Below are positions 1-64,000 of a DNA stretch of 64,000 nucleotides, one piece after another. The notes under the pieces were generated by a model. The model did not search any database. It saw only the letters and a program-made list of their open reading frames with translations, and was not told the origin of the DNA. Where the stretch lies: contig JAGWUH010000008.1 in the NCBI GenBank assembly GCA_028868535.1, positions 38,218-102,217 on the forward strand, written 5' to 3'. Both the position numbers and the translations under genes were made by a program. Position 1 is the stretch's first letter, and every line of letters starts with the position of its first letter. The stretch is from Sphingomonadales bacterium. Lineage in GTDB: Bacteria > Pseudomonadota > Alphaproteobacteria > Sphingomonadales > Sphingomonadaceae.

Positions 1-801
1 CTGGATGCCGAGATCGCGATGAGCGGCTTCTACGACGTGCTGGCGATCGAGGAGCTGGGCGCCGTCACCGCGGCGATGGTGGTCGAGAAGCTGGGCCGGC
101 TGCCGTTCGCGCTCGAGGCCGGCGCCTCTTCGCTGGTGCGGCCGCTGGTCGATGCGGAATTGCCGCGGCCCTGGTGCCTGGTCGAGGAAGGCAACCTCGA
201 CGCGCCGGTGCGCTTTCTCAAGCCGGGAGCGACGGTGCTGGTCGTCGGAGCATCGGGCGTGCGTTCGTTCACCGCGACCGCCGAACACGTGCGCGACGCC
301 GGCGACGAGGTGCTGTTCGCCTATCCGATGGCGTACCTGGCCGGCCTGCCCGACGGCATGACGTCGCACGACGTGCCGGTGGCGACGGTGCTGGCGGCCT
401 GGCGGACGGCGGCGGCGGCGGAGGCGGCCGGGCTGCTGGCCGGCGCGCTGGCCAGCGTCGTCACCTATGTTTCCGAGCGCAAGCAGTTCGGCCGGCCGCT
501 GGCGACGTTCCAGGCGCTGCGCCACCGGCTGGCCGAGGCGCAGGTGCTGGTCAACGGCGTCTACTGGCTGGCGCTCAAGGCGGCGGGGACCGGCGATGCC
601 GGCGATGCCGCGATGGCTCTGCTGCACGCGCAGGACGCGGCGAAGCGGGTGAACTATGATTTCCACCAGATGCTCGGCGCGATGGGGATGACGCTCGAGC
701 ACCCGCTGCACTTGTGGACCTACCGCCTGAAGGCGCTGTCCGCCGAACTGGGCGGGCGCGGCGAGCAGGGGCTGGCCGCCGCGGCGGCGCTGTGGGGCTG
801 A
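1..801 (+). CDS. acyl-CoA dehydrogenase, C-terminal part (5' end outside window)
   Basis: The reading frame is open from base 1, so the ATG at 19 is probably internal and the gene begins upstream. The visible part is the C-terminal helical domain of an acyl-CoA dehydrogenase: RKQFGRPLATFQALRHRLAE is the family's conserved FAD-side helix. The family oxidises acyl-CoA to enoyl-CoA with FAD and passes electrons to ETF. Nearby CoA-transferases suggest a substrate activated as a CoA thioester. It converges on the hydrolase at 807 with only five bases between the stops. Substrate unknown. Confidence 0.85.
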   Translation: MDAEIAMSGFYDVLAIEELGAVTAAMVVEKLGRLPFALEAGASSLVRPLVDAELPRPWCLVEEGNLDAPVRFLKPGATVLVVGASGVRSFTATAEHVRDAGDEVLFAYPMAYLAGLPDGMTSHDVPVATVLAAWRTAAAAEAAGLLAGALASVVTYVSERKQFGRPLATFQALRHRLAEAQVLVNGVYWLALKAAGTGDAGDAAMALLHAQDAAKRVNYDFHQMLGAMGMTLEHPLHLWTYRLKALSAELGGRGEQGLAAAAALWG

Positions 802-806
802 CCGCT

Positions 807-1532
807 TCAGGCTGAAGCCGGACCGGCCAGTTCCAGCAGGCAGGCGGCGACTTCGGCCGGGTGCGTGATCATCAGATCGTGCGGGGCGTCGATGCGCCAC
901 TGCCGGCGGCATTCGCGGGCGCGCTCCTGGAGGATCGCCGGGCGATGGAGGAGCAGGGCGGTGCAGTCGATGGTGGCGCGCGGCAGCGCCAGCAGACGGA
1001 CCGGATCGGTCAGCACCAGCGGATCGGTAAAGGCCTTGCGCGGGTGGGGGGTGAGACGCGCCAACGCCCAATCGACATGCGCCGGGTCGGTCAGGCCGAA
1101 CATCGCGCACTGCTCGGGCGAGGGGCGGAGCGCCACCGGGATGCCGTGTTCGAGATCGATCGTGGCAATGCGCTCCGCGAGGCCGGGGGAAATGCTGGCC
1201 AGGGCCTCGCCATCCCGGGGTTGCGGGGCGTCGAGATAGACCAGCCAGCCGACCCGCGAAGCCACCCGGTCGGCCGCGCCGGTGACGACCATGCCGCCGT
1301 ACGAGTGGCCGACGAGGATCGCGTCGCGCAGGTCTTCCTCCTCGAACAGGCGGACGACATCGGCGATGTGCGTGTCCAGCCCGGTCTCCGCGGTCAGTTC
1401 GCCGGCGCGTTCGGCGAGCCCGGTGAGGGTCGGGGCGAGGACGCGGTGGCCGGCGGCTTCGAGCAGTGGCACGAGCAGATCCCAGCACCAGCCGCCGTGG
1501 CCGCCGCCGTGGACGAGGACGAAGGTGCTCAC
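807..1532 (-). CDS. alpha/beta hydrolase (EstC / methyl-ester esterase-like)
   Basis: The 241-aa protein starts FVLVHGGGHGGWCW, an oxyanion-hole strand typical of the hydroxynitrile lyase/salicylate esterase-like branch, and has the nucleophile elbow GHSYGG. The family cleaves small esters or related bonds in the cytoplasm. I placed the start at GTG 1532, which overlaps the stop of the upstream luciferase-like gene as GTGA; the longer ORF in the track is a read-through of another frame. It is the last gene of the seven-gene minus-strand catabolic operon, so it probably hydrolyses an ester or lactone intermediate. Confidence 0.85.
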   Translation of the reverse strand: MSTFVLVHGGGHGGWCWDLLVPLLEAAGHRVLAPTLTGLAERAGELTAETGLDTHIADVVRLFEEEDLRDAILVGHSYGGMVVTGAADRVASRVGWLVYLDAPQPRDGEALASISPGLAERIATIDLEHGIPVALRPSPEQCAMFGLTDPAHVDWALARLTPHPRKAFTDPLVLTDPVRLLALPRATIDCTALLLHRPAILQERARECRRQWRIDAPHDLMITHPAEVAACLLELAGPASA

Positions 1533-2449
1533 GCGATGGCCGGCATGATTTCCGCGGCGACCCAGCGGCAATAGTCCTCGTAGCGGTCGGCGCTGGACAG
1601 CGGTGGGATGGCGAGGCCGCTCATGGTGACGCCGTAATCGGCCAACTGGCCGAGCCGGTCGATGATCTCCTGCCGGGACATGTCGTCGCGGAACGTGGGA
1701 TCGTCGACCGGGACGTGCGCCTCGCCGATACGGGCCTGGCCGAGGCCGAAGAACACGTCCTTGAGCTGGCCGTTGTAATCGGGCTGGCTGCGGATGTAGT
1801 CGATCTTCTCGGGCAGCTGCTCGGCCGGGACGAGGAACGGCCACCAGCCCTGGCCATAGCGCGCGACGCGGCGCAGCACGGCATCGGCGCCGCCGCCGAA
1901 CCAGATCGGCGGGTGCGGCTTCTGCACCGGCTTGGGTTCGAACGCGACATCGCGGAACGAGACGTATCTGCCCTCGAACTCGGGGTTTTCCTGAGTCCAC
2001 AGGGCGATGGTTGCCTGCGTGTATTCGTCCGCGCGCGCGCCGCGTTCGTGGAAGGGCACGCCAAGCAGGTCGAATTCCTCCTTCAGCCAGCCGACCGCGA
2101 ACGTGACGGTCATGCGACCGCCGCTTTGCCAGTCGATCGTCGCCAGCGCCTTGGCGGAGATGATCGGGTGCTGCAGCGGCTGGATGGCGATGCACGAGTT
2201 GAGCCGGATGCGGCTGGTGGCGCCGGCGAAGAAGGCCATCCCGGGATAGGCGGCGAGGTAGTGCGCGCCCGACAGCTCGACGTGGCTGCGCGGGATGATG
2301 TGATGCTCGGGCACGGCGATCATCGCAAAGCCGAGCTCTTCGGCCAGCTTTGCCAGCCGCTGCTGGTCGGCACCGGTGACATTGGCCTCCCACGGCTGCT
2401 GCATCGCCTTGACGCGCACCATGTTGGGCATCGAGAACGCGAGCTTCAT
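1529..2449 (-). CDS. luciferase-like (LLM class) flavin-dependent oxidoreductase
   Basis: The 306-aa protein has a bacterial luciferase-like TIM barrel: an N-terminal beta strand (KLAFSMPN), the segment FAVGWLKEEFDLLGV and PPIWFGGGADAVLRRVARYGQGW near residues 180-200, all typical of the family. Such enzymes use reduced FMN or F420 for monooxygenation or dehydrogenation. It overlaps the hydrolase start by 4 bp and lies 79 bp after the CoA-transferase. A separate flavin reductase at 16486 could supply FMNH2, but this is inference. Confidence 0.85.
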   Translation of the reverse strand: MKLAFSMPNMVRVKAMQQPWEANVTGADQQRLAKLAEELGFAMIAVPEHHIIPRSHVELSGAHYLAAYPGMAFFAGATSRIRLNSCIAIQPLQHPIISAKALATIDWQSGGRMTVTFAVGWLKEEFDLLGVPFHERGARADEYTQATIALWTQENPEFEGRYVSFRDVAFEPKPVQKPHPPIWFGGGADAVLRRVARYGQGWWPFLVPAEQLPEKIDYIRSQPDYNGQLKDVFFGLGQARIGEAHVPVDDPTFRDDMSRQEIIDRLGQLADYGVTMSGLAIPPLSSADRYEDYCRWVAAEIMPAIA

Positions 2450-2528
2450 CCTGGCCTCCCCGGCGAATCCGTCATGGGGGCCAAGGTAACGGAAGCGCGA
2501 CGCGCCGCCTATCGGCGGGGCGATGCCC

Positions 2529-3734
2529 TCAGTCGATGACCTTGCGGGCGACGAGGTCGTCGATTTCCGGCTGCGTCAGCCCGAGGATGTCGCGGTAGAC
2601 ATAGGCGTTGTCCTCGCCCAGCAAGGGGGCGCCGCGTTCGACCTTGGCCTCGTCGGGCTGCATCCGCCAGGCGGGGCCGATGATCGGGCGCGAGCCGGTG
2701 CGGTGGTCGCTGACCATGCGGTAGCCGCCCCGGCCCCACAGGTATTCGTCCGAGCACAGGTCGAGTGACGACTGGCAGCGGAACGCGGGGACGCCCGACT
2801 GGCGCAGCCGCTCGGCCAGCGGCGCGGCGGCGTGGCGGCGGGTGTGCCGGCCCAGCACTTCGTCGAGGGCGTGGCGGTGGGCGAGGCGCGAGGCGAGCGT
2901 GGCGAAGCGTTCTTCCTCGCCGAGCTGGGGGGCGAGGATGCGGGTGAGGGCCTGCCATTCGCCGTCGGTGGCGACGGCGATGCTCAGCCATTCGGTGCCG
3001 GCGCAGGGGTAGGCGCCGTGGGGGCACATCTCGGGGTGGAAGTTGCCGTCAGCCTCCGGGACGTGGCCGGTCAGGCTGTAGGCGAACAGGCTGTCGCCGA
3101 CCAGGCTGGTCATCGTCTCGACCGCGGAGAGATCGATGAACTGGCCCTCGCCGGTGGCTTCGCGGTGATGCAGCGCGGCGACGGCGGCGAGTGCGGCGGC
3201 GGCGCCGGCCGAGCTGTCGCCATAGCGGATGTTCATGCCCTTGGGCGTCTCGCCCTCGTGCCCGACCAGCGCGGTGAGGCCGGAGAGCGCGGCGAAGCAG
3301 GGGGCATAGCCGGTCTGGTAACCCAAGGGGCCGTCGGTGCCCCACATCTTGATCGAGACCTGGATGATGTCGGGCTTGATCCGGCAGAGGCTGGCGTAGT
3401 CGAGGCCGGAGCGTTCCATCGCGCCGGGGCGGATGTTGTCGATGACGATGTCCGCTTCGGCGACCATGCGCTTGACCAGAGCGAGGCCCTCGGGCGTCTT
3501 CATGTTGACCTGGACCGAGCGGATCTCCTGGTTGATCGACAGGAAATAGGGGGCGGCATCGATGTCCACGCCGCCATAGGCGCGCATCTCGTCGAGGTTG
3601 GTCATCGATTCGACCTTGATCACCTCGGCGCCGAGGTGCGCGAGCAGCTTGCCGGCATAAGGCCCGGCCCAGACCTTGGTCAGTTCGAGCACGCGGATTC
3701 CGGCGAGCGGGCCACCCCGGCTGGTATCAATCAT
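2529..3734 (-). CDS. CaiB/BaiF family CoA-transferase (first of an adjacent pair)
   Basis: This 401-aa type III CoA-transferase moves CoA between acids. It starts GPLAGIRVLELTKVWAGPYAGKLLAHLGAEVIKVE, the family N-terminus. YGDSSAG puts a candidate catalytic aspartate near residue 173, and TGEGQFIDLS follows. The start at 3734 was chosen because residues before MIDTSRGG in the longer ORF are low-complexity shadow sequence. The ATG overlaps the stop of the next CoA-transferase by 8 bp, indicating translational coupling. It probably activates an acid intermediate for beta-oxidation-like steps. Confidence 0.92.
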   Translation of the reverse strand: MIDTSRGGPLAGIRVLELTKVWAGPYAGKLLAHLGAEVIKVESMTNLDEMRAYGGVDIDAAPYFLSINQEIRSVQVNMKTPEGLALVKRMVAEADIVIDNIRPGAMERSGLDYASLCRIKPDIIQVSIKMWGTDGPLGYQTGYAPCFAALSGLTALVGHEGETPKGMNIRYGDSSAGAAAALAAVAALHHREATGEGQFIDLSAVETMTSLVGDSLFAYSLTGHVPEADGNFHPEMCPHGAYPCAGTEWLSIAVATDGEWQALTRILAPQLGEEERFATLASRLAHRHALDEVLGRHTRRHAAAPLAERLRQSGVPAFRCQSSLDLCSDEYLWGRGGYRMVSDHRTGSRPIIGPAWRMQPDEAKVERGAPLLGEDNAYVYRDILGLTQPEIDDLVARKVID

Positions 3735-4884
3735 GCGCCATCTCCGGATCGTGCGCACCGAGTTTGGGGGCGGCGGCGGGGACGCGGATCGGCGTCTTGC
3801 TGAAGGTGTAGGACGAGGTGGGATAGGCGAGCGGGCCGAATTTCGGATGATCGAGGCTCTGGAAAAAGCCGCGGTGGATGAACTGCCCGTGCTGGGGCAG
3901 GTCGGCGGCGGTGTTGACCGGGACCATGGCGATGCCGGCCTTCTGCGCGGCTTCGGTGATCGCGTGCTTGGGTTGGCGGGCGATCCAATCGGCAAAACCG
4001 GCGCGGAAGCGGGCGACGTTGTCGCGGGTGCAGTCGAACTCCAGCCAGTCGTCGCGGAAGTCGTGGCTCCAGGCGGGATCGCCCATCAGCGCGCGCAGGC
4101 CCAGCCAGTGGGCCTTGGTCGTCATGAAGACATAGACGTGGCCGTCGGCGCAGGCGAACGAGGTGCCGGGGCCGCCCATGTCGTAGGCGGTGCGCTCGGG
4201 ACCGGGCTCGGCCTCGCCGGCCAGCATGCGGTCGAGCACGCAGTCGATGCGGTTCACCTGCACCTCGACTTCGGACAGGTCGATGAATTGGCCGCCCTTG
4301 CCATGGCGCTGGCGGTGGAGCGAGGCGAGCACGCAGAGCGCGGCGTCGATCGCCGATTCGTAGTCGGGCAGGAAGCGGCCGGCGCCCTTCAGTGGCGGCT
4401 TCTCGGGCGGGGTCTCGCTGGGAGAGTGATAGGCCCAGCCGCCGGCGGCGATGACGTTGAGCGGTCGGGACTTCTGCCAGTCGGCCGGGGCGCCCTGGCC
4501 GAACGGGGTGATCGCGCAGTGGACGAGGTGCGGGTGCGAGGCGGCGACTTCCTCGGGCGCGAGGCCGTGCGCGGCGGCCCATTGCTCGTCATGGTCGTCG
4601 ATCAGCGCATGGGCGCGGGCGAGCAGCGCGGCGAGGCGGGCGCGGCCGGACGAGTCCGCCAGGTCGATTACGACCGACTTCTTGCCCATGTTGAAGAACT
4701 CGAACACCGCCGAATGACCGTCGCGGAACGGGCCCATGCGGCGGGTCGGGGCACCGCCGGGGCGTTCGACCTTGATGACCTCGGCGCCGAGCTCGGCCAG
4801 CAGGCGGCCGGTCTGTTCGCCCGCCGGGCGCTCGGCGGTTTCGATGATGAGGAGGCCGGTGAGGGCGCCGCGCGGCTCGGTCAT
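3727..4884 (-). CDS. CaiB/BaiF family CoA-transferase (second of the pair)
   Basis: The 385-aa protein carries type III CoA-transferase landmarks: LLAELGAEVIKVERPGG near residues 29-44, FFNMGKKSVVIDL, LPDYESA with a candidate catalytic aspartate near residue 174, and GKGGQFIDLSEVE. It is clearly divergent from its neighbour, so the two could form a heteromer or act on different acids. Start ATG 4884 overlaps the SDR stop as ATGA. The 76 residues before MTEPRG in the track ORF are frame read-through. Confidence 0.92.
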   Translation of the reverse strand: MTEPRGALTGLLIIETAERPAGEQTGRLLAELGAEVIKVERPGGAPTRRMGPFRDGHSAVFEFFNMGKKSVVIDLADSSGRARLAALLARAHALIDDHDEQWAAAHGLAPEEVAASHPHLVHCAITPFGQGAPADWQKSRPLNVIAAGGWAYHSPSETPPEKPPLKGAGRFLPDYESAIDAALCVLASLHRQRHGKGGQFIDLSEVEVQVNRIDCVLDRMLAGEAEPGPERTAYDMGGPGTSFACADGHVYVFMTTKAHWLGLRALMGDPAWSHDFRDDWLEFDCTRDNVARFRAGFADWIARQPKHAITEAAQKAGIAMVPVNTAADLPQHGQFIHRGFFQSLDHPKFGPLAYPTSSYTFSKTPIRVPAAAPKLGAHDPEMAHD

Positions 4885-5645
4885 AGGCTTTGCCCGTCGT
4901 CGATGGTGAAGGTGGCGCCGGTGACCTGGGCGCTGCGGTCGGACAGCAGGTAGAGCAGCATGTCGTCGAGCGCGTCGGGGGCGAGGATGCGGCGGCGGTG
5001 CTGCGCGGCGATGTTGTCGCGGCCGCGTTCGGTTTTGAACCAGTCGGCGTTGGCCTCGCTGGGGATCATGCCGGGATGGAGGCAGTTGACGTTGATCCCT
5101 TGCCGGATCCATTCGCGGGCGAGGTTGCGGGCGAGGTGTTCGATCCCGGCCTTGGTGGCGGCGTAGAGCGAATCGCCCATGCCGGTGCGCAGCGCGGTGG
5201 TGGAGCCGATCAGCACGACGCGGCCGCGCTGGTGGTCGCGGCTGCCGGCGGCGATCAGGCGCTTCGCGCCCTCGCGGGCGGTAAGGTAGACGCCGAGCAG
5301 GTTGGTGTTCAGCACGCCTTGCAGGCCGGACATAGGGACCGCGGTGGCATGGCCCCCAGTGCCGACGCCGGCGTTGGCGATGATGCCGTCGACGGTGCCG
5401 AAGCGCGCCTCGGCGGCGTCGTAAGCGGCGACGACCGAAGCCTCGTCAGCGACGTCGAGCTGGACGGCGAGGCCGCCGATCTCCTCCGCCAGGGCCGCGG
5501 GCACGCGCCGCGCCCCGGCCACCACGCTGGCGCCGGCGCGGGCGCAGAGCCGCGCGAAGCCCGCGCCGATGCCGGCGGACGCCCCGGTGACGAGCACGGT
5601 GCGTCCGGCGAGGCTGAAGCTTAACGGCGCTGGAGATTCTTCCAT
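4881..5645 (-). CDS. SDR family NAD(P)-dependent oxidoreductase
   Basis: This 254-aa classical short-chain dehydrogenase has the cofactor motif TGASAGIG near residue 20, NAG (IIANAGVG), a catalytic serine in IGSTTA, YAATK and a C-terminal TIDDGQSL. It should interconvert an alcohol and a ketone, or perform the beta-hydroxyacyl-CoA dehydrogenase step. The start at 5645 lies inside the end of the Rieske oxygenase gene (25-bp overlap) and its stop overlaps the CoA-transferase start, so it is tightly embedded in the operon. Confidence 0.93.
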   Translation of the reverse strand: MEESPAPLSFSLAGRTVLVTGASAGIGAGFARLCARAGASVVAGARRVPAALAEEIGGLAVQLDVADEASVVAAYDAAEARFGTVDGIIANAGVGTGGHATAVPMSGLQGVLNTNLLGVYLTAREGAKRLIAAGSRDHQRGRVVLIGSTTALRTGMGDSLYAATKAGIEHLARNLAREWIRQGINVNCLHPGMIPSEANADWFKTERGRDNIAAQHRRRILAPDALDDMLLYLLSDRSAQVTGATFTIDDGQSL

Positions 5646-7048
5646 TCGGGGACTTTCGGCTCCATCGCCATGTACTTGTCCACCGCCTTGTTGAAATGGC
5701 GGATGCGGATTTCCTGATAGTCCCCAAGCGTAAGGCCGTGCTTGGCCGAGGCTTCGAGGCCTTCCTGCTGCAGGAACAGGTTGTCGGTATCCTGGTCGAG
5801 GATGCCGCCGAAACCGGGGTCCATGCCCTCGGCCTCGCAGAACGACTGCTCTGCCGTCAGGTGCACCGCCTCGGCCGTCGTCACCGGCGTGCCGTCGGCG
5901 GGTTTCGGCCGCAGGAACAGCACTTCGTAGAGGCTCTCGCGGTGGTTGCGCGGGTTCGGGCGGAAGCGATAGACCATCGGCAGCGAGATGCCGGGGAACA
6001 GGAAGGTGTTGGGGAACACCGTGTAGCTGTAGCAGTCGAGGATCTCGGAGTCCGACAGGCCCGAGAGGTCGGTCTTGGTGGCCTGCTCGAAAAGGCCCCG
6101 GAACATGTCGGCCATCATCTGTCGCGCGGTGGCGCCTTCGGGCACCTTCGGCTTGTCGGTGACGATCGAGCTGTCGCCCACGGTGAACATGTCGAGCACG
6201 TCCTGCTCGCTGTACTTGCCCGCGTGCTCCGGGCTGACGACGCCGAGCGTGGAGATGAAGCGGTTCACGTGCTCGCCATAGGTATCATACTGCGAGTTGA
6301 CGTCGGCGTTGGTCGGCGAGACCTGCGGGTGCGTATCGGGGACGTGGTAGGCCTCCATGAAGGCCTCGATGTTGAGCTTCCAGTTCGACGGGATCGGCTT
6401 GGTCACGTGGCAGGTGATGTAGCGGTCTTCCAGCTTCCACGCCTCGATGTGGGCAAGCGCCTCGGGGCCGAGGTATTCGCGCAGCGTCGGCGCATCGGGG
6501 TCCATGTTGATCCAGACGAAGCCGCCCAGCAGCTCGACGCGGGCCTCGGGCAGCGACATCTCCTGCGGATCGATGTGCGGGAAGTCCCACGGGCACAGCA
6601 TCTTGCGGTTGGTGCCGTCGGTGTTCCAGCTCCAGCCGTGGAAGCTGCACTTGAACTCGGTGGCGCTGCCCTCGGTGCCCGAATGGCGCAGCTTGGTGCC
6701 GCGGTGCAGGCAGGCGTTGAAGAAGGCGCGGACCGATCGGTCCTCCTGGCGGGTGACGATGAAGCTGTAGGGGCCGATGTCGTAGACATAGTAGTCGCCG
6801 GCCTCGGGGATGTGCTCCTCGCGGCAGGCGAACTGCCAGGTGCGGGTCCACAGGCGCTTGAACTCTTCCTCGAACCAGTCCTGCGAAAGGTAGCGGGTGG
6901 TGTCGATATCCTCGGAGCCCAGGTACTGGTAGGATTCACTGGCGACCCATTCCGGGGCCTTGATCTTGTCCCGGGCGATGATCTCCTGTGTGGAGATCGC
7001 GGGATGGCGGGCTTCGCCGGGGCTCAGCTTGCCGGTTTCGACGTTCAT
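5621..7048 (-). CDS. Rieske non-heme iron oxygenase, alpha subunit
   Basis: The 475-aa protein begins with a Rieske domain: CLHRG and CSFHGW give Cys113, His115, Cys134 and His137 as [2Fe-2S] ligands. The SRPBCC catalytic domain has EAYHVPDTH, giving His235 and His240 as mononuclear iron ligands. The residue that bridges the two centres, Asp in naphthalene dioxygenase, is Glu232 here. It hydroxylates or demethylates an organic substrate with O2 and needs a reductase that is not encoded here; the ferredoxin at 8648 is a possible donor. No beta subunit follows, suggesting an alpha-only oligomer. Start 7048 overlaps the amidohydrolase stop as ATGA. Confidence 0.93.
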   Translation of the reverse strand: MNVETGKLSPGEARHPAISTQEIIARDKIKAPEWVASESYQYLGSEDIDTTRYLSQDWFEEEFKRLWTRTWQFACREEHIPEAGDYYVYDIGPYSFIVTRQEDRSVRAFFNACLHRGTKLRHSGTEGSATEFKCSFHGWSWNTDGTNRKMLCPWDFPHIDPQEMSLPEARVELLGGFVWINMDPDAPTLREYLGPEALAHIEAWKLEDRYITCHVTKPIPSNWKLNIEAFMEAYHVPDTHPQVSPTNADVNSQYDTYGEHVNRFISTLGVVSPEHAGKYSEQDVLDMFTVGDSSIVTDKPKVPEGATARQMMADMFRGLFEQATKTDLSGLSDSEILDCYSYTVFPNTFLFPGISLPMVYRFRPNPRNHRESLYEVLFLRPKPADGTPVTTAEAVHLTAEQSFCEAEGMDPGFGGILDQDTDNLFLQQEGLEASAKHGLTLGDYQEIRIRHFNKAVDKYMAMEPKVPEWKNLQRR

Positions 7049-8325
7049 TGGGCGTACTCCGGGGTGCGGGTGGGGGCGGGAACGGCGTCCTTGTGCAGGG
7101 CGCCGTCCTTGACGATCAGCAGCAGCTTCGACGGATCGAGCAGGAGCGCCGGATCGGCGAGCACGTCGCCATCGACCAGCACCATGTCGGCGAGCTGGCC
7201 CGCTGCGATCGTGCCGAGTTCGCCTTCGGGGCGCATCGCCCGGCCGCCGTTGGCGGTGGCGCAGACCAGCGCTTCGGCGGCGCTGTAGCCGTAGTAGTGC
7301 ATGAAGTGGCCGATGTCGCGGGCCTGCGTGCCCTGCGCGCTCCAGGCGAAGCCATAGTCGCCGCCGATCAGGTGGCGGACGCCGCGCTGGCGGAGCGCGG
7401 TATGGGTCTTGACCGATTCCTCGATCAGCGCCGGAATGCCCATCCATCCGGCGACCTCGGCGGTGATGCCCCACTGCGCGGCGCCGCCGCTGGCCATCTG
7501 GTGGAACAGGTCGATCGTCGGCACGACGACGATGCGGTCCTTCGCCGCCTCCATCATGTCGAGCAGTTCCTCGTCGGAAAACTCGCAGTGGAACAGGCCG
7601 TCGACACCGGCGCGGATGCAGTCCTTCGAACCCTGGATCGAGCGGGTGTGGGCGTTGACCTTGCGGCCGTAGGCGTGCGCGGTGCGCACCGCCATCTCGA
7701 TCTCCTCGTAGGCCATCGGCGTGGTGTGGCCCGGGGTCGAGGGGTAGAACGGGTCGCCCGAGACATCGAGCTTGATGTTGTCGATGCCCTCGCGGCAGTG
7801 CCAGCGCACCGCCTTGCGCATTTCCTCCGGCCCGTCGACCAGCGTCGATGGGCCGACGCGCGGGTTGTGATCGCGGCTCTCGTCGCCCATCGCGCCGGTG
7901 ACGCTGATCTCCAGACCGCCGGCGCGGATGCGCGGGCCGGGGATGCGACCGGCATTGACCTCGTCGCGGACCGCCGCCGCCAGTCGCAGCTTGGCCTCGG
8001 AGGCGCCGTAGACGCTGGTGAAGCCGGCATCGATCAGCGCCCTGGCGCCGCGCGCGGCGGTGAACACCTGTGCCTCGGGCGTCGGCGTGATCAGGTTCTC
8101 GGTGGCGGTGACATTCTCGAACGAGAGATGGCCGTGGCCCTCGGTCATCCCCGGCATCAGGAACCGGCCCGCCGCGTCGATCGTGCGATCGGCGCCCGAC
8201 GCGCCGCCGCTTCCCGCCGCCGATACCGAGACGATGCGGTGGCCTTCCACCAGCACGTCGCCGGCGAAGGGGGCCTTCCCGGTGCCATCGAACACCGAGG
8301 CATTGGCGATCAGGGTACGCGCCAC
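7045..8325 (-). CDS. metal-dependent amidohydrolase
   Basis: The 426-aa protein is an amidohydrolase-superfamily TIM barrel with FLMPGMTEGHGHLSF (the HxH strand-1 metal site), IKLDVSG (candidate bridging lysine), VNAHTRS and FHCEF histidines, and GGDYGFAW (strand-8 aspartate). The family hydrolyses amide, lactone or similar ring bonds. I chose GTG 8325 because a GGGGAG ribosome-binding site sits 7 bp upstream in the transcript and homology begins there (ARTLIANASVFDG). It is the first gene of the minus-strand operon. Confidence 0.9.
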   Translation of the reverse strand: MARTLIANASVFDGTGKAPFAGDVLVEGHRIVSVSAAGSGGASGADRTIDAAGRFLMPGMTEGHGHLSFENVTATENLITPTPEAQVFTAARGARALIDAGFTSVYGASEAKLRLAAAVRDEVNAGRIPGPRIRAGGLEISVTGAMGDESRDHNPRVGPSTLVDGPEEMRKAVRWHCREGIDNIKLDVSGDPFYPSTPGHTTPMAYEEIEMAVRTAHAYGRKVNAHTRSIQGSKDCIRAGVDGLFHCEFSDEELLDMMEAAKDRIVVVPTIDLFHQMASGGAAQWGITAEVAGWMGIPALIEESVKTHTALRQRGVRHLIGGDYGFAWSAQGTQARDIGHFMHYYGYSAAEALVCATANGGRAMRPEGELGTIAAGQLADMVLVDGDVLADPALLLDPSKLLLIVKDGALHKDAVPAPTRTPEYAQ

Positions 8326-8647
8326 GTTCGTTCTCCCCTGCGTCGGTCTGCCGCCGGCGCCATAGGTTATCGGCCCCGCACTGTGCGCGCGGTTGCCCGG
8401 AGGGACAAGATAGGCCCGGCGACAGCCACCCCCAATGACTGAACGCGCCAAAACGGTAGGCTGTGGCTGTTGTCCATGGCGGCAAAGGGCAATCGCTGCC
8501 GCGCGAGGCGCCGCTGCCACGACAGTCAATTCAACCGGCCCTCGCGGGACGGGGCGGGCATTGCCAGCCGTGGCGGCGGGCGGATAAGACGGCATGGACC
8601 GCACGCCAGGCGTGCACGCGAACAAGCATTGCGAAGAGGGATACGGG
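8326..8647. promoter_or_regulatory. divergent regulatory region between the two catabolic operons
   Basis: These 322 bases lie between the divergent amidohydrolase and ferredoxin genes, so promoters for both operons must be here. The clearest structure is a perfect 8-bp inverted repeat, ACAGCCAC at 8422-8429 and GTGGCTGT at 8463-8470, with 33 bp between the arms. The right arm lies in a short direct repeat (GGCTGTGGCTGT). It could be a looping or dimeric operator. No regulator gene is adjacent and I cannot assign confident -35/-10 boxes. Confidence 0.5.
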
Positions 8648-8980
8648 ATGGGCAATCTGAAGGTCACGATGACCGACACCGCCGGCAAGGTCCACGAGAT
8701 CACCGACGTCGCCGAAGGGCAGAGCCTGATGGAGATCGGCAGGGCGCACGGCGTTGCCGGCATCTTCGGCGATTGCGGCGGCGGCTGCGCCTGCGCCACC
8801 TGCCACGTCTACATCGGCGAAGGCTGGGGGGAGAAAGTGGGCCAGCCCGACGACATCGAGTTCGCGATGCTCGACATGGTTTCCGACGTCGCGCGCGAGA
8901 ACAGCCGCCTGGGCTGCCAGGTCAGGATGTCGCCCGAACTGGACGGCATCAGCGTGACAGTGGCGCCGACCGCGGCGTGA
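8648..8980 (+). CDS. [2Fe-2S] ferredoxin (putidaredoxin/adrenodoxin type)
   Basis: The 110-aa electron carrier has cluster ligands Cys43, Cys49, Cys52 (CGGGCACATCHVYI) and Cys90 (LGCQV), the vertebrate-type C-x5-C-x2-C...C spacing. Cys47 is an extra cysteine inside the loop. I chose ATG 8648, preceded by GAAGAGGG, over the track's 8594 start because the fold begins at NLKVTM. The P450 125 bp downstream is its likely electron acceptor, as in camphor- and terpineol-type class I systems. No ferredoxin reductase is encoded in this window. Confidence 0.93.
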   Translation: MGNLKVTMTDTAGKVHEITDVAEGQSLMEIGRAHGVAGIFGDCGGGCACATCHVYIGEGWGEKVGQPDDIEFAMLDMVSDVARENSRLGCQVRMSPELDGISVTVAPTAA

Positions 8981-9105
8981 TCCCGGCGCCGGTTGCCGCG
9001 GCAGGCAATCGGGGCTTCGAGGGCAGGCATGGCAGGCCCGCCCGTCGCCGCGGCACAAGGCCGTGACGACATTTCGGCCATTCACCGTTCGAGAGGAATT
9101 GCGCC

Positions 9106-10431
9106 ATGGCTGCGCCGGCGATCGACAAGGACGCTCCCAAGATTTGCCCGGTGAAGCCGGGCGACCCGAATTACCTGGACGAGGCCTCGCTGGTCTACGA
9201 GGACATCCTCGCGAACCCCGAGCCCTATTACGAGGCGATGCGCGAGCACGATCCCGTGCACTACGACAAGAAGCTGCAGATGTGGCTGATCACGCGCTAT
9301 GAGGACCTGCAGACGGTCAACGCCGATCCGAACCTCTACGCCGTCGGCGCCGGTTATCGCGAGCAGTATTCGAAGGGCTTCTTCGAGGAGTTCAAGGCGA
9401 TCCTCGAAAAGGACGGCGGCGGCTTCTTTCCCGACGCGATCATGTCCGAGCCGCCTTATCACACCCGCATTCGCCGGCTGATCGAGGGCACGTTCACCGC
9501 GCACAAGGTCAAGGAACTGGAAGGCCGCATCCGCAAGGTCGTGGTGGACCTCATCGACAGCTTTGCCGGGAACGGCTCGTGCGACGCGGTGCGCGACTTC
9601 GCGATCCCGGTGACGATCCACGTGATCTGCGAGCAGCTCGGCATCTCGCTCTACGACGCCAAGAAGATCTCGCGCTGGTCGGAGGCGGTGACCGCGCAGA
9701 TCGGGCGGATGCAGAACCGCGAGCAGATGATCGAGAATGCCAGGCATATCTGCGAGTTGCAGAAGTATCTTATCAACGAGATGAAGGATCGGGAGGCGAA
9801 CCCGAAGAACGACCTGATCTCGGGAATCGTCCACGCCAGCGTCACGCACGAAGACGGCACGGTGGAGAAGCTGACCTTCGAGGAGGCGGTCTCGATTGTC
9901 CGCGCGGTTCTGATCGCCGGCAACGACACCACGGCGACGGCGCTCGGCAACCTCGCCTACCTGCTGGCGACGCGGCCCGACCTGGCCGAGGCGCTGTACG
10001 AGAACGTCGACGATGATCGTTTCGTCACGCGGTTCGTCGAGGAGCACCTGCGGCGGATGCCGCCGATCCGAGGCCTCTCACGCCTGACGATGGAAGACAC
10101 CGTGCTCAACGGCAAGCACCTGCCGAAGGGCTCGCACCTGCTCAACGTCTACGGCTCGGGCAATCACGATCCGCAGCAGTTCCCCGATCCGCTCGAATTC
10201 AAGATGGACCGGCCCAACCTCGGCCGCCACGTCGTGTTCGGCGGCGGCGTCCACCGCTGCATCGGCCTGGCGCTGGCGCGCATGGAAGTGAAGATCGTCG
10301 CGCAGGAGCTGATCCGGCGGGTCAAGGACCTGCGGCTGGCGATCGATCCCGGGGATATTCGCTACATGCCGACCGTGGCCACCCAGACGATCGCCAACCT
10401 GCCGGTGACGTTCTCGCGGCGCGAAGGCTAG
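9106..10431 (+). CDS. cytochrome P450
   Basis: The 441-aa soluble bacterial P450 has the I-helix oxygen-activation motif AGNDTT (residues 271-276), an ExxR pair (Glu313/Arg316 in EEHLRR) and the heme loop FGGGVHRCIGLALARME with the thiolate ligand at Cys385. It should hydroxylate a hydrophobic substrate using O2 and two electrons, probably from the ferredoxin just upstream. It is followed after three bases by an SDR that could oxidise the alcohol formed. The substrate is not deducible; terpenoid- or steroid-like compounds are possible. Confidence 0.95.
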   Translation: MAAPAIDKDAPKICPVKPGDPNYLDEASLVYEDILANPEPYYEAMREHDPVHYDKKLQMWLITRYEDLQTVNADPNLYAVGAGYREQYSKGFFEEFKAILEKDGGGFFPDAIMSEPPYHTRIRRLIEGTFTAHKVKELEGRIRKVVVDLIDSFAGNGSCDAVRDFAIPVTIHVICEQLGISLYDAKKISRWSEAVTAQIGRMQNREQMIENARHICELQKYLINEMKDREANPKNDLISGIVHASVTHEDGTVEKLTFEEAVSIVRAVLIAGNDTTATALGNLAYLLATRPDLAEALYENVDDDRFVTRFVEEHLRRMPPIRGLSRLTMEDTVLNGKHLPKGSHLLNVYGSGNHDPQQFPDPLEFKMDRPNLGRHVVFGGGVHRCIGLALARMEVKIVAQELIRRVKDLRLAIDPGDIRYMPTVATQTIANLPVTFSRREG

Positions 10432-10434
10432 GCC

Positions 10435-11280
10435 TTGGCGGGAGAACTGGCAGGCAAGGTCGCGCTCGTCACCGGCGGCGCCGGCGGCATCGGCAAGGCC
10501 ACGGTCGAGCTGTTCGCGGCCGAGGGCGCCCGGGTGGTGATCGCGGACGTCAACGATGCGGCCGGCGATGCGCTGGCCGCGGCGCTGGGCGATGCGGCGG
10601 TGTACCAGCGCACCGACGTTTCCGACCGTGCGGCGATCCAGGCCGCGGTGGACTGCGCGGTGGCGGAATTCGGCGCGCTGGACATCATGGTCAACAATGC
10701 CGGCATCTCGTGCCAGGCCTATCCCGACTTCCTCGACGACCGGCTCGATGATTTCGACCGGGTGATGCACGTCAACCTGCTTGGCCCGATGCTGGGCACG
10801 CAGTTCGCGGCGCGACAGATGAAGGCGCAAGGCACCGGCGGCGCGATCATCAACACCGCCTCGATCGCCGGCACGCTGGCCGGGCAGGCGATGATGACCT
10901 ATCGCGCCGGCAAGGCGGCGCTGATCCAGTTCAGCAAGTCGGCGGCGATCGACCTGGGCAAGCACGGCATCCGCGTCAATTGCCTGGTGCCGGGGCACAT
11001 CCGGACGCCGATGAGCTCGTTCCAGCAGGGCGCGAGCGCGGAGACCGTGGCGCGGCTGGAAGCGGCGATCAACGAGATCTACCTGTCGAACCAGGTGCTC
11101 AAGCGCCGGGGCGAGCCCGAGGACTGCGCCTATGCCGCGCTGATGCTGTGCAGCCCGCGCGCGGTCCACATGACCGGGGTGGTGCTGCCGGTCGAGGGCG
11201 GGGTGACGGCGGGCGATCCGGTCAACCACCTTGCCGACATCGTCGCCGCGCGCCGCGCGATCCTCGGCGAGGGAACCTGA
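10435..11280 (+). CDS. SDR family oxidoreductase following the P450
   Basis: The 281-aa short-chain dehydrogenase has TGGAGGIG, NNAG, a serine in NTASIAG and YRAGK as the catalytic Tyr/Lys. The start appears to be TTG 10435: it is in the same frame as the P450, only three bases after its TAG, no ATG is available at the fold start, and GAAGG lies about 8 bp upstream. It probably oxidises the hydroxyl group introduced by the P450. The C-terminus carries about 25 extra residues beyond the usual family end. Confidence 0.9.
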   Translation: MAGELAGKVALVTGGAGGIGKATVELFAAEGARVVIADVNDAAGDALAAALGDAAVYQRTDVSDRAAIQAAVDCAVAEFGALDIMVNNAGISCQAYPDFLDDRLDDFDRVMHVNLLGPMLGTQFAARQMKAQGTGGAIINTASIAGTLAGQAMMTYRAGKAALIQFSKSAAIDLGKHGIRVNCLVPGHIRTPMSSFQQGASAETVARLEAAINEIYLSNQVLKRRGEPEDCAYAALMLCSPRAVHMTGVVLPVEGGVTAGDPVNHLADIVAARRAILGEGT

Positions 11281-11350
11281 TTTTGGAATGGGACCGGGTC
11301 GTCTCGAGGGAAGGACGGACCGGTTCCGGATACGCAAGGGAGGAGAGACC

Positions 11351-13606
11351 ATGCGCAAGTTGATGACGGCGGTGCTGCTGGGCGGCACCGCGATGACAGG
11401 GTTGCCCGCGTTCGCGCAGGACAGGCCGGCGGACGCGGCAAGCGGCGATATCATCGTCACCGCGCGCCGGCAGAACGAGAACCTCGAGCGGGTGCCGGCA
11501 GCCATCACCGCGTTCAGCGCCGCCAACCTCGAGGCGCGCAGCGTGCGCTCCGATTCCGATCTGCAGGCGGCAACGCCGGGCCTGACCATCCGCCAGACCC
11601 AAGGCAACAACTCGCTCACCTATTCGATCCGCGGCCAGACTGCCGACACGTTCTCGGGCACGCCTTCGGCGGTGATCGCCTACCTGAACGAAGTGCCGCT
11701 GACGATCGCCAGTGCCTCGTCGTTCTACGATCTCGAATCGGTGCAGGTGCTGAAAGGCCCGCAGGGCACGCTGTTCGGCCGCAACGCCACCGGCGGCGCC
11801 GTGCTGTTCACCAGCGCCAAGCCGACCGACAAGCTGGAGGCGCGGATCACCGGCCGCTTCGGCAACCTGGCGCTGCGCGAGGGCGAGGGCATGATCAACC
11901 TGCCGCTGAGCGGGGACAAGGCGATGCTGCGCGTCGCCTTCGACATCCTGCGCAAGGACGGCTACATCCACAACGTCTTCAACAACCAGACGCTGGGCAA
12001 CCAGGAGCGCAACTCGGCGCGCGCCTCGCTGACGCTGAAGCCGGCGGACGGCATCGTCAACACCACCGTGTTCCAGTACGAGGGGGTCGACGGCACCAAC
12101 ACCGGCGCATCCTATGCCTGGTCGATCTATGGCTGCGGCCGGTTCAACGGGTTCGCGCTGAACTGCAACTCGTCGTTCCTGATCCCCTACCTGGCGGCGC
12201 AGAAGACGCTGGGCCTCTACCAGACCAACCACCCGGGCGATGCCCGCCACCACGGCTTCTCGTGGCAACTGTCGAACACCACCAGCTATGCCGCCGGCGA
12301 CAACCTGACGGTGAAGAACATCTTCGGCGCCAGCCGGGCGCGGGTGAATTCGGTGCAGCCGCAGCTCGGCGTGCCTTACGTGACGATCGCGACCTACGAC
12401 CAGAAGACCGGCAACACCGGCAACAATCTCGAGGTGAAGACGATCAGCGAGGAACTGCAGCTCCAGGGCAAGGCGCTCGACGGCCGGCTGAACTATACCG
12501 CCGGCGTCTACTTCCAGTGGCAGGCCACCGACACGATCTGGCCGCAGACCTACTTCCTCAACCCGCCCTATCCGCCGACCTTCGGCACCTGCACCGCCGG
12601 CGCCTGCGTCACCAGCGCGTTCCGCACGCACGACCAGACCAGCGCGGTCTATGCGCAGGCGACCTACGCGTTGACCGATGCGCTGAAGGTCACCGGCGGC
12701 GTCCGCTACACGTGGGACAAGATCAAGTTCTCGCAGCTCAACGTCGCCGACAATCCGTTCTACGGCACGTTCCCGGACGAAAGCCGCACGTTCCACGATC
12801 CGTCGTGGGAAGTCGGCCTCGAATACCAGGCGACCCCGGAGCTGTTCGCCTATGTCAAAACGCGCGGCTCGTTCCGCGCCGGGGGCTTCAACGGCGCCGC
12901 CGTGCCGCTGAACATTCCGGCGGTGCAGGGCGGCAACCAGTTCAACGCCGAGCACACGCAGGACATCGAGGGCGGCATCAAGTATCGCGGCGAGATCGCG
13001 GGCGTGCGCACCACGATCAACATCGATGCGTTCAACCAGTGGGTGCAGGACGTCCAGCGCGTCGAGTTCCCGCCGCCGGCGGCGGTGACGGTGAACGTGC
13101 CGTCGCAGATCGTCACCGGCATCGAGGGCGAGGCCAGCTTCCGCCTGTCGGACATGGTGGAGGTCGGCTGGCAGGGGGCCTATGTCGATGCGCGCTACAC
13201 GAACGGCAACGTCACCATCAAGGGCGTGCCGTATCTCTACGGCCCGGTCGCGGACACGCCGAAGTGGTCGGGCACGCTGTGGGCGCAGCTCAACCTGCCG
13301 ATGCCCGCATCGCTGGGTGAAGTCAGCCTGCGCGCCGATCTCTACGGCCAGACCGGGCAGTACTTCTCCAACGCCTCGTCGAGCCTGGTGCCCAAGACGT
13401 TCCTGCCCGGTTATGCGCTGCTCAACGGCCGGATCAGCTGGAACCACGTGATGCAGTCGGGGCTGTCGCTGGCGGTGTTCTCCCGCAACCTCGGCAATCG
13501 CGGCTACTTCGTCGGCGGGATGCCGCTGGGTGCGGCGCTCGGCCACAACGCCGCCGCCGTGGGTGAGCCGCGGACCTATGGCGTGGAGGCCAGCTACCGG
13601 TTCTGA
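11351..13606 (+). CDS. TonB-dependent outer-membrane receptor
   Basis: The 751-aa protein has a signal peptide ending AFAQD, then IIVTARRQNENLERVPAAIT, the plug-domain opening typical of sphingomonad TonB receptors, a plug segment with LKGPQGTLFGRNATGG and a long beta-barrel ending in the aromatic YRF. It imports a substrate across the outer membrane using TonB energy. ATG 11351 is preceded by GGGAGGAGAGACC; the 40 residues before it in the track ORF are not signal-peptide-like. Its place in the P450 operon suggests uptake of the degraded compound rather than of siderophores. Confidence 0.94.
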   Translation: MRKLMTAVLLGGTAMTGLPAFAQDRPADAASGDIIVTARRQNENLERVPAAITAFSAANLEARSVRSDSDLQAATPGLTIRQTQGNNSLTYSIRGQTADTFSGTPSAVIAYLNEVPLTIASASSFYDLESVQVLKGPQGTLFGRNATGGAVLFTSAKPTDKLEARITGRFGNLALREGEGMINLPLSGDKAMLRVAFDILRKDGYIHNVFNNQTLGNQERNSARASLTLKPADGIVNTTVFQYEGVDGTNTGASYAWSIYGCGRFNGFALNCNSSFLIPYLAAQKTLGLYQTNHPGDARHHGFSWQLSNTTSYAAGDNLTVKNIFGASRARVNSVQPQLGVPYVTIATYDQKTGNTGNNLEVKTISEELQLQGKALDGRLNYTAGVYFQWQATDTIWPQTYFLNPPYPPTFGTCTAGACVTSAFRTHDQTSAVYAQATYALTDALKVTGGVRYTWDKIKFSQLNVADNPFYGTFPDESRTFHDPSWEVGLEYQATPELFAYVKTRGSFRAGGFNGAAVPLNIPAVQGGNQFNAEHTQDIEGGIKYRGEIAGVRTTINIDAFNQWVQDVQRVEFPPPAAVTVNVPSQIVTGIEGEASFRLSDMVEVGWQGAYVDARYTNGNVTIKGVPYLYGPVADTPKWSGTLWAQLNLPMPASLGEVSLRADLYGQTGQYFSNASSSLVPKTFLPGYALLNGRISWNHVMQSGLSLAVFSRNLGNRGYFVGGMPLGAALGHNAAAVGEPRTYGVEASYRF

Positions 13607-13628
13607 TTCCATCGGCCAGACGATCCCC

Positions 13629-13664
13629 GAACGGGCGCGCGGGCACATGCTTGCGCGCCCGTTC
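13629..13664 (+). terminator. strong stem-loop after the TonB receptor
   Basis: A perfect 12-bp stem, GAACGGGCGCGC / GCGCGCCCGTTC, with a 12-nt loop begins 22 bp after the receptor stop. It is followed by TAGATAG rather than a U-tract, so it may be a partial terminator or a 3'-stabilising hairpin within the operon. Confidence 0.6.
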
Positions 13665-13666
13665 TA

Positions 13667-13682
13667 GATAGTGCTTACTATC
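13667..13682. promoter_or_regulatory. 16-bp palindrome GATAGTGCTTACTATC
   Basis: Perfect 6-bp arms GATAGT/ACTATC flank a 4-base centre. The site lies 22 bp upstream of the 13705 start codon, immediately after the hairpin that follows the receptor gene. Its size and position fit an operator, for example for a TetR-type repressor, but no regulator is adjacent and I did not see a second copy in the window. Confidence 0.4.
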
Positions 13683-13704
13683 GAAAACCTGTGGGAGAGA
13701 TTCG

Positions 13705-14763
13705 ATGGATTGGTGCGGTGGACTGGAGCCCGAACTCGACCGTTCGATGATCCGGGAAAAGCCGGCCGATCCCGAACTGCGCGAAAGCGCGTCGGTCTGG
13801 CTGTTCGCCGATGACGGCAGCTTCGCGATGCCGCGCATGGGCATCGAGGCGGTCGGCGCGGTCTGGGAGAACCACCGCTACGACGGCAACTTCGCGTTCC
13901 CCGGCGGCCGCGTCCTGCGGGTATCCCGGCACGCGCCGACGCTGTCGACCCTGGCCGGCGACGGCAGCCACTCGGTGCTCGGGGCCGGGGGTCTGCAGTT
14001 CCGCTGCATCGAGCCGTTCCGCAAGTGGTCGATGCGCTTCGAGGACACGATCCTCGAAAGCACCAGCATCGAGCAGATCAGGGGCAACTTCCGCGTCTAT
14101 GTCGAGGCGCTCGAACCAGCCGGTGCGAAGCGCACCCCGATCCTGCTGGAAGCCGAACTGGACATGGCCGCGCCCGGCTGGACGCAGGACCTACGGCCCG
14201 CCGCGCTTGCCAGGATGACCGAGGCCGAGCGCATCGATGCCGGGCTGATGGGCTTCGGCTGGCGGGTGGAGCAGGTGTTCCGCGGCACCGCCCGGCTGAC
14301 GATCGACGGGGCCACCCGCGAATTCGCCTGCACTGGCAACCGCATCCACCGGCAGAGCGTGCGGCCGATGGGCGCGTTTCGCGGGCACTGCTGGCAGGCG
14401 GCCAGCTTTCCCGATGGCCGCGCGTTCGGCTATTGCGCCTATCCGCCGCGCGCGGACGGCAGCACCTACAACGATGGCTACATCTGGCAGGACGGGACGT
14501 GGCACAAGGCGCGGGCGACGAAGATCCCGTTTCTGCGCAACATCCAGCCCGGTGGAGACGACGTGTCGCTGGAACTCGAATCGGACCTCGGCGTGACCCG
14601 GATCGCCGGCGTCACCACGCTCGGCAGCTTCCACATCGCCAACCCGGGCACCAACGGCATGAACAACAACCAGTCCGCCGCGAAGTACACCTGGGACGGG
14701 GTGGAGGCGTACGGCATGATCGAGCGCTCGTCGCCGGTCGAGCTCTGCACGGTGCGCAGCTAG
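13705..14763 (+). CDS. uncharacterised 352-aa protein of the catabolic cluster
   Basis: I do not recognise a catalytic motif. The protein has no signal peptide or membrane segment and is rich in aromatic and beta-forming stretches (FAFPGGRVLRVSRHA, RGNFRVYVEALEPAG, HCWQAASFPDGRAFGYCAYPP). That composition recalls the two-part beta-barrel lipocalin-like proteins (AttH/CrtC fold, DUF7064/DUF7065-like) often found next to SDRs and P450s in terpenoid or steroid degradation clusters; this is an impression, not a demonstrated match. ATG 13705 has GGGAGAG 7 bp upstream. Its stop overlaps the convergent hydrolase stop (CTAG). Confidence 0.8.
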   Translation: MDWCGGLEPELDRSMIREKPADPELRESASVWLFADDGSFAMPRMGIEAVGAVWENHRYDGNFAFPGGRVLRVSRHAPTLSTLAGDGSHSVLGAGGLQFRCIEPFRKWSMRFEDTILESTSIEQIRGNFRVYVEALEPAGAKRTPILLEAELDMAAPGWTQDLRPAALARMTEAERIDAGLMGFGWRVEQVFRGTARLTIDGATREFACTGNRIHRQSVRPMGAFRGHCWQAASFPDGRAFGYCAYPPRADGSTYNDGYIWQDGTWHKARATKIPFLRNIQPGGDDVSLELESDLGVTRIAGVTTLGSFHIANPGTNGMNNNQSAAKYTWDGVEAYGMIERSSPVELCTVRS

Positions 14764-15545
14764 GCGCAGAAACCGGCGATCGCTTCGGCCACTGCCCCGG
14801 GGCATTCGAGATGCAGCATGTGCCCGGCTGCGAAGTCGCGTCGCGCCACGTCCGGCGCCGAGCCGGCGATGACATCGGCGATCAGCCGCATGTCGGCGAC
14901 GTCGTGCGTCCCGCTGAGCAGCAGGGTCGGGCACGCCAGCTCCGGCAGTCGCTCGACGTCGGGCAGCTCGGGCCGCTGATCGTCGGCGAACCATTGCCGC
15001 CCGTGATAGGCCTCGATTTCCGCGCGCAGTTCCGGCCCGGCATCCGATTCCCGCGCCCGGGCGAACATCGGGTGCCGCCACCACAGCGCGCGTGCGGTCG
15101 CGAGATCGCCCGCCCGTGCCGCGCGCGAGACGGCGCGCCACAGCGTCTTCCACGCGTCCGACCATTCCCAGCCGACGACAGCGGGACTCACCAGCACCAG
15201 CCGTGCGACCCGTTCGGGATGGTTCAGCGCGAAGTTCAGCGCCACCGCGCCGCCCATCGATACGCCGACCAGGCTCGCCCGTGCGACGCCGCGCGCATCG
15301 AGCAGCGCCAGCACGTCATCGGCGTGGGAAAAGGCGAACCCCGGCTCGGCGAGCGAACGCCCGAACCCGCGCAAGTCATGCCGCAGCAGGGGAAGCCGAT
15401 CGGGCATCAGCGCCCAGACCCGGTTCCAGTCCGCGGCGCTGCCCGCCATGCCGTGGAGAAAGGCGATGCGGTCGCCGGCATCCGGACCGCGCGCTTCGCC
15501 GTGCAGCAGGCCGCCGGCGACGGAAACGGTGAAAGCGCGGGTCAT
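14760..15545 (-). CDS. alpha/beta hydrolase
   Basis: The 261-aa hydrolase has the oxyanion strand IAFLHGMAGSAADW, nucleophile elbow GVSMGG, an acid in SGTHDVADMRL and a C-terminal histidine in AAGHMLHLE. It resembles the 3-oxoadipate enol-lactonase/C-C hydrolase branch; the substrate is unknown. I chose ATG 15545, where homology starts (MTRAFTVSVAGG), over 15602. The GGAG expected to act as its ribosome-binding site lies inside a perfect 12-bp hairpin (15552-15595), so translation may be conditional. Confidence 0.88.
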   Translation of the reverse strand: MTRAFTVSVAGGLLHGEARGPDAGDRIAFLHGMAGSAADWNRVWALMPDRLPLLRHDLRGFGRSLAEPGFAFSHADDVLALLDARGVARASLVGVSMGGAVALNFALNHPERVARLVLVSPAVVGWEWSDAWKTLWRAVSRAARAGDLATARALWWRHPMFARARESDAGPELRAEIEAYHGRQWFADDQRPELPDVERLPELACPTLLLSGTHDVADMRLIADVIAGSAPDVARRDFAAGHMLHLECPGAVAEAIAGFCA

Positions 15546-15551
15546 GCAGCG

Positions 15552-15595
15552 GCTCCGGCGAGGCGGTCCGATGCTTGTCGGAGCCTCGCCGGAGC
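15552..15595 (-). promoter_or_regulatory. 12-bp hairpin covering the hydrolase ribosome-binding site
   Basis: GCTCCGGCGAGG (15552-15563) and CCTCGCCGGAGC (15584-15595) are perfect inverted repeats with a 20-nt loop, in the 67-bp gap between the SDR stop and the hydrolase start. In the minus-strand transcript the stem ends 6 nt before the ATG and contains the only GGAG. It could be a terminator for the SDR, a translational control element or a dispersed repeat. Confidence 0.55.
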
Positions 15596-15612
15596 TTTGC
15601 AAGCGTCGTGGA

Positions 15613-16380
15613 TCAGGCCGAACCCATGTAGCGGCCGCCGTTCACGCTGATCGTCTGCCCGGTCATGTAGCCACCCTCCTCGGAGGCCAGGAACGCGGCG
15701 GCGGCGGCGATATCCTCGCCGGTGCCGATGCGGCGGACCGGCAGTGCCGCGCCATAGGCCTCGACCGCGCCCGGCCGCTGCATGATCTCGGCGCTGCGCA
15801 GCATCGGCGTGTCGATCGAGCCCGGGGGAATCATGTTGGCGGTGATGCCGTGCTTGCCAAGTGCCTGCGCCAGGCACTTGGTGAAGCCGAGCAGGCCGCC
15901 CTTGGAGCTGGTGTAATGCGTCTGGAGTTCCGAACCCGACTGGACCGACGAGGAGGTGATGTTGATGATCCGGCCCCAGTTCGCAGCGATCATGTCGGGC
16001 ACGCATTCCTGCGTCACCCAGAACGGGCCGAACATGTTGATGCGGAACACGCGCTCCAGCAGCTCGGGCGAAATCGACAGGAAATCGTCGAACGGCGCGA
16101 TGCCGGCGTTGTTGACCAGGATGGCGATCGGCCCGAGTTCCTGGCGCGTGCGGTCCGCAGCGGCCTTGATCGCGGCGCGGTCCGAGCAGTCGGCGGCGAT
16201 GGCGATCGCGGTGCCGCCGGCATCGCGCACCAGTTGCGCGGTTTCCTCGGCACCCGCCCCGTTGATGTCCCAGATGGCGATCCGGGCGTTGTCCTCGGCC
16301 AGGCGCAGCGCCATGGCGCGTCCCATGCCCGAGCCCGCGCCGGTGATGACGGCGACTTTTCCGTTCAGTGATCTGGTCAT
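15613..16380 (-). CDS. SDR family oxidoreductase
   Basis: The 255-aa short-chain dehydrogenase has TGAGSGMG near residue 14, NNAG, ITSSSVQ with the catalytic serine, YTSSK and a C-terminal YMTGQTISVNGG, the classical FabG-like layout. Start ATG 16380 gives the family N-terminus (LNGKVAVITGAGSG). It lies between a flavin reductase and an alpha/beta hydrolase on the same strand and probably belongs to the same catabolic programme. Confidence 0.93.
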   Translation of the reverse strand: MTRSLNGKVAVITGAGSGMGRAMALRLAEDNARIAIWDINGAGAEETAQLVRDAGGTAIAIAADCSDRAAIKAAADRTRQELGPIAILVNNAGIAPFDDFLSISPELLERVFRINMFGPFWVTQECVPDMIAANWGRIINITSSSVQSGSELQTHYTSSKGGLLGFTKCLAQALGKHGITANMIPPGSIDTPMLRSAEIMQRPGAVEAYGAALPVRRIGTGEDIAAAAAFLASEEGGYMTGQTISVNGGRYMGSA

Positions 16381-16485
16381 GTTCTGCTTCCTACGATTGG
16401 CAATTGGCGGCGCAACGGCTGCGCTTGCTGAACGGCTGAACAGCAGGACGGCGCGTACGTCAACCGCCCAGGCGAAATTCGCGGC

Positions 16486-16977
16486 TCAGCCGCGTTCGGC
16501 GAAACCGCCGTACCGGCCTTTGTGGAACAGCATCGGATCGGCATCGCGCAGCGTTTCCAGCCGGAGGACACGTCCCAGCACGAAGACATGGTCCCCGGCG
16601 TCGGTCACAGAGTGGATCCGGCATTCGATCGCCGCGATCACGTCGGGCAACTGCGGCAGCCCGTGGTTGGTCACCGAGAACTCCACCCCGGCGAACTTGT
16701 CTCCCTTCCCGGCGATCTGCGCGCACAGGGCCTTCTGGTCGCTGCCCAGCACATTGACGCAAAAGTGCCCGGCTGCCTCGATCTGCGGCCAGGTGCTGCT
16801 CTTGCGGTCGGGGAGGAAACCTACCAGCGGCGGATCGATCGAGACCGAAGTGAAGGTGCCCACCACCATGCCCACCGGCTGGCCGGCGGCATTCATCGCG
16901 GTGATGACGCTGACGCCGGTCGGATAGGCTCCCAGCACCTGGCGGAAGTTCGCCGCTTCGATCACCACTTCGCTCAA
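16486..16977 (-). CDS. flavin reductase family protein (HpaC/NtaB-like)
   Basis: This 163-aa protein has the FMN-binding split-barrel pattern: FRQVLGAYPTGVSVITAMN at the N-terminus, GTFTSVSIDPPLVGF and FCVNVLGSDQ. The family reduces FMN or FAD with NAD(P)H to feed a partner monooxygenase. The best start is TTG 16977, with GGGGAG about 8 bp upstream and no ATG at the fold start. The luciferase-like enzyme at 1529 is a possible partner. Confidence 0.92.
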   Translation of the reverse strand: MSEVVIEAANFRQVLGAYPTGVSVITAMNAAGQPVGMVVGTFTSVSIDPPLVGFLPDRKSSTWPQIEAAGHFCVNVLGSDQKALCAQIAGKGDKFAGVEFSVTNHGLPQLPDVIAAIECRIHSVTDAGDHVFVLGRVLRLETLRDADPMLFHKGRYGGFAERG

Positions 16978-17103
16978 GGTCCGGCTCCCCGCTCACCGCT
17001 TTTCGGCTGCTTCCGTGGCAGAGCCGCCCGGCGAGGGCAAGCATCGATACGCGCGCGAACGCAGGAATCGTCTTGCCTGCCGGACGCCAAAAGTGCAGGG
17101 AAC

Positions 17104-17117
17104 TAATCGATCGATTA
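17104..17117. promoter_or_regulatory. 14-bp perfect palindrome TAATCGATCGATTA
   Basis: A perfect palindrome in the 207-bp divergent gap between the flavin reductase and the acylating aldehyde dehydrogenase, 68 bp before the latter's ATG. Size, symmetry and AT-richness against a GC-rich background fit a dimeric repressor operator (TetR- or LacI-like). The LacI-type gene at 22631 is a candidate regulator but the link is not shown. Confidence 0.5.
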
Positions 17118-17184
17118 AACCCGTAACCAGCCGGGCGGGGGGCTTGCCTTCAGCCCGGCGATACCTGTCATTCGAGGAAAGACC

Positions 17185-18657
17185 ATGGCCGCTGCCCAGC
17201 CAATCAACGATACGCCCGAGGCGAAGGAAGTCGCCGCGCTCATCGCCCGCAGCCGCGCGGCGCAGGCGCAGATCGAGAACGCCACGCAGGAGCAGGTGGA
17301 TCGGTGGATCCGCGGCATGGTCTATGCCGTCGCGCGCGAGGACATCGCCGAGATGATCGCGCAGCACACCGTCGACGAGAGCCAGCTCGGCAACTACGAC
17401 GGCAAGTACCTGAAGATCTTCCGCAAGACCCGCGCGGCGCTGCTCGACATCATCCACGACAAGTCGGTGGGCGTGATCGAGGAGGACGTCGAGCGCCAGA
17501 TCGTCAAGATTGCCAAGCCGGTCGGCGTGATCGGCGCGCTTTCGCCCTCGACCAACCCCGAGGCGACGCCGGTGATCAAGTCGATCTGCGCGATCAAGGG
17601 CCGCAACTCGATCATCATCGCCCCGCACCCGCGCGCCAAGGTCACCAATGCGCTGATCTGCAACAAGATGCGCGCGGCGCTGGAGCTGATGGGCGCGCCG
17701 GCCGATCTGGTCATCCCGATCGAGACGCCGTCGGTGGAAAAGACCAACGAGCTGATGCGCCAGTGCGACCGCGTGCTCGCCACCGGTGGCGGGCCGATGG
17801 TCCACGCGGCCTACTCGTCGGGCACCCCGGCGCTCGGCGTCGGCGTCGGCAACGCGGTGATCACGGTGGACGACAGCGCCAACCTTGACGAGGCGGCTGA
17901 GAAGATCCGCATCTCCAAGACGCTGGACCTGGCGGCGTCGTGCTCGTCGGACAATTCGGTGATCCTGTTCGATTCGATCTACCACGTCATGCTCGAGAAG
18001 CTCGAGCACCAGGGCGGGTTCGTCGTCGAGGGCGAGAACAAGGTGAAGCTCCAGAACACGATCTGGGTCGATGGCCACCTCAACACCGCGATCGTCGCCC
18101 AGCCGGCGGACAAGATCGCCGGCATGGCCGGGATCGCGCTGCCCGAGGGCAAGACCTTCTTCATCGTGCCCGAAACCGGGTTCGGCCCCGACTATCCGTT
18201 CTCGGGCGAGAAGCTGTCGGTGACGATGGCGCTGTACCGCGCCAAGGACATCGACGAGGCGATTGCGCTGACCAACGGCATCCAGGGCTACCAGGGCCGT
18301 GGCCACTCGTGCGGCATCTACTCGTACAACGACGACAACATCATGAAGCTGGCGATGCAGACCTACACCAGCCGCGTGATGGTCAACCAGCCGCAGGCGC
18401 CGTCGAACTCGGGCAACGTCTGGAACGGCATGCGCCAGACCTTCTCGCTGGGCTGCGGCTCGTGGGGCGGCAACGCCACCAACAACAACATCTCGTGGAA
18501 GGACCTGATCAACGAGACCTGGGTCTCGAAGAACCTGCCCGAGGTCAAGCAGATCCCCGACGACGAGGCGCTGTTCGGCGCCGACATCGTCGCCCTGATC
18601 GACGGCGCCGTGCCCAAGCCGGCCGAAAGCCACGCCCAGATCGATACCGTGATCTGA
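17185..18657 (+). CDS. CoA-acylating aldehyde dehydrogenase (AdhE/SauS-type)
   Basis: The 490-aa protein matches the acylating branch of the aldehyde dehydrogenase superfamily: PVGVIGALSPSTNPEATPVIKS, ATGGGPMVHAAYSSG and the catalytic-cysteine segment LAASCSSDNSV. Family members convert an aldehyde, CoA and NAD(P)+ to acyl-CoA; sulfoacetaldehyde and acetaldehyde enzymes are the nearest types I recall. The start has an excellent site (GAGGAAAGACC before ATG). It precedes a valine catabolism module that lacks an obvious mmsA, so it may act on methylmalonate semialdehyde. That role is inference. Confidence 0.9.
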   Translation: MAAAQPINDTPEAKEVAALIARSRAAQAQIENATQEQVDRWIRGMVYAVAREDIAEMIAQHTVDESQLGNYDGKYLKIFRKTRAALLDIIHDKSVGVIEEDVERQIVKIAKPVGVIGALSPSTNPEATPVIKSICAIKGRNSIIIAPHPRAKVTNALICNKMRAALELMGAPADLVIPIETPSVEKTNELMRQCDRVLATGGGPMVHAAYSSGTPALGVGVGNAVITVDDSANLDEAAEKIRISKTLDLAASCSSDNSVILFDSIYHVMLEKLEHQGGFVVEGENKVKLQNTIWVDGHLNTAIVAQPADKIAGMAGIALPEGKTFFIVPETGFGPDYPFSGEKLSVTMALYRAKDIDEAIALTNGIQGYQGRGHSCGIYSYNDDNIMKLAMQTYTSRVMVNQPQAPSNSGNVWNGMRQTFSLGCGSWGGNATNNNISWKDLINETWVSKNLPEVKQIPDDEALFGADIVALIDGAVPKPAESHAQIDTVI

Positions 18658-18664
18658 TCCGCTC

Positions 18665-18692
18665 CGCCGGGTCCGCGGGCGCGGACCCGGCG
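18665..18692 (+). terminator. GC-rich hairpin between aldehyde dehydrogenase and acyl-CoA dehydrogenase
   Basis: CGCCGGGTCCGCG and CGCGGACCCGGCG form a perfect 13-bp inverted repeat separated by two bases, starting 8 bp after the aldehyde dehydrogenase stop. There is no following U-tract. It may partly separate transcription of the dehydrogenase from the valine genes. Confidence 0.5.
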
Positions 18693-18751
18693 CCGGGCAC
18701 CGGGGCATGGCCTGCCGCGCGCGGGCCGGGGAAGAGGCGAGACCACAGACA

Positions 18752-19894
18752 ATGACCGAACAGTTCGGACTGACCGAAGACCAGCTGGCCATCCAGGACA
18801 TGGCACGCAAGTTCACCGCCGACCGCATCACGCCGTTCGCGGCCAAGTGGGACGAGGAACACCACTATCCGGTCGACGTGTGGAAGGCGGCCGGAGAGCT
18901 CGGCTTCGGCGCGATCTACGTTTCCGAGGAAATGGGCGGCATCGGCCTCGGCCGGCTCGAGGCGGCGCTGATCATGGAGGCGATGAGCTACGGCTGCCCC
19001 GCCACCAGTGCCTATGTCTCGATCCACAACATGGCCGCGTGGATGATCGACACCTTCGGCGGCGAGGACCTGAAGAAGCACTACCTGCCGCAGCTCGTCG
19101 GCATGGACAGGATCGCCTCCTATTGTCTGACCGAGCCTGGCTCCGGCTCCGACGCCGCCGCGCTGCGCACCACCGCCGCGCGCGATGGCGATCATTACGT
19201 GCTGAACGGCACCAAGCAGTTCATCTCCGGCGGCGGCTACAACGACGTCTACGTGGTGATGTGCCGGACCGGCGCCGAAGGACCCAAGGGCATCTCGGCG
19301 GTGATCGTCGAGAAGGACATGCCCGGCCTCTCGTTCGGCCCGCCCGAGAAGAAGCTGGGCTGGAACGCCAGCCCGACCGCGCAGGTCATGTTCGACAACG
19401 TCCGCGTGCCTGTGCAGAACCGCATCGGCGCCGAAGGTGACGGCTTCAAGTTCGCGATGGCCGGGCTTGACGGAGGCCGCATCAACATCGGCGCGTGCTC
19501 GCTCGGCGGCGCGCAGCGTTGTCTCGATGAAGCAATTGCTTACGTCAAGGATCGCAAGCAGTTCGGCAAGTCGATCGCCGAGTTCCAGAACACCCAGTTC
19601 ACCCTGGCGGACATGGCCACCGACCTCGAGGCGGCGCGCGCGCTGCTTTACCTGGCCGCTGCCAAGGTCACCGCCAACGCGCCGGACAAGAGCCGCTTCT
19701 CGGCCATGGCCAAGAAGCTCGCCAGCGACAACGGCAGCGAGATCGTCGACAAGGCGCTGCAGATGTTCGGCGGCTACGGCTACTTGCGCGATTACCCGAT
19801 CGAGCGCTTCTGGCGCGACCTGCGCGTCCACCGCATCCTCGAAGGCACCAACGAGGTCATGCGCATGATCATCGGCCGGGACTTGCTGAAGTGA
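18752..19894 (+). CDS. acyl-CoA dehydrogenase, probably isobutyryl-CoA dehydrogenase
   Basis: The 380-aa protein is a full-length short-chain acyl-CoA dehydrogenase: ASYCLTEPGSGSDAA (FAD/substrate loop), YVLNGTKQFISGGG, DRKQFGKSIAEFQNTQF and ILEGTNEVMRMIIGRDLL, whose glutamate is the likely catalytic base. Start ATG 18752 (MTEQFGLTEDQ) replaces the track's upstream start. Neighbours encode 3-hydroxyisobutyryl-CoA hydrolase and 3-hydroxyisobutyrate dehydrogenase, pointing to isobutyryl-CoA to methacrylyl-CoA in valine degradation, with electrons passed to ETF. Confidence 0.93.
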   Translation: MTEQFGLTEDQLAIQDMARKFTADRITPFAAKWDEEHHYPVDVWKAAGELGFGAIYVSEEMGGIGLGRLEAALIMEAMSYGCPATSAYVSIHNMAAWMIDTFGGEDLKKHYLPQLVGMDRIASYCLTEPGSGSDAAALRTTAARDGDHYVLNGTKQFISGGGYNDVYVVMCRTGAEGPKGISAVIVEKDMPGLSFGPPEKKLGWNASPTAQVMFDNVRVPVQNRIGAEGDGFKFAMAGLDGGRINIGACSLGGAQRCLDEAIAYVKDRKQFGKSIAEFQNTQFTLADMATDLEAARALLYLAAAKVTANAPDKSRFSAMAKKLASDNGSEIVDKALQMFGGYGYLRDYPIERFWRDLRVHRILEGTNEVMRMIIGRDLLK

Positions 19895-20940
19895 GCCACA
19901 CCGATGAGCTGATCGTTCGCCGGGATGGCGTCGCCGGCTTCCTGACGCTGAACCGCCCCAAGGCGATCCACGCGCTGACGGCCGACATGGACCACGCGAT
20001 GACCGCCGCGCTGCAGGCTTGGCGCGACGATGCCGGCGTTGCGGCCGTGATCGTCGACCACAGCGAGGGCAGGGGCTTCTGCTCCGGCGGCGACATCAAC
20101 CTGCTGCGCAATTCGGCGCTGACCGACGGCGGCGTGAGTGGGCGGCGGTTCTTCTACGAGGAATACCAGCTCAACCACCTGATGTTCACGTATGGCAAGC
20201 CGATCGTCGCGTTCATGGACGGCATCACCATGGGCGGCGGGGTCGGCATCAGCCAGCCGGCGAAATTCCGCGTGGCGACGGAGAACACCCGCTTCGCCAT
20301 GCCCGAGACCGGCATCGGCCTGTTCCCCGATGTCGGCGGCGGCTGGTTCCTCGCGCACCTGCCCGGTCGACTGGGGCGTTACCTTGCGCTTACCGGCGCC
20401 CGCATCGACGGCGCCGAGGCGGTCTGGGCCGGGCTGGCCACGCATTACCTGCCGGTCGAAGCGCTGCCGCAGGCCAAGGCGCGCATTGCCGCGGGCGAGC
20501 CGATCCCCGACGTGCTCGCCGCGCTTGCGGTCGAGCCGCCCGCCGCGAAGCTTGCCGCCCATGCCGATGCCATCGCCCGCCTGTTCGTCTCGGACAAGCT
20601 GGAGGACGTGCTCGCCGCGCTCGAGGACGATGGTTCCGAATGGGCGAGCGCCACTGCCGCGACGATCCGGGCCAAGAGCCCGCAAACCTGCAAGGTTGCG
20701 CTGCGCCAGCTGGCCATCGCCCAGCACCTGCCCAGCTTCGCGGACAACATGGTGATGGAATACCGGATCGCCAGCCGCGTGCTGACCCGCCCCGACTTCG
20801 CCGAAGGCGTGCGCGCGGTGATCGTCGACAAGGACAACAATCCCAGGTGGGACCCGGCGACGCCCGAAGCCGTCACCGATGCGTTGATCGACTCGATCTT
20901 CGCCCCGCTTGCTCCAGAGGAAGAGTGGAAACCGCTATGA
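19891..20940 (+). CDS. 3-hydroxyisobutyryl-CoA hydrolase (enoyl-CoA hydratase/isomerase family)
   Basis: The 349-aa protein is longer than ordinary crotonases and has the hydrolase signatures GRGFCSGGDIN, MDGITMGGGVGIS and MPETGIGLFPDVGGGW. It releases 3-hydroxyisobutyrate and CoA in valine catabolism, giving the substrate for the dehydrogenase at 21751. It starts at GTG 19891, overlapping the acyl-CoA dehydrogenase stop as GTGA, and its own stop overlaps the next ATG, so the genes are translationally coupled. Confidence 0.93.
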   Translation: MSHTDELIVRRDGVAGFLTLNRPKAIHALTADMDHAMTAALQAWRDDAGVAAVIVDHSEGRGFCSGGDINLLRNSALTDGGVSGRRFFYEEYQLNHLMFTYGKPIVAFMDGITMGGGVGISQPAKFRVATENTRFAMPETGIGLFPDVGGGWFLAHLPGRLGRYLALTGARIDGAEAVWAGLATHYLPVEALPQAKARIAAGEPIPDVLAALAVEPPAAKLAAHADAIARLFVSDKLEDVLAALEDDGSEWASATAATIRAKSPQTCKVALRQLAIAQHLPSFADNMVMEYRIASRVLTRPDFAEGVRAVIVDKDNNPRWDPATPEAVTDALIDSIFAPLAPEEEWKPL

Positions 20941-21722
20941 GCACTTACGAAACGCTGCTGGTCGAAACGCGCGGCGCGGTGACGCTGATCACCATCAACC
21001 GGCCCAAGTCGCTGAATGCGCTCAATCGGCAGGTCATGCTCGACCTGATCGCGGCGATGGCCGCGTTCGAGGCAGACGACAGCCAGGGCTGCGTCGTCCT
21101 CACCGGTGCGGGCGAGAAGGCCTTCGTCGCCGGCGCCGACATCCTAGAGATGGCCGAGAAGCCCGCCACCGAGTTCTTCGGCCAGGGCTACTTCGACGGC
21201 TGGCAGAAGGACATCGCCGCCAAGAGCCGCAAGCCGTGGATCGCGGCAGTCAACGGCTTCGCGCTGGGCGGCGGTTGCGAGCTGGCGATGATGGCGGACA
21301 TGATCATCGCCTCGGAAACCGCCAAGTTCGGCCAGCCCGAGATCAAGCTCGGCGTTGCCCCCGGCATGGGCGGCACCCAGCGCCTGGCCCGCGCGATCGG
21401 CAAGGCCAAGGCGATGGACCTGTGCCTGACCGGCCGCAACATGGACGCGCGCGAGGCCGAGGCCAGCGGCATCGTCGCTCGCGTGCTCCCGGCCGAGGGC
21501 TTCGTCGATGCGGTGGTCGAGATCGCCGCCGGCATCGCCGCGATGCCGCGCCAGGCGGCGATGCTGAACAAGGAAATGGTCAACGTCGCCTTCGAGACGA
21601 CGCTCGAGCAGGGCCTGCTCTACGAACGCCGCACCTGGGGCCTGCTCGCCGCCACCGAAGACAAGTTCGAGGGCATGCGCGCCTTCGTCGAGAAGCGCCC
21701 CGCGGTCTTCAAGAACCGCTGA
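20937..21722 (+). CDS. enoyl-CoA hydratase (crotonase)
   Basis: The 261-aa crotonase has TGAGEKAFVAGADI, NGFALGGGCELAMMADMI (oxyanion hole) and QPEIKLGVAPGMGGTQRLAR, with both catalytic glutamate positions of a hydratase. In this module it most likely hydrates methacrylyl-CoA to 3-hydroxyisobutyryl-CoA. The ATG at 20937 overlaps the hydrolase stop (ATGA); the longer track ORF runs on from another frame. Confidence 0.94.
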   Translation: MSTYETLLVETRGAVTLITINRPKSLNALNRQVMLDLIAAMAAFEADDSQGCVVLTGAGEKAFVAGADILEMAEKPATEFFGQGYFDGWQKDIAAKSRKPWIAAVNGFALGGGCELAMMADMIIASETAKFGQPEIKLGVAPGMGGTQRLARAIGKAKAMDLCLTGRNMDAREAEASGIVARVLPAEGFVDAVVEIAAGIAAMPRQAAMLNKEMVNVAFETTLEQGLLYERRTWGLLAATEDKFEGMRAFVEKRPAVFKNR

Positions 21723-21750
21723 TGCCCGGCGACGCACGAGGGAGAGCAGC

Positions 21751-22626
21751 ATGATCAAGTCCATCGCGATCGTCGGCCTCGGCAACATGGGCGGCGGCAT
21801 GGCGCTCAACCTCGTGCGCGGCGGCTTCCGCGTCCACGCCTTCGACCTGTCGCGCGAGGCCTGTGCCAAGGCGAAGGAGAACGGTTGCGAGGTCTTCGCC
21901 ACCGTTGCCGAGGCGGTGCGGGGCGTCGATGCGGTGGTGACGATGCTGCCCAACGGCGGCATCATCGACAGCGTCTACAGCAACGAGGTGATCGGCAAGG
22001 CGCCGACCTCGGCGCTGCTGCTCGATTGCTCGACGATCGACGTCGCCACCGCGCGCCATGTCGCCAATGCGGCGCGCGCGGCCGGCTACGAGATGGTCGA
22101 CGCCCCGGTTTCCGGCGGCATCGCCGCGGCCAGCCAGGGCACGCTCACCTTCATGGTCGGCGGCACCAAGCACGCGTTCCAGCGGGCCGAGGCGGTGCTG
22201 AACGCGATGGGCAAGGCGGTGATCCACGCCGGCGAGAGCGGCGCCGGCCAGGCCGCCAAGATCTGCAACAACATGCTGCTCGGCATCCACATGATCGGCA
22301 CCTGCGAGGCGTTCGCCATGGCCGAACGGCTCGGCCTCGATCTCCACGCCTTCTACGACATCGCCTCGAAGGCCTCGGGCCAGTGCTGGTCGATGACGTC
22401 GTACTGCCCGGTCCCCGGCGTCGGCCCGCACAGTCCCGCCGACAACGACTTCCAGGGCGGCTTCGCCTCGGCGCTGATGCTCAAGGACCTCAAGCTGGCA
22501 TTGGAGGCGGCCGAAACCGCCGGCACCAGCGTGCCCATGGGCACCCGCGCCAAGGAAATCTACGAAGCCTTCACCGCCGCCGGCAACGGCGGGCTCGACT
22601 TCTCCGCCATCATCCGGACGCTTTGA
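21751..22626 (+). CDS. mmsB: 3-hydroxyisobutyrate dehydrogenase
   Basis: The 291-aa beta-hydroxyacid dehydrogenase has the Rossmann motif GLGNMGGGM at the N-terminus, the substrate loop DAPVSGGIAAASQGTLTFMVGG and catalytic lysine region GAGQAAKICNN. It oxidises 3-hydroxyisobutyrate to methylmalonate semialdehyde with NAD+, completing the visible valine steps. GGGAGAGCAGC precedes the ATG. It ends four bases before the convergent LacI gene. Confidence 0.95.
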   Translation: MIKSIAIVGLGNMGGGMALNLVRGGFRVHAFDLSREACAKAKENGCEVFATVAEAVRGVDAVVTMLPNGGIIDSVYSNEVIGKAPTSALLLDCSTIDVATARHVANAARAAGYEMVDAPVSGGIAAASQGTLTFMVGGTKHAFQRAEAVLNAMGKAVIHAGESGAGQAAKICNNMLLGIHMIGTCEAFAMAERLGLDLHAFYDIASKASGQCWSMTSYCPVPGVGPHSPADNDFQGGFASALMLKDLKLALEAAETAGTSVPMGTRAKEIYEAFTAAGNGGLDFSAIIRTL

Positions 22627-22630
22627 AGGA

Positions 22631-23701
22631 TCAGCGCGCGCCGCGCGTGCTCGCGCGCGCGCGCAGCGCGATCGGCACCCGCACTTGCGGCGCGGGGTTG
22701 CCCGTCACCATGCCGAGCAGCCTGTCGACCAGCAGGTCCCCGGCGGCCTCGAAGTCGGCCTCGATCGTGGTCAGCGGCGGGGTAGCCTGTGCCCCGGTGC
22801 GGATGCCGTCGAAGCCGATCACGCCCACGTCGCCCGGCACGTCGATCCCGGCGTCGCGCAGCGCCCGCATCGCGCCCAGCGCCATCTCGTCGCAGGCGGC
22901 GAAGATCGCATCGAACGACTGCCCCGCCTCGACCAGCGCGGCCGTCGCCCGGCGGCCCTGCTCCTCGCGGGTGTAGCCTTCCTCAATGCCGACCAGCCAC
23001 GGCTCCAGCCCGGCCTCGCGCATTGTCGCGACATAGCCCTCGTAGCGTTCGGCGAACTGGGGCTGGATCAGCGAGGTGATGCAGGCGATCCGCCGGTATC
23101 CGCAGCTAAGCAGGTGACCGACAGCCAGCCGCGCGCCGCCGTGGTTGTCGCTGCGTACCCATTCGAGGTCCTCGCGAGGGCTGCCCCAGCAGACCACGTG
23201 CGCGCCCGACGCGGCGACGTCCTCGAAGTATTCCCAGGCCGCGACGTTGACGCTGGCGCCGATGACGATCAGCCCGTCGGCCTTGCGCTGCTCCTGGTAG
23301 CGGCCGAACAGGTTCTCCGGCCCGTGCTGGAGCGAAACCAGCGTCTCGTAGCCACGCCGCGACGCCGCCGCGCAGGTCGCGCCGAGCAGCGCGAAGTAGA
23401 ACGGGTTGAAATCGCGGATATGGTCGCCCGGGCGCATGATCACGACGACCGCGATCGTGCCGGTGCGGCCGGTGCGCAACCGTGCGGCGTTCTCGTCGAC
23501 GTGGTAATCCAGCTTGCGTGCGGCGGCGAACACGCGGCTGCGCGTTGCCTCGCTTACCACCGGGTCGCCGGCCAGCGCGCGCGAGACCGTGGACTGGCTG
23601 ACACCTGCTTCCGCCGCGACGTCGAAAGACGTCACGCGGTGACGGCGGGGCGCCGGCGCCGCCTTCAGATTCTGTCGCTCGTCCCACATGAAAGTGCTCA
23701 T
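22631..23701 (-). CDS. LacI family transcriptional regulator
   Basis: The 356-aa regulator has an N-terminal HTH (TSFDVAAEAGVSQSTVSRALAGDPVVSEATRSRV near residues 23-58) followed by a periplasmic-binding-protein-like sensor domain ending PLTTIEADFEAAGDLLVDRLL. ATG 23701 is the likeliest of several starts (23689 and 23758 are alternatives) because the ribosome-binding sites are weak. It lies between the valine module and a run of minus-strand genes; targets are unknown. An imperfect palindrome TACGATTGTA (23715-23724) lies just upstream and could be autoregulatory. Confidence 0.9.
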   Translation of the reverse strand: MSTFMWDERQNLKAAPAPRRHRVTSFDVAAEAGVSQSTVSRALAGDPVVSEATRSRVFAAARKLDYHVDENAARLRTGRTGTIAVVVIMRPGDHIRDFNPFYFALLGATCAAASRRGYETLVSLQHGPENLFGRYQEQRKADGLIVIGASVNVAAWEYFEDVAASGAHVVCWGSPREDLEWVRSDNHGGARLAVGHLLSCGYRRIACITSLIQPQFAERYEGYVATMREAGLEPWLVGIEEGYTREEQGRRATAALVEAGQSFDAIFAACDEMALGAMRALRDAGIDVPGDVGVIGFDGIRTGAQATPPLTTIEADFEAAGDLLVDRLLGMVTGNPAPQVRVPIALRARASTRGAR

Positions 23702-23758
23702 GGGCGCGAATCCATACGATTGTAAAGGGTCGATCGGGGCTTGTGCCCGAACGTGCAA

Positions 23759-24535
23759 TCAGCGTGCCGAATGGCCCCCGTCGAGTCGCAGCTCGGCCCC
23801 GGTCATGAACCGGCTCTCGTCCGAGGCGAGATAGACCGCCGCCAGCGCGATCTCGCGCGGGGTCGCCAGGCGCCGCGCGGGCACCTGCGCCGCCAGCATC
23901 GCGTCGACGGCGGCGCGATTGCCACCGGGCGGAACCAGGTTGTCCAGCATCGACGTATCCACCCAGGCCGGCAGGATCGCGTTGCAGCGCACGTCCCACC
24001 CGGCCTCGGCGCACTCGATCGCCACGGTCCGTGTCAGCGACAGCATCGCCGCCTTCGAGGCCGAATAGGCCCCCAGCATGGCAGCCCCGGTGATCCCCGC
24101 CAACGAGGCGATGTTGACGATCGCCGCCGGCGCGCTCTCGCGCAGCAAGGGCAGCGCGTGCTTGCAGCCGAGGAACGCCCCTTCGGCGTTGACAGTCATC
24201 GCCGCCCGCCACTGCGCGACGGCCATCGCCACGATCGGGCCGCCAACGCCGATGCCCGCATTGTTGACCAGCAGCGCCAACCCGCCCCAGGCCTCGCGCA
24301 CGCCGTCGACGGCCGCCCGCCAGTCGTCCTCGCTGGTGACGTCGAGCGCCCGTGCCAGCACCGCGCCCGGATGATCGGCCGCGATCGCTGCCGCTTCTGC
24401 CTGCGCTGCGGCGGCGTCGCGATCGGTCAGCAGCACGCGCGCGCCTTCCTCGGCGAAGGCCCGCGCGATCGCCGCGCCAATCCCGCGCCCGGCGCCGGTG
24501 ACCAGAGCGGTCTTCCCCGCCAGCCGGCCGCTCAC
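23759..24535 (-). CDS. SDR family oxidoreductase
   Basis: The 258-aa short-chain dehydrogenase has [12 protein letters not shown], a serine in NIASLAG, YSASK and a C-terminal [14 protein letters not shown]. The start is GTG 24535, overlapping the NUDIX stop as GTGA. It lies just upstream of the LacI regulator on the same strand, so the regulator could be co-transcribed. The substrate cannot be inferred. Confidence 0.92.
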
Positions 24536-25071
24536 CGGGTCATGCCCGGCGCCAGCAGCAACAGCAGCTTGACGTCGATGGCGTCGCCCCGGGCCCGCCG
24601 ATCGGCGATGAAATCGGCGATACCCGCGCGGGGTACGCGGTGTACGGTGATGTTCTCCCCCTCGGTGCCGCCGCCGGGGCCGACCCGCGTCAGCCCGTGC
24701 GCGCGCAGCAGCGTGAAACTCTCGGTGACCATCCCCGGCGAGGACCAGAACTCACCCAGGTTTTCCATGCGTGCCGCCGCATAGCCGGTCTCCTCTTCGA
24801 GTTCGCGCGCGGCGGCGGCCATCGGATCCTCGTCGGCGTTGCCGTCATGATCGCCGATCAGCCCGGCCGGCAGCTCGATGCAGGCCCGCCCCAGCGGCAC
24901 CCGGTACTGCTCGACGAGGATCACCTGGTCCTCCTCGTCGATCGCCAGGATGACCGCGGCGCGAATTCCGCGCGCGCGGCTCACGTATTCCCAGCGACCG
25001 CGTTGCTTGGCGGTGATGAAGCGCCCCTGCCAGTGGATCTGTTCGGGTGCATCGGCGTCGGCGTCGGGCAA
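24532..25071 (-). CDS. NUDIX hydrolase (ADP-ribose pyrophosphatase-like)
   Basis: The 179-aa protein has [24 protein letters not shown], the ADP-sugar pyrophosphatase signature, and the Nudix-box core [10 protein letters not shown]. The G-x5-E part of the box carries about two extra residues ([10 protein letters not shown]). It probably hydrolyses ADP-ribose or another nucleoside diphosphate derivative. The likely start is TTG 25071, with GAGG 8 bp upstream and two bases after the TPM stop. The 331-aa track ORF joins an unrelated frame. Confidence 0.85.
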
Positions 25072-25073
25072 GT

Positions 25074-25751
25074 TCAGACCTCGATCAGGCGGTCGGGGAG
25101 TTCGTTGACGTCCCCCGGTTTCACGGGAAAATGTTCGGAGAGGACCGCACCCACCCGCGCCACCGCTTCGCACAGGCCATCGGCGGGCCGGCCTTCGCGG
25201 ATCGCGGCGAGCATCGCCGCCATCGCCTCGCCCCAGACTTCGGGTGCCACTTTCGCGGCGATCGCGGCATCGGCGACGATTTCCGCGCGCCGTTCGGCCC
25301 GCGACAGGTAGATGACGATGCCGGTGGAGCCGACGGTGCGCCGCTCGGTGCCGACGCGGAACGCGGTGACCGCCCGGGCGCGGACGCGCGCGTGCTTGAC
25401 CGGGCCGGGCACCAGCGCCAGCCGCAACGGCCGCCACGACTGCAGCAGCCACATGCCGGCGAACTTGGCCACCGCGACCACCAGCGCCAGGCTCAGCACG
25501 GTGCGCGGATGCCATTCGTGCGCCCACCAGCCCATCACCCGGTCGACCAGCGCGAGGCTGAACCCCGGCGCGATGGCCAGCACCGCCAGCGCCAGCATCG
25601 CCACCAGCGCCGACCAGGTCAGGGCCACGTCCTCGTAGCGATCGGAGGCATCGGCCAGGATCGTCACGATCTCGCCGCTGGTCCGCGCTTCCGCGGCGGT
25701 GACCGCCGCGGCGATGCGGCCCCGATCGGCGTCGGTCAGCGCAAAGGTCAT
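25074..25751 (-). CDS. TPM-domain membrane protein
   Basis: The 225-aa protein begins with a TPM-like motif ([29 protein letters not shown]), has two membrane helices around residues 45-66 and 85-103, then a second conserved part ([24 protein letters not shown]). TPM proteins commonly pair with LemA and are implicated in envelope or photosystem maintenance; their biochemical role is poorly defined. It lies 10 bp after the second TPM gene in a LemA-TPM-TPM operon. Confidence 0.88.
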
Positions 25752-25761
25752 CCCGGTCGTC

Positions 25762-26571
25762 CTACCATGAGCCCGACGAGCCGCCGCCGCCGAAGCTGCC
25801 GCCGCCGCCCGAGAACCCGCCGCCCCCGCCCCAGTCGCCGCCGCCGCCGCTGCTCCAGCCGCCGCCGCGACGGCCGCCGCGCATCGCCGAATCGAGCGCG
25901 CTCCACAGGATCACCTGGCCCAGCCCGAAGCCATAGGCCCGTCCGCCCCGCCGCCGGAAGAACGGCAGGACGAAGAACAGGAAGAAAAAGCCCAGCCAGA
26001 ACAGTGCCGGCAGCCATCCGCCCTTGTCGGACCGCTGCGCCGGGGCCGGCTGGGCCGCGATCTTCCGGGCTTCCTCGGGCGGCAGTTGCAGCTGGTGGAT
26101 GATCGCGTCCGCCCCGGCTTCGATCCCTCCCGGCATGTCGCCGGACTTGAACCGGGGGATGATCTGCTGCTGGATGATCAGCGACGAAAAGCCGTCGGTC
26201 AGCACCGGCTCGAGGCCATAGCCGACCTCGATCCGCACCTTGCGCTCCTTCGGTGCGACCAGCAGGATCACGCCGTCATTGCGCTGCTTGTCGCCGATCC
26301 CCCAGGCGCGGCCGAGCCTGTAGCCATAGTCCGAGATTTCGTAGCCCTGAAGGTCCGGCACCGTCGCCACCACCAGCTGCCGGTGCGATTGCGTCTCCAG
26401 CGCCGCCAGCTTGCCGTCGAGGCGCTGCGCGACGTCCGCCGGCAGCACGTTCGCGGCATCGACCACGCGCCCGCTCAACGCCGGGAACGTCTGCGCCCGG
26501 GCGGCGCCGGGCAGCAGCGCGGCCAGCGCCAGCAGCAGCGCAGCGGCTGCGGCGCGGAAGGGCAGGGGCAT
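25762..26571 (-). CDS. TPM-domain protein, YgcG type
   Basis: The 269-aa protein has a signal peptide (LLPGAARAQ), a periplasmic TPM domain (VVDAANVLPADVAQRLDGKLAALE... NDGVILLVAPKERKVRIEVGYGLE), one membrane helix (PALFWLGFFFLFFVLPFF) and a glycine/serine-rich tail of GGGG blocks. The layout is classical for YgcG-like proteins. ATG 26571 follows a GTG at 26574; either may serve as the start. It lies 15 bp after lemA and is presumably co-transcribed. Confidence 0.9.
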   Translation of the reverse strand: MPLPFRAAAAALLLALAALLPGAARAQTFPALSGRVVDAANVLPADVAQRLDGKLAALETQSHRQLVVATVPDLQGYEISDYGYRLGRAWGIGDKQRNDGVILLVAPKERKVRIEVGYGLEPVLTDGFSSLIIQQQIIPRFKSGDMPGGIEAGADAIIHQLQLPPEEARKIAAQPAPAQRSDKGGWLPALFWLGFFFLFFVLPFFRRRGGRAYGFGLGQVILWSALDSAMRGGRRGGGWSSGGGGDWGGGGGFSGGGGSFGGGGSSGSW

Positions 26572-26586
26572 CACCGCCCCCGGGCC

Positions 26587-27198
26587 TTACAGCTTGCCTT
26601 CGAGGCTGGGCGCCGCCTCGGCGCCGGGCGTCACCGCCTGGTAGGGGACCATCGGCTTCGCGCCGTAGATCACCTTGGCCGCGACCATCGCCGGGAAGGT
26701 GCGGATCGTGGTGTTGTAGTCCTGCACCGCCGAATTGTAGTCGCGCACCGAGATGCGGACGCGGTTTTCCTGCCCCTCGAGCTGGCTCTGAAGCATCTGG
26801 TAATTGGTGATGCTCTTCAGCTCGGGATAGGCCTCGACGTTGGCGAGCAGGCGCCCCAACCCGGCGACCGAGTTCGAAAGCTGGTTCTGCGCGTCCTGGA
26901 ACGCCTTCATCTTGGCGGGATCGGTCAGGTCGCCAGGGTTGAGCTGGACGCTCGTCGCCTTGGCCCGCGCCTCGACCACGCCGACCAGGATGCCCTTCTC
27001 CTGCGTCGCCGCGCCCTTGGCCACGGCGGCGAGGTTCGGGATCAGGTTGGCGCGCTCCTGGAATGCGGCCTGGACATCGGCCCAGCGCGCCTTCGCGGCT
27101 TCTTCCTTGGTCGGTACGGTGTTGACCCCGCAGGCGGACAGGCTGAGCGCGGCGGAGGCGACGATCGCCCCCCGAATGACGCGGTGCGCGGACGACAT
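26587..27198 (-). CDS. lemA: LemA family lipoprotein
   Basis: The 203-aa protein has a lipobox (LSLSAC) near residue 23, followed by the LemA helical bundle: RWADVQAAFQERANLIPNLAAVAKG, VVEARAKATSVQL, LGRLLANVEAYPELKS and FPAMVAAKVIYG. LemA proteins are envelope-anchored with no defined catalysis. ATG 27198 has GGAAGGGG about 10 bp upstream; the much longer track ORF is read-through. It is the first gene of the LemA-TPM-TPM operon. Confidence 0.93.
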   Translation of the reverse strand: MSSAHRVIRGAIVASAALSLSACGVNTVPTKEEAAKARWADVQAAFQERANLIPNLAAVAKGAATQEKGILVGVVEARAKATSVQLNPGDLTDPAKMKAFQDAQNQLSNSVAGLGRLLANVEAYPELKSITNYQMLQSQLEGQENRVRISVRDYNSAVQDYNTTIRTFPAMVAAKVIYGAKPMVPYQAVTPGAEAAPSLEGKL

Positions 27199-27399
27199 CG
27201 GCTTGTTACCCCTTCCAGGTGCCGGGCAAAGACCCGGCGGTCGCGCGCAAGATAGCGCGCGCCGGCTCCGGTTCAAGGACAACCGGTGCGAAATTCCCCT
27301 GCTGCCCCGGCGCGAAGTGCCTGAAAAGGCGCGCGGGGGTTGTGACGTCATGGCGTCCGTGGCAGACAGCGACGCTCCATTGCAGGAGGAGGGGTTACC

Positions 27400-27828
27400 A
27401 TGCTGCAGGAGTTCAAGGCCTTCATCGCCCGCGGCAACGTGCTCGATCTCGCCGTGGGCGTGATCATCGGCGGCGCCTTCGGAAAGATCGTCTCGTCGCT
27501 CACCGACGACGTGATCATGCCGGTCATCGGCGCGATCACCGGTGGCATCGACTTTTCCAGCAAGTTCATCGTGCTCGGCACGATCCCCGCCACTTACACC
27601 GGCTCGCCGACCGACTATGCCGCCCTCAAGAAGGCCGGCGTCGCCATGCTCGGTTATGGCTCTTTCCTCACCGCGGTGATCAACTTCCTCATCCTGGCGT
27701 TCGTCATCTTCCTGATCGTTCGCCAGGCCAACAAGCTCACCGCAAAGCCCGAAGCCCCGGCGGCGCCGGCCGGGCCGACCGAGGTCGAACTTCTCGCCGA
27801 GATCCGCGATGCCCTGAAGAAGGGGTAG
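27400..27828 (+). CDS. mscL: large-conductance mechanosensitive channel MscL
   Basis: The 142-aa inner-membrane protein matches MscL throughout: amphipathic N-terminus [34 protein letters not shown] (TM1), a periplasmic loop, [21 protein letters not shown] (TM2) and a charged C-terminal helix [13 protein letters not shown]. It releases solutes during hypo-osmotic shock. AGGAGGAGGGG just upstream is a very strong ribosome-binding site. It is monocistronic and divergent from lemA; the tmRNA gene follows. Confidence 0.97.
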
Positions 27829-27881
27829 GCGCAGGCCGGCGCCATCTTTGCCGCCCCTTTTCATTTTCCACGGCCGCCCTA

Positions 27882-28256
27882 TATGGGGTCCTGCCGGTTT
27901 CGGCCGGCTATGGCGATAAACTGCGGCGTGCAATAGGCGCAGCGGACCCGGGGGCGGTACCCGGCGGCTCCACCATCACCACCCGGTATTCAGGCCGGGG
28001 CGCTGTTGTCGCAGCGGTGATGACGGGGCCGAACTAGGATCGACGTGTGTTGAAAAGCGCTGTTTTTGCCCGGGCTGAGTAACCCGTTAAAGGCTCAAAA
28101 CTCACAAGTGCCAACGACAACGAAGCACTTGCTCTGGTTGCGTAATTCTAGGGGCTAGCGCCCTGACCTTACAAGACACGAGCACGGTTGAACCGACCGG
28201 GTAACAGAACGGAGTTCGGGGGCCCGGGGCGAGCCTAGCAACAGAATCGCCCCACT
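27882..28256 (+). ncRNA. ssrA: tmRNA, circularly permuted two-piece form
   Basis: The acceptor piece comes first and ends CGGCTCC-A-CCA at 27965-27975; the coding piece begins GGGGCCG at 28025-28031. These arms form a 7-bp acceptor stem with G-U at the third pair, the alanine identity element. Between them is a roughly 49-nt segment that must be processed out. The tag frame at 28110-28145 encodes ANDNEALALVA and stop. tmRNA with SmpB rescues stalled ribosomes. This permutation is characteristic of alphaproteobacteria. The outer ends are approximate. Confidence 0.93.
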
Positions 28257-28282
28257 CACGCCCTGTCCGCAGCGGATGCGGA

Positions 28283-28519
28283 TCAGGCCGCGCCTGACCC
28301 CTCGGCGGCTTTCTCATGACGGATGCAGTCGAGGATCTTGGCGCCGGCCATGAACACCGATCCGGTGCAGGCCAGGAACAGCAGCTTGCCCCCGGTTCCG
28401 GGAAACACGTCGAGATAGACCTTGCCGCGCTCCACCGCGCCCAGCGCGAGCGCGTAGATCACCATGTAGGCCTCCGGCCTCGTCTTGATCTTGAATAGCC
28501 TGGCAATCCTGGCGACCAT
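28283..28519 (-). CDS. small putative membrane protein (78 aa)
   Basis: I do not recognise the family. The likely protein starts at ATG 28519 (MVARIARLFKIKTRPEAY) and has two hydrophobic stretches, YMVIYALALGAVERG and GGKLLFLACTGSVFMAGAKIL, separated by a short loop. It ends with a charged tail. The N-terminal extension in the 141-aa track ORF is Arg/Ser-rich and unlikely to be coding; 28537 is an alternative start. It lies between the tmRNA gene (opposite strand) and the divergent malate synthase. Confidence 0.7.
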   Translation of the reverse strand: MVARIARLFKIKTRPEAYMVIYALALGAVERGKVYLDVFPGTGGKLLFLACTGSVFMAGAKILDCIRHEKAAEGSGAA

Positions 28520-28788
28520 TGTTCTTGTCCGTGGCATCCTGCTGCAACAGGACAATGCCGATCTCGCCCGAGAGTTCAACAGAAGTAAACGGGCATTAAC
28601 CGTTTTTCGTCCGGTTCCGGGACGGCTCGCCGCATTTGCGCGCCGTCTGCAAGCGCCTGGCCGGACATCGCGGAACGCGTTGCCAAGCGCGGGTTCCTGC
28701 GCCATAGGCGGCTTCTCCTCCCCGGAGCGTAATTTCCTGCAATCCCCGCCGCGGCGTCGCGCGGGGCCAACGAGGGTGAGTTCGAGAG

Positions 28789-30924
28789 ATGAGCAACAGG
28801 ATCGAGCGGGCGGGTCTTCAGGTGGACAAGGCCCTCGCCGGCTTCATCGAGACCGAGGTTATGGCACCGCTGGGCAAGGACGCGGGTGCGTTCTGGCAAG
28901 GCTTCGCCGCGCTGCTCGCCGGTTTCGCGCCGCGCAACCGCGCGCTGCTGGCCCGGCGCGACGAACTGCAGGCCTGGATCGACGCCTGGCACCTCGATCG
29001 CGCCGGCAAGCCGCTCGACCCCGCCGAGTATGAAGGCTTCCTGCGCGAGATCGGCTATCTCGTACCGGAACCGGCCCCGTTCGCCGTCGCCACCCGCGAC
29101 GTCGACGCCGAGATCGCGACGATGGCCGGTCCGCAGCTCGTCGTGCCGGTGCTCAATGCCCGCTTCCTGCTCAATGCCGCCAACGCGCGCTGGGGCAGCC
29201 TTTACGACGCCTACTATGGCACCGACGCGCTCGACGCCCCGGCTGCCCGGCCCGGTGGCTATGACGCGGAGCGTGGTGCGGCGGTCATCCGCGCCGGCCG
29301 CGCCTTCCTCGATCGCGCCGCGCCGCTCGCCGACATCAGCTGGCTTGCCTGGGATGGCGCCGGCGATCCGCCGCTTGCCAATCCCGAGCAGCTCATCGGC
29401 CGCCGCGACGGCGGCCTGCTGCTCGAGCACAATGGCCTGCGCATCGAAGTCGTCATCGATCGGACTCACCCGATCGGCCGGACCGACGCCGCGGGCATCG
29501 CCGACATCGTGCTCGAGGCGGCGCTGACCACGATCGTCGATCTCGAGGATTCGGTCGCAGCCGTCGACGCCGAGGACAAGCTTGCCGCCTATCGCAACTG
29601 GCTCGGCGTCATCCGTGGCGATCTAGCCGATACCTTCGAGAAGGGTGGCCAGACGCTCACCCGCACGCTGGCGGCCGATCGCGACTGGACCGGTACCGAC
29701 GGCGGCGCCTTCAGCCTGCCGGGCCGCTCGCTGCTGTTCGTACGCAACGTCGGCCACCTGATGACCAACCCGGCGATCCTGCTGCCCGATGGCTCCGAAA
29801 TCCCCGAAGGCATCATGGACGCCGTGATCACCAGCGCCATCTCCAGCCACGACCTGCGCGGTCTCGGCCGCTTCCGCAACAGCCGCGCCGGCGGCGCCTC
29901 GGGCGGAAGCATCTACATCGTCAAGCCGAAGATGCACGGGCCCGAGGAGTGCGGCTTCACCAACGACCTGTTCGACGCGGTCGAGGACCTGCTCGGCCTC
30001 GCCCGCCACACCGTCAAGGTCGGCGTCATGGACGAGGAGCGCCGCACCAGCGCCAACCTCGCCGCCTGCATCGCCGCGGTGAAGGACCGCATCGTCTTCA
30101 TCAACACCGGCTTCCTCGACCGCACCGGGGACGAGATCCACACCTCGATGCGCGCCGGCCCGATGATCCGCAAGAACGCAATGAAGGGCTCCGGCTGGAT
30201 TGCCGCCTATGAACGCCGCAACGTCCTGATCGGCCTGCGCCACGGCCTGTCCGGCCGCGCCCAGATCGGCAAGGGCATGTGGGCCGCGCCCGATCGCATG
30301 GGCGCGATGATGGCGGAGAAGGTGGGCCATCCGCGCAGCGGCGCCAACACCGCCTGGGTCCCTTCGCCGACCGCGGCGACGCTCCATGCCATGCATTACC
30401 ACGAAGTCGCGGTGTTCGACGTCCAGCAGGAACTCGCCGGGGAGCCGATCCCCGGTCTTGACGCGCTGCTGGCGATCCCGCTTGCCACCGGCCAGAACTT
30501 CTCGGTCGAGGAAGTCCGCGAGGAGCTCGACAACAACGCGCAAGGGTTGCTCGGCTACGTGGTCCGCTGGATCGATCAGGGCGTCGGCTGCTCCAAGGTG
30601 CCCGACATCAACGATATCGGCCTGATGGAAGACCGTGCCACCCTGCGCATCTCCAGCCAGCATATGGCCAACTGGCTGCTGCACGGCATCTGCACGCGCG
30701 ACCAGGTGATGGACTCGCTGCAACGCATGGCCGCCAAGGTCGATGCCCAGAATGCCGGCGACCCGCTCTATGAACCGATGGCCGGCAACTGGGACAGCAG
30801 CCTTGCCTTCCAGGCGGCCTGCGACCTGGTGTTCAAGGGCGTCGAGCAGCCTTCGGGCTACACCGAGCCGCTGCTTCACGCCTGGCGTCAGCGCAAGAAG
30901 GCGCAAGTGGCTGTTTTAGCGTAA
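28789..30924 (+). CDS. glcB: malate synthase G
   Basis: The 711-aa protein has the length and motifs of isoform G: VINRTHPIG-like [90 protein letters not shown] and [11 protein letters not shown]. It condenses glyoxylate and acetyl-CoA to malate, allowing growth on C2 units from fatty- or amino-acid breakdown. GAGGGTGAG precedes the ATG by about 10 bp. No isocitrate lyase is nearby. Confidence 0.97.
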
Positions 30925-30983
30925 CCTTTTCCCAACCGTTTTCGTGCCATCAGCCACCCCATAGCCAAGGGGGTCGCAACGTC

Positions 30984-31445
30984 ATGGCCATGGAAATGCG
31001 GCGCGAATCGCGCCTGAAGGTGTGGATGGGGTGTCGCCTCCACGCGGCCGGAGCGGAAACGGAAGGCTGCCTGGCCGACCTGTCGCCGCACGGCCTGCAC
31101 CTGGTCGGGCAACCGCCCGCGGCCGGCGAGCTCGTCGAGGTCCGCGTGCGCGGTCGCATGCTGGTCGGCCAGGTCGAATGGACGTCGCCGCAGCGCTTCG
31201 GTGTGTTCCTGCGCGACCCGCTCGATCCCGAGGCCCTGCTGCGCGGTGACGCTCCCGCGGAAGCGTTGCCCGGCCCGTTGCCGCACGGACCGCTGCCCCT
31301 GCTGGGTCCCCGGCCCGGCTGGGCCGGCGCGGTCGGTGGCCTGGCGCGATCGCTGGAACGCGGGGCGCTCGTCGTCGCCGCGTTGCTCGCGGCGGTCGTG
31401 CTGGCGGCGCCGCTCGGCGCGGCCCTGCGCGCGTTCACCCGCTGA
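30984..31445 (+). CDS. PilZ-domain protein with C-terminal membrane anchor
   Basis: The 153-aa protein has the PilZ c-di-GMP signature: RxxxR in RRESR (residues 6-10) and DxSxxG in ADLSPHG near residue 33, followed by the barrel strand GRMLVGQVEWTSPQRFGVFL. After a proline-rich linker, residues about 122-146 (LERGALVVAALLAAVVLAAPLGAALRAF) form one membrane helix. Membrane-tethered PilZ proteins are less common than soluble ones. It lies 59 bp after glcB and may be co-transcribed, but a shared function is not evident. Confidence 0.85.
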   Translation: MAMEMRRESRLKVWMGCRLHAAGAETEGCLADLSPHGLHLVGQPPAAGELVEVRVRGRMLVGQVEWTSPQRFGVFLRDPLDPEALLRGDAPAEALPGPLPHGPLPLLGPRPGWAGAVGGLARSLERGALVVAALLAAVVLAAPLGAALRAFTR

Positions 31446-31457
31446 TCGGGGCTGCGT

Positions 31458-31874
31458 TCAACGCTTCGCCGTCACCGCGTGGATTTCCTCGGTCAGGCGG
31501 TTGTTGATCTCGATCAGTCGGTGCAGCTCGTCGCTGATCTCCAGCAGCGCCTCGGCATCCTTGTAGGTCTGGTAGGCCTGCTTGTCGGACGCCTGCGCCG
31601 CGACCTTCTGACCGACCATGATGATCGACAGCAGGACCAGTTGCAGGAACGTCTGCGCGATCCACGAGATCAGCGGCCCGGTGCCGCCGCGGATCGCCGA
31701 CGGCAGGCTGACCAGCGCCAGCGCCGTGAACGCATAGGCGCACCACATCGTGCCCACCGCATCGGTGATCTTCACCGCCAGCCGGCCGTTGAACCCTTGC
31801 GCCTGGGCCGCGTGCGTGGCCACGCCTTCGTTGCGGCGGCGGGCGACGCGGGGGTGGGGGACGTGTTCGGCCAT
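31458..31874 (-). CDS. small two-helix membrane protein (DUF1003-like layout)
   Basis: The 138-aa protein has a basic N-terminus, two hydrophobic helices (MWCAYAFTALALVSLPSAI and WIAQTFLQLVLLSIIMVGQ) and a C-terminal coiled-coil-like helix (DAEALLEISDELHRLIEINNRLTEEIHAV). This order recalls DUF1003 proteins, but I do not assign the family firmly. ATG 31874 is preceded by GAGGGAG; the longer track ORF is the shadow of rsmA. It converges on the PilZ gene with 12 bp between stops. Confidence 0.75.
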   Translation of the reverse strand: MAEHVPHPRVARRRNEGVATHAAQAQGFNGRLAVKITDAVGTMWCAYAFTALALVSLPSAIRGGTGPLISWIAQTFLQLVLLSIIMVGQKVAAQASDKQAYQTYKDAEALLEISDELHRLIEINNRLTEEIHAVTAKR

Positions 31875-31906
31875 GCTTCGCTCCCTCTCGGGACGCCGCC
31901 GCGCCA

Positions 31907-32746
31907 TCACCGTGACAGCAGCCGCGCCACCTCGACAAATTCCTCGACGGACAGCGTCTCCGCCCGTCGCTGCGGATCGATCCCGGCGGCGTCCAGCGCG
32001 TCCAGTCCGCCGGGCAGCCCCTTCAGGCTCTGCCGCAGCATCTTGCGCCGCTGGCCGAACGCCGCCTCGGTCAGCCGCTCCAGCTTCCGCGCGGAGACGC
32101 CTTCCGGCGCCGCGCCGGGGACGACATGGACGATCGCCGACATCACCTTGGGCGGCGGGGTGAAGGCGCTGCGGTGGACCTTCATGGCGATCCGCGCCGC
32201 CGTGCGCCACTGCGACAGGATCGCCAACCGGCCATAGGCATCGCCATTCGTCGCCGCGACGATGCGCTCCGCCACCTCGAGCTGGAACATCAGCGTCAGC
32301 GACGACCAGCGCGGCGGCCAGGCCTCGCCCGACAACCAGCGCGTGAAAAGCGCGGTGCCGACGTTGTACGGCAGGTTGGCGACGACGGCATAAGGCTCAT
32401 CCATCAGCGCATCGTGATCCTGCGCCAGCGCGTCGCCCTCGATCACGCGGAGCCGCCCGGGAAACGCCCCGGCCAGCTCCGCCAGCGCCGGCAGGCAGCG
32501 CCGGTCCATCTCGATCGCGGTCACCCGGGCGCCGGCGCGCAGCAGCGCCCGCGTCAGGCCGCCGGGGCCCGGGCCGACTTCGAGCACCGCGCGATCCTGC
32601 AGGCGACCGGGAATCGCGGCAATCCGGTCGAGCAACTGCTCGTCGAGCAGGAAGTTCTGCCCCAGCGCCTTGCTGGCGGCGAGCCCGTGGCGGGCGATCA
32701 CCTCGCGCAGCGGCGGCAGGGCAGGGGACGTCATCGCCGCCATCAT
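31907..32746 (-). CDS. rsmA: 16S rRNA (adenine1518/1519-N6)-dimethyltransferase
   Basis: The 279-aa KsgA/RsmA protein has [10 protein letters not shown] near residue 27, the SAM motif [10 protein letters not shown], an acidic site in [18 protein letters not shown] (catalytic NLPY) and [12 protein letters not shown]. It dimethylates two adjacent adenines in the 3'-terminal helix of 16S rRNA during 30S maturation. ATG 32746 overlaps the pdxA stop as ATGA. surA-pdxA-rsmA is a conserved gene order. Confidence 0.97.
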
Positions 32747-33750
32747 GCCGCGGCGCGTCGCCGCGCACAGTCCGCGGCCATGCGCAGCGCCGCCATCGTC
32801 GCCCCGGCATCGGCCAGGCGCTTGCCGGCGATGGCAAAGGCCGTGCCATGGTCGGGCGAGGTGCGGATCGTCGGCAGACCCAGCGTGACGTTGACGCCGG
32901 CATCGAAATCGAGCGCCTTCAGCGGTATCAGTGCCTGGTCATGGTACATGCACAGTGCCACGTCGTACGTCTCCCGCGCGCGCGGCGCGAACAGCGCATC
33001 GGCGGGGTGCGGCCCGCTGACAGCCAGCCCTTCCGCCTGCAGGCGGGCGATGGCTGGCGCGATGATTGCCGCTTCTTCCCCGCCCATGCGGCCGTCCTCG
33101 CCGGCGTGGGGATTGAGCGCGGCGATCGCCAGCCGCGGCCGCGCCAGCCCGAAGTCGCGGACCAGCGCCCGTGCCACGATCCGTGCGCGGCGCACGATCA
33201 AATCGGCCGAGAGCGCCCCCGGCACCGCGGCCAGCGCGATGTGCACCGTCAGCGGCACCGTGCGCAGCGTCGGTCCGGCCAGCATCATCACCGCGTCCGC
33301 TGCCGCCACGCCGCACGCGCCGGCCACGAACTCGGTCTGCCCCGGATGGTTGAAGCCGATCTCCGCGAGCCGGGACTTGGCGATCGGCCCGGTCATCACG
33401 CCGGCCGCGCGGCCCCCGGCCGCCAGGCTGGCCGCCTGGTCGAGCGAGGCGAGGGCCAGCCGCGCGCCATCGCGGTCGGGCGCGCCGGGACGGTAGGCGC
33501 CATCGAGATCGCCGAGCACGGGCAGGGCATCGGCAAAGGCGTCAGTGGCCTCCTCCGGCGCGCCGATGGGCGCCAGCGGCAGGTCGAACCCCCGCGTCTC
33601 GGCGGCGGCGCGCAGCAGTCCGGCGCCGCCCACGACGAACCACGGCAGGTCGCCCGCCTGGCGCCGGTGCCATGCCTCCGCCAGCAGTTCCGGGCCGACC
33701 CCCGCCGGGTCGCCGAGCGACACGGCGAGCGGCGGCAGGGGCGCCGGCAT
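32743..33750 (-). CDS. pdxA: 4-hydroxythreonine-4-phosphate dehydrogenase
   Basis: The 335-aa protein has [21 protein letters not shown] at the N-terminus, [38 protein letters not shown] (metal-site histidine) and [39 protein letters not shown], all diagnostic. It oxidises 4-phosphohydroxy-L-threonine in DXP-dependent pyridoxal phosphate synthesis. Its first base overlaps the last base of the surA stop (TGATG), indicating coupling. Confidence 0.97.
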
Positions 33751-35108
33751 CAGTTGTATTCGATGATCGCGTCGCGGCGCAGGTCGCGCAGGTACATCTG
33801 CGCGCGCTTGTTGACGCGGTCGTCTTCCATCTGGCTCATCAGCTCGTCGAAGCTCGGGCCGTTGTCCGCCTTGGGATCGTCACGGCCGCACAGCATCAGC
33901 ACGCGCACGCCCTCGTTCAGCGAGCCGAACGGCGGCGTCGTCTCGCCGATCTGGAGCTGGAGAATCGCCGATTGCAGCGGCCCGGGCAGGTCGCGCGCCT
34001 TGACCTGGTCGTTCGAGACGACCTTGGCGCCGAGCGGCCCGGCGACGGCATCGACTCCGCCGCAGCCCTTGGCGTTCTTCATCGCCGCGGCGAACGCCTC
34101 GGCGCGCTTCTGCGCTTCCTCGGGCTTGGTCCCGGCGGGGAAGTCGACCGAGACCTGCTTGAGGCTGAGCAGCGCGTCGCGCGGATCGGCGGTCAGCACC
34201 TGGCGCTTGTCGATCAGGTAGAGGATCGAGAAGCCGCCGCGCGTCTCGATCGGGCCGACCAGCTGGCCGGGCGAAAGCTCGTGCACGGCCGAGGCCAGCT
34301 CGGTCGGCAACTGCGCCAGGCGAATCCAGCCAAGATCGCCGCCCACCGCGGCGGTCGAGGCTTCCGAATACTGCCGCGCATAGGCGACGAACGAACCGCC
34401 GTTGCGCAACTGGTCGACGATGCGCTTGCCGTTCTCGGCCACGGTGGCGCGGCTTTCCGGGGTGGCGGAAAGGAAAATCTCGCCGATACGGTATTCCTCG
34501 GTGCCCTTCGCGGCCTTCAGCCGGTCGAGCAGCTCGCGCACTTCCTCCTGCGAAACGTTGACGAACGGCTGGACGTTGCGCCGCAGCACCCGTTGCCACG
34601 CCAGTTCGCCCTTGATCTGCCGCTTCAGCGAAGCCGGCGAGGAGCCGATCTTGCGCAAGTAGGCGTCGAGCGCCGGCACCGTCTGGTGGAAGTTCTGCTC
34701 CGCCACGCGCTGGTAGGTCTGGTCGACCTCGGCTTCGTCGATGTTGATCTCGGCGACTTTGGCTTCCTGGATCTGCAGCGTCTCGTCGATCAGGTTGCGC
34801 AGGATCTGCATGCGCAGCCGCTCGGTCTCCTCCGCGCTGATCTTGTTGCCGCTCGCCGCGACGACCAGCGCCAGGCGCTGCTCGACGTCGGTGCCGGTGA
34901 TGATCTCGCCGTTGACGATCGCGGTCGCGCGCCGCAGGTTCGGGCTGCGGTTGCCGAACATCGTGATGTTCTCGGGAATGTTCAGCGCACCGCGCGCGGC
35001 GGGAGGCGCGGGTTCGGCGTCCTGCGCCTGTGCCACGGCGGCCAGTGCCAGCGCGCACCCGGCGACGCCCGCGCCCAGCAGCCCGATGCGGCCGAAAATC
35101 ATGCTCAT
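33750..35108 (-). CDS. surA: periplasmic chaperone/peptidyl-prolyl isomerase SurA
   Basis: The 452-aa protein has a signal peptide (GCALALAAVAQAQDAEP), an N-terminal chaperone domain (IVNGEIITGTDVEQRLALVVAASG, LIDETLQIQEAKVAEINI), a parvulin PPIase domain (GGDLGWIRLAQLP... LVGPIETRGGFSILYLIDKR) and a C-terminal helix. SurA escorts unfolded outer-membrane proteins, including LptD. ATG 35108 starts a plausible signal sequence; 35102 is an alternative. It lies 189 bp downstream of lptD, its usual neighbour. Confidence 0.93.
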   Translation of the reverse strand: MSMIFGRIGLLGAGVAGCALALAAVAQAQDAEPAPPAARGALNIPENITMFGNRSPNLRRATAIVNGEIITGTDVEQRLALVVAASGNKISAEETERLRMQILRNLIDETLQIQEAKVAEINIDEAEVDQTYQRVAEQNFHQTVPALDAYLRKIGSSPASLKRQIKGELAWQRVLRRNVQPFVNVSQEEVRELLDRLKAAKGTEEYRIGEIFLSATPESRATVAENGKRIVDQLRNGGSFVAYARQYSEASTAAVGGDLGWIRLAQLPTELASAVHELSPGQLVGPIETRGGFSILYLIDKRQVLTADPRDALLSLKQVSVDFPAGTKPEEAQKRAEAFAAAMKNAKGCGGVDAVAGPLGAKVVSNDQVKARDLPGPLQSAILQLQIGETTPPFGSLNEGVRVLMLCGRDDPKADNGPSFDELMSQMEDDRVNKRAQMYLRDLRRDAIIEYN

Positions 35109-35297
35109 GCGAACGGGGTTCTTCACGCTGACGTCGATCCTGTCCTCGGCCCCGGGGCGGGGCTGCACCTCACGGTTTGGCGTAGCCGATTGCATTGCAC
35201 CGGCTTAACCGAAGCTGAGTACCCCCAGTCGCGGCGGGCGATAGCGCGTTTGCACGGCAATGCCAACGGAAGAGGTATCAGCTTCAACAACCGCGGA

Positions 35298-37643
35298 TCA
35301 GTTCAGCCCGAGGTTCTTCAGCGCCAGGTGAATCTGGAACGAGTTGCCCCGCGTCGCGTCGCCCACGGTCACGTAGTCGCGGCGCCAGGTGAAGCCCAGT
35401 TCGAGGCAGTCGTTGGCATAGGCGAAGCCGAGGCGGGTGCGCAGCGGCTGGAACGACTTGGCAGTGACGCCGGGCAACGTGGTCGTGCCGGAAAGGTCGA
35501 CGATCCCCGACGCGAATACCGACCAGTACTTCGCGAAAGCCACCCGGCCGGCGGCGCGCAGCTCGTTGCTGTCCTGCAGGTCTTCCAGCGAAGCCGCGAT
35601 CTGGCGGTTCAGGCGGGCGTAGCCGACCTCGACATAGGTGCGCTCGCTGCCGATCGTCGCGTCGACCTCGTGGCGCCGCACCGCCAGCGTGTCCTTGTCG
35701 AGTCGGAACCGCTCGGTCAGCTTGAGGAAGTCGCGGAAGCGGAGGTCGACCCGGCCGACGACGTCGGACAAGCGGTCGGAAAGCCCGGTCCCGCTGGGCA
35801 GCAGCGTCGGCTTGCGGGTCAGTCGATAGGACTGCCCGATCGTCGCGTTGACCCGCCAGTCGGGAATCTCGAGCTGCCAGTCGACGCCGTAGGTGAAGCG
35901 CGTGCCGTCCTCGATCCGGTCGTAGCCGGGGAAGCGGTTGAGCGCGAACAGGTTGTCGTCCTCGAGTTCGATCGCCCGGGCGTCTTCGTTGGGGACCGCC
36001 AGGTTGCGGATCGACGGGCTGGCGACGACCTGCAGATGCGGAGTCAGCACCTGGGTGCCGCCGAAAGCGCGGCCGATGAAGGGCCAGGTCACGTCGATCG
36101 CGGCGGTCGCGACGCCGCGGCCCTGCCAGCCCGGGTTGCCGCGATAGATCGCGGTCGAGGTCAGCGCGTTGTCGGCGGAATGATAGATGTCGCCGCGCAC
36201 CAGCCCCGTCAGCGTCACCTGCTGGCCCATGCCGGTCACCTTGCGCAGGTCCCACCGCGCGCTGGCGAACGCGCGCTGCGTGTCCTGCCCGGCGGTGCGG
36301 GTGATCGCCAGGCTGTTCGCCTGGAGCTCGATCGTCCCGCCCAGCCAGGGGTCGCGCAGCCGCCGGCGATAGTCGATCTCGGGCAGCGCCACCGGCACCA
36401 GCCCCTGCCGCTCCCCGGCGCGCATGGTCTGGAACGCCCAGCCGGTGATCGAGAACCAGCTGTCCTTGTCGACGTGGCTGAGCGAGGCGGTCGAGCGGAG
36501 CACGTCGTCGCCGCTGATGAAGTAGCGACGCAGGAACGTGCGGTCGGTGGCGATCCTGCCGGAGAACGACGCGCTCCACCCCGGCGAGAACTGGAACCGC
36601 CCGTTGGCGTCGAGATAGCCGCGGAAATCCTGCGACGTCGTGGTCGAGGTGCCGCCGACCGGGATGCGCCGGCTGGTCGTGGCATAGCCGGTGATCTGGT
36701 ACGCGCCCGAGCCGGTCAGCGCCCGATACTGCACCGACGCCATCGGCGCCGACTTGGTGAAGACATAAGCGGTGGCGGCGATGTCGCGATTGTCGGCGAT
36801 GCGGTAGTAATAGGTGTCGCTCAGCTCGAAGCCGTTGGCCGAGCTGATGCGCACGTTCGGGATCAGCAGTCCGGAGATCGCGCGCCCGTCGGTGGCGATG
36901 GTGATGTTGGGCAGCGGCAGCAAGCGCGCGCCGAACAGCACGAACCGCGCCCCCGCGAACTTGGCGGTCCTGCTGTCGGGATCATAGACCACCTGCCGCG
37001 CGGTGATCTTCCACGCCGGCTTCCTGTCGCAGCCGAGCTCGTCGACGACGTCGCAGCCGGTGTAGGCGGCCTTGCCCAGCAGGATCTTGCCGTCGGCGCG
37101 GCGTTCGCCGCCCTTCGCCGCCAGTCGCCCGCCTTCGCGCAGTGCCAGCAGCATGTCCTGCATCGCACCGGTCTCGAACTTGTCGGTCAGCTCGACCTGC
37201 TCGGTGAAAAGCTGGTTGCCGTCCTCATCGACCATGCGGATCGCCCCGCGCGCGACAATCCTGCCGGTCTTGCGATCGTAGGTCACGGTATCGGCGCGCA
37301 GCGACCGGTCCTCGCGATGCAGCGTGACGTTGCCGCTGGCAGTGACCACCTCGGTCTCGTCGTTGTACTCGACCCGGTCGGCCTCGAACGAGACGGGCGT
37401 ATCGTCCTTGCCGCCCGAGGGATTGGCCGACCGCGAGGAGATTCCCTGCGGCAGCGCCGGTGCCATCGCCGCGCCCGCCAGCAGCGGATCGCCGATCGTC
37501 AGTCGCGACAGGATGCCCGCCTGCGCCGGCGCGGCGATCCACACCGCCAGCGCCGCCGCGCCACAGGCAAACCGCCGCAGCGCGCGCCGGGCCCGATCAC
37601 GACCAGCCAAACAGAGCGGCGCAGGCCGCGATACAGGGTCCAT
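35298..37643 (-). CDS. lptD: LPS-assembly outer-membrane protein LptD
   Basis: The 781-aa protein has an OstA/LptA-like N-terminal domain (VSFEADRVEYNDETEVVTASGNVTLHREDRSLRADTVTYD), then a beta-barrel with paired cysteines (YTGCDVVDELGCD). With LptE it inserts LPS or related lipids into the outer leaflet. The signal sequence has a long basic n-region (about 28 residues) before ACGAAALAVWIAAPAQA-like hydrophobics. A good promoter (37650-37678) lies almost on the start codon, so either the message is nearly leaderless or translation starts further in. Confidence 0.94.
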   Translation of the reverse strand: MDPVSRPAPLCLAGRDRARRALRRFACGAAALAVWIAAPAQAGILSRLTIGDPLLAGAAMAPALPQGISSRSANPSGGKDDTPVSFEADRVEYNDETEVVTASGNVTLHREDRSLRADTVTYDRKTGRIVARGAIRMVDEDGNQLFTEQVELTDKFETGAMQDMLLALREGGRLAAKGGERRADGKILLGKAAYTGCDVVDELGCDRKPAWKITARQVVYDPDSRTAKFAGARFVLFGARLLPLPNITIATDGRAISGLLIPNVRISSANGFELSDTYYYRIADNRDIAATAYVFTKSAPMASVQYRALTGSGAYQITGYATTSRRIPVGGTSTTTSQDFRGYLDANGRFQFSPGWSASFSGRIATDRTFLRRYFISGDDVLRSTASLSHVDKDSWFSITGWAFQTMRAGERQGLVPVALPEIDYRRRLRDPWLGGTIELQANSLAITRTAGQDTQRAFASARWDLRKVTGMGQQVTLTGLVRGDIYHSADNALTSTAIYRGNPGWQGRGVATAAIDVTWPFIGRAFGGTQVLTPHLQVVASPSIRNLAVPNEDARAIELEDDNLFALNRFPGYDRIEDGTRFTYGVDWQLEIPDWRVNATIGQSYRLTRKPTLLPSGTGLSDRLSDVVGRVDLRFRDFLKLTERFRLDKDTLAVRRHEVDATIGSERTYVEVGYARLNRQIAASLEDLQDSNELRAAGRVAFAKYWSVFASGIVDLSGTTTLPGVTAKSFQPLRTRLGFAYANDCLELGFTWRRDYVTVGDATRGNSFQIHLALKNLGLN

Positions 37644-37649
37644 CCCTTG

Positions 37650-37678
37650 CCTATTGCACCGCCCGCGCCTAACTGCAA
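37650..37678 (-). promoter_or_regulatory. sigma-70-like promoter for lptD
   Basis: On the minus strand TTGCAG (-35, 37673-37678) and AATAGG (-10, 37650-37655) are separated by exactly 17 bp. The -10 ends six bases before the lptD ATG, which would give a leaderless or near-leaderless transcript. The same TTGC-type -35 occurs upstream of ndk and tRNA-Ala. Confidence 0.5.
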
Positions 37679-37738
37679 TCCGCCTCGGACGCAGGGCCGT
37701 TTCAGCCCGCCGCAGTCCGCCCAGCTTCGGGAGTTTCC

Positions 37739-39217
37739 ATGCACGTTCGCTTCTCCGCCGCCCCGGTCCCCGCCGATTCCGCGCTGGTCGCGCGGCTGGT
37801 CGAACAGGACGCGCTGCCGGCCGACCTGCCGGCGGTGGTTGCCGAAGGGGCGAAGCAGTCCCGCTTCACCGGCAAGACCGGGCAGGTCCACGAAGCCTTC
37901 GTCGCCCAGGGCGAGGCCATCGCCCGCGTCGCCCTCGCCGGCATCGGTGCCCGGGGCGAGGGCGATCGCCGGGCCGCGCTCGAAAAGGCGGGCGCCGGGC
38001 TCACCGCCCGGTACCTGACCTCGGGCGTCACCACCCTCGCGCTCGACCTGGCCGGCTCGGGCCTTGCCGCCGACGAGACCGCCGCAGTCCTCCTCGCCGC
38101 CCGCCTGCGCGGCTGGCGCTGGGATGCCTGGCGCACGACACTGAAGGACGACCAGAAGCCGACCCTTGCGGAAATCGTCGTCCATGGCGCCCCCGAAGGC
38201 GCCGAGGCGGCCTGGCAGCGTGAATCTGCGCTGGCCGAAGGCGTCGAACTGACGCGGGAACTGGTCACCGAGCCTGGCAACGTCCTCTATCCCGAATCAT
38301 TCGTTGTCCGCGTCCAGGGCCGCGTTGCCGGCACCGGCCTCGAGGTCACCGTGCTCGACGAGGCGGCGATGCGCGATCTCGGCATGGGCGCGCTGCTCGG
38401 CGTCGCGCAGGGGTCGCTCCGCAGCCCCCGCATCCTGGCGCTGCGCTGGAACGGCGCCGCCGCCGACGCCAAGCCGGTGGCTTTCGTCGGCAAGGGCGTC
38501 ACTTTCGACAGCGGCGGCATCAGCCTCAAGCCCGGCGCCGGCATGGAGGACATGAAGTGGGACATGGGCGGCGCCGGCGCCGTCGCCGGGGCGATGCTGG
38601 CGCTGGCGAAGCGCCGTGCGAAGGCAAACGTCGTCGGCATCTGCGGCCTCGTCGAGAACATGCCCGATGGCGGCGCGCAACGCCCGGGTGACGTCGTCAA
38701 GACGATGTCGGGCCAGACCGTCGAGGTGATCAACACCGACGCCGAGGGCCGCCTCGTGCTCTGCGACGTGCTGACCTGGACGCAGAAGACCTTCCAGCCC
38801 GCCACCATCATCGATCTCGCCACGCTTACCGGCGCGATCATCGCCACGCTCGGCAACGAATACGCCGGCCTGTTCAGCAACGACGACGCGCTGGCCGAGC
38901 GCATCCTCGCCGCCGGCAAGGCCTGTGGCGAGCAGCTCTGGCGCCTGCCGATGGGCGCGGTCTACGACAAGATGATCGACAGCCCGATCGCCGACATGAA
39001 GAACATGGGCAGCCGCTATGCCGGTTCGATCACCGCCGCGCAGTTCATCCAGCGCTTCATCGACAAGGGTGCCGACGGCAAGGCCACGCCGTGGGCCCAC
39101 CTCGACATCGCCGGCATGGTCTGGGCCGACAAGCCCGGGCAAACCTGGGACAAGGGCGCCACCGGCTATGGCGTCCGCCTGATCGACCGCATCGTCCGCG
39201 ACGCGCACGAAGCCTGA
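37739..39217 (+). CDS. pepA: leucyl aminopeptidase, M17 family
   Basis: The 492-aa cytosolic metallopeptidase has VGKGVTFDSGGISLKPGAGMEDMKWDMGGAGAV (first metal aspartates), GLVENMPDGGAQRPGDVV and the M17 signature NTDAEGRLVL with VLTWTQK following. It removes N-terminal residues from peptides using two divalent metals; some members also bind DNA at recombination sites. It is divergent from lptD and followed by holC after 22 bp, as in many proteobacteria. Confidence 0.96.
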   Translation: MHVRFSAAPVPADSALVARLVEQDALPADLPAVVAEGAKQSRFTGKTGQVHEAFVAQGEAIARVALAGIGARGEGDRRAALEKAGAGLTARYLTSGVTTLALDLAGSGLAADETAAVLLAARLRGWRWDAWRTTLKDDQKPTLAEIVVHGAPEGAEAAWQRESALAEGVELTRELVTEPGNVLYPESFVVRVQGRVAGTGLEVTVLDEAAMRDLGMGALLGVAQGSLRSPRILALRWNGAAADAKPVAFVGKGVTFDSGGISLKPGAGMEDMKWDMGGAGAVAGAMLALAKRRAKANVVGICGLVENMPDGGAQRPGDVVKTMSGQTVEVINTDAEGRLVLCDVLTWTQKTFQPATIIDLATLTGAIIATLGNEYAGLFSNDDALAERILAAGKACGEQLWRLPMGAVYDKMIDSPIADMKNMGSRYAGSITAAQFIQRFIDKGADGKATPWAHLDIAGMVWADKPGQTWDKGATGYGVRLIDRIVRDAHEA

Positions 39218-39239
39218 TCGGCCGGCGGATCGGGGCGCC

Positions 39240-39683
39240 ATGCAGGTCGATTTCTACCAGCTCGGCCACGATCCGGTCGGCCGCGCGCTGGCGCTGATCG
39301 CCGGCAAGGTGCTCGAATCCGGCCAGCGCCTCCTCGTTGTCGCCGATGGCGACGGCCGCCGCCAGGCGCTGTCCGAGGCGCTGTGGTCCGCCGGGCCGAC
39401 GCGCTTCCTCGCCAACGGCGAGTCCGGGGGCGAGCACGACGCCGACCAGCCCATCCTGCTATCCGCCACGGTCCACCCCGCCAACGCCGCGCGCAACGTC
39501 GCGCTGGCCGACGGCGTCTGGCGCGATGCCGTGGTCGATGGCAGGTTCGATCGCGTGTTCCTGCTGTTCGACGAGGAGACCGTCGCCGCCGCCCGCCTAT
39601 GCTGGCGCGATCTCGGCACCCGCGAGGGCCTCGCCCGCCGTTTCTGGAAACAGGTCGACGGCCGTTGGACCCAGGCCGGCTGA
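39240..39683 (+). CDS. holC: DNA polymerase III subunit chi
   Basis: The 147-aa protein has the chi family pattern: MQVDFYQLGHDPVGRALALIAGKVLESGQRLLVVADG, LWSAGPTRFLANGESGGEHDADQPILLS and FDRVFLLFDEETVAAARLCWRDL. Chi links the clamp loader to single-stranded DNA-binding protein. The pepA-holC order supports the call. Confidence 0.93.
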   Translation: MQVDFYQLGHDPVGRALALIAGKVLESGQRLLVVADGDGRRQALSEALWSAGPTRFLANGESGGEHDADQPILLSATVHPANAARNVALADGVWRDAVVDGRFDRVFLLFDEETVAAARLCWRDLGTREGLARRFWKQVDGRWTQAG

Positions 39684-39716
39684 GCAGGGGTGAATGAGCC
39701 AGGGGGCGCGCCCGCC

Positions 39717-39745
39717 TTGCAGTGCAGCACAATCCCCGCTAGGGG
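39717..39745 (+). promoter_or_regulatory. sigma-70-like promoter for ndk
   Basis: TTGCAG (39717-39722) and TAGGGG (39740-39745) are separated by 17 bp, 41 bp upstream of the ndk ATG. The spacing and the TTGCAG box match the lptD promoter call. Confidence 0.45.
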
Positions 39746-39786
39746 CGCGCCCGACAAGATAACCCGCAATTCGCAAGGAACGTCCC

Positions 39787-40209
39787 ATGGCGGTCACCCG
39801 CACCTTCTCGATCATCAAGCCCGACGCCACCCGCCGCAACCTCACCGGCGCGGTCACCAAGATGCTGGAAGAGGCCGGCCTGCGTGTCGTCGCCAGCAAG
39901 CGCATCCAGATGTCGAAGGAACAGGCCGAGGGCTTCTATGGCGTCCACCGCGAGCGTCCGTTCTTCGGCGACCTCGTCAGCTTCATGACCAGCGGCCCGG
40001 TCGTCGTCCAGGTGCTGGAAGGCGAGGACGCGGTGAAGCGCAACCGCGACATCATGGGCGCCACCAACCCCGCCAACGCCGAGCCGGGCACGATCCGCAA
40101 GGAACTGGCAGAATCGATCGAGGCAAACTCGGTCCACGGCTCGGACTCGGACGAGAACGCCGCGATCGAGATCGCGTTCTTCTTCAAGCCCGAGGAAATC
40201 GTCGGCTGA
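39787..40209 (+). CDS. ndk: nucleoside diphosphate kinase
   Basis: The 140-aa kinase matches Ndk along its length: [85 protein letters not shown] with the phospho-histidine in NSVHGSD. It equilibrates NTP and NDP pools. AAGGAACGTCCC precedes the ATG. A bidirectional terminator follows. Confidence 0.97.
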
Positions 40210-40231
40210 TCCAGCCGGCAGCGATGGGCTG

Positions 40232-40269
40232 AAAAAGCCGCGGCGGGGTCAGCCCTGCCGCGGCTTTTT
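40232..40269. terminator. bidirectional intrinsic terminator between ndk and the porin gene
   Basis: AAAAAGCCGCGGC pairs with GCCGCGGCTTTTT, giving a GC stem bounded by A-tract and T-tract on opposite sides. It can therefore terminate both ndk (plus) and the TorF-type gene (minus), which converge here with 64 bp between stops. Confidence 0.9.
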
Positions 40270-40273
40270 CGCA

Positions 40274-40957
40274 TCAGAGCGTCACGCTCAGCGACGCGAC
40301 CACCCGCGCCTTGCCGAGGCTGCCGAATTGCGCGGTATCGGTGTCGTGGTAGCGCAGCCCGATGCTCACCCCGGGCAGCGCGGCATAGGATGCGCCGAGG
40401 TTCCAGGTGTTGTACGAGGCGGTGGAATTGCTGACCTGCTGGTGACCGAAAGCGGCGGAAGCGGTCACTTTCGGCAGGACCGGGATGGCGCCGCCCACTT
40501 CGGTGTAGAACGCGTGGTGGCCGCTGCCGAAGTAGTTGCCGGTATAGTAGCCCGCAACATGCGCGTTGACCGGCCCGATATTGCCGGACAGCGCAACCTT
40601 GCCTTCCAGCGTGTCGATTTTCGTCGCCGCGTCGACATAGCCGTAGCGCACGAAGCCGACGTCGAGCTTTGCCGGCCCGATCGGCAGGACATAGCCGCCC
40701 CAGACGTCGTATTCCTGCCGGATGTTCGCAAACTTCACGTTCTCGGTCTCGGCGCCGAGGTAGAACCCGTGCGACGACAGGTTGACCACGGCGAACACCG
40801 CCGGGTTCTGGTTGGTCTGTGAAAACCCGCGCCAGACATAGTCGGTGGCGCCGGTCAGCGTCACCGAAACGTCGATGGCGGGCTTCGCGGCACCGGCGTG
40901 CGCGGTGGCAGGCAGCAGGAACAGGCTCGCGGCCAGCGCGATGGCGGAAGTCCTCAT
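40274..40957 (-). CDS. TorF family putative porin
   Basis: The 227-aa protein has a signal peptide (LAASLFLLPATAHAG), then VSVTLTGATDYVWRGFSQTNQNPAVFAVVNLSSHGFYLGAETENV, the typical opening of the TorF/Gcw_chp family of small outer-membrane barrels, and a C-terminal beta strand ending in VTL. It may act as a porin; the substrate is unknown. ATG 40957 was chosen because the strong GAGGGGATTTG site lies between it and the track's 40972 start. Confidence 0.88.
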   Translation of the reverse strand: MRTSAIALAASLFLLPATAHAGAAKPAIDVSVTLTGATDYVWRGFSQTNQNPAVFAVVNLSSHGFYLGAETENVKFANIRQEYDVWGGYVLPIGPAKLDVGFVRYGYVDAATKIDTLEGKVALSGNIGPVNAHVAGYYTGNYFGSGHHAFYTEVGGAIPVLPKVTASAAFGHQQVSNSTASYNTWNLGASYAALPGVSIGLRYHDTDTAQFGSLGKARVVASLSVTL

Positions 40958-41056
40958 GGCAAATCCCCTCATTGCGGGCGGCGTATCGCCTGCCCGCTGG
41001 CTTTACGTGTGGTTGCTTGGATGCGACCCGAAGGGCGTCTCGCGCGCCCCGGCGTT

Positions 41057-41092
41057 CCGGCGCGGGCCCGGGAGAGGATGGGCCCGCGCCGG
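41057..41092 (-). terminator. terminator-like hairpin after the aldehyde dehydrogenase
   Basis: CCGGCGCGGGCCC (41057-41069) and GGGCCCGCGCCGG (41080-41092) form a perfect 13-bp stem with a 10-nt loop, 11 bp beyond the aldehyde dehydrogenase stop. No U-tract follows on the minus-strand transcript. Confidence 0.65.
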
Positions 41093-41103
41093 ATTGGGTA
41101 GCC

Positions 41104-42627
41104 CTAGAAGAAGCCGAGCTTCTTCGGGCTGTAGCTGACCAGCAGGTTCTTGGTCTGCTGGTAGTGGTCCAGCATCATCTTGTGCGTCTCGCGGCCGATG
41201 CCGGATTGCTTGTAGCCGCCGAACGCCGCGTGCGCGGGGTAGGCGTGGTAGCAGTTGGTCCAGACGCGCCCGGCCTGGATCGCGCGGCCGAAGCGGTAGC
41301 AGGTGTTGATGTCGCGGCTCCACACCCCGGCGCCGAGGCCGAAGGCGGTGTCGTTGGCGATCGCCAGCGCCTCGTCGGCGTCGCGGAAGGTGGTGGTGGA
41401 GACGACCGGGCCGAAGATCTCCTCCTGGAAGATCCGCATCTTGTTGTGGCCCTTGAACACCGTCGGCTGGACGTAATAGCCGCCCGCCAGGTCCCCCGTC
41501 ATCTGCGCGGCGTGGCCGCCGATCAGCACCTCGGCGCCCTCGTTGCGGCCGATGTCGAGGTAGCGCAGGATCTTGTCCTGCTGCTCGGCGCTGGCCTGCG
41601 CACCGATCATCGTCTCGATGTCGAGCGGGCTGCCCTGGCGGATCGCGGCGACGCGCTTCAGCGCCTTTTCCATGAAGCGGTCGTAGATGCTTTCCTGGAT
41701 CAGCGCCCTGCTCGGGCAGGTGCAGACCTCGCCCTGGTTGAGCGCGAACATCACGAAGCCCTCGATCGCCTTGTCGAAGAAGTCGTCATCCTCGGCGCAG
41801 ACGTCGGCGAAGAAGATGTTCGGGCTCTTGCCGCCCAGCTCCAGCGTCACCGGGATCAGGTTCTCGCTGGCATATTGCATGATCAGCCGGCCGGTGGTGG
41901 ATTCGCCGGTGAAGGCGATCTTGGCGATGCGCTTCGACGATGCCAGCGGCTTGCCGGCCTCGAGCCCGAAGCCGTTGACGATGTTGAGTACGCCCGGCGG
42001 CAGCAGGTCGGCGATCAGCTCTGTCAGAACGAGGATGGATGCCGGAGTCTGCTCGGCCGGCTTGAGCACGACGCAGTTGCCGGCGGCGAGGGCAGGGGCC
42101 ACTTTCCACGCCGCCATCAGGATCGGGAAGTTCCAGGGGATGATCTGGCCGACCACGCCCAGCGGCTCATGAATGTGATAGGCCATGGTGTCGGCGTCGA
42201 TCTCGCCGATCGAGCCTTCCTGCGCGCGGATGCAGCCGGCGAAGTAGCGGAAATGGTCGATCGCGAGCGGAATGTCGGCGGCGGTGGTCTCGCGGATCGG
42301 CTTGCCGTTGTCCCAGGTCTCGGCCAGCGCCAGTACCGGCAGGTTGGCCTCCATGCGATCGGCGATGCGGTTGAGGATCACGGCGCGCTCGGCCGGGCTG
42401 GTGCGGCCCCAGCTCTCGCGCGCGGCGTGCGCGGCGTCGAGCGCCAGCTCGATGTCGGCGGCATCGGACCGAGCGACCTCGCACACCGGCTTGCCGGTGA
42501 TCGGGCTGACATTGTCGAAATAGCGGCCGGCGAGTGGGGCGGTCCAGCGGCCGCCGATGAAGTTGTCGTAGCGCGCGTTGAACGGTGGCTTCAGGGTGCT
42601 GGCGCGTTCGGCGATCAGGGTGTCCAT
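41104..42627 (-). CDS. aldehyde dehydrogenase (ExaC/AcoD-like)
   Basis: The 507-aa non-acylating aldehyde dehydrogenase has [27 protein letters not shown] (cofactor site), [11 protein letters not shown] (general base) and [18 protein letters not shown], whose cysteine is catalytic; it ends YSPKKLGFF. It oxidises aldehydes to acids with NAD+, and close relatives serve ethanol, acetoin or glycerol pathways. The AcoR-like gene upstream on the same strand and a palindrome 109 bp before the ATG suggest aldehyde- or alcohol-responsive control. Confidence 0.95.
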
Positions 42628-42737
42628 CGGAAACGATCCTCTCCGGTCGGGCGGGCTGGATTGCCCGCCTCTGCGACCGTCGATGCGCTGGACCGTCGCG
42701 GCGCGACAGGGGGTGGGGAAACCGGGCGTCGCCAGCC

Positions 42738-42755
42738 TGTCTCGCTTGCGGGACA
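42738..42755. promoter_or_regulatory. operator-like palindrome upstream of aldehyde dehydrogenase (copy A)
   Basis: TGTCTCGCTTGCGGGACA, extended by CC/GG on the flanks, is an almost perfect palindrome with one mismatch per arm. It is essentially the same sequence as copy B at 43842-43859 (TGTCCCGATTGCGAGACA). The extended site ends 109 bp upstream of the aldehyde dehydrogenase start. TGTC...GACA palindromes fit AcoR-family activator sites. Confidence 0.65.
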
Positions 42756-42767
42756 GGTGCGCGGCCG

Positions 42768-43733
42768 TCAGTGCGCCTTGCCGACCATCCCGGCGCGTTC
42801 CATGCGGCGGTACATCGTTGCGCGACCGATCCCCAGCAGCCGCGCCGCCGCGGCGACATTGCCACCGCTGCGCGCCAGCGCCTGCCGCAGTACGGCGCGC
42901 TCGCCGTCGTCGAAGCCGGCGGCCGCCCCGGTGCCCAGCACATCGCCCAGAGGCTTGGGCTCGACCCGCGGCTCGCTGCCCAACCGGAAGCGCTGGCGCG
43001 CCGCGCGGGTCGCGCCGATCACCAGGTCATCGCGGTCGACAGCCAGCATCAGTCCGCCCTGGACCGGGTGCTCGCCGGCAACGACGATGCGCGCATCGGC
43101 ATAGCGGCGGCAGAAGAAATCACGTTCGATCGCCCGCGCTGCGTCCTGCACCAGCGCTGCAATCAGCCCGGCCATGGCCTCGCCATGGTCGGCGCGGGCA
43201 GTCGAGACGTCCAGCGCCGCGACGAGCTGGCCTTCCGGCCCGAAGATCGGCGCGTCCATGCAGCTGACGCCGATGTTGCGGCTGGCGAAGTGCTCGTGGC
43301 GATGGATCACCACCGGCCGCGCCTCGACCAGACAGGTGCCGATGCCGTTGGTGCCCTCAGCCGCCTCACTCCAGCTCGCGCCGGTGGCGAGGCCGACGGC
43401 ATTGAACAGCGCCGCTTCTGAATCGGGCGATCGCGTCTCCAGCACGGTCCCGTGAAGATCGGACATCAGGACGCAGCACCCGGTCGGCCCTACGCTGGAA
43501 AAAAGCCGGTCCAGCGTCGGCGTCGCCACCTGCAGCAGTTCCGCATTGGCCTCGCGCAGCAGCGCGGTCTCGGCCGCGCCCAGCCGCGCGCCGCTGCGTT
43601 GCCCCGCTGGATCGAGCCCGTGCCGCAGCGCTGATCGGCACCAGGATGCCGCCACGCTGGACAGCGCCGCTGCCTGCGGCGATTGCACGGTGCTGAGCAC
43701 GTGGTCGCTGTGCCTGATCGGGGCTTTCGCCAT
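42768..43733 (-). CDS. AcoR-like GAF/Fis-type regulator lacking the AAA+ domain
   Basis: The 321-aa regulator has an AcoR-type N-terminus ([16 protein letters not shown]), a GAF sensor region ([79 protein letters not shown]) and a C-terminal Fis HTH ([27 protein letters not shown]). The sigma-54-interacting AAA+ domain (GAFTGA) of classical AcoR is absent. ATG 43733 is preceded by CAGGAGACGC. It probably controls itself and the aldehyde dehydrogenase through the paired palindromes. Confidence 0.9.
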
Positions 43734-43841
43734 GCTGCGTCTCCTGCACCCTCTCGCTGTCCCGCGCATCTTGCGTCGGCCGGGCAAGCCTGTTCAGCCT
43801 AACGCGAAATGCAAGCAAACGCGAACGACGTCGCGGCGATG

Positions 43842-43859
43842 TGTCCCGATTGCGAGACA
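43842..43859. promoter_or_regulatory. operator-like palindrome upstream of the AcoR-like regulator (copy B)
   Basis: TGTCCCGATTGCGAGACA matches copy A (42738) at 15 of 18 positions and is itself an imperfect palindrome. It begins 109 bp upstream of the regulator's ATG, the same distance as copy A from the aldehyde dehydrogenase start. This suggests autoregulation. Confidence 0.6.
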
Positions 43860-43926
43860 GGTCCCGATACAAGACGGGCGCCAGCTTGCGCCGACGCCCG
43901 CCTGAGGTCGGGAAAGTCCGGCCGGA

Positions 43927-44730
43927 TCAGCTCTCGACCATTTCCTTCGGGTCCGGAGCCAGCGCCTTGCGGGTCCAGCCCTTGCCGTAGTCAAGCGTGC
44001 CGAACATCCAGTCGTAGAGCAGCGAGATCGTCGCGAAGTTGCCGCCGGTGAAACGCGCGTGGTGGTTGTGGTGCATCACCGACATCGTGTTCAGGTACCG
44101 GATCGGGAACTTGTCGCTCCACAGGTCGTGGTTGTGCTGGTTGATCTCGCTGAACGCGTACCAGGTGACGATCACGGTCACGACGTGGAAATCGCCCATG
44201 AACCGCGACAGCACGAAGATCACCGCGGTGTAGAGACCCAGGCCCATCGCCACCTCGATCGGGTGGATGTAGCTGCCGTCGTTGCGGCACGGGTTCTTCT
44301 GGCGGTGATGATAGGCGTGGACCCACAGCAGCGGGCCGGGGCCGAAGCCGCCGTCATGGAACAGGAAGCGGTGAACGAGGTAGTAGAAGAAGTCGTAGAC
44401 CATCAGGATCACGACCATGTCGCGCAGGATCTGCCACCACGGTTGCGGTTCGAGGGTCAGGCAGAAGGGCAGCACCCCGCCGAAGATCACGATCGTGTCG
44501 ATCGCGCCCCACTTGGCGTTCCACTTCTGGTTTTCGGCGTAGCGGGGGTTTTCCATCTTCTTGGCGAAGGCCTCGGCGTTCATCTTCGCCGATTGCGCGA
44601 AGGCGGGCACCAGTTGCACGCCGAGCCAGCGCAGGCTCTTCGTCAGCACGAAGATGCCGATTCCCGCCATCAGCGAGTATTGCCAGTGATACTGCGTAAG
44701 CAGTGATTGCAGCCAGGGGGCATCCATCAT
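43927..44730 (-). CDS. fatty acid hydroxylase/sterol desaturase superfamily protein
   Basis: The 267-aa integral membrane di-iron protein has histidine clusters HRFLFH, HAYHHRQ and HHNHHARF plus DLWSDKFPIRYLNT, and four or more hydrophobic helices. The family hydroxylates or desaturates lipids, sterols or carotenoids with O2 at the membrane. GGAGAACG precedes tandem ATGs at 44730 and 44727. It is a close paralogue of the divergent gene at 44983, sharing FATISLLYDWMFGTLDYG-type blocks. Substrate unknown. Confidence 0.9.
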   Translation of the reverse strand: MMDAPWLQSLLTQYHWQYSLMAGIGIFVLTKSLRWLGVQLVPAFAQSAKMNAEAFAKKMENPRYAENQKWNAKWGAIDTIVIFGGVLPFCLTLEPQPWWQILRDMVVILMVYDFFYYLVHRFLFHDGGFGPGPLLWVHAYHHRQKNPCRNDGSYIHPIEVAMGLGLYTAVIFVLSRFMGDFHVVTVIVTWYAFSEINQHNHDLWSDKFPIRYLNTMSVMHHNHHARFTGGNFATISLLYDWMFGTLDYGKGWTRKALAPDPKEMVES

Positions 44731-44794
44731 CGTTCTCCTGCATCCTCTCGGCACGGGGGCCGTATGAATGGGCGGGAAGGAAAGGATTCCCGCC

Positions 44795-44813
44795 TTGAGA
44801 ACGCTGTTCTTAA
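44795..44813. promoter_or_regulatory. operator-like palindrome, copy 1 (divergent hydroxylase promoter)
   Basis: TTGAGAACGCTGTTCTTAA has a left half identical to the ideal TTGAGAACG and a right half with two changes. With copy 2 it defines a 19-bp palindrome TTGAGAACG-C-CGTTCTCAA. It lies 65 bp upstream of the minus-strand hydroxylase start. An adjacent 8-bp hairpin GGCGGGAA/TTCCCGCC (44771-44794) abuts it. Confidence 0.65.
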
Positions 44814-44851
44814 ATGAGATGGCGCGATTCGGAATTGACCGATCGCAAAAT

Positions 44852-44870
44852 CTGGGAACGCCGTTCTCAA
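44852..44870. promoter_or_regulatory. operator-like palindrome, copy 2 (divergent hydroxylase promoter)
   Basis: CTGGGAACGCCGTTCTCAA has a perfect right half (CGTTCTCAA) and two changes on the left, complementary to copy 1. Centres of the copies are 57 bp apart within the 252-bp gap between the divergent hydroxylase genes. A dimeric repressor (for example TetR type) could control both promoters. No such regulator is adjacent. Confidence 0.65.
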
Positions 44871-44982
44871 ATTTGTGGACAGGGCCATGAAAGCGAGATA
44901 AGTAGTCTCACAATGCCGAAACCGGCATGAAACGGCAAAGCGGCCGGCGTGCCGAAGTGCAGGCCGGCAGGGAGAATGGTCG

Positions 44983-45768
44983 ATGGATTCCGCATGGCTT
45001 GCGGCGCTGCAGGCGCACTACAACTGGCAATTGTCGCTGCTGACGATGGTCGCGATCTTCGCGTTGACCTGGGCCGGCGGCTGGATCGTGCAGATCGTGC
45101 CGACGATTCGTGCCGCCACCCGGCGCAATGCCGATGCCTACGCGGAAAAGATGGCCAAGCCCAATTATGCGGCGAACCAGCGCTGGAACCGCAAGTGGTC
45201 CGGCGTGTTTCTGGCGGTCATCTTTCTCGGGATCATCCCGTTCTGCGTGACCTGGGACCAGCAACCGCTGTGGCGCGTGGTGCGCGACATGGTCGTGATC
45301 CTGATGTTCTACGACTTCATCTATTACCTCACGCACCGCTTCCTGTTTCACAACGGCGGCTGGTTCGATGGCCCGCTGATGTGGATGCACGCCGTTCACC
45401 ACCGCCAGCACAATCCCTGCCGCTGGGATTCGAGCTACATCCACCCGCTTGAAGTGGCGATGGGGCTGGGGCTCTATGTCTTCACCATCGGCCTGTTCGC
45501 TTGGGCGTGGGGGCCGTTCAACTTCCTGACGATCGTCGTTACCTGGTTCGCCTTCACCTCGATCAACCTGCACAACCACAACCTGTGGGAATCGGATCGT
45601 TTTCCGTTCCGCTACCTGAATTACCTCTCGGTCATGCATCACAATCACCATGCCCGCTTCACCGGCGGGAACTACGCGACGATCTCGCTGCTTTACGACT
45701 GGATGTTCGGCACGCTCGACTATGGCGATGCGCCCCGCAAGGCGATAAAAGGCCGCAAAGGAGTCTGA
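44983..45768 (+). CDS. fatty acid hydroxylase/sterol desaturase superfamily protein (divergent paralogue)
   Basis: The 261-aa membrane protein has the same histidine clusters as its neighbour: HRFLFHNGG, HAVHHRQHNPCRWDSSYIHPLEVAMGLGLY and HHNHHARFTGGNYATISLLYDWMFGTLDYG. It should be a membrane di-iron oxygenase acting on a lipid or isoprenoid. AGGGAGAATGGTCG precedes the ATG. It is divergent from the first paralogue across a promoter region with two matched palindromes and is followed after 3 bp by an 81-aa protein. Confidence 0.9.
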   Translation: MDSAWLAALQAHYNWQLSLLTMVAIFALTWAGGWIVQIVPTIRAATRRNADAYAEKMAKPNYAANQRWNRKWSGVFLAVIFLGIIPFCVTWDQQPLWRVVRDMVVILMFYDFIYYLTHRFLFHNGGWFDGPLMWMHAVHHRQHNPCRWDSSYIHPLEVAMGLGLYVFTIGLFAWAWGPFNFLTIVVTWFAFTSINLHNHNLWESDRFPFRYLNYLSVMHHNHHARFTGGNYATISLLYDWMFGTLDYGDAPRKAIKGRKGV

Positions 45769-45771
45769 ACA

Positions 45772-46017
45772 ATGCTCGGCATGGGTGAATCGGGAGAAGC
45801 CTGCCCGTTCGAATTCAACTTCGACGAGAAGACCTTCAAAGTCGGCGATCTCGTCAGCTACCGCGTCACCGGCAGCCTCGATGGCTTCCCTTTCGTCGGC
45901 ACGCTGGTCGAGGTGCACGAGGACTACGTGATGATCGCGGGCGATCCCAACCAGCCCGACGTGCTCTACCGTGGCAGCCGCGAAAGCCGTCCGGTGGTCA
46001 GCGAGGACCAGGTCTGA
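45772..46017 (+). CDS. uncharacterised 81-aa protein coupled to the hydroxylase
   Basis: I do not recognise the family. The small acidic protein has no signal peptide or membrane segment. It has a likely beta-rich core (KTFKVGDLVSYRVTGSLDGFPFVGTLVEVHEDYVMIAGD) that resembles an SH3-like small barrel. It starts three bases after the hydroxylase stop, with AAAGGAG overlapping the end of that gene, so the two are almost certainly translated together. It could be a soluble partner or iron/electron accessory factor, but that is speculation. Confidence 0.8.
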   Translation: MLGMGESGEACPFEFNFDEKTFKVGDLVSYRVTGSLDGFPFVGTLVEVHEDYVMIAGDPNQPDVLYRGSRESRPVVSEDQV

Positions 46018-46075
46018 TCGGGATCGATTGCGGCCGTCCTGCGCGCCGCCACGGCGCCCTTGCGTATCGGTCCTG

Positions 46076-46645
46076 CTAGCTGACGAGCCTCGCCAGGCAT
46101 CGCGAGTAAAGCTGGTGCTCGGCGATCAGCACCCGCGCCGCCAGCGTTTCGGCATTGTCACCGGGCAGGATCGCCACCGGCGTCTGGCCGAGCACCGGTC
46201 CATCGTCGAGCTCGGCCGTGACGAGGTGGACGGTGCAGCCGCCGTGGCTGTCCCCGGCCGCAAGCGCGCGCTCATGCGTGTGAAGGCCCGGGTACTTCGG
46301 CAGCAGCGAAGGGTGGATGTTCAGCATCCGTCCCTCCCACCCGGCGACCAACGCGGGCGTCAGGATCCGCATGTAGCCCGCCAGGGCGACGTAGCTGGCC
46401 CCGCTCGCGCGGATCGCGGCGTCCATCGCCGCGTCGTGCGCGTCCCGCGCCATGCCCTTGTGGCTCAGCGCGAAAGTCGCCACGCCCTCCGCCGCAGCCA
46501 GTGCCAGGCCCTTTGCCGCGGGATCGTTCGCTGCCACCAGCACGATCTCGTAAGGGCAATCGCCGGCGCGGCTGGCATAGAGCAGCGCGGCCATGTTGGT
46601 GCCGCTGCCCGAGATCAGGACGGCGACCTTTGCACGATCAGGCAA
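46076..46645 (-). CDS. purN: phosphoribosylglycinamide formyltransferase
   Basis: The 189-aa protein has [16 protein letters not shown] (substrate P-loop), [42 protein letters not shown] with catalytic Asn/His, and [19 protein letters not shown] with catalytic Asp. It formylates GAR in purine synthesis using 10-formyl-THF. The best start is TTG 46645, overlapping the purM stop by 8 bp; the longer track ORF extends into the purM frame shadow. Confidence 0.95.
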
Positions 46646-47741
46646 GGTGGATGGCTTCCCAGTTCGCGCGCGCGCTCCAGTCCTCGGCGCCGCCCTGCAC
46701 GGTGCAGCCCCGCTCGCCCGGCTCGATGGCACCGATCACGTGGACGGTCTCGCCCGCCGCCGTCAGCTCGGCCGTCAGCCCCGCGACCGCGTCGGCCGCG
46801 ACCGCCAGTACCATGCCGATGCCGCAGTTGAAGGTGCGGGCCATCTCCGCCGGTTCGATATTGCCCTGCGCCTGCAGGAACGCCATCAGCCGCGGCTGTT
46901 CCCAGGCCCCCGCGTCGATGCGGGCGTGCAGCCCCTTGGGCAGCACCCGCGGCACGTTCTCGAGCAGGCCGCCGCCGGTGATGTGCGCCAGCGCGTGGAT
47001 CTTGCCCGCACGCACCGATGGCAGCAGGCTCTTCACGTAGATCCGCGTCGGTTCGATCAGGTGGTCGATCAACAGGCGCTCGTTGTCGAACAGGGCGGGG
47101 CGGTCCAGCTTCCAGCCCTTGTCGGCCGCCAGGCGCCGCACCAGCGAGTAGCCGTTCGAGTGGACGCCGGAAGAAGCCAGCCCCAGCAGCACGTCGCCGG
47201 CGGCAACGCGGTCGCCGGTCAATTGCTCGCCGCGTTCGACCGCGCCGACGCAGAAGCCGGCAAGGTCGTAGTCGCCCGGGGCGTACATGCCCGGCATTTC
47301 CGCCGTCTCGCCGCCGATCAGCGCGCAGCCCGCCAGCTTGCAGCCTTCGGCGATGCCGGCAACGACGCGCTCCGCGATGCCGTTCTCGAGCTTGCCGGTG
47401 GCGAAGTAGTCGAGGAACAGGAGCGGCTCGGCGCCTTGGACGATCAGGTCGTTCACGCACATCGCGACGAGGTCGATGCCGATGGCATCGTGCCGGTCAT
47501 GGTCGATCGCCAGCTTGACCTTGGTGCCGACGCCGTCGTTCCCGGCCACCAGCAGCGGGTCCTTGTAACCCGCCGCCTTGAGGTCGAAGAAGCCGCCGAA
47601 GCCGCCCAGCTCGGCATCGGCGCCGGGCCGCGCGGTGGCCCGGGCGAGCGGCGCGATCGCCTTCACCAGGGCGTTGCCGGCGGCGATCGAGACGCCCGCC
47701 TGCTCGTAGGAATAGGACTGCTGTTTCGGTTCATCGGTCAT
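46638..47741 (-). CDS. purM: phosphoribosylformylglycinamidine cyclo-ligase
   Basis: The 367-aa protein shows AIR synthetase motifs: [83 protein letters not shown] and [17 protein letters not shown]. It forms aminoimidazole ribotide from FGAM with ATP. It precedes and overlaps purN, the standard arrangement, and diverges from the DUF2066 gene. Confidence 0.97.
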
Positions 47742-47815
47742 GATGGAGACGCGCCTAACGCTTTCCCGCTTGGAATTCCACGATCACTTGGGCAAAAGGC
47801 CGGCGGTTTTCCCCG

Positions 47816-49138
47816 ATGGCACGCGCTTTTCCTCCTCTCCGCGCCGGTTTCGCGCGCATTTCCCCGCTCGCACGCGTCGCGATGGGGGCGTCGCTGGCCC
47901 TGGCGGGCGGGGTCGCGCTGGTCGGGCCGGCGCGGCTGATCGCGCAGATCGAGGGGGAGCGCGGCATCGCTCCCGTCGTTTCCACCGGCGATATCGAAAC
48001 CGGCGGGATCGAGGTCGACGTCACCGGCAAGACCGCCGCCGAAGCCCGCCAGGCCGGCTGGCGGGAGGCCTACAAGAAGGCGTGGGAGCAGCTTCACGGT
48101 CCGGCAATGGACCTGGGCACGATCGAATCGCTGGTCTCCGGCGTGGTGATCGAACGGGAGCAGATCGGCCCGCACCGCTATATCGCCCGGCTGGGCGTCG
48201 TGTTCGACCGCGCGCGCGCCGGCCAATACGTCGGCGGCGGCGATTCGGCGCTGGGCGTGCATTCCGCGCCGATGCTGACGATCCCCGTGCTCTATTCCGG
48301 CGGCGTCGGCCAGGTTTACGAGGTGCGGACCGCGTGGCAGCGGGTCTGGGCCCAGTTCCGCACCGGCGCCAGCGCGATCGACTATGTCCGTCCCTCGGGC
48401 GCCGGCGGCGATTCGCTGCTGATCACCGCCGGGCAGCCGGGGCGGCGCAGCCGCATCTGGTGGCGCAACGTGCTGGACCAGTATGCCGCCAGCGACGTGC
48501 TGTTTCCGGTGGCGCGGCTGGAGCGGCAGTGGCCGGGCGGTCCCGTCAAGGGCACGTTCACGGCGCGTTACGGGCCGGATAACGAGTTGCTCGGCAGCGT
48601 CTCGCTGACCGCGCCGGACGAGGACGGGGTGCCGGCGATGCTGGCGCAAGGGCTGAAGGCGCTCGACGGCATCTATTCGGACGCGCTCGCGCGCGGCTTG
48701 CTGGCGACCGACCCGACGCTGTCGATCGAACATCCGCAGATCGATCCGTCGTTGCAGGCATTGATCGCCAAGGGACGGGCGCAGCAGGCGCTCGATGCCC
48801 AGACCGCCGCCGAGGCCAACGCCGAGGAAGCGGCCGGGCTGAATCCGCCCAAGATCGAGGCCGCTCCGGTCGCCAGCGAGGAGCCTGTCAAGGCCAGGCC
48901 GGCGACGGCCGTGGTCGTCCAGTTCGCCTCGCCCGATGCCCGCGCGGTCGACCAGGCGCTGGCCGCGGTTCGCGGTGCCGGCGGGGTTTCGGGGGCCAGC
49001 ACGGTCAGCCTGGCGATCGGCGGGACATCGGTGATGCGCGCCAATTATGCGGGCAATCCCGCCGACCTTGCCGCGGCGCTGCGGGCGAAGGGCTGGAAGG
49101 TCAGCGTTTCCGGCACCACGCTGCGCATCAGCCGCTGA
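47816..49138 (+). CDS. DUF2066 domain-containing protein
   Basis: The 440-aa protein has an N-terminal hydrophobic segment (VAMGASLALAGGVALVG), probably a signal or anchor. The following region (VDVTGKTAAEARQAGWREAYKKAWEQL... VVIEREQIGPHRYIARLGVVFDRARAGQYVG) is typical of DUF2066, found upstream of hda in alphaproteobacteria. An Ala/Glu-rich linker precedes a C-terminal ferredoxin-like module (VVVQFASPDARAVDQALAAVRGAGGVSGAST). Function is unknown. ATG 47816 gives the signal segment. Confidence 0.85.
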   Translation: MARAFPPLRAGFARISPLARVAMGASLALAGGVALVGPARLIAQIEGERGIAPVVSTGDIETGGIEVDVTGKTAAEARQAGWREAYKKAWEQLHGPAMDLGTIESLVSGVVIEREQIGPHRYIARLGVVFDRARAGQYVGGGDSALGVHSAPMLTIPVLYSGGVGQVYEVRTAWQRVWAQFRTGASAIDYVRPSGAGGDSLLITAGQPGRRSRIWWRNVLDQYAASDVLFPVARLERQWPGGPVKGTFTARYGPDNELLGSVSLTAPDEDGVPAMLAQGLKALDGIYSDALARGLLATDPTLSIEHPQIDPSLQALIAKGRAQQALDAQTAAEANAEEAAGLNPPKIEAAPVASEEPVKARPATAVVVQFASPDARAVDQALAAVRGAGGVSGASTVSLAIGGTSVMRANYAGNPADLAAALRAKGWKVSVSGTTLRISR

Positions 49139-49148
49139 GATCGGGCGG

Positions 49149-49766
49149 ATGGGCCAGATCGTCTTGCCCTTGCAGCTGGGGCCGGGTGGGACGCCATCGC
49201 GGATCGTCGTCGGCACGGCCAATGCCGCCGCCGTGGAGGCGCTGTCGCAGCCTGCCAACTGGCCGTTCCGCACCGCCGTTCTGTTCGCCCCGGCACGCGC
49301 GGGGAAATCGCTGCTGGCGCGCTGGTTCGTCGAATCGGGGCTGGGCGATGCGGTCGACGATGCCGATCGCGCCGACGAGACCGACTTGTTCCACCGCTGG
49401 AACCGCGCGCAGGAACGCGGCGTGCCGCTGCTGCTGACGGCGAGCGGCGAGGACGGCGGCTGGCGCATCGCGCTGCCGGACCTGGCCTCGCGATTGGGTG
49501 CGGCGCTGCACCTGTCGATCGGGGTTCCCGACGACGCGATGATCGCGGAACTGATCGCGGTCCACGCCGAGTCGCGGGGTCTCGCGTTGGGACTCGATGG
49601 CGCCGCCTACCTTGCAACCCGGTGCGAGCGTAGCCATCTCGCGGTGGAGCGACTCGTCGGTACGGTCGATCGCCTGAGCCTGGAGCGCAAGGTCGCGCCC
49701 GGTCCGGCGATCTGGCGCGAGGCGCTCGAGGTGCTCGCGGGGCCGAGCGAGCCAAAGCTGCTGTAG
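49149..49766 (+). CDS. hdaA: Hda-like DnaA-related ATPase
   Basis: The 205-aa protein resembles the DnaA AAA+ core: [28 protein letters not shown] (Walker A, with an Ala-Arg in place of the usual Gly residues), a sensor region [39 protein letters not shown] and [22 protein letters not shown]. Hda/HdaA binds the sliding clamp and stimulates ATP hydrolysis by DnaA, limiting initiation. ATG 49149 starts the clamp-binding-type segment QIVLPLQL. Context with purM and DUF2066 is conserved. Confidence 0.88.
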
Positions 49767-49806
49767 AGGCGACGTGCTTGCCTTGGCGGCCGTTAAGTGG
49801 GATTTG

Positions 49807-50547
49807 ATGCGCATGTTCGATCGCCTGACCGCCTATCTCGACTCGATCGTCGCGCGCGATCCTGCACCGCGCTCGCGCTGGGAGGTGCTGCTCTATCCCG
49901 GCTTCTGGGCGGTGGGCTGGCATCGCATCGCGCACTGGCTGTTCGAGGCGCGGCTCTATTTCCTGGCGCGGCTGGTGAACCACGTTTCGCGCTTCCTGAC
50001 CGGGATCGACATCCACCCGGGCGCCACGATCGGCCGCCACCTGTTCATCGACCATGGCTTCACGGTGATCGGCGAGACGGCGGAAATCGGCGACAACGTC
50101 ACCATCTACCAGTGCGTGACCCTGGGCGGGACCAACCCGGCCAACGGCATCGGCGGCAAGCGCCACCCGACGCTGATGGACGATGCCATCGTCGGGTCGG
50201 GCGCGCAGATCCTCGGCCCGATCACGATCGGCCGGCGCGCCCGCGTGGGCGCCAACGCGGTGGTCACCGAGGACGTGCCGGAAGGTGCGACGATGGTCGG
50301 CGTCAAGGCGCGCTCCACGCTCGTGGCCGCCGAGACCTACCAGAAGGACTTCATTCCCTACGGCACGCCCTGCAAGGAGGCGGCCAAGGAAGCCTGCAAG
50401 GACCAGGAGCAGCGGATCGAGGACCTCGAAGGCCAGGTCACCGCGCTGAAGGCGCAGGTGGAGGCGCTGCTGGCGATCCAGGGCGAGGTTCCCGCCGACG
50501 ACGTCGCGGCTTCGGGCAGCGGCCCGCGCCGGGGCAAGCGGGGCTGA
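49807..50547 (+). CDS. cysE: serine O-acetyltransferase
   Basis: The 246-aa protein has a left-handed beta-helix with [43 protein letters not shown] and [37 protein letters not shown], diagnostic of CysE/EpsC. It acetylates serine for cysteine synthesis. The C-terminus beyond the usual tail carries a coiled-coil extension ([25 protein letters not shown]) and a disordered end. ATG 49807 ([17 protein letters not shown] follows) is preferred over 49774. Confidence 0.94.
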
Positions 50548-50555
50548 ACCCGGGC

Positions 50556-50930
50556 ATGGCGGTGGGACCGGGATCGGACGCGGCGACGGGTCCGGCGCAG
50601 GGTACTGTCATCGCCTTTCCCCGCCACCCGCTGCAGGTGGGATTCGACCGGCTGGAGCTGATGCGCATCCTCGACCTGTACGGCCGCATGGTCGCCGCCG
50701 GCGAGTGGCGCGACTACGCGATGGATTTCGGCAGGGACGCCGCCAGCTTCAGCGCCTTTCGCCGCGCCGCGGAGCGCCCGCAGGCGCGGATCGAGAAGCG
50801 GCCCGAGTTGCGCAACCGGCAGGGCATGTGGACGCTGTTCGGCGAGGCCGGGCAGGTCCTGAAGCGCGGCCATGAGCTGGCCGGGGTGCTGTTCCCGATC
50901 GAGCGGCGGCTGCTGAAGATCGTCGATTAG
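50556..50930 (+). CDS. DUF2794 domain-containing protein
   Basis: The 124-aa protein matches the alphaproteobacterial DUF2794 family: VIAFPRHPLQVGFDRLELMRILDLYGRMVAAGEWRDYAMDF, AAERPQARIEKRPELRNRQGMWTLFGEAGQVLKRGHEL. No role is known. ATG 50556 lies 8 bp after the cysE stop. Its TAG overlaps the convergent cmk stop by 3 bases. Confidence 0.92.
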   Translation: MAVGPGSDAATGPAQGTVIAFPRHPLQVGFDRLELMRILDLYGRMVAAGEWRDYAMDFGRDAASFSAFRRAAERPQARIEKRPELRNRQGMWTLFGEAGQVLKRGHELAGVLFPIERRLLKIVD

Positions 50931-51547
50931 GCTGTTCTTGCCTCGACGATGGCGAGGGCGGCGGCGATGGCTTCGTCGCGGCCGAGCTCCGACGTGTCGA
51001 GCGTGACTGCATCGTCGGCGGCGCGAAGCGGCGCCTCGCTGCGTTCGCGGTCGCGGCGGTCGCGCTCGGCGAGGTCGGTCTCGATCTCGGCCAGCGTCGT
51101 GGTCCGTCCCTGAGCCTGCATCTCCAGGAAACGCCGCTGCGCGCGCGCGGCGACGCTGGCGGTGACGAACAGCTTGGCGTCGGCCTCCGGCGCGATCACC
51201 GTGCCGATGTCGCGGCCGTCGAGCACCGCGCCGCCGTTGCGGGTGGCGAAGGTGCGCTGGCGTTCGTAGAGCGCGGCGCGCACGCCCGGATGGACCGAGA
51301 CGCGGCTGGCGAGCCCGCCCGTCGCTTCGGAACGCAGCTCGGGATCGGCGAGCAGGCCGTCCGGGAAGGCACAGGCGACAAGTGCTGCCCGGGGGTCGTC
51401 CGGGTCGGCGGCGTTGAGCGCGCACTGGCGCCCGACCGCGCGGTAAAGCAGGCCGGTATCGAGGTGGGGAAGGCCGTAATGCGCGGCGAGCGCCCGGGCG
51501 ATCGTGCCCTTGCCCGAGGCGGTGGGACCGTCGACGGCAATGATCAT
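50927..51547 (-). CDS. cmk: cytidylate kinase
   Basis: The 206-aa kinase has [38 protein letters not shown] (P-loop), VLDGRDIGTVIAPEADAKLFVTASVAARAQRR and RDRRDRERSEAPLRAADDAVTLDTS. It phosphorylates CMP and dCMP. ATG 51547 overlaps the small membrane-protein stop as ATGA, and aroA lies just upstream, the common aroA-cmk arrangement with one gene inserted. Confidence 0.97.
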   Translation of the reverse strand: MIIAVDGPTASGKGTIARALAAHYGLPHLDTGLLYRAVGRQCALNAADPDDPRAALVACAFPDGLLADPELRSEATGGLASRVSVHPGVRAALYERQRTFATRNGGAVLDGRDIGTVIAPEADAKLFVTASVAARAQRRFLEMQAQGRTTTLAEIETDLAERDRRDRERSEAPLRAADDAVTLDTSELGRDEAIAAALAIVEARTA

Positions 51548-51807
51548 TTGCGGCTCCGTTGGCGCGCCGCCTTGACCAGGCCCCAGATCGCGATCGAGGC
51601 CCAGAAGCCTTCGAGCGTGAGGCTGGCGGGATTGGTGTGGACCAGCAGCGATATCGTCAGCAGCGCGGCGCCGGCCAGGTTGGTGCCGTGGAGCACGAAC
51701 GGGTTGGGGGCGCGGTGCCAGGTCATGTAGGCATAGGCGAGGACGATGCAGGCCATGCCGGCGAAGCCGGCGATGTTGGCCAGAGTCCCCGAGATCGGCA
51801 CGATCAT
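51544..51807 (-). CDS. CBU_0592-type small membrane protein
   Basis: The 87-aa protein has three hydrophobic helices ([57 protein letters not shown]), consistent with the small CBU_0592-like membrane family. Function unknown. Its ATG overlaps the aroA stop and its stop overlaps the cmk start, both as ATGA, so aroA, this gene and cmk form one coupled unit. Confidence 0.85.
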
Positions 51808-53162
51808 GCGCCGGCGAGGCCGTCGAGCAGCGCTTCGAACTGCGGGAAGCTCGTCGCGATCGGGCGGGTATCGTCGACCGCGACGCCGGCCCGGCTGGCG
51901 AGCCCGGCGATCGCCATCGACATCGCGATGCGGTGGTCGAGATGGGTGGCGACCGGCTGGTGGTTGCCGCCCGGCAGCGGATCGCCGCCGGTGCCGTCGA
52001 TCACCAGGCCGTCTTCCGTTTCCTGGACGCGTGCGCCGGCGAGTTCGAGCGCGGCGCGCATCGCGGCAAGCCGGTCCGATTCCTTGACGCGCAGTTCGTC
52101 GAGGCCGCGGGTGACGGTGCGGCCCCGCGCAAGCGCGGCAGCGACGAACAGGATCGGGAACTCGTCGATCATCGACGGCGCGATCGCGGGATCGACTTCG
52201 ATCCCGGACAGGGCGGAGTGGCGGACGTGAAGGTCCGCCACGGGTTCGCCGCCGACTTCGCGCGGGTCGAGGCAGTCGATCGCGCCGCCCATCGCGCGCA
52301 GGACCTCGATCAGCCCGGCGCGGGTCGGGTTGAGGCCGACGTTCTCGATCACCAGGTCCGAGCCGGGGACGAGGAGCGCGGCGACGATGAAGAAGGCCGC
52401 CGAGGAGGGATCGCCGGGGACGTCGATCTGCTGCGGCTTCAGTTCGGCATCGCCGACGATGCGGATCACGCGGGTGCCGTCCGCTTCGACATCGACCGAG
52501 AGATCGGCGCCGAAGCCGCGCAGCATGCGCTCCGAATGATCGCGGGTGGGCACCGGCTCGATCACCGTGGTCACGCCCGGGGTGTTGAGGCCGGCGAGCA
52601 GGATCGCGCTCTTGACCTGGGCCGAGGCGACCGGGAGGCGGTAGGTGATCGGCACGGCCGGCCGCGCGCCGCGCAGCATCAGCGGCAGGGTCTGCGTGCC
52701 ATGGACGCCGGGCGTGGCGGAGACATCGGCGCCCATCAGCGACAGCGGTTCGATGACGCGGCCCATCGGCCGTTTCGACAGGCTGGCATCGCCGGTGAAG
52801 GTGGCGGTGATCGGGTGGCTGGCGACGAGGCCCATCAGCAGCCGGGTCGAGGTGCCGGAATTGCCCATGTCGAGCGCCGCCTGCGGTTGCAGCAGGGTGC
52901 CGACGCCGACTCCGTCGACCGTCCACCGGCCTTCGCCGGTCCGTTCGATGGTGGCCCCCATCGCCCGCATCGCGGCGGCCGTCGCCATGACGTCCTCGCC
53001 TTCGAGCAGGCCGGTGACGTGGGTGCGGCCGACGGCGAGCGCACCGAGCATGATCGAGCGGTGGCTGATCGACTTGTCCCCCGGCACGCGGATGCGGCCG
53101 GTGAGCGGGCCGGAGGGAAGGAAGCGCCGGGGCTTCGCCTGGGTTTCAGCGTGGCTGGACAA
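51804..53162 (-). CDS. aroA: 3-phosphoshikimate 1-carboxyvinyltransferase (EPSP synthase)
   Basis: The 452-aa enzyme has [62 protein letters not shown] and [12 protein letters not shown], matching AroA. It makes EPSP from shikimate-3-phosphate and PEP. The residue aligned with E. coli Gly96 is Gly103, not the Ala of glyphosate-insensitive CP4-type enzymes, although RPMGR and RDHSERML are class II-like. The only plausible start is TTG 53162, with a weak ribosome-binding site. Confidence 0.94.
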
Positions 53163-53350
53163 TTCGCGGGCTTTCGTGTGTCATTTTGCCGATCGGCAAG
53201 GCGCGCGGGCTTTTGACAGCGCGCGTCGCCTATGGCAAGGCGCGCCGCGCGCCGGGGCTGCCCAAGGGCCTGTGCCCGGATTCAGCCTTTCGATACACGT
53301 GTTTTTGCGAATGCGCCGGGGTCATGTCCGGCGAGACTTGAGGAATTGGA

Positions 53351-53671
53351 ATGGTCAAGCCTGAATGGGGCGCCAAGCATGGCTGCCCGAAATGCGGCAC
53401 CCGCTTCTACGACCTGGGCAAGGACGACCCGGTCACCTGCATCGAATGCGGCTATGCCTGGCATCCGGAGCCGGTGCTGAAGTCGAAGCAGCCGATCCCG
53501 TACGAGGAGTTGCAGAAGGACAAGGCCAAGGAAGTGGCCGACGTCGATCTGGCCGATGAGGATCTGGACATCGACGAGGACGGTGATTCGCCCGACAACG
53601 ACGTCGATCTCGGCGGCGACGACGATCTCGGCGTCGGCATGGACGACGACGGCGACGGCGACGACAACTGA
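53351..53671 (+). CDS. TIGR02300 family protein (FYDLN acid protein)
   Basis: The 106-aa protein has [33 protein letters not shown], four cysteines forming a likely zinc ribbon with the FYDLN motif, then a strongly acidic tail rich in Asp. The family is common in alphaproteobacteria and uncharacterised. GAGGAATTGG precedes the ATG. It diverges from aroA. Confidence 0.94.
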
Positions 53672-53680
53672 TGTTTTTTG

Positions 53681-53707
53681 CGCGCCTGCCGCGATCCGCG
53701 GCGGGCG
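53681..53707 (+). terminator. hairpin after the FYDLN protein gene
   Basis: GCGCCTGCCGC and GCGGCGGGCGC form an 11-bp stem with one G-T pair and a 5-nt loop, 9 bp after the stop. No U-tract follows. It probably ends the upstream transcript before the tRNA promoter. Confidence 0.45.
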
Positions 53708-53741
53708 CGGAACTCTCCGCGCAAAAGGGTGAGAAAACCTC

Positions 53742-53770
53742 TTGCCAAGCGCGGAAGCCGCTTCTAGAGG
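53742..53770 (+). promoter_or_regulatory. sigma-70-like promoter for tRNA-Ala
   Basis: TTGCCA (53742-53747) and TAGAGG (53765-53770) with a 17-bp spacer lie 60 bp upstream of the tRNA 5' end. Confidence 0.5.
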
Positions 53771-53829
53771 GCGGCTCCCGGCACGAGCCGGGGCGGAAAC
53801 TCCCCAAGGTTTTCGCAGCAGTTGGAAAT

Positions 53830-53905
53830 GGGGCCTTAGCTCAGCTGGGAGAGCGCCTGCATGGCATGCAGGAGGTCAGCGGTTCGATCCCGCTAGGCTC
53901 CACCA
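53830..53905 (+). tRNA. tRNA-Ala(GGC)
   Basis: The 76-nt gene folds as a complete cloverleaf: acceptor arms GGGGCCT/AGGCTCC with the G3-U70 alanine determinant, D-arm TAGCTCAGCTGGGAGAGC, anticodon arm CCTGC-ATGGCAT-GCAGG with anticodon GGC, T-arm AGCGGTTCGATCCCGCT, and an encoded CCA. It reads GCC, the favoured alanine codon in this GC-rich genome. Confidence 0.97.
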
Positions 53906-53944
53906 ACCGCTTTCGTTGTTTTCGCTTCATGCGACACGCTGGTT

Positions 53945-54021
53945 GACGAGGTTTCGTCCGCCGGCGTTTTTCGCTTGAAGCAATCCGGATTTGCACTGGC
54001 CGACGAGGTTTCGTCCGCCGG
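53945..54021. repeat. 20-bp direct repeat pair between tRNA-Ala and ffh
   Basis: GACGAGGTTTCGTCCGCCGG occurs at 53945-53964 and again at 54002-54021, 57 bp apart. Each copy contains a small inverted repeat GACGA-GGTT-TCGTC. The sequence is outside any gene. It could be a dispersed intergenic repeat or a protein-binding site upstream of ffh. Confidence 0.75.
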
Positions 54022-54066
54022 TGCTTTCGTCGTTTGCGGGATTACCCGCGTGTGGAGTGGCAGGGC

Positions 54067-55539
54067 ATGTTCGATTCGCTGTCCGATCGTCTCGGCGGGG
54101 TGTTCGACAAGCTGCGTGGGCGCGGGGCGCTCAAGGAGCAGGACGTCCGCGACGCCATGCGCGAGGTGCGCATCGCGCTGCTCGAGGCCGACGTCGCGCT
54201 GCCGGTGGTGCGCCGCTTCATCGACGGGGTGACCGAGCAGGCGATCGGCCAGTCGGTGCTGAAGTCGGTCACGCCGGGGCAGCAGGTCGTCAAGATCGTC
54301 AACGACGCGCTGGTCGAGATGCTCGGCGGCGAGGAGTCGGTCGGGCTCGATCTCGCCGCGACGCCGCCGGTGGTGATCATGATGGTCGGCCTGCAAGGCT
54401 CGGGCAAGACCACGACCACCGCGAAGCTGGGCAAGCTGCTGCGCGAGAAGCAGGGCAAGAAGGTGCTGATGGCGTCGCTCGACGTCAATCGCCCGGCCGC
54501 GCAGGAGCAGCTGCGCGTGCTCGGCGAGCAGACCGGCGTGGCGACGCTGCCGATCATCGCCGGGCAGACCCCGACCGCGATCGCCGAGCGCGCCGTGCAT
54601 GCGGCGAAGCTGCAGGCGGTCGACGTGCTGCTGCTCGACACCGCCGGGCGGCTTCACGTCGACCAGGCGCTGATGGACGAGATGAAGGCGGTGGCCGGCA
54701 TCTCCAGCCCGAAGGAAACGCTGCTCGTCGTCGATTCGCTGACCGGCCAGGACGCGGTCAACGTCGCGCAGAGCTTCGGCGGCCAGGTCGACCTGACCGG
54801 CGTGATCCTGACGCGGATGGACGGCGATGCGCGCGGCGGCGCGGCGCTGTCGATGCGCGCGGTCACCGGCAAGCCGATCAAGTTCGCCGGGACCGGCGAG
54901 AAGCTCGACGCGATCGAGCCGTTCCATCCCGGGCGCGTGGCGGGGCGCATCCTCGGCATGGGCGACGTGGTATCGCTGGTCGAGAAGGCGGCCGCGGCGG
55001 TCGACGCCGAGGAAGCCGACAAGCTCGCGCAGCGCATGGCCAAGGGCCAGTTCGACATGAACGACCTGCGCATGCAGCTGCGGCAGATGCAGAAGATGGG
55101 CGGCCTCGGCGCGCTGGCGGGGATGCTGCCGGGGATGAAGAAGGCCAAGGCGGCGATGCAGTCCTCGGGCATGGACGATCGCGTGCTGCTGCGCATGGAC
55201 GCGATCATCGGCTCGATGACGCCGAAGGAGCGCACGCGGCCCGACCTGCTGAACGCCAAGCGCAAGATCCGCATCGCCAAGGGTTCGGGCACCCAGGTCC
55301 AGGACGTCAACAAGCTGCTCAAGATGCACCAGGAAATGGAGCGCGCGATGAAGCAGATCAAGAAGATGGGCGGGCTGAAGGGCCTGGCCAGCCTCTTTGG
55401 CGGCGGCGGGCTGGGTGCGGCGATGCCGGGAATCGGTGGCGATCTGGGGGCCGGGGGCAAGCTGCCCGGCCTTGGCGGCGGCGGTCTTCCCGGGCTGGGC
55501 GGCGGCGGCCCCGATCTCTCGAAGTTTCTGAAGAAGTAA
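54067..55539 (+). CDS. ffh: signal recognition particle protein Ffh
   Basis: The 490-aa GTPase has the NG domain ([86 protein letters not shown]) and a methionine-rich M domain ([20 protein letters not shown]... [14 protein letters not shown]) ending in a Gly-rich tail. It targets nascent membrane proteins to FtsY and SecYEG. ATG 54067 begins [16 protein letters not shown], the family start. It heads the ffh-rpsP-rimM operon. Confidence 0.97.
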
Positions 55540-55570
55540 GCGTCTCAAGGTTCAATCGAAAGGATTTTCC

Positions 55571-56014
55571 ATGTCTGTTTCCATCCGGCTTTCGCGCGGC
55601 GGCTCGAAGAAGCGCCCGTATTACAAGGTCGTCGTCTCGAACAGCCGCTCGCCGCGCGATGGCAAGTATCTCGAGCAGGTCGGCACCTACAACCCGCTGC
55701 TGGCCAAGGACGACGCCAACCGCGTGAAGCTGGTCGAGGACCGCGTGCGCTACTGGCTGGGCGTCGGCGCGCAGCCGACCGACCGCGTTGCCCGCATGCT
55801 CGACAAGGCCGGGATCAAGGAACGCGCCGCGACCAGCAACCCGCAGAAGGGCGAGCCGGGCAAGAAGGCCAAGGAACGCGCCGAGGACAAGGCCGCGAAG
55901 GCTGCCGAGGCGGCCGAGGCTGCTGCCGCCGCCGCTGCCGCTCCGGCGGAAGAGCCGGCTGCCGAGGAAGCGGCGGCCGAGGCTCCGGCTGCTGAAGAAG
56001 CCGCTTCGGAGTAA
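55571..56014 (+). CDS. rpsP: 30S ribosomal protein S16
   Basis: The first 80 residues are canonical S16 ([40 protein letters not shown]... [24 protein letters not shown]). An Ala/Glu-rich extension of roughly 60 residues ([21 protein letters not shown]) follows, a feature seen in alphaproteobacterial S16. It lies 31 bp after ffh and 6 bp before rimM. Confidence 0.97.
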
Positions 56015-56020
56015 TCCGGC

Positions 56021-56521
56021 ATGGCGGACCGGCTGGTGACCATGGCGGCGGTGGCCGCCGCCCATGGCATCGGCGGCGAGGTCCGCCTCAAGCTGTTCGG
56101 CGAGGGCGTGGCGGCGCTGAAGCGCTACCGCGCCTTTGTCGTGTCCGGCACCGGCGCGACGCTGACGGTGAAGGCGCTGCGCGACGACGGCAAGGGCGGC
56201 GCGATCGCGCGGTTTGCCGAAGTCGCGGATCGCACCGCGGCGGAGAAACTGCGCGGCAGCACGCTGGCAGTGCCGCGCGCCGAACTGCCGGCGCTGGGGG
56301 CGGGTGAATACTACCATGCCGACCTGATCGGGCTGGCGGCGGTCTCGACCGACGGCGCGGCGCTGGGGCACGTGGTGGCGGTCGAGAACTTCGGCGCGGG
56401 GGACATCCTCGAGATCGAGAGCCCGGACCGGAAACGCTTCATGGTGCCGATGCGGCCCGAGGCGGTGCCCGAGTGGGATGCGGCGCGGGTGCTGGTGGCG
56501 GCGGAATTCGTCGACTTGTAG
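56021..56521 (+). CDS. rimM: ribosome maturation factor RimM
   Basis: The 166-aa protein has an N-terminal RimM barrel (VTMAAVAAAHGIGGEVRLKLFGEG) and a PRC-barrel domain (LPALGAGEYYHADLIGLAAV... GAGDILEIESPDRKRFMVPM). It binds S19 and assists 30S assembly. In most proteobacteria trmD follows directly; here 758 bp containing a toxin-antitoxin pair separate them. Confidence 0.95.
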   Translation: MADRLVTMAAVAAAHGIGGEVRLKLFGEGVAALKRYRAFVVSGTGATLTVKALRDDGKGGAIARFAEVADRTAAEKLRGSTLAVPRAELPALGAGEYYHADLIGLAAVSTDGAALGHVVAVENFGAGDILEIESPDRKRFMVPMRPEAVPEWDAARVLVAAEFVDL

Positions 56522-56581
56522 TTCGCGGGCTGCGTGGCGGCGATGGGCGGCGGCCGGGCTTGCAGTTCGGGCCGGGCGCGT

Positions 56582-56603
56582 GTATATACGGGATGTGTAT
56601 ACA
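56582..56603. promoter_or_regulatory. paired AT-rich palindromes upstream of the antitoxin
   Basis: GTATATAC (56582-56589) and TGTATACA (56596-56603) are perfect 8-bp palindromes in a GC-rich background, 28-49 bp before the antitoxin ATG. Similar paired palindromes are where AbrB/VapB-type antitoxins commonly bind to repress their own operons. Confidence 0.6.
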
Positions 56604-56630
56604 GGGGGCGACCGGACCATAGAGGCTTGT

Positions 56631-56909
56631 ATGGGCAGGGAATTTCGTGCCAAGGTGTTCAAGTCGGGTAATTCGCTGGCATTGCGGATTCCCAAGGATA
56701 TGGGCTTGAGCGAGGGCACCGTGATGCGGGTTCGCGAGGAACGGCAGGGCTTCGTGATCGAGCCCGAGGAGGCACCGCGGCGCGGGATCGACGTCAGCGG
56801 GTTCGCAGGGAAGTGCCCGGGGATCAAGCTGGCGCCGCGCGAGGACTTCGAGGAGCGGCCATCGACGATTGCCGCGCGCCTGGCGGCCGAGGGCAAGGGC
56901 CCGGCGTGA
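56631..56909 (+). CDS. AbrB/MazE-type antitoxin (VapB-like)
   Basis: The 92-aa protein has a SpoVT/AbrB DNA-binding fold (FRAKVFKSGNSLALRIPKDMGLSEGTVMRVREERQGFVIEP) and a C-terminal segment ([20 protein letters not shown]) likely to neutralise the toxin. ATG 56631 begins the fold; the 51 residues before it in the track ORF are shadow sequence. It overlaps the PIN-domain gene by 4 bp (GTGA), the usual antitoxin-first arrangement. Confidence 0.93.
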   Translation: MGREFRAKVFKSGNSLALRIPKDMGLSEGTVMRVREERQGFVIEPEEAPRRGIDVSGFAGKCPGIKLAPREDFEERPSTIAARLAAEGKGPA

Positions 56910-57283
56910 TCCGTTACCTGATCGATGCCAATGCCGTCGTCTATGCGATGGATGTCGGTCACGAGGTGCTGACTGACCGGATGGCAACCTGTGCGCCGGG
57001 CGAAATCGCGGTTTCCACGATCAGTTTCGCTGAAGTTGCCTACGGGACATATGTAGGCAAACCGCCATCGCCTGAGGTGCTCGAAGCGTTCGTCGCGGTG
57101 GTTCCCATCCTGCCGTTCGACGAGGCGGCGGCGCGGGAATATGCGAAGTTGCCGTTTCGGCGGGCGCGGTTCGATCGGTTGCTGGCCGCGCACGCGCTGA
57201 GCATCGGGGCGACGGTGGTGACGGCGAATTGCGCGGATTTTGCCGATGTGCCGGGGTTGCTGGTCGAGGACTGGACGGTGTGA
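56906..57283 (+). CDS. PIN-domain toxin ribonuclease (VapC-like)
   Basis: The 125-aa protein has a PIN nuclease core: [11 protein letters not shown] with Asp7, ISFAEVAYG with Glu43, [13 protein letters not shown] with Asp90 and [18 protein letters not shown] with Asp111, so the acidic catalytic set is intact. VapC toxins cleave tRNA or rRNA with Mg2+. GTG 56906 overlaps the antitoxin stop, and the toxin stop overlaps the trmD GTG as another GTGA. This places an active-looking RNase immediately before an essential tRNA methyltransferase. Confidence 0.93.
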
Positions 57284-58020
57284 CTTTCGCGGCGAAGATC
57301 CTGACGCTTTATCCCGAGATGTTTCCCGGGCCGCTGGGCGTGTCGCTGGCCGGGCGGGCGCTGGCGGAGGGGACCTGGTCCTGCGAGACCGTGCAAATCC
57401 GGGATTTTGCCGAGGACCGGCACCGGACCGTCGATGATACACCGGCGGGCGGCGGCGCAGGGATGGTGCTGAAGGTCGATGTGCTGGCGCGGGCGATCGA
57501 TGCGGCGCGGGAGCATCAGCCCGAGTGCCCTGTCATCGCCATGACGCCGCGGGGGAAGCCGATTTCGCAGGCGCGGATTCGCGAGCTGGCGGCGGGCCCG
57601 GGGGTGATCCTGGTGTGCGGTCGTTTTGAGGGCTTCGACGAGCGGATCTTTGCCGGGCGCGACGTCGAGGAAGTGTCGGTCGGCGACATCGTGCTGTCGG
57701 GCGGCGAGTGCGCCGCGCTGATGGTTCTCGACGCTTGCATTCGCCTGCTTCCCGGCGTAATGGGCGCGGCCCACTCGGGGTTCGAGGAGTCGTTCGAGAA
57801 CGGTCTGCTTGAATACCCGCAGTTTACCCGTCCTGTGGAATGGGAAGGGCACGCGATCCCTGAAGTGCTGCGATCGGGGGATCACGGACGCATTGCCGAT
57901 TGGCGGAAACGCCAGTCGGAAGCGGATACACGGCTACGCAGGCCGGATCTTTGGGAGCGCCATGAGGGTGCTCGGGTCCAGCCTGCCTCTGGTGCGCGGC
58001 GCAAAGACGAAGGAAAATGA
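57280..58020 (+). CDS. trmD: tRNA (guanine37-N1)-methyltransferase
   Basis: The 246-aa SPOUT methyltransferase has [56 protein letters not shown] (knot region) and [29 protein letters not shown]. It makes m1G37, preventing frameshifts. The start is GTG 57280, overlapping the toxin stop, so its translation is likely coupled to vapC. Normal family starts are near this position; the 17 residues before it are out of context. Confidence 0.95.
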
Positions 58021-58025
58021 GGGAC

Positions 58026-58394
58026 ATGAACCTCATCCAGCAGATCGAGGCCGAGGAAATCGCCAAGGCCGCCAAGGACATTCCGGCATTCCGCCCGGGT
58101 GACACCGTGCGCGTCGGCGTGAAGGTCATCGAAGGTGACCGCAGCCGTATCCAGGCCTATGAAGGCGTATGCATCGCGCGTTCGAACAAGGGTTTCGGCA
58201 GCAACTTCACCGTTCGCAAGATGAGCTTCGGTGAGGGCGTGGAGCGTGTGTTCCCGCTGTACTCGCCCACCATCGATTCGATTACCCTGGTGCGCAAGGG
58301 CGTCGTGCGTCGCGCGAAGCTCTACTACCTGCGCGGTCGCACCGGCAAACGCGCGCGTATTGCCGAGCGTCGCGACACGCGCCAGGAGGGCTGA
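58026..58394 (+). CDS. rplS: 50S ribosomal protein L19
   Basis: The 122-aa protein is canonical L19: [55 protein letters not shown]... [21 protein letters not shown] prefer ATG 58026 (MNLIQQ) to 58017, which overlaps the trmD stop; either is possible because AAGGA lies upstream of both. It closes the ffh-to-rplS cluster and is followed by a terminator. Confidence 0.96.
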
Positions 58395-58419
58395 GCCCCA
58401 CCTTTATACGGGTTACCGT

Positions 58420-58457
58420 GAAAGGGCGTCCTGGCAGACCAGCCGGGGCGCCCTTTC
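58420..58457 (+). terminator. intrinsic terminator after rplS
   Basis: GAAAGGGCG (58420-58428) pairs with CGCCCTTTC (58449-58457) around a GC-rich loop region, 26 bp beyond the rplS stop. It marks the end of the ribosomal/processing operon. Confidence 0.75.
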
Positions 58458-58508
58458 GCTGTTTGTCCCCGCGATGATTTCCTCCCCCCACGGAGTTTGA
58501 CCCTTGTC

Positions 58509-60785
58509 ATGCGAACCTTGCGCCATGCCTTGCTTGCCTGTTCCTGCCTGCTGCTTTGCGCGCCTGCCTTCGCGGGAGTTGCGCCGGTGAGCGCGGCGGC
58601 CAGCACCGGGGCGCTGACGTTCGAGCGCGTGTTCGGCAGTCCGGGGTTGAACGGGCCGGCGCCGCGCGGGGTGCGGCTGTCGCCCGATGGGCGCTGGCTG
58701 ACGGTGCTGAAGAACCGGGCCGACGACCGCGAGCGTTATGACCTGTGGGGGTTCGATCGCCAGTCGGGCCAGTGGACGATGCTGGTCGATTCGAAGAAGC
58801 TTTCCTCGGGGCGCGCGCTTTCCGAAGCCGAGAAGATGCAGCGCGAGCGGATGCGCGTGGGCGACCTCAAGGGCATCATTTCCTATGAGTGGGCCGCCGA
58901 CGGCAAGGGGCTGCTGGTGCCGTTGGACGGCGACCTGCTGCTGGTGGCGCTGGACGGCACTGCGCGCAAGCTGGACGGGGTGGCCGGCGATGCGATGGAT
59001 GCGGGGTTGAGCCCGAAGGGGCATTACGTCTCGTTCGTGGCGGACCGGCGGTTCTGGGTGGGTGGCGTCGAAGCCAAGGACACCAATGCCAGGCCAGTGG
59101 CGATCACCCCCGAGGAGCAGTCCGCCACGGTGCGTTGGGGCGAGGCCGAGTTCGTCGCGCAGGAGGAAATGGCGCGGTTCAAGGGGGCGTGGTGGGCGCC
59201 TGATGACAGCCGGATCGCGGTGGAGCGCTTCGACGAGGGACACGTGGGCGTGGTGACGCGCGCGGCGATCGGCGCGGCGGGGACGAAGACATTCGAGCAG
59301 CGCTATCCGGCAGCGGGGACCGCGAATGTGGCGGTTTCGTTGTGGGTCGTGAAGCCCGATGGCTCGGCGCGGGTGCAGGTGGACCTGGGGGCCGATCCCG
59401 ACATCTACCTCGCGCGGGTGGACTGGGCGAAGGACGGCAAGACGCTCTACGTGCAGCGCGAGAACCGCGCGCAGACGCGGCTGGACATGCTCAGCGTCGA
59501 TCCGGCGACGGGCGCGGCGAAGGTGCTGTTCAGCGAGACCGCCCGGGACAAGAGCTGGATCAATCTGACCGATTCCTATCGCTTCCTGAAAGACGGCAGC
59601 CTGATCTGGTGGAGCGAGCGCGACGGGTTCGGGCACCTGTACCGCTTCCGTGACGGGCAGTGGTTGCAACTGACCAGCGGGTCGTGGGTGGTGACGGGCC
59701 TTGTCGGCGTGGACGAGGCCGGGGGCCGCGTGTTCTTCACCGGCACGAAGGACGACCAGTTGGCGCCGCAGGTCTATGCAGTGGAGATTCCCAAGGATTC
59801 CGGGGTGCATCCCGGCAAGCCCGAGCGGCTGACCGAGCCGGGCTGGGTGAACGCCGCCAGCATGGATCGCAAGGGCCAGACGCTGCTGGTATCGCGCAGT
59901 GCGCAGAACCAGCCGCCGCAGGTCTATGTGGCCGATGCCACCGGCAAGCGGCTGGCGTGGGTGGAGGAGAACGCGGTTGCGGGCGCGCATCCTTACGCGC
60001 CGTATCTGAAGGCGCATCGCGCGCCGACCTATGGCACGGTGAAGGCCGATGACGGCACGTTGCTGCACTGGCGGATGATCACCCCGGTGATGGAGCCGGG
60101 CAAGCGCTATCCGGTGTTTTTCGAGCATTACGGCGGGCCGCATGTGCAGGTCGTCAGCAAGGGCTGGACCGGGTCGCTGGCGCAGGCGATCGTGGCGAAG
60201 GGCTATGTCTATTTCGAGATCGACAACCGCGGCAGCGCCGACCGGGGCGTGGCGTTCGAGAGTTCGATCTGGCACGCGATGGGCAGCGTGGAAGTGGCGG
60301 ACCAGCGCGCCGGGCTGCATTACCTGAAGAGCCTGCCGTTCGTCGATCCCGCGAAGATCGCGACGTATGGCTGGTCGTATGGCGGCTACATGACGCTGAA
60401 GATGCTGGAGGCCGATCCGGGGGCTTATGCGGCCGGCATCTCGGGCGCGCCGGTGACGAAGTGGGAACTGTACGACACGCATTATACCGAGCGCTATCTG
60501 GGCGATCCGAAGGCGGCGGGCGGGGTCTATGCGAAGGCCGACGCGCTGGGCGATGCCGCGAAGATTTCGGACCCGCTGCTGCTGATCCACGGCATGGCCG
60601 ACGACAACGTGGTGTTCGAGAATTCGACTGCGCTGATCGCGAAGTTGCAGGGCGAAAACGTGCCGTTCGAGATGATGCTGTACCCGGGGTATACGCACCG
60701 GGTGACGGGGCCGAAGATCGGGCCCCATGTGTGGGAGACGATCTTCGCGTTTCTGGCGCGGCATGGCGTTGTTCCGCCGAAATAG
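58509..60785 (+). CDS. S9 family peptidase (dipeptidyl peptidase IV-like)
   Basis: The 758-aa protein has a signal peptide (LACSCLLLCAPAFAG), an eight-bladed propeller region with the DPP-IV Glu motif area (EFVAQEEMARFKGAWWAPDDSRIAVERFDE), and a C-terminal alpha/beta-hydrolase domain. Ser623 lies in GWSYGGYM; the Asp is in LLIHGMADDNVVFENS and the His in YPGYTHRV. It is probably periplasmic and removes N-terminal X-Pro/X-Ala dipeptides. ATG 58509 is preferred over TTG 58497. Confidence 0.93.
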   Translation: MRTLRHALLACSCLLLCAPAFAGVAPVSAAASTGALTFERVFGSPGLNGPAPRGVRLSPDGRWLTVLKNRADDRERYDLWGFDRQSGQWTMLVDSKKLSSGRALSEAEKMQRERMRVGDLKGIISYEWAADGKGLLVPLDGDLLLVALDGTARKLDGVAGDAMDAGLSPKGHYVSFVADRRFWVGGVEAKDTNARPVAITPEEQSATVRWGEAEFVAQEEMARFKGAWWAPDDSRIAVERFDEGHVGVVTRAAIGAAGTKTFEQRYPAAGTANVAVSLWVVKPDGSARVQVDLGADPDIYLARVDWAKDGKTLYVQRENRAQTRLDMLSVDPATGAAKVLFSETARDKSWINLTDSYRFLKDGSLIWWSERDGFGHLYRFRDGQWLQLTSGSWVVTGLVGVDEAGGRVFFTGTKDDQLAPQVYAVEIPKDSGVHPGKPERLTEPGWVNAASMDRKGQTLLVSRSAQNQPPQVYVADATGKRLAWVEENAVAGAHPYAPYLKAHRAPTYGTVKADDGTLLHWRMITPVMEPGKRYPVFFEHYGGPHVQVVSKGWTGSLAQAIVAKGYVYFEIDNRGSADRGVAFESSIWHAMGSVEVADQRAGLHYLKSLPFVDPAKIATYGWSYGGYMTLKMLEADPGAYAAGISGAPVTKWELYDTHYTERYLGDPKAAGGVYAKADALGDAAKISDPLLLIHGMADDNVVFENSTALIAKLQGENVPFEMMLYPGYTHRVTGPKIGPHVWETIFAFLARHGVVPPK

Positions 60786-60860
60786 CGGCCATTCTGTTCA
60801 ATTGATGACTTGCGGACGCGGCCCGAGCGGGTACGGCGGCCGCGCTAGAGGAGTAAGACG

Positions 60861-61892
60861 ATGGGTTACCGGGTAGTAGTCGTGGGTGCCACCGGCAATG
60901 TCGGGCGCGAGATGCTCAACATCCTGGCCGAGCGGGAATTCCCGATCGACGAACTGGCGGCGGTGGCTTCGCCGCGTTCGACCGGCAGCGAGATCGAGTT
61001 CGGCGAGACCGGCAAGATGCTGAAGGTGAGGAACATCGAGCATTTCGATTTCACCGGCTGGGACATCGCGCTGTTTTCGGCCGGATCGGGTCCGACCAAG
61101 ATCTATGCGCCCAAGGCGGCGGCGGCGGGCTGCATCGTCATCGATAACTCGTCGCTCTATCGCATGGACCCCGATGTGCCGCTGGTGGTGCCCGAGGTGA
61201 ACCCGGACGCGATCGACGGCTATACCGTGAAGAACATCATCGCCAACCCGAACTGCTCGACCGCGCAGATGGTGGTGGCGCTGAAGCCGCTGCACGATGC
61301 GGCGACGATCACCCGCGTTGTCGTGGCGACCTACCAGTCGGTTTCGGGCGCGGGCAAGGACGGCATGGACGAGCTGTTCGAGCAGACCCGATCGATCTTC
61401 ATGCCCGCCGGCGAGATGCGCGAGCCGAAGAAGTTCACCAAGCAGATCGCGTTCAACGTGATCCCGCACATCGATGTCTTCCTGGATGACGGCTTCACCA
61501 AGGAAGAATGGAAGATGGTGGCCGAGACCAAGAAGATTCTCGACCCGAAGATCAAGGTGGTGGCTACTTGCGTGCGCGTGCCGGTGTTCGTGGGCCATTC
61601 GGAAGCGCTGCACGTCGAGTTCGAGAACGAGATCACCGCGACGCAGGCGCAGGACGTGCTGCGCGAGGCGCCCGGCGTGATGCTGGTCGACAAGCGCGAG
61701 GACGGGGGATACGTGACGCCGGTGGAATGCGTGGGTGATTATGCCACCTTCGTCAGCCGCGTGCGCGAGGACCCGACGGTGGAGAACGGCCTCGCGCTGT
61801 GGTGCGTTTCGGACAACCTGCGCAAGGGCGCGGCGCTGAACGCGGTGCAGATTGCCGAGCTGCTCGGCCGTCGCCACCTGAAGAAGGGCTAG
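60861..61892 (+). CDS. asd: aspartate-semialdehyde dehydrogenase
   Basis: The 343-aa enzyme has GYRVVVVGATGNVGREMLNILAEREFPIDEL, LFSAGSGPTKIYAPKAAAAGCIVIDNSS, catalytic Cys132 in NPNCSTAQMVVALKPLHD and YQSVSGAGKDGMDEL. It reduces aspartyl phosphate on the route to lysine, threonine, methionine and diaminopimelate. GAGGAGTAAGACG precedes the ATG. Its stop codon lies within the left arm of a 145-bp inverted-repeat element. Confidence 0.97.
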   Translation: MGYRVVVVGATGNVGREMLNILAEREFPIDELAAVASPRSTGSEIEFGETGKMLKVRNIEHFDFTGWDIALFSAGSGPTKIYAPKAAAAGCIVIDNSSLYRMDPDVPLVVPEVNPDAIDGYTVKNIIANPNCSTAQMVVALKPLHDAATITRVVVATYQSVSGAGKDGMDELFEQTRSIFMPAGEMREPKKFTKQIAFNVIPHIDVFLDDGFTKEEWKMVAETKKILDPKIKVVATCVRVPVFVGHSEALHVEFENEITATQAQDVLREAPGVMLVDKREDGGYVTPVECVGDYATFVSRVREDPTVENGLALWCVSDNLRKGAALNAVQIAELLGRRHLKKG

Positions 61893-62035
61893 GGTATGCG
61901 CGTATTTGCCCCATGCCGGGCTGCGAACGGCCGCCTTTCGCGCTTCCGGTGCTCACGGCCAACAAGGCCGCTGCGCTCCGGGTCGCTCAAGTCAGCCATT
62001 CTCGCTCCGGCATGAGGCAAATCCCCACATACCCT
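61891..62035. repeat. 145-bp element bounded by 29-bp imperfect inverted repeats
   Basis: The left arm (61891-61919, starting AGGGTATG and ending ATGCCGG) and right arm (62007-62035) are complementary at 25 of 29 positions; shared blocks are AGGGTATG, ATTTGCC and ATGCCGG. The 87-bp interior is GC-rich with smaller self-complementary stretches (AACGGCC, GGCCAACAAGGCC). It begins inside the asd stop codon. It could be a MITE-like or palindromic repeat, or a very large terminator. No coding capacity is evident. A further AGGGTA (62047-62052) lies just beyond. Confidence 0.7.
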
Positions 62036-62109
62036 ATTCATCATCAAGGGTAGATTTTACCAGTTGACGGCATGGCTGTGTGGGGGAGGGGCGCTGCGGC
62101 GTCCCTTTT

Positions 62110-62150
62110 CGTGTCAGGCCTTCCCGTGTCAGGCCTTCCCGTGTCAGGCT
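62110..62150. repeat. 15-bp tandem repeat at the end of parA
   Basis: CGTGTCAGGCCTTCC is repeated at 62110-62124 and 62125-62139, with a partial third copy at 62140-62150. The ParA stop codon (62144-62146) lies in the third copy, so the first two are downstream of the coding sequence. Read in the other minus-strand frame it encodes LTREG repeats, which I regard as fortuitous. Confidence 0.8.
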
Positions 62151-62887
62151 GCCCGCAGATCGGCCAGTTTCAGTTCGATGGCCTGGTAGAGCCGGTGCAG
62201 CGCGCGGGCCGGGGCGGAGTGGCGCGCGAACGTGTCGATCGGCGCGCGGTGCAGCGCGGTCTGTTCCAGATCGCTGGCGTTGGGGATGGCCGGATAGGGC
62301 GCCATGCGGCCTTCGCGCGCCTCGCGGTGGAGGCGGCGGCGCGAATCGTACATCGACAGCACCGGCAGAATCGGCGGATGGCGCGGGTGATTGCGGGTCA
62401 GGTCCTTGCGCAGCAGGTCGAGCGCGCGGGCCGAGAGCGGCGAGGGCGGCAGCGGCACGATCAGCACGTCGGCGGCGGCGATGACCTGGTCGCTGACCTC
62501 GTTCTGCATCGGCGGGCAATCGAGGACGATGCGGTCGTAATCGCGGCGGAGCAACTGGGTGAGGTGCGCCAGGCGCTTGCGGATGCCGATGCGGGCGAGG
62601 TGGACCGGCAGCGCGCGCAGACTGTCGTCGGCGTTGAGGATGTCGAGCCGTTCGTAGGGCGTGCGGGCGGTAAGCTGGTGCGGGCGGCCTTCGCGCTGGA
62701 ACACCGAGGCGGCACGCTGGCGGGTATCCTGGTCAAGCCCGAGCAGGTAGCCCGAACCGCCCTGGACATCGAGATCCCACAGCAGCGTGCGGTGGCCGCC
62801 ATACGTGGCGCAACGCCAGGCGAGATCGACCGCCAGGGTCGATTTGCCGACGCCCCCTTTCGGGCTGTAGATGGCGATGACGCTCAT
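62144..62887 (-). CDS. ParA/MinD family ATPase (orphan)
   Basis: The 247-aa protein has a deviant Walker A (YSPKGGVGKSTLAVDLAWR), DLDVQGGSG and Walker B VLDCPPMQ, typical of ParA-type ATPases, followed by PLPPSPLSARALDLLRKDL. Such proteins position plasmids, chromosomes or protein clusters. No ParB or other partner is adjacent. ATG 62887 starts MSVIAIYSPKGG; the longer track start adds unrelated sequence. It diverges from the AIM24 gene. Confidence 0.93.
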   Translation of the reverse strand: MSVIAIYSPKGGVGKSTLAVDLAWRCATYGGHRTLLWDLDVQGGSGYLLGLDQDTRQRAASVFQREGRPHQLTARTPYERLDILNADDSLRALPVHLARIGIRKRLAHLTQLLRRDYDRIVLDCPPMQNEVSDQVIAAADVLIVPLPPSPLSARALDLLRKDLTRNHPRHPPILPVLSMYDSRRRLHREAREGRMAPYPAIPNASDLEQTALHRAPIDTFARHSAPARALHRLYQAIELKLADLRAA

Positions 62888-63072
62888 GGTTCGCTGCTTG
62901 GCCTGATGGCTCCGATGTCTGGATTCCTTTACTGAATCGGGCATGGCCGCAAGCGGCATTCCGGCGGTGACCCGAATCGGGATGGGATGGCGGCAACTGG
63001 TTAAACCGATTGCGGCTATTCCGGTTTGAAGGCCGGCGGGTTACAAGCGGTTCGTCCTCAGGAGGCCAGACC

Positions 63073-63837
63073 ATGCGCTACGAGATTTCCGGAACGGTGA
63101 TGCAGACGGTGTCGATCGACCTGGTGCCGGGGGAGACGGTGTTCAGCCAGACCGCGAGCATGGCGTGGATGTCGGATTCGATCCGCATGGACACGCATAC
63201 TGGCGGCGGGCTGATGGCCGGGCTGAAGCGCGTGTTTTCCGGTGGCGGGCTGTTCATCACCGAATTCACCGCCGACCGGCCGGGGCATGTGGCGTTTGCG
63301 CCGCGGTTTCCGGGGCAGATCGTGCCGGTGCAACTGGCGGCGGGGGAATCGCTGGTGTGCCGCAAGGAGACGTTCCTGTGCGCGGAGAAGTCGGTGACGC
63401 TGGACATCTTCTTCCAGCAGCGGCTGGGGGCGGGGTTCTTTGCCGGCGAGGGGTTCATCCTGCAGAAGGTGACCGGGCCGGGGACGGTGTTCCTCGACCT
63501 GTCGGGCGAGGTGGTGGAGAAGGAACTGGCGCCGGGTGAGCGGCTGCTGGTCCATGCCGGGCATATCGGGATGCAGGACCCATCGGTTTCGATCGACATC
63601 CAGATGCTGCGCGGTTTCCGCAATATCCTGTTCGGCGGCGAAGGGCTGTTCCTGGCGACGCTGACCGGGCCGGGGCGGGTGTGGCTGCAATCGATGCCGA
63701 TCATGAACCTGGCAGAGGAAGTGGCGCGCTATATGCCGCAGGGCAGTGGCGAAGGCGGCGGTGGCCGGGTGCTGCAGGCGGGCGCCGGCGCGGCGGTGGT
63801 GGGCGGCATTCTGGGCAGCCTGCTGGGGGATTCGTGA
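63073..63837 (+). CDS. AIM24 / TIGR00266 family protein
   Basis: The 254-aa protein has the beta-rich AIM24 pattern: MRYEISGTVMQTVSIDLVPGETVFSQTASMAWMSDSIRMDTHTGGGLMAGLKRVFSGGGLFITEFTA and GEGFILQKVTGPGTVFLDLSGEVVEKEL. A Gly-rich hydrophobic C-terminus follows (AGAGAAVVGGILGSLLG). The bacterial role is unknown; the yeast namesake affects mitochondrial membranes. AGGAGG lies 7 bp upstream of ATG 63073. It overlaps the next gene as GTGA. Confidence 0.92.
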   Translation: MRYEISGTVMQTVSIDLVPGETVFSQTASMAWMSDSIRMDTHTGGGLMAGLKRVFSGGGLFITEFTADRPGHVAFAPRFPGQIVPVQLAAGESLVCRKETFLCAEKSVTLDIFFQQRLGAGFFAGEGFILQKVTGPGTVFLDLSGEVVEKELAPGERLLVHAGHIGMQDPSVSIDIQMLRGFRNILFGGEGLFLATLTGPGRVWLQSMPIMNLAEEVARYMPQGSGEGGGGRVLQAGAGAAVVGGILGSLLGDS

Positions 63838-64000
63838 GCTTGGCCGAGGTGCGCACCGAGACTGTGGCGGGGTTCGGCGGGGCCGCGCTGGCGGTGCATC
63901 GGCTGGGTTCCGGGCGACCGGTGGTGTTGCTGCACGGGCTGTTTTCCAACGCCAACGTCAACTGGATCAAGTACGGCCACGCGGCCCGGCTGGCCGAGGC
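63834..64000 (+). CDS. alpha/beta hydrolase, 5' part (runs off window)
   Basis: GTG 63834 overlaps the AIM24 stop (GTGA) and opens a frame that continues to the window end. The 55 visible residues include RPVVLLHGLFSNANVNWIKYGHAARLAE, the oxyanion-hole strand of an alpha/beta hydrolase. The nucleophile elbow and other catalytic residues lie beyond the window. Coupling to AIM24 suggests co-expression. Confidence 0.8.
   Translation, partial: MSLAEVRTETVAGFGGAALAVHRLGSGRPVVLLHGLFSNANVNWIKYGHAARLAE

Follow-up and report, generated by a model that had tools for sequence, protein, structure and literature searches.

In Pseudomonas, the acetaldehyde dehydrogenase ExaC is controlled by a LuxR-type response regulator within the PQQ ethanol-oxidation network. 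The regulators ExaE, AgmR and ErbR belong to these systems, and the ped/exa cluster has been reviewed (PMC12997753). Another group of aldehyde and acetoin genes is served by regulators of the AcoR type, sigma54 enhancer-binding proteins composed of a GAF sensor, an AAA+ domain and a Fis-type helix-turn-helix (HTH). In Phytobacter, AcoR reportedly binds the aldB promoter (PMC12648084), and the AcoR-type site is a 30-bp element of four parts (PMC10018347). For Bacillus AcoR, the half-site letters as quoted from Peng et al. 2020 in PMC12648084 are GAGACA and TGTCTC, an order opposite to that of the palindromes described below. DhaR, the regulator of the dihydroxyacetone kinase operon, has only its sensor and HTH ends in common with the protein studied here. 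TyrR, which responds to aromatic amino acids, carries other sensor domains and keeps an AAA+ part. It possesses a Fis-type HTH and recognizes an 18-bp box, TGTAAA-N6-TTTACA, with an obligatory G-N14-C; its boxes lie 33-42 bp upstream of the -35 elements of sigma70 promoters, and TyrR represses its own gene (PMC4374768).

The locus described here (Table 1) lies in a 64-kb window, by which we mean the whole stretch of Sphingomonadales DNA that was analysed. Its dehydrogenase shares the enzyme family of Pseudomonas ExaC, scoring 944.4 bits against the NF050026 equivalog, above the curated cut-off of 900. In contrast with Pseudomonas, the neighbouring regulator is a one-component GAF-HTH protein. 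Pfam places a GAF domain at residues 66-202 (PF01590, E 6.8e-15) and a C-terminal Fis-type HTH_8 at residues 278-313 (PF02954, E 7.4e-14), the two features held in common with AcoR-type proteins, and at these ends the regulator is AcoR/DhaR-like. No Pfam match to an AAA+ or Sigma54_activat domain was obtained; all 26 family members that were aligned with L021, a full-length AcoR-like protein of 660 aa, lack its central AAA+ region entirely. The first-pass annotation had called the protein AcoR-like, a label that suits its GAF and HTH_8 ends but not its middle: lacking AAA+, it cannot be counted as an AcoR of the sigma54 kind, and the known route of sigma54 activation is impossible for it.

Table 1. 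Features of the regulator-exaC locus, in window coordinates
Feature	Position	Strand	Remarks
exaC, ExaC-type acetaldehyde dehydrogenase, 507 aa	41104..42627	-	start codon ATG at 42627; NCBIfam NF050026, Pfam Aldedh
CCCCC tract	42709..42713	-	about 25 bp past palindrome A; position conserved in many exaC promoters
Palindrome A, putative exaC operator	42738..42755		TGTCTCGCTTGCGGGACA on + strand; TGTCCCGCAAGCGAGACA on coding (-) strand
Regulator, 321 aa: N-terminal helices, GAF, HTH_8	42768..43733	-	start codon ATG at 43733; Pfam, NCBIfam, alignment, model, structures
TTGC, candidate -35 core, regulator promoter	43811..43814	-	begins 28 bp past palindrome B
Palindrome B, putative self-operator	43842..43859		TGTCCCGATTGCGAGACA on + strand; TGTCTCGCAATCGGGACA on coding (-) strand

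The AlphaFold model of the regulator is confident (pLDDT 89.8), and the closest solved structures are those of the E. coli DhaR sensor region, DhaR(N) (4lrx, 4lrz and 4lry; E 5e-10 to 2e-9). DhaR was also the closest NCBIfam match, over the GAF region (57-204); since NF008485 scored 74.7 bits there against a cut-off of 551, we rejected an assignment as full-length DhaR. The open-access literature yielded no papers on this regulator or its motif. With TyrR the regulator shares a Fis-type HTH, and its putative 18-bp site has the TGT-N12-ACA build of the TyrR box, G-N14-C included; further inside the half-sites, the letters are TGTCTC here and TGTAAA in TyrR. The protein is best regarded as a so far undescribed regulator of the AcoR/DhaR kind, an AAA+-less variant that would work like TyrR.

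As noted at first pass, two near-identical palindromes of 18 bp each are present upstream of the regulator and aldehyde dehydrogenase genes. Both are imperfect, pairing one TGTCTC-type with one TGTCCC-type half-site. Palindrome A follows the regulator stop codon by 12 bp, with the exaC ATG 110 bp downstream; palindrome B is separated by 67 bp from the stop of an upstream FA-hydroxylase gene, with 108 bp to the regulator ATG downstream. Searching the 3.39-Mb assembly for TGTCNCGN4CGNGACA, as the first-pass annotation had suggested, returned these two sites and no unrelated position, where about 0.4 matches are expected from base composition. Nor did the pattern TGTCYC-N6-GRGACA, at up to one mismatch, match anywhere else in the assembly, whereas its reversed control matched three times per strand. 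These genome-wide counts are pattern searches in an assembly of 82.8% completeness; at 83% complete, further targets may be missing from it.

The site upstream of exaC proved to be widely conserved. We found the palindrome, with at most two mismatches, in all 37 distinct exaC promoters read in regulator-bearing Sphingomonadales genomes, a count that used the motif as a filter and for which no linked regulator-exaC pair was discarded. Its distance to the exaC ATG is 102-125 bp (mean 111.8, sd 5.2, n=37); in a more distant alphaproteobacterium (L148), it occurs at 139 bp with one mismatch. Across exaC sites, hardly any variation is seen at the 12 half-site positions (TGTCTC/GAGACA), in contrast to the drifting 4-base centre. 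Orthologue gaps thus vary, those before the regulator even from 108 to 172 bp, which removes equal spacing as an argument against chance. The identical offsets of 109 bp that had been claimed are 110 and 108 bp when counted on the sequence, and their near-equality is a coincidence of this one genome. More telling are the steady exaC gap and the placing of a TTG in the regulator promoters, described below.

What does tie the palindrome to the regulator is co-occurrence. Within the genus, the regulator was found in 25 of 120 genomes; wherever the region upstream of exaC was read, the palindrome was present in 22/22 genomes with the regulator and in 0/7 without it (Fisher p = 6e-7, uncorrected for relatedness, which inflates such co-occurrence). 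A genome-wide pattern search of regulator-less genomes revealed no exact motif beside other exaC genes. In one genome (G135), 46 kb of the same contig separate the regulator gene from exaC, and each keeps a perfect-core palindrome. The earlier proposal that the palindromes are binding sites of the protein encoded between them is thereby strengthened, although that protein is not an AcoR of the sigma54 type.

The second site has a narrower distribution. A palindrome precedes the regulator's own gene in 20 of 45 regulators, with one more case (L142) ambiguous. On a maximum-likelihood tree, all 20 fall within one group of 27 (support 89/95), and their distribution needs three changes, against a mean of 15 after shuffling; the more distant regulators on the tree have the exaC site only. 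The simplest reading of this pattern is one gain followed by a few losses. Since the self-site is confined to one regulator group, autoregulation appears as a lineage feature and exaC as the general target. The autoregulation suggested at first pass is thus a prediction, with a candidate operator in these 20 regulators of one group. We propose that the exaC site is the ancestral, general target of the regulator, to which the self-site would have been added later in one group.

The self-promoters offered the clearest view of promoter geometry. In 20/20, the letters TTG (mostly TTGC) start 28-30 bp past the palindrome, whereas every non-overlapping 3-bp window of comparison reached at most 5. 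This TTG resembles a -35 element lying about 40 bp downstream of the palindrome centre, a geometry that would suit a regulator acting from upstream on a sigma70-type promoter. A promoter scan of the window region found no recognisable canonical sigma70 promoter. In the exaC promoters, the place of a candidate -35 is occupied by a C/G run, and no -35 is recognisable there; 20 of 28 promoters (L003-L103) have a CCCCC(C)T run, or in some close relatives a GGGGGGAT run, at 22-31 bp beyond the palindrome. The CrbR/ACTU box was considered as an account of this tract and dropped, its sequence not matching. A conserved sigma54 -24/-12 element is absent among the 28 exaC promoters, the best match in the window promoter having 5/11 mismatches, and we therefore rejected a sigma54 promoter ahead of exaC; weak, isolated -24/-12 matches occur in a few of these promoters, one of them (L020) with a single mismatch. 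Compared with AcoR systems, then, the locus has no AAA+ domain, no conserved -24/-12 before exaC, and a single 18-bp palindrome.

Taken as a whole, it is highly probable that palindromes A and B are operators of the GAF-HTH regulator encoded between them. From sequence, conservation, co-occurrence, domain make-up and spacing, we infer binding, dimerisation, effector and direction of control as follows. A regulator dimer would recognize TGTCTC-N6-GAGACA via its two HTH domains, and the GAF domain may act as sensor of a small molecule, for which aldehydes, alcohols and their metabolic products are the likeliest candidates, a suggestion whose sole basis is that the linked enzyme is ExaC. At palindrome A, the regulator would control exaC, most likely by activating a sigma70-type promoter from upstream, since it has no AAA+ domain with which to drive sigma54. 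At palindrome B, it would control its own gene, with either sign. Because of the TTG geometry of the self-promoters, the lack of a sigma54 element and the likeness to TyrR, a sigma70 regulator acting from upstream appears to be the likeliest mechanism. The circuit is solid but fairly ordinary.

Other accounts of the palindromes were weighed against these operators. That two alike palindromes should have arisen by chance in a GC-rich genome might be argued from degenerate matches (up to three mismatches), which occur in the 64-kb window at the expected frequency (13 observed versus 14.6 expected); with only two exact matches in the 3.39 Mb and an element that keeps its place throughout the order Sphingomonadales, this reading is refuted by conservation, and its probability is negligible. 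Transcription terminators or mRNA hairpins at gene ends would explain why both palindromes follow stop codons, and a stem of 6 bp is possible, with the full six pairs including G-U available in 26 of 37 exaC sites. Yet no T run follows either palindrome, a terminator scan reports neither, GATACA breaks the stem in 9 of 37 exaC sites, and the G135 exaC site has no regulator upstream. Moreover, the palindrome stands anywhere between -14 and 1167 bp from the regulator stop (sd 198) but at 112 +/- 5 bp from exaC; its position tracks exaC and not the upstream gene end, which argues against a terminator. We have set this very improbable reading aside on the grounds of distance statistics, broken stems and the missing T run.

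Two further alternatives concern the identity of the bound protein and the sign of control. Six HTH_8 domains are found in the genome, five of them outside the regulator, and binding by the regulator is itself predicted, so another Fis-HTH protein or a global regulator might use these sites; this is improbable, given that the site tracks the presence of this regulator gene across genomes and that, unlike sites of a global regulator, it is carried by these two genes only. Alternatively, the regulator could repress from both sites until relieved by an aldehyde- or alcohol-derived ligand, a reading that differs from our preferred explanation in sign alone. The sign of control is not readable from sequence, no recognisable strong promoter is available to place the transcription start, and TyrR, a related protein, acts as a repressor of its own gene when bound upstream of the -35 (PMC4374768). 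Against repression, the self-site ends 28-30 bp ahead of the candidate -35 without overlap, and the distance to exaC is unusually constant, as for a site acting at a fixed promoter distance. We regard repression as rather unlikely, though the most serious of these alternatives, and for exaC activation is favoured.

How far the regulon extends beyond exaC was judged from looser-pattern matches in relatives. None of these further matches adjoined the regulator or exaC, and most were of the all-C variant; those inspected had recA, folD, a replication-type gene, gcvT and a transporter as neighbours and look like chance, so we rejected a wider regulon. The finding as a whole is well supported but modest, a regulator variant whose regulon is probably single-target, namely exaC. 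On the evolutionary side, we lean slightly towards a scenario in which the AAA+ motor was lost in one branch of the sigma54 enhancer-binding proteins, leaving Sphingomonadales with a compact one-component sensor of aldehydes or alcohols that works on sigma70 promoters and has exaC as essentially its only target; autoregulation would have come later, in one lineage, when a further operator copy was acquired at a fixed spacing from a -35 element. If so, the family would be a clear natural example of a sigma54-type activator pared down to its sensor and DNA-binding domains, in which the tree shows the self-operator being gained. For Novosphingobium and related sphingomonads, a group used for aromatics degradation, the locus provides an operator open to testing and a sensor of aldehydes or alcohols that probably has a single target.

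Some family members fit the simple circuit less well. Orphan regulators of the same family occur in G071 (L120 7483-8430) and G070 (L121 7193-8131) without a linked exaC, and no palindrome was seen near them; the joint absence of exaC and palindrome fits the operator reading, yet a regulator in a palindrome-free vicinity also counts against the simple circuit. In three further genomes, G005, G007 and G073, a palindrome (L122 6106-6123, L123 6125-6142 and L124 7600-7617) lies about 50 bp past the stop of a paralogous regulator. The gene that follows in G005 and G007 is L,D-transpeptidase-like, not exaC, and the simple circuit leaves the palindromes of all these paralogues, with no exaC after them, unexplained.

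Two minor observations concern neighbouring arrangements. In another alphaproteobacterium (L145 3215-4477), exaC is divergent from a full-length AcoR-like regulator that has the AAA+ domain with its GAFTGA motif, and no TGTCTC palindrome lies between these two genes. Within our window, two palindrome-like stretches at 44795-44880, TTGAGAACGCTGTTCTTAA and GGAACGCCGTTCTCAAA, are flanked by head-to-head FA_hydroxylase (sterol-desaturase-like) paralogues at 43927-44733 and 44983-45768, and resemble an operator pair for another regulator.
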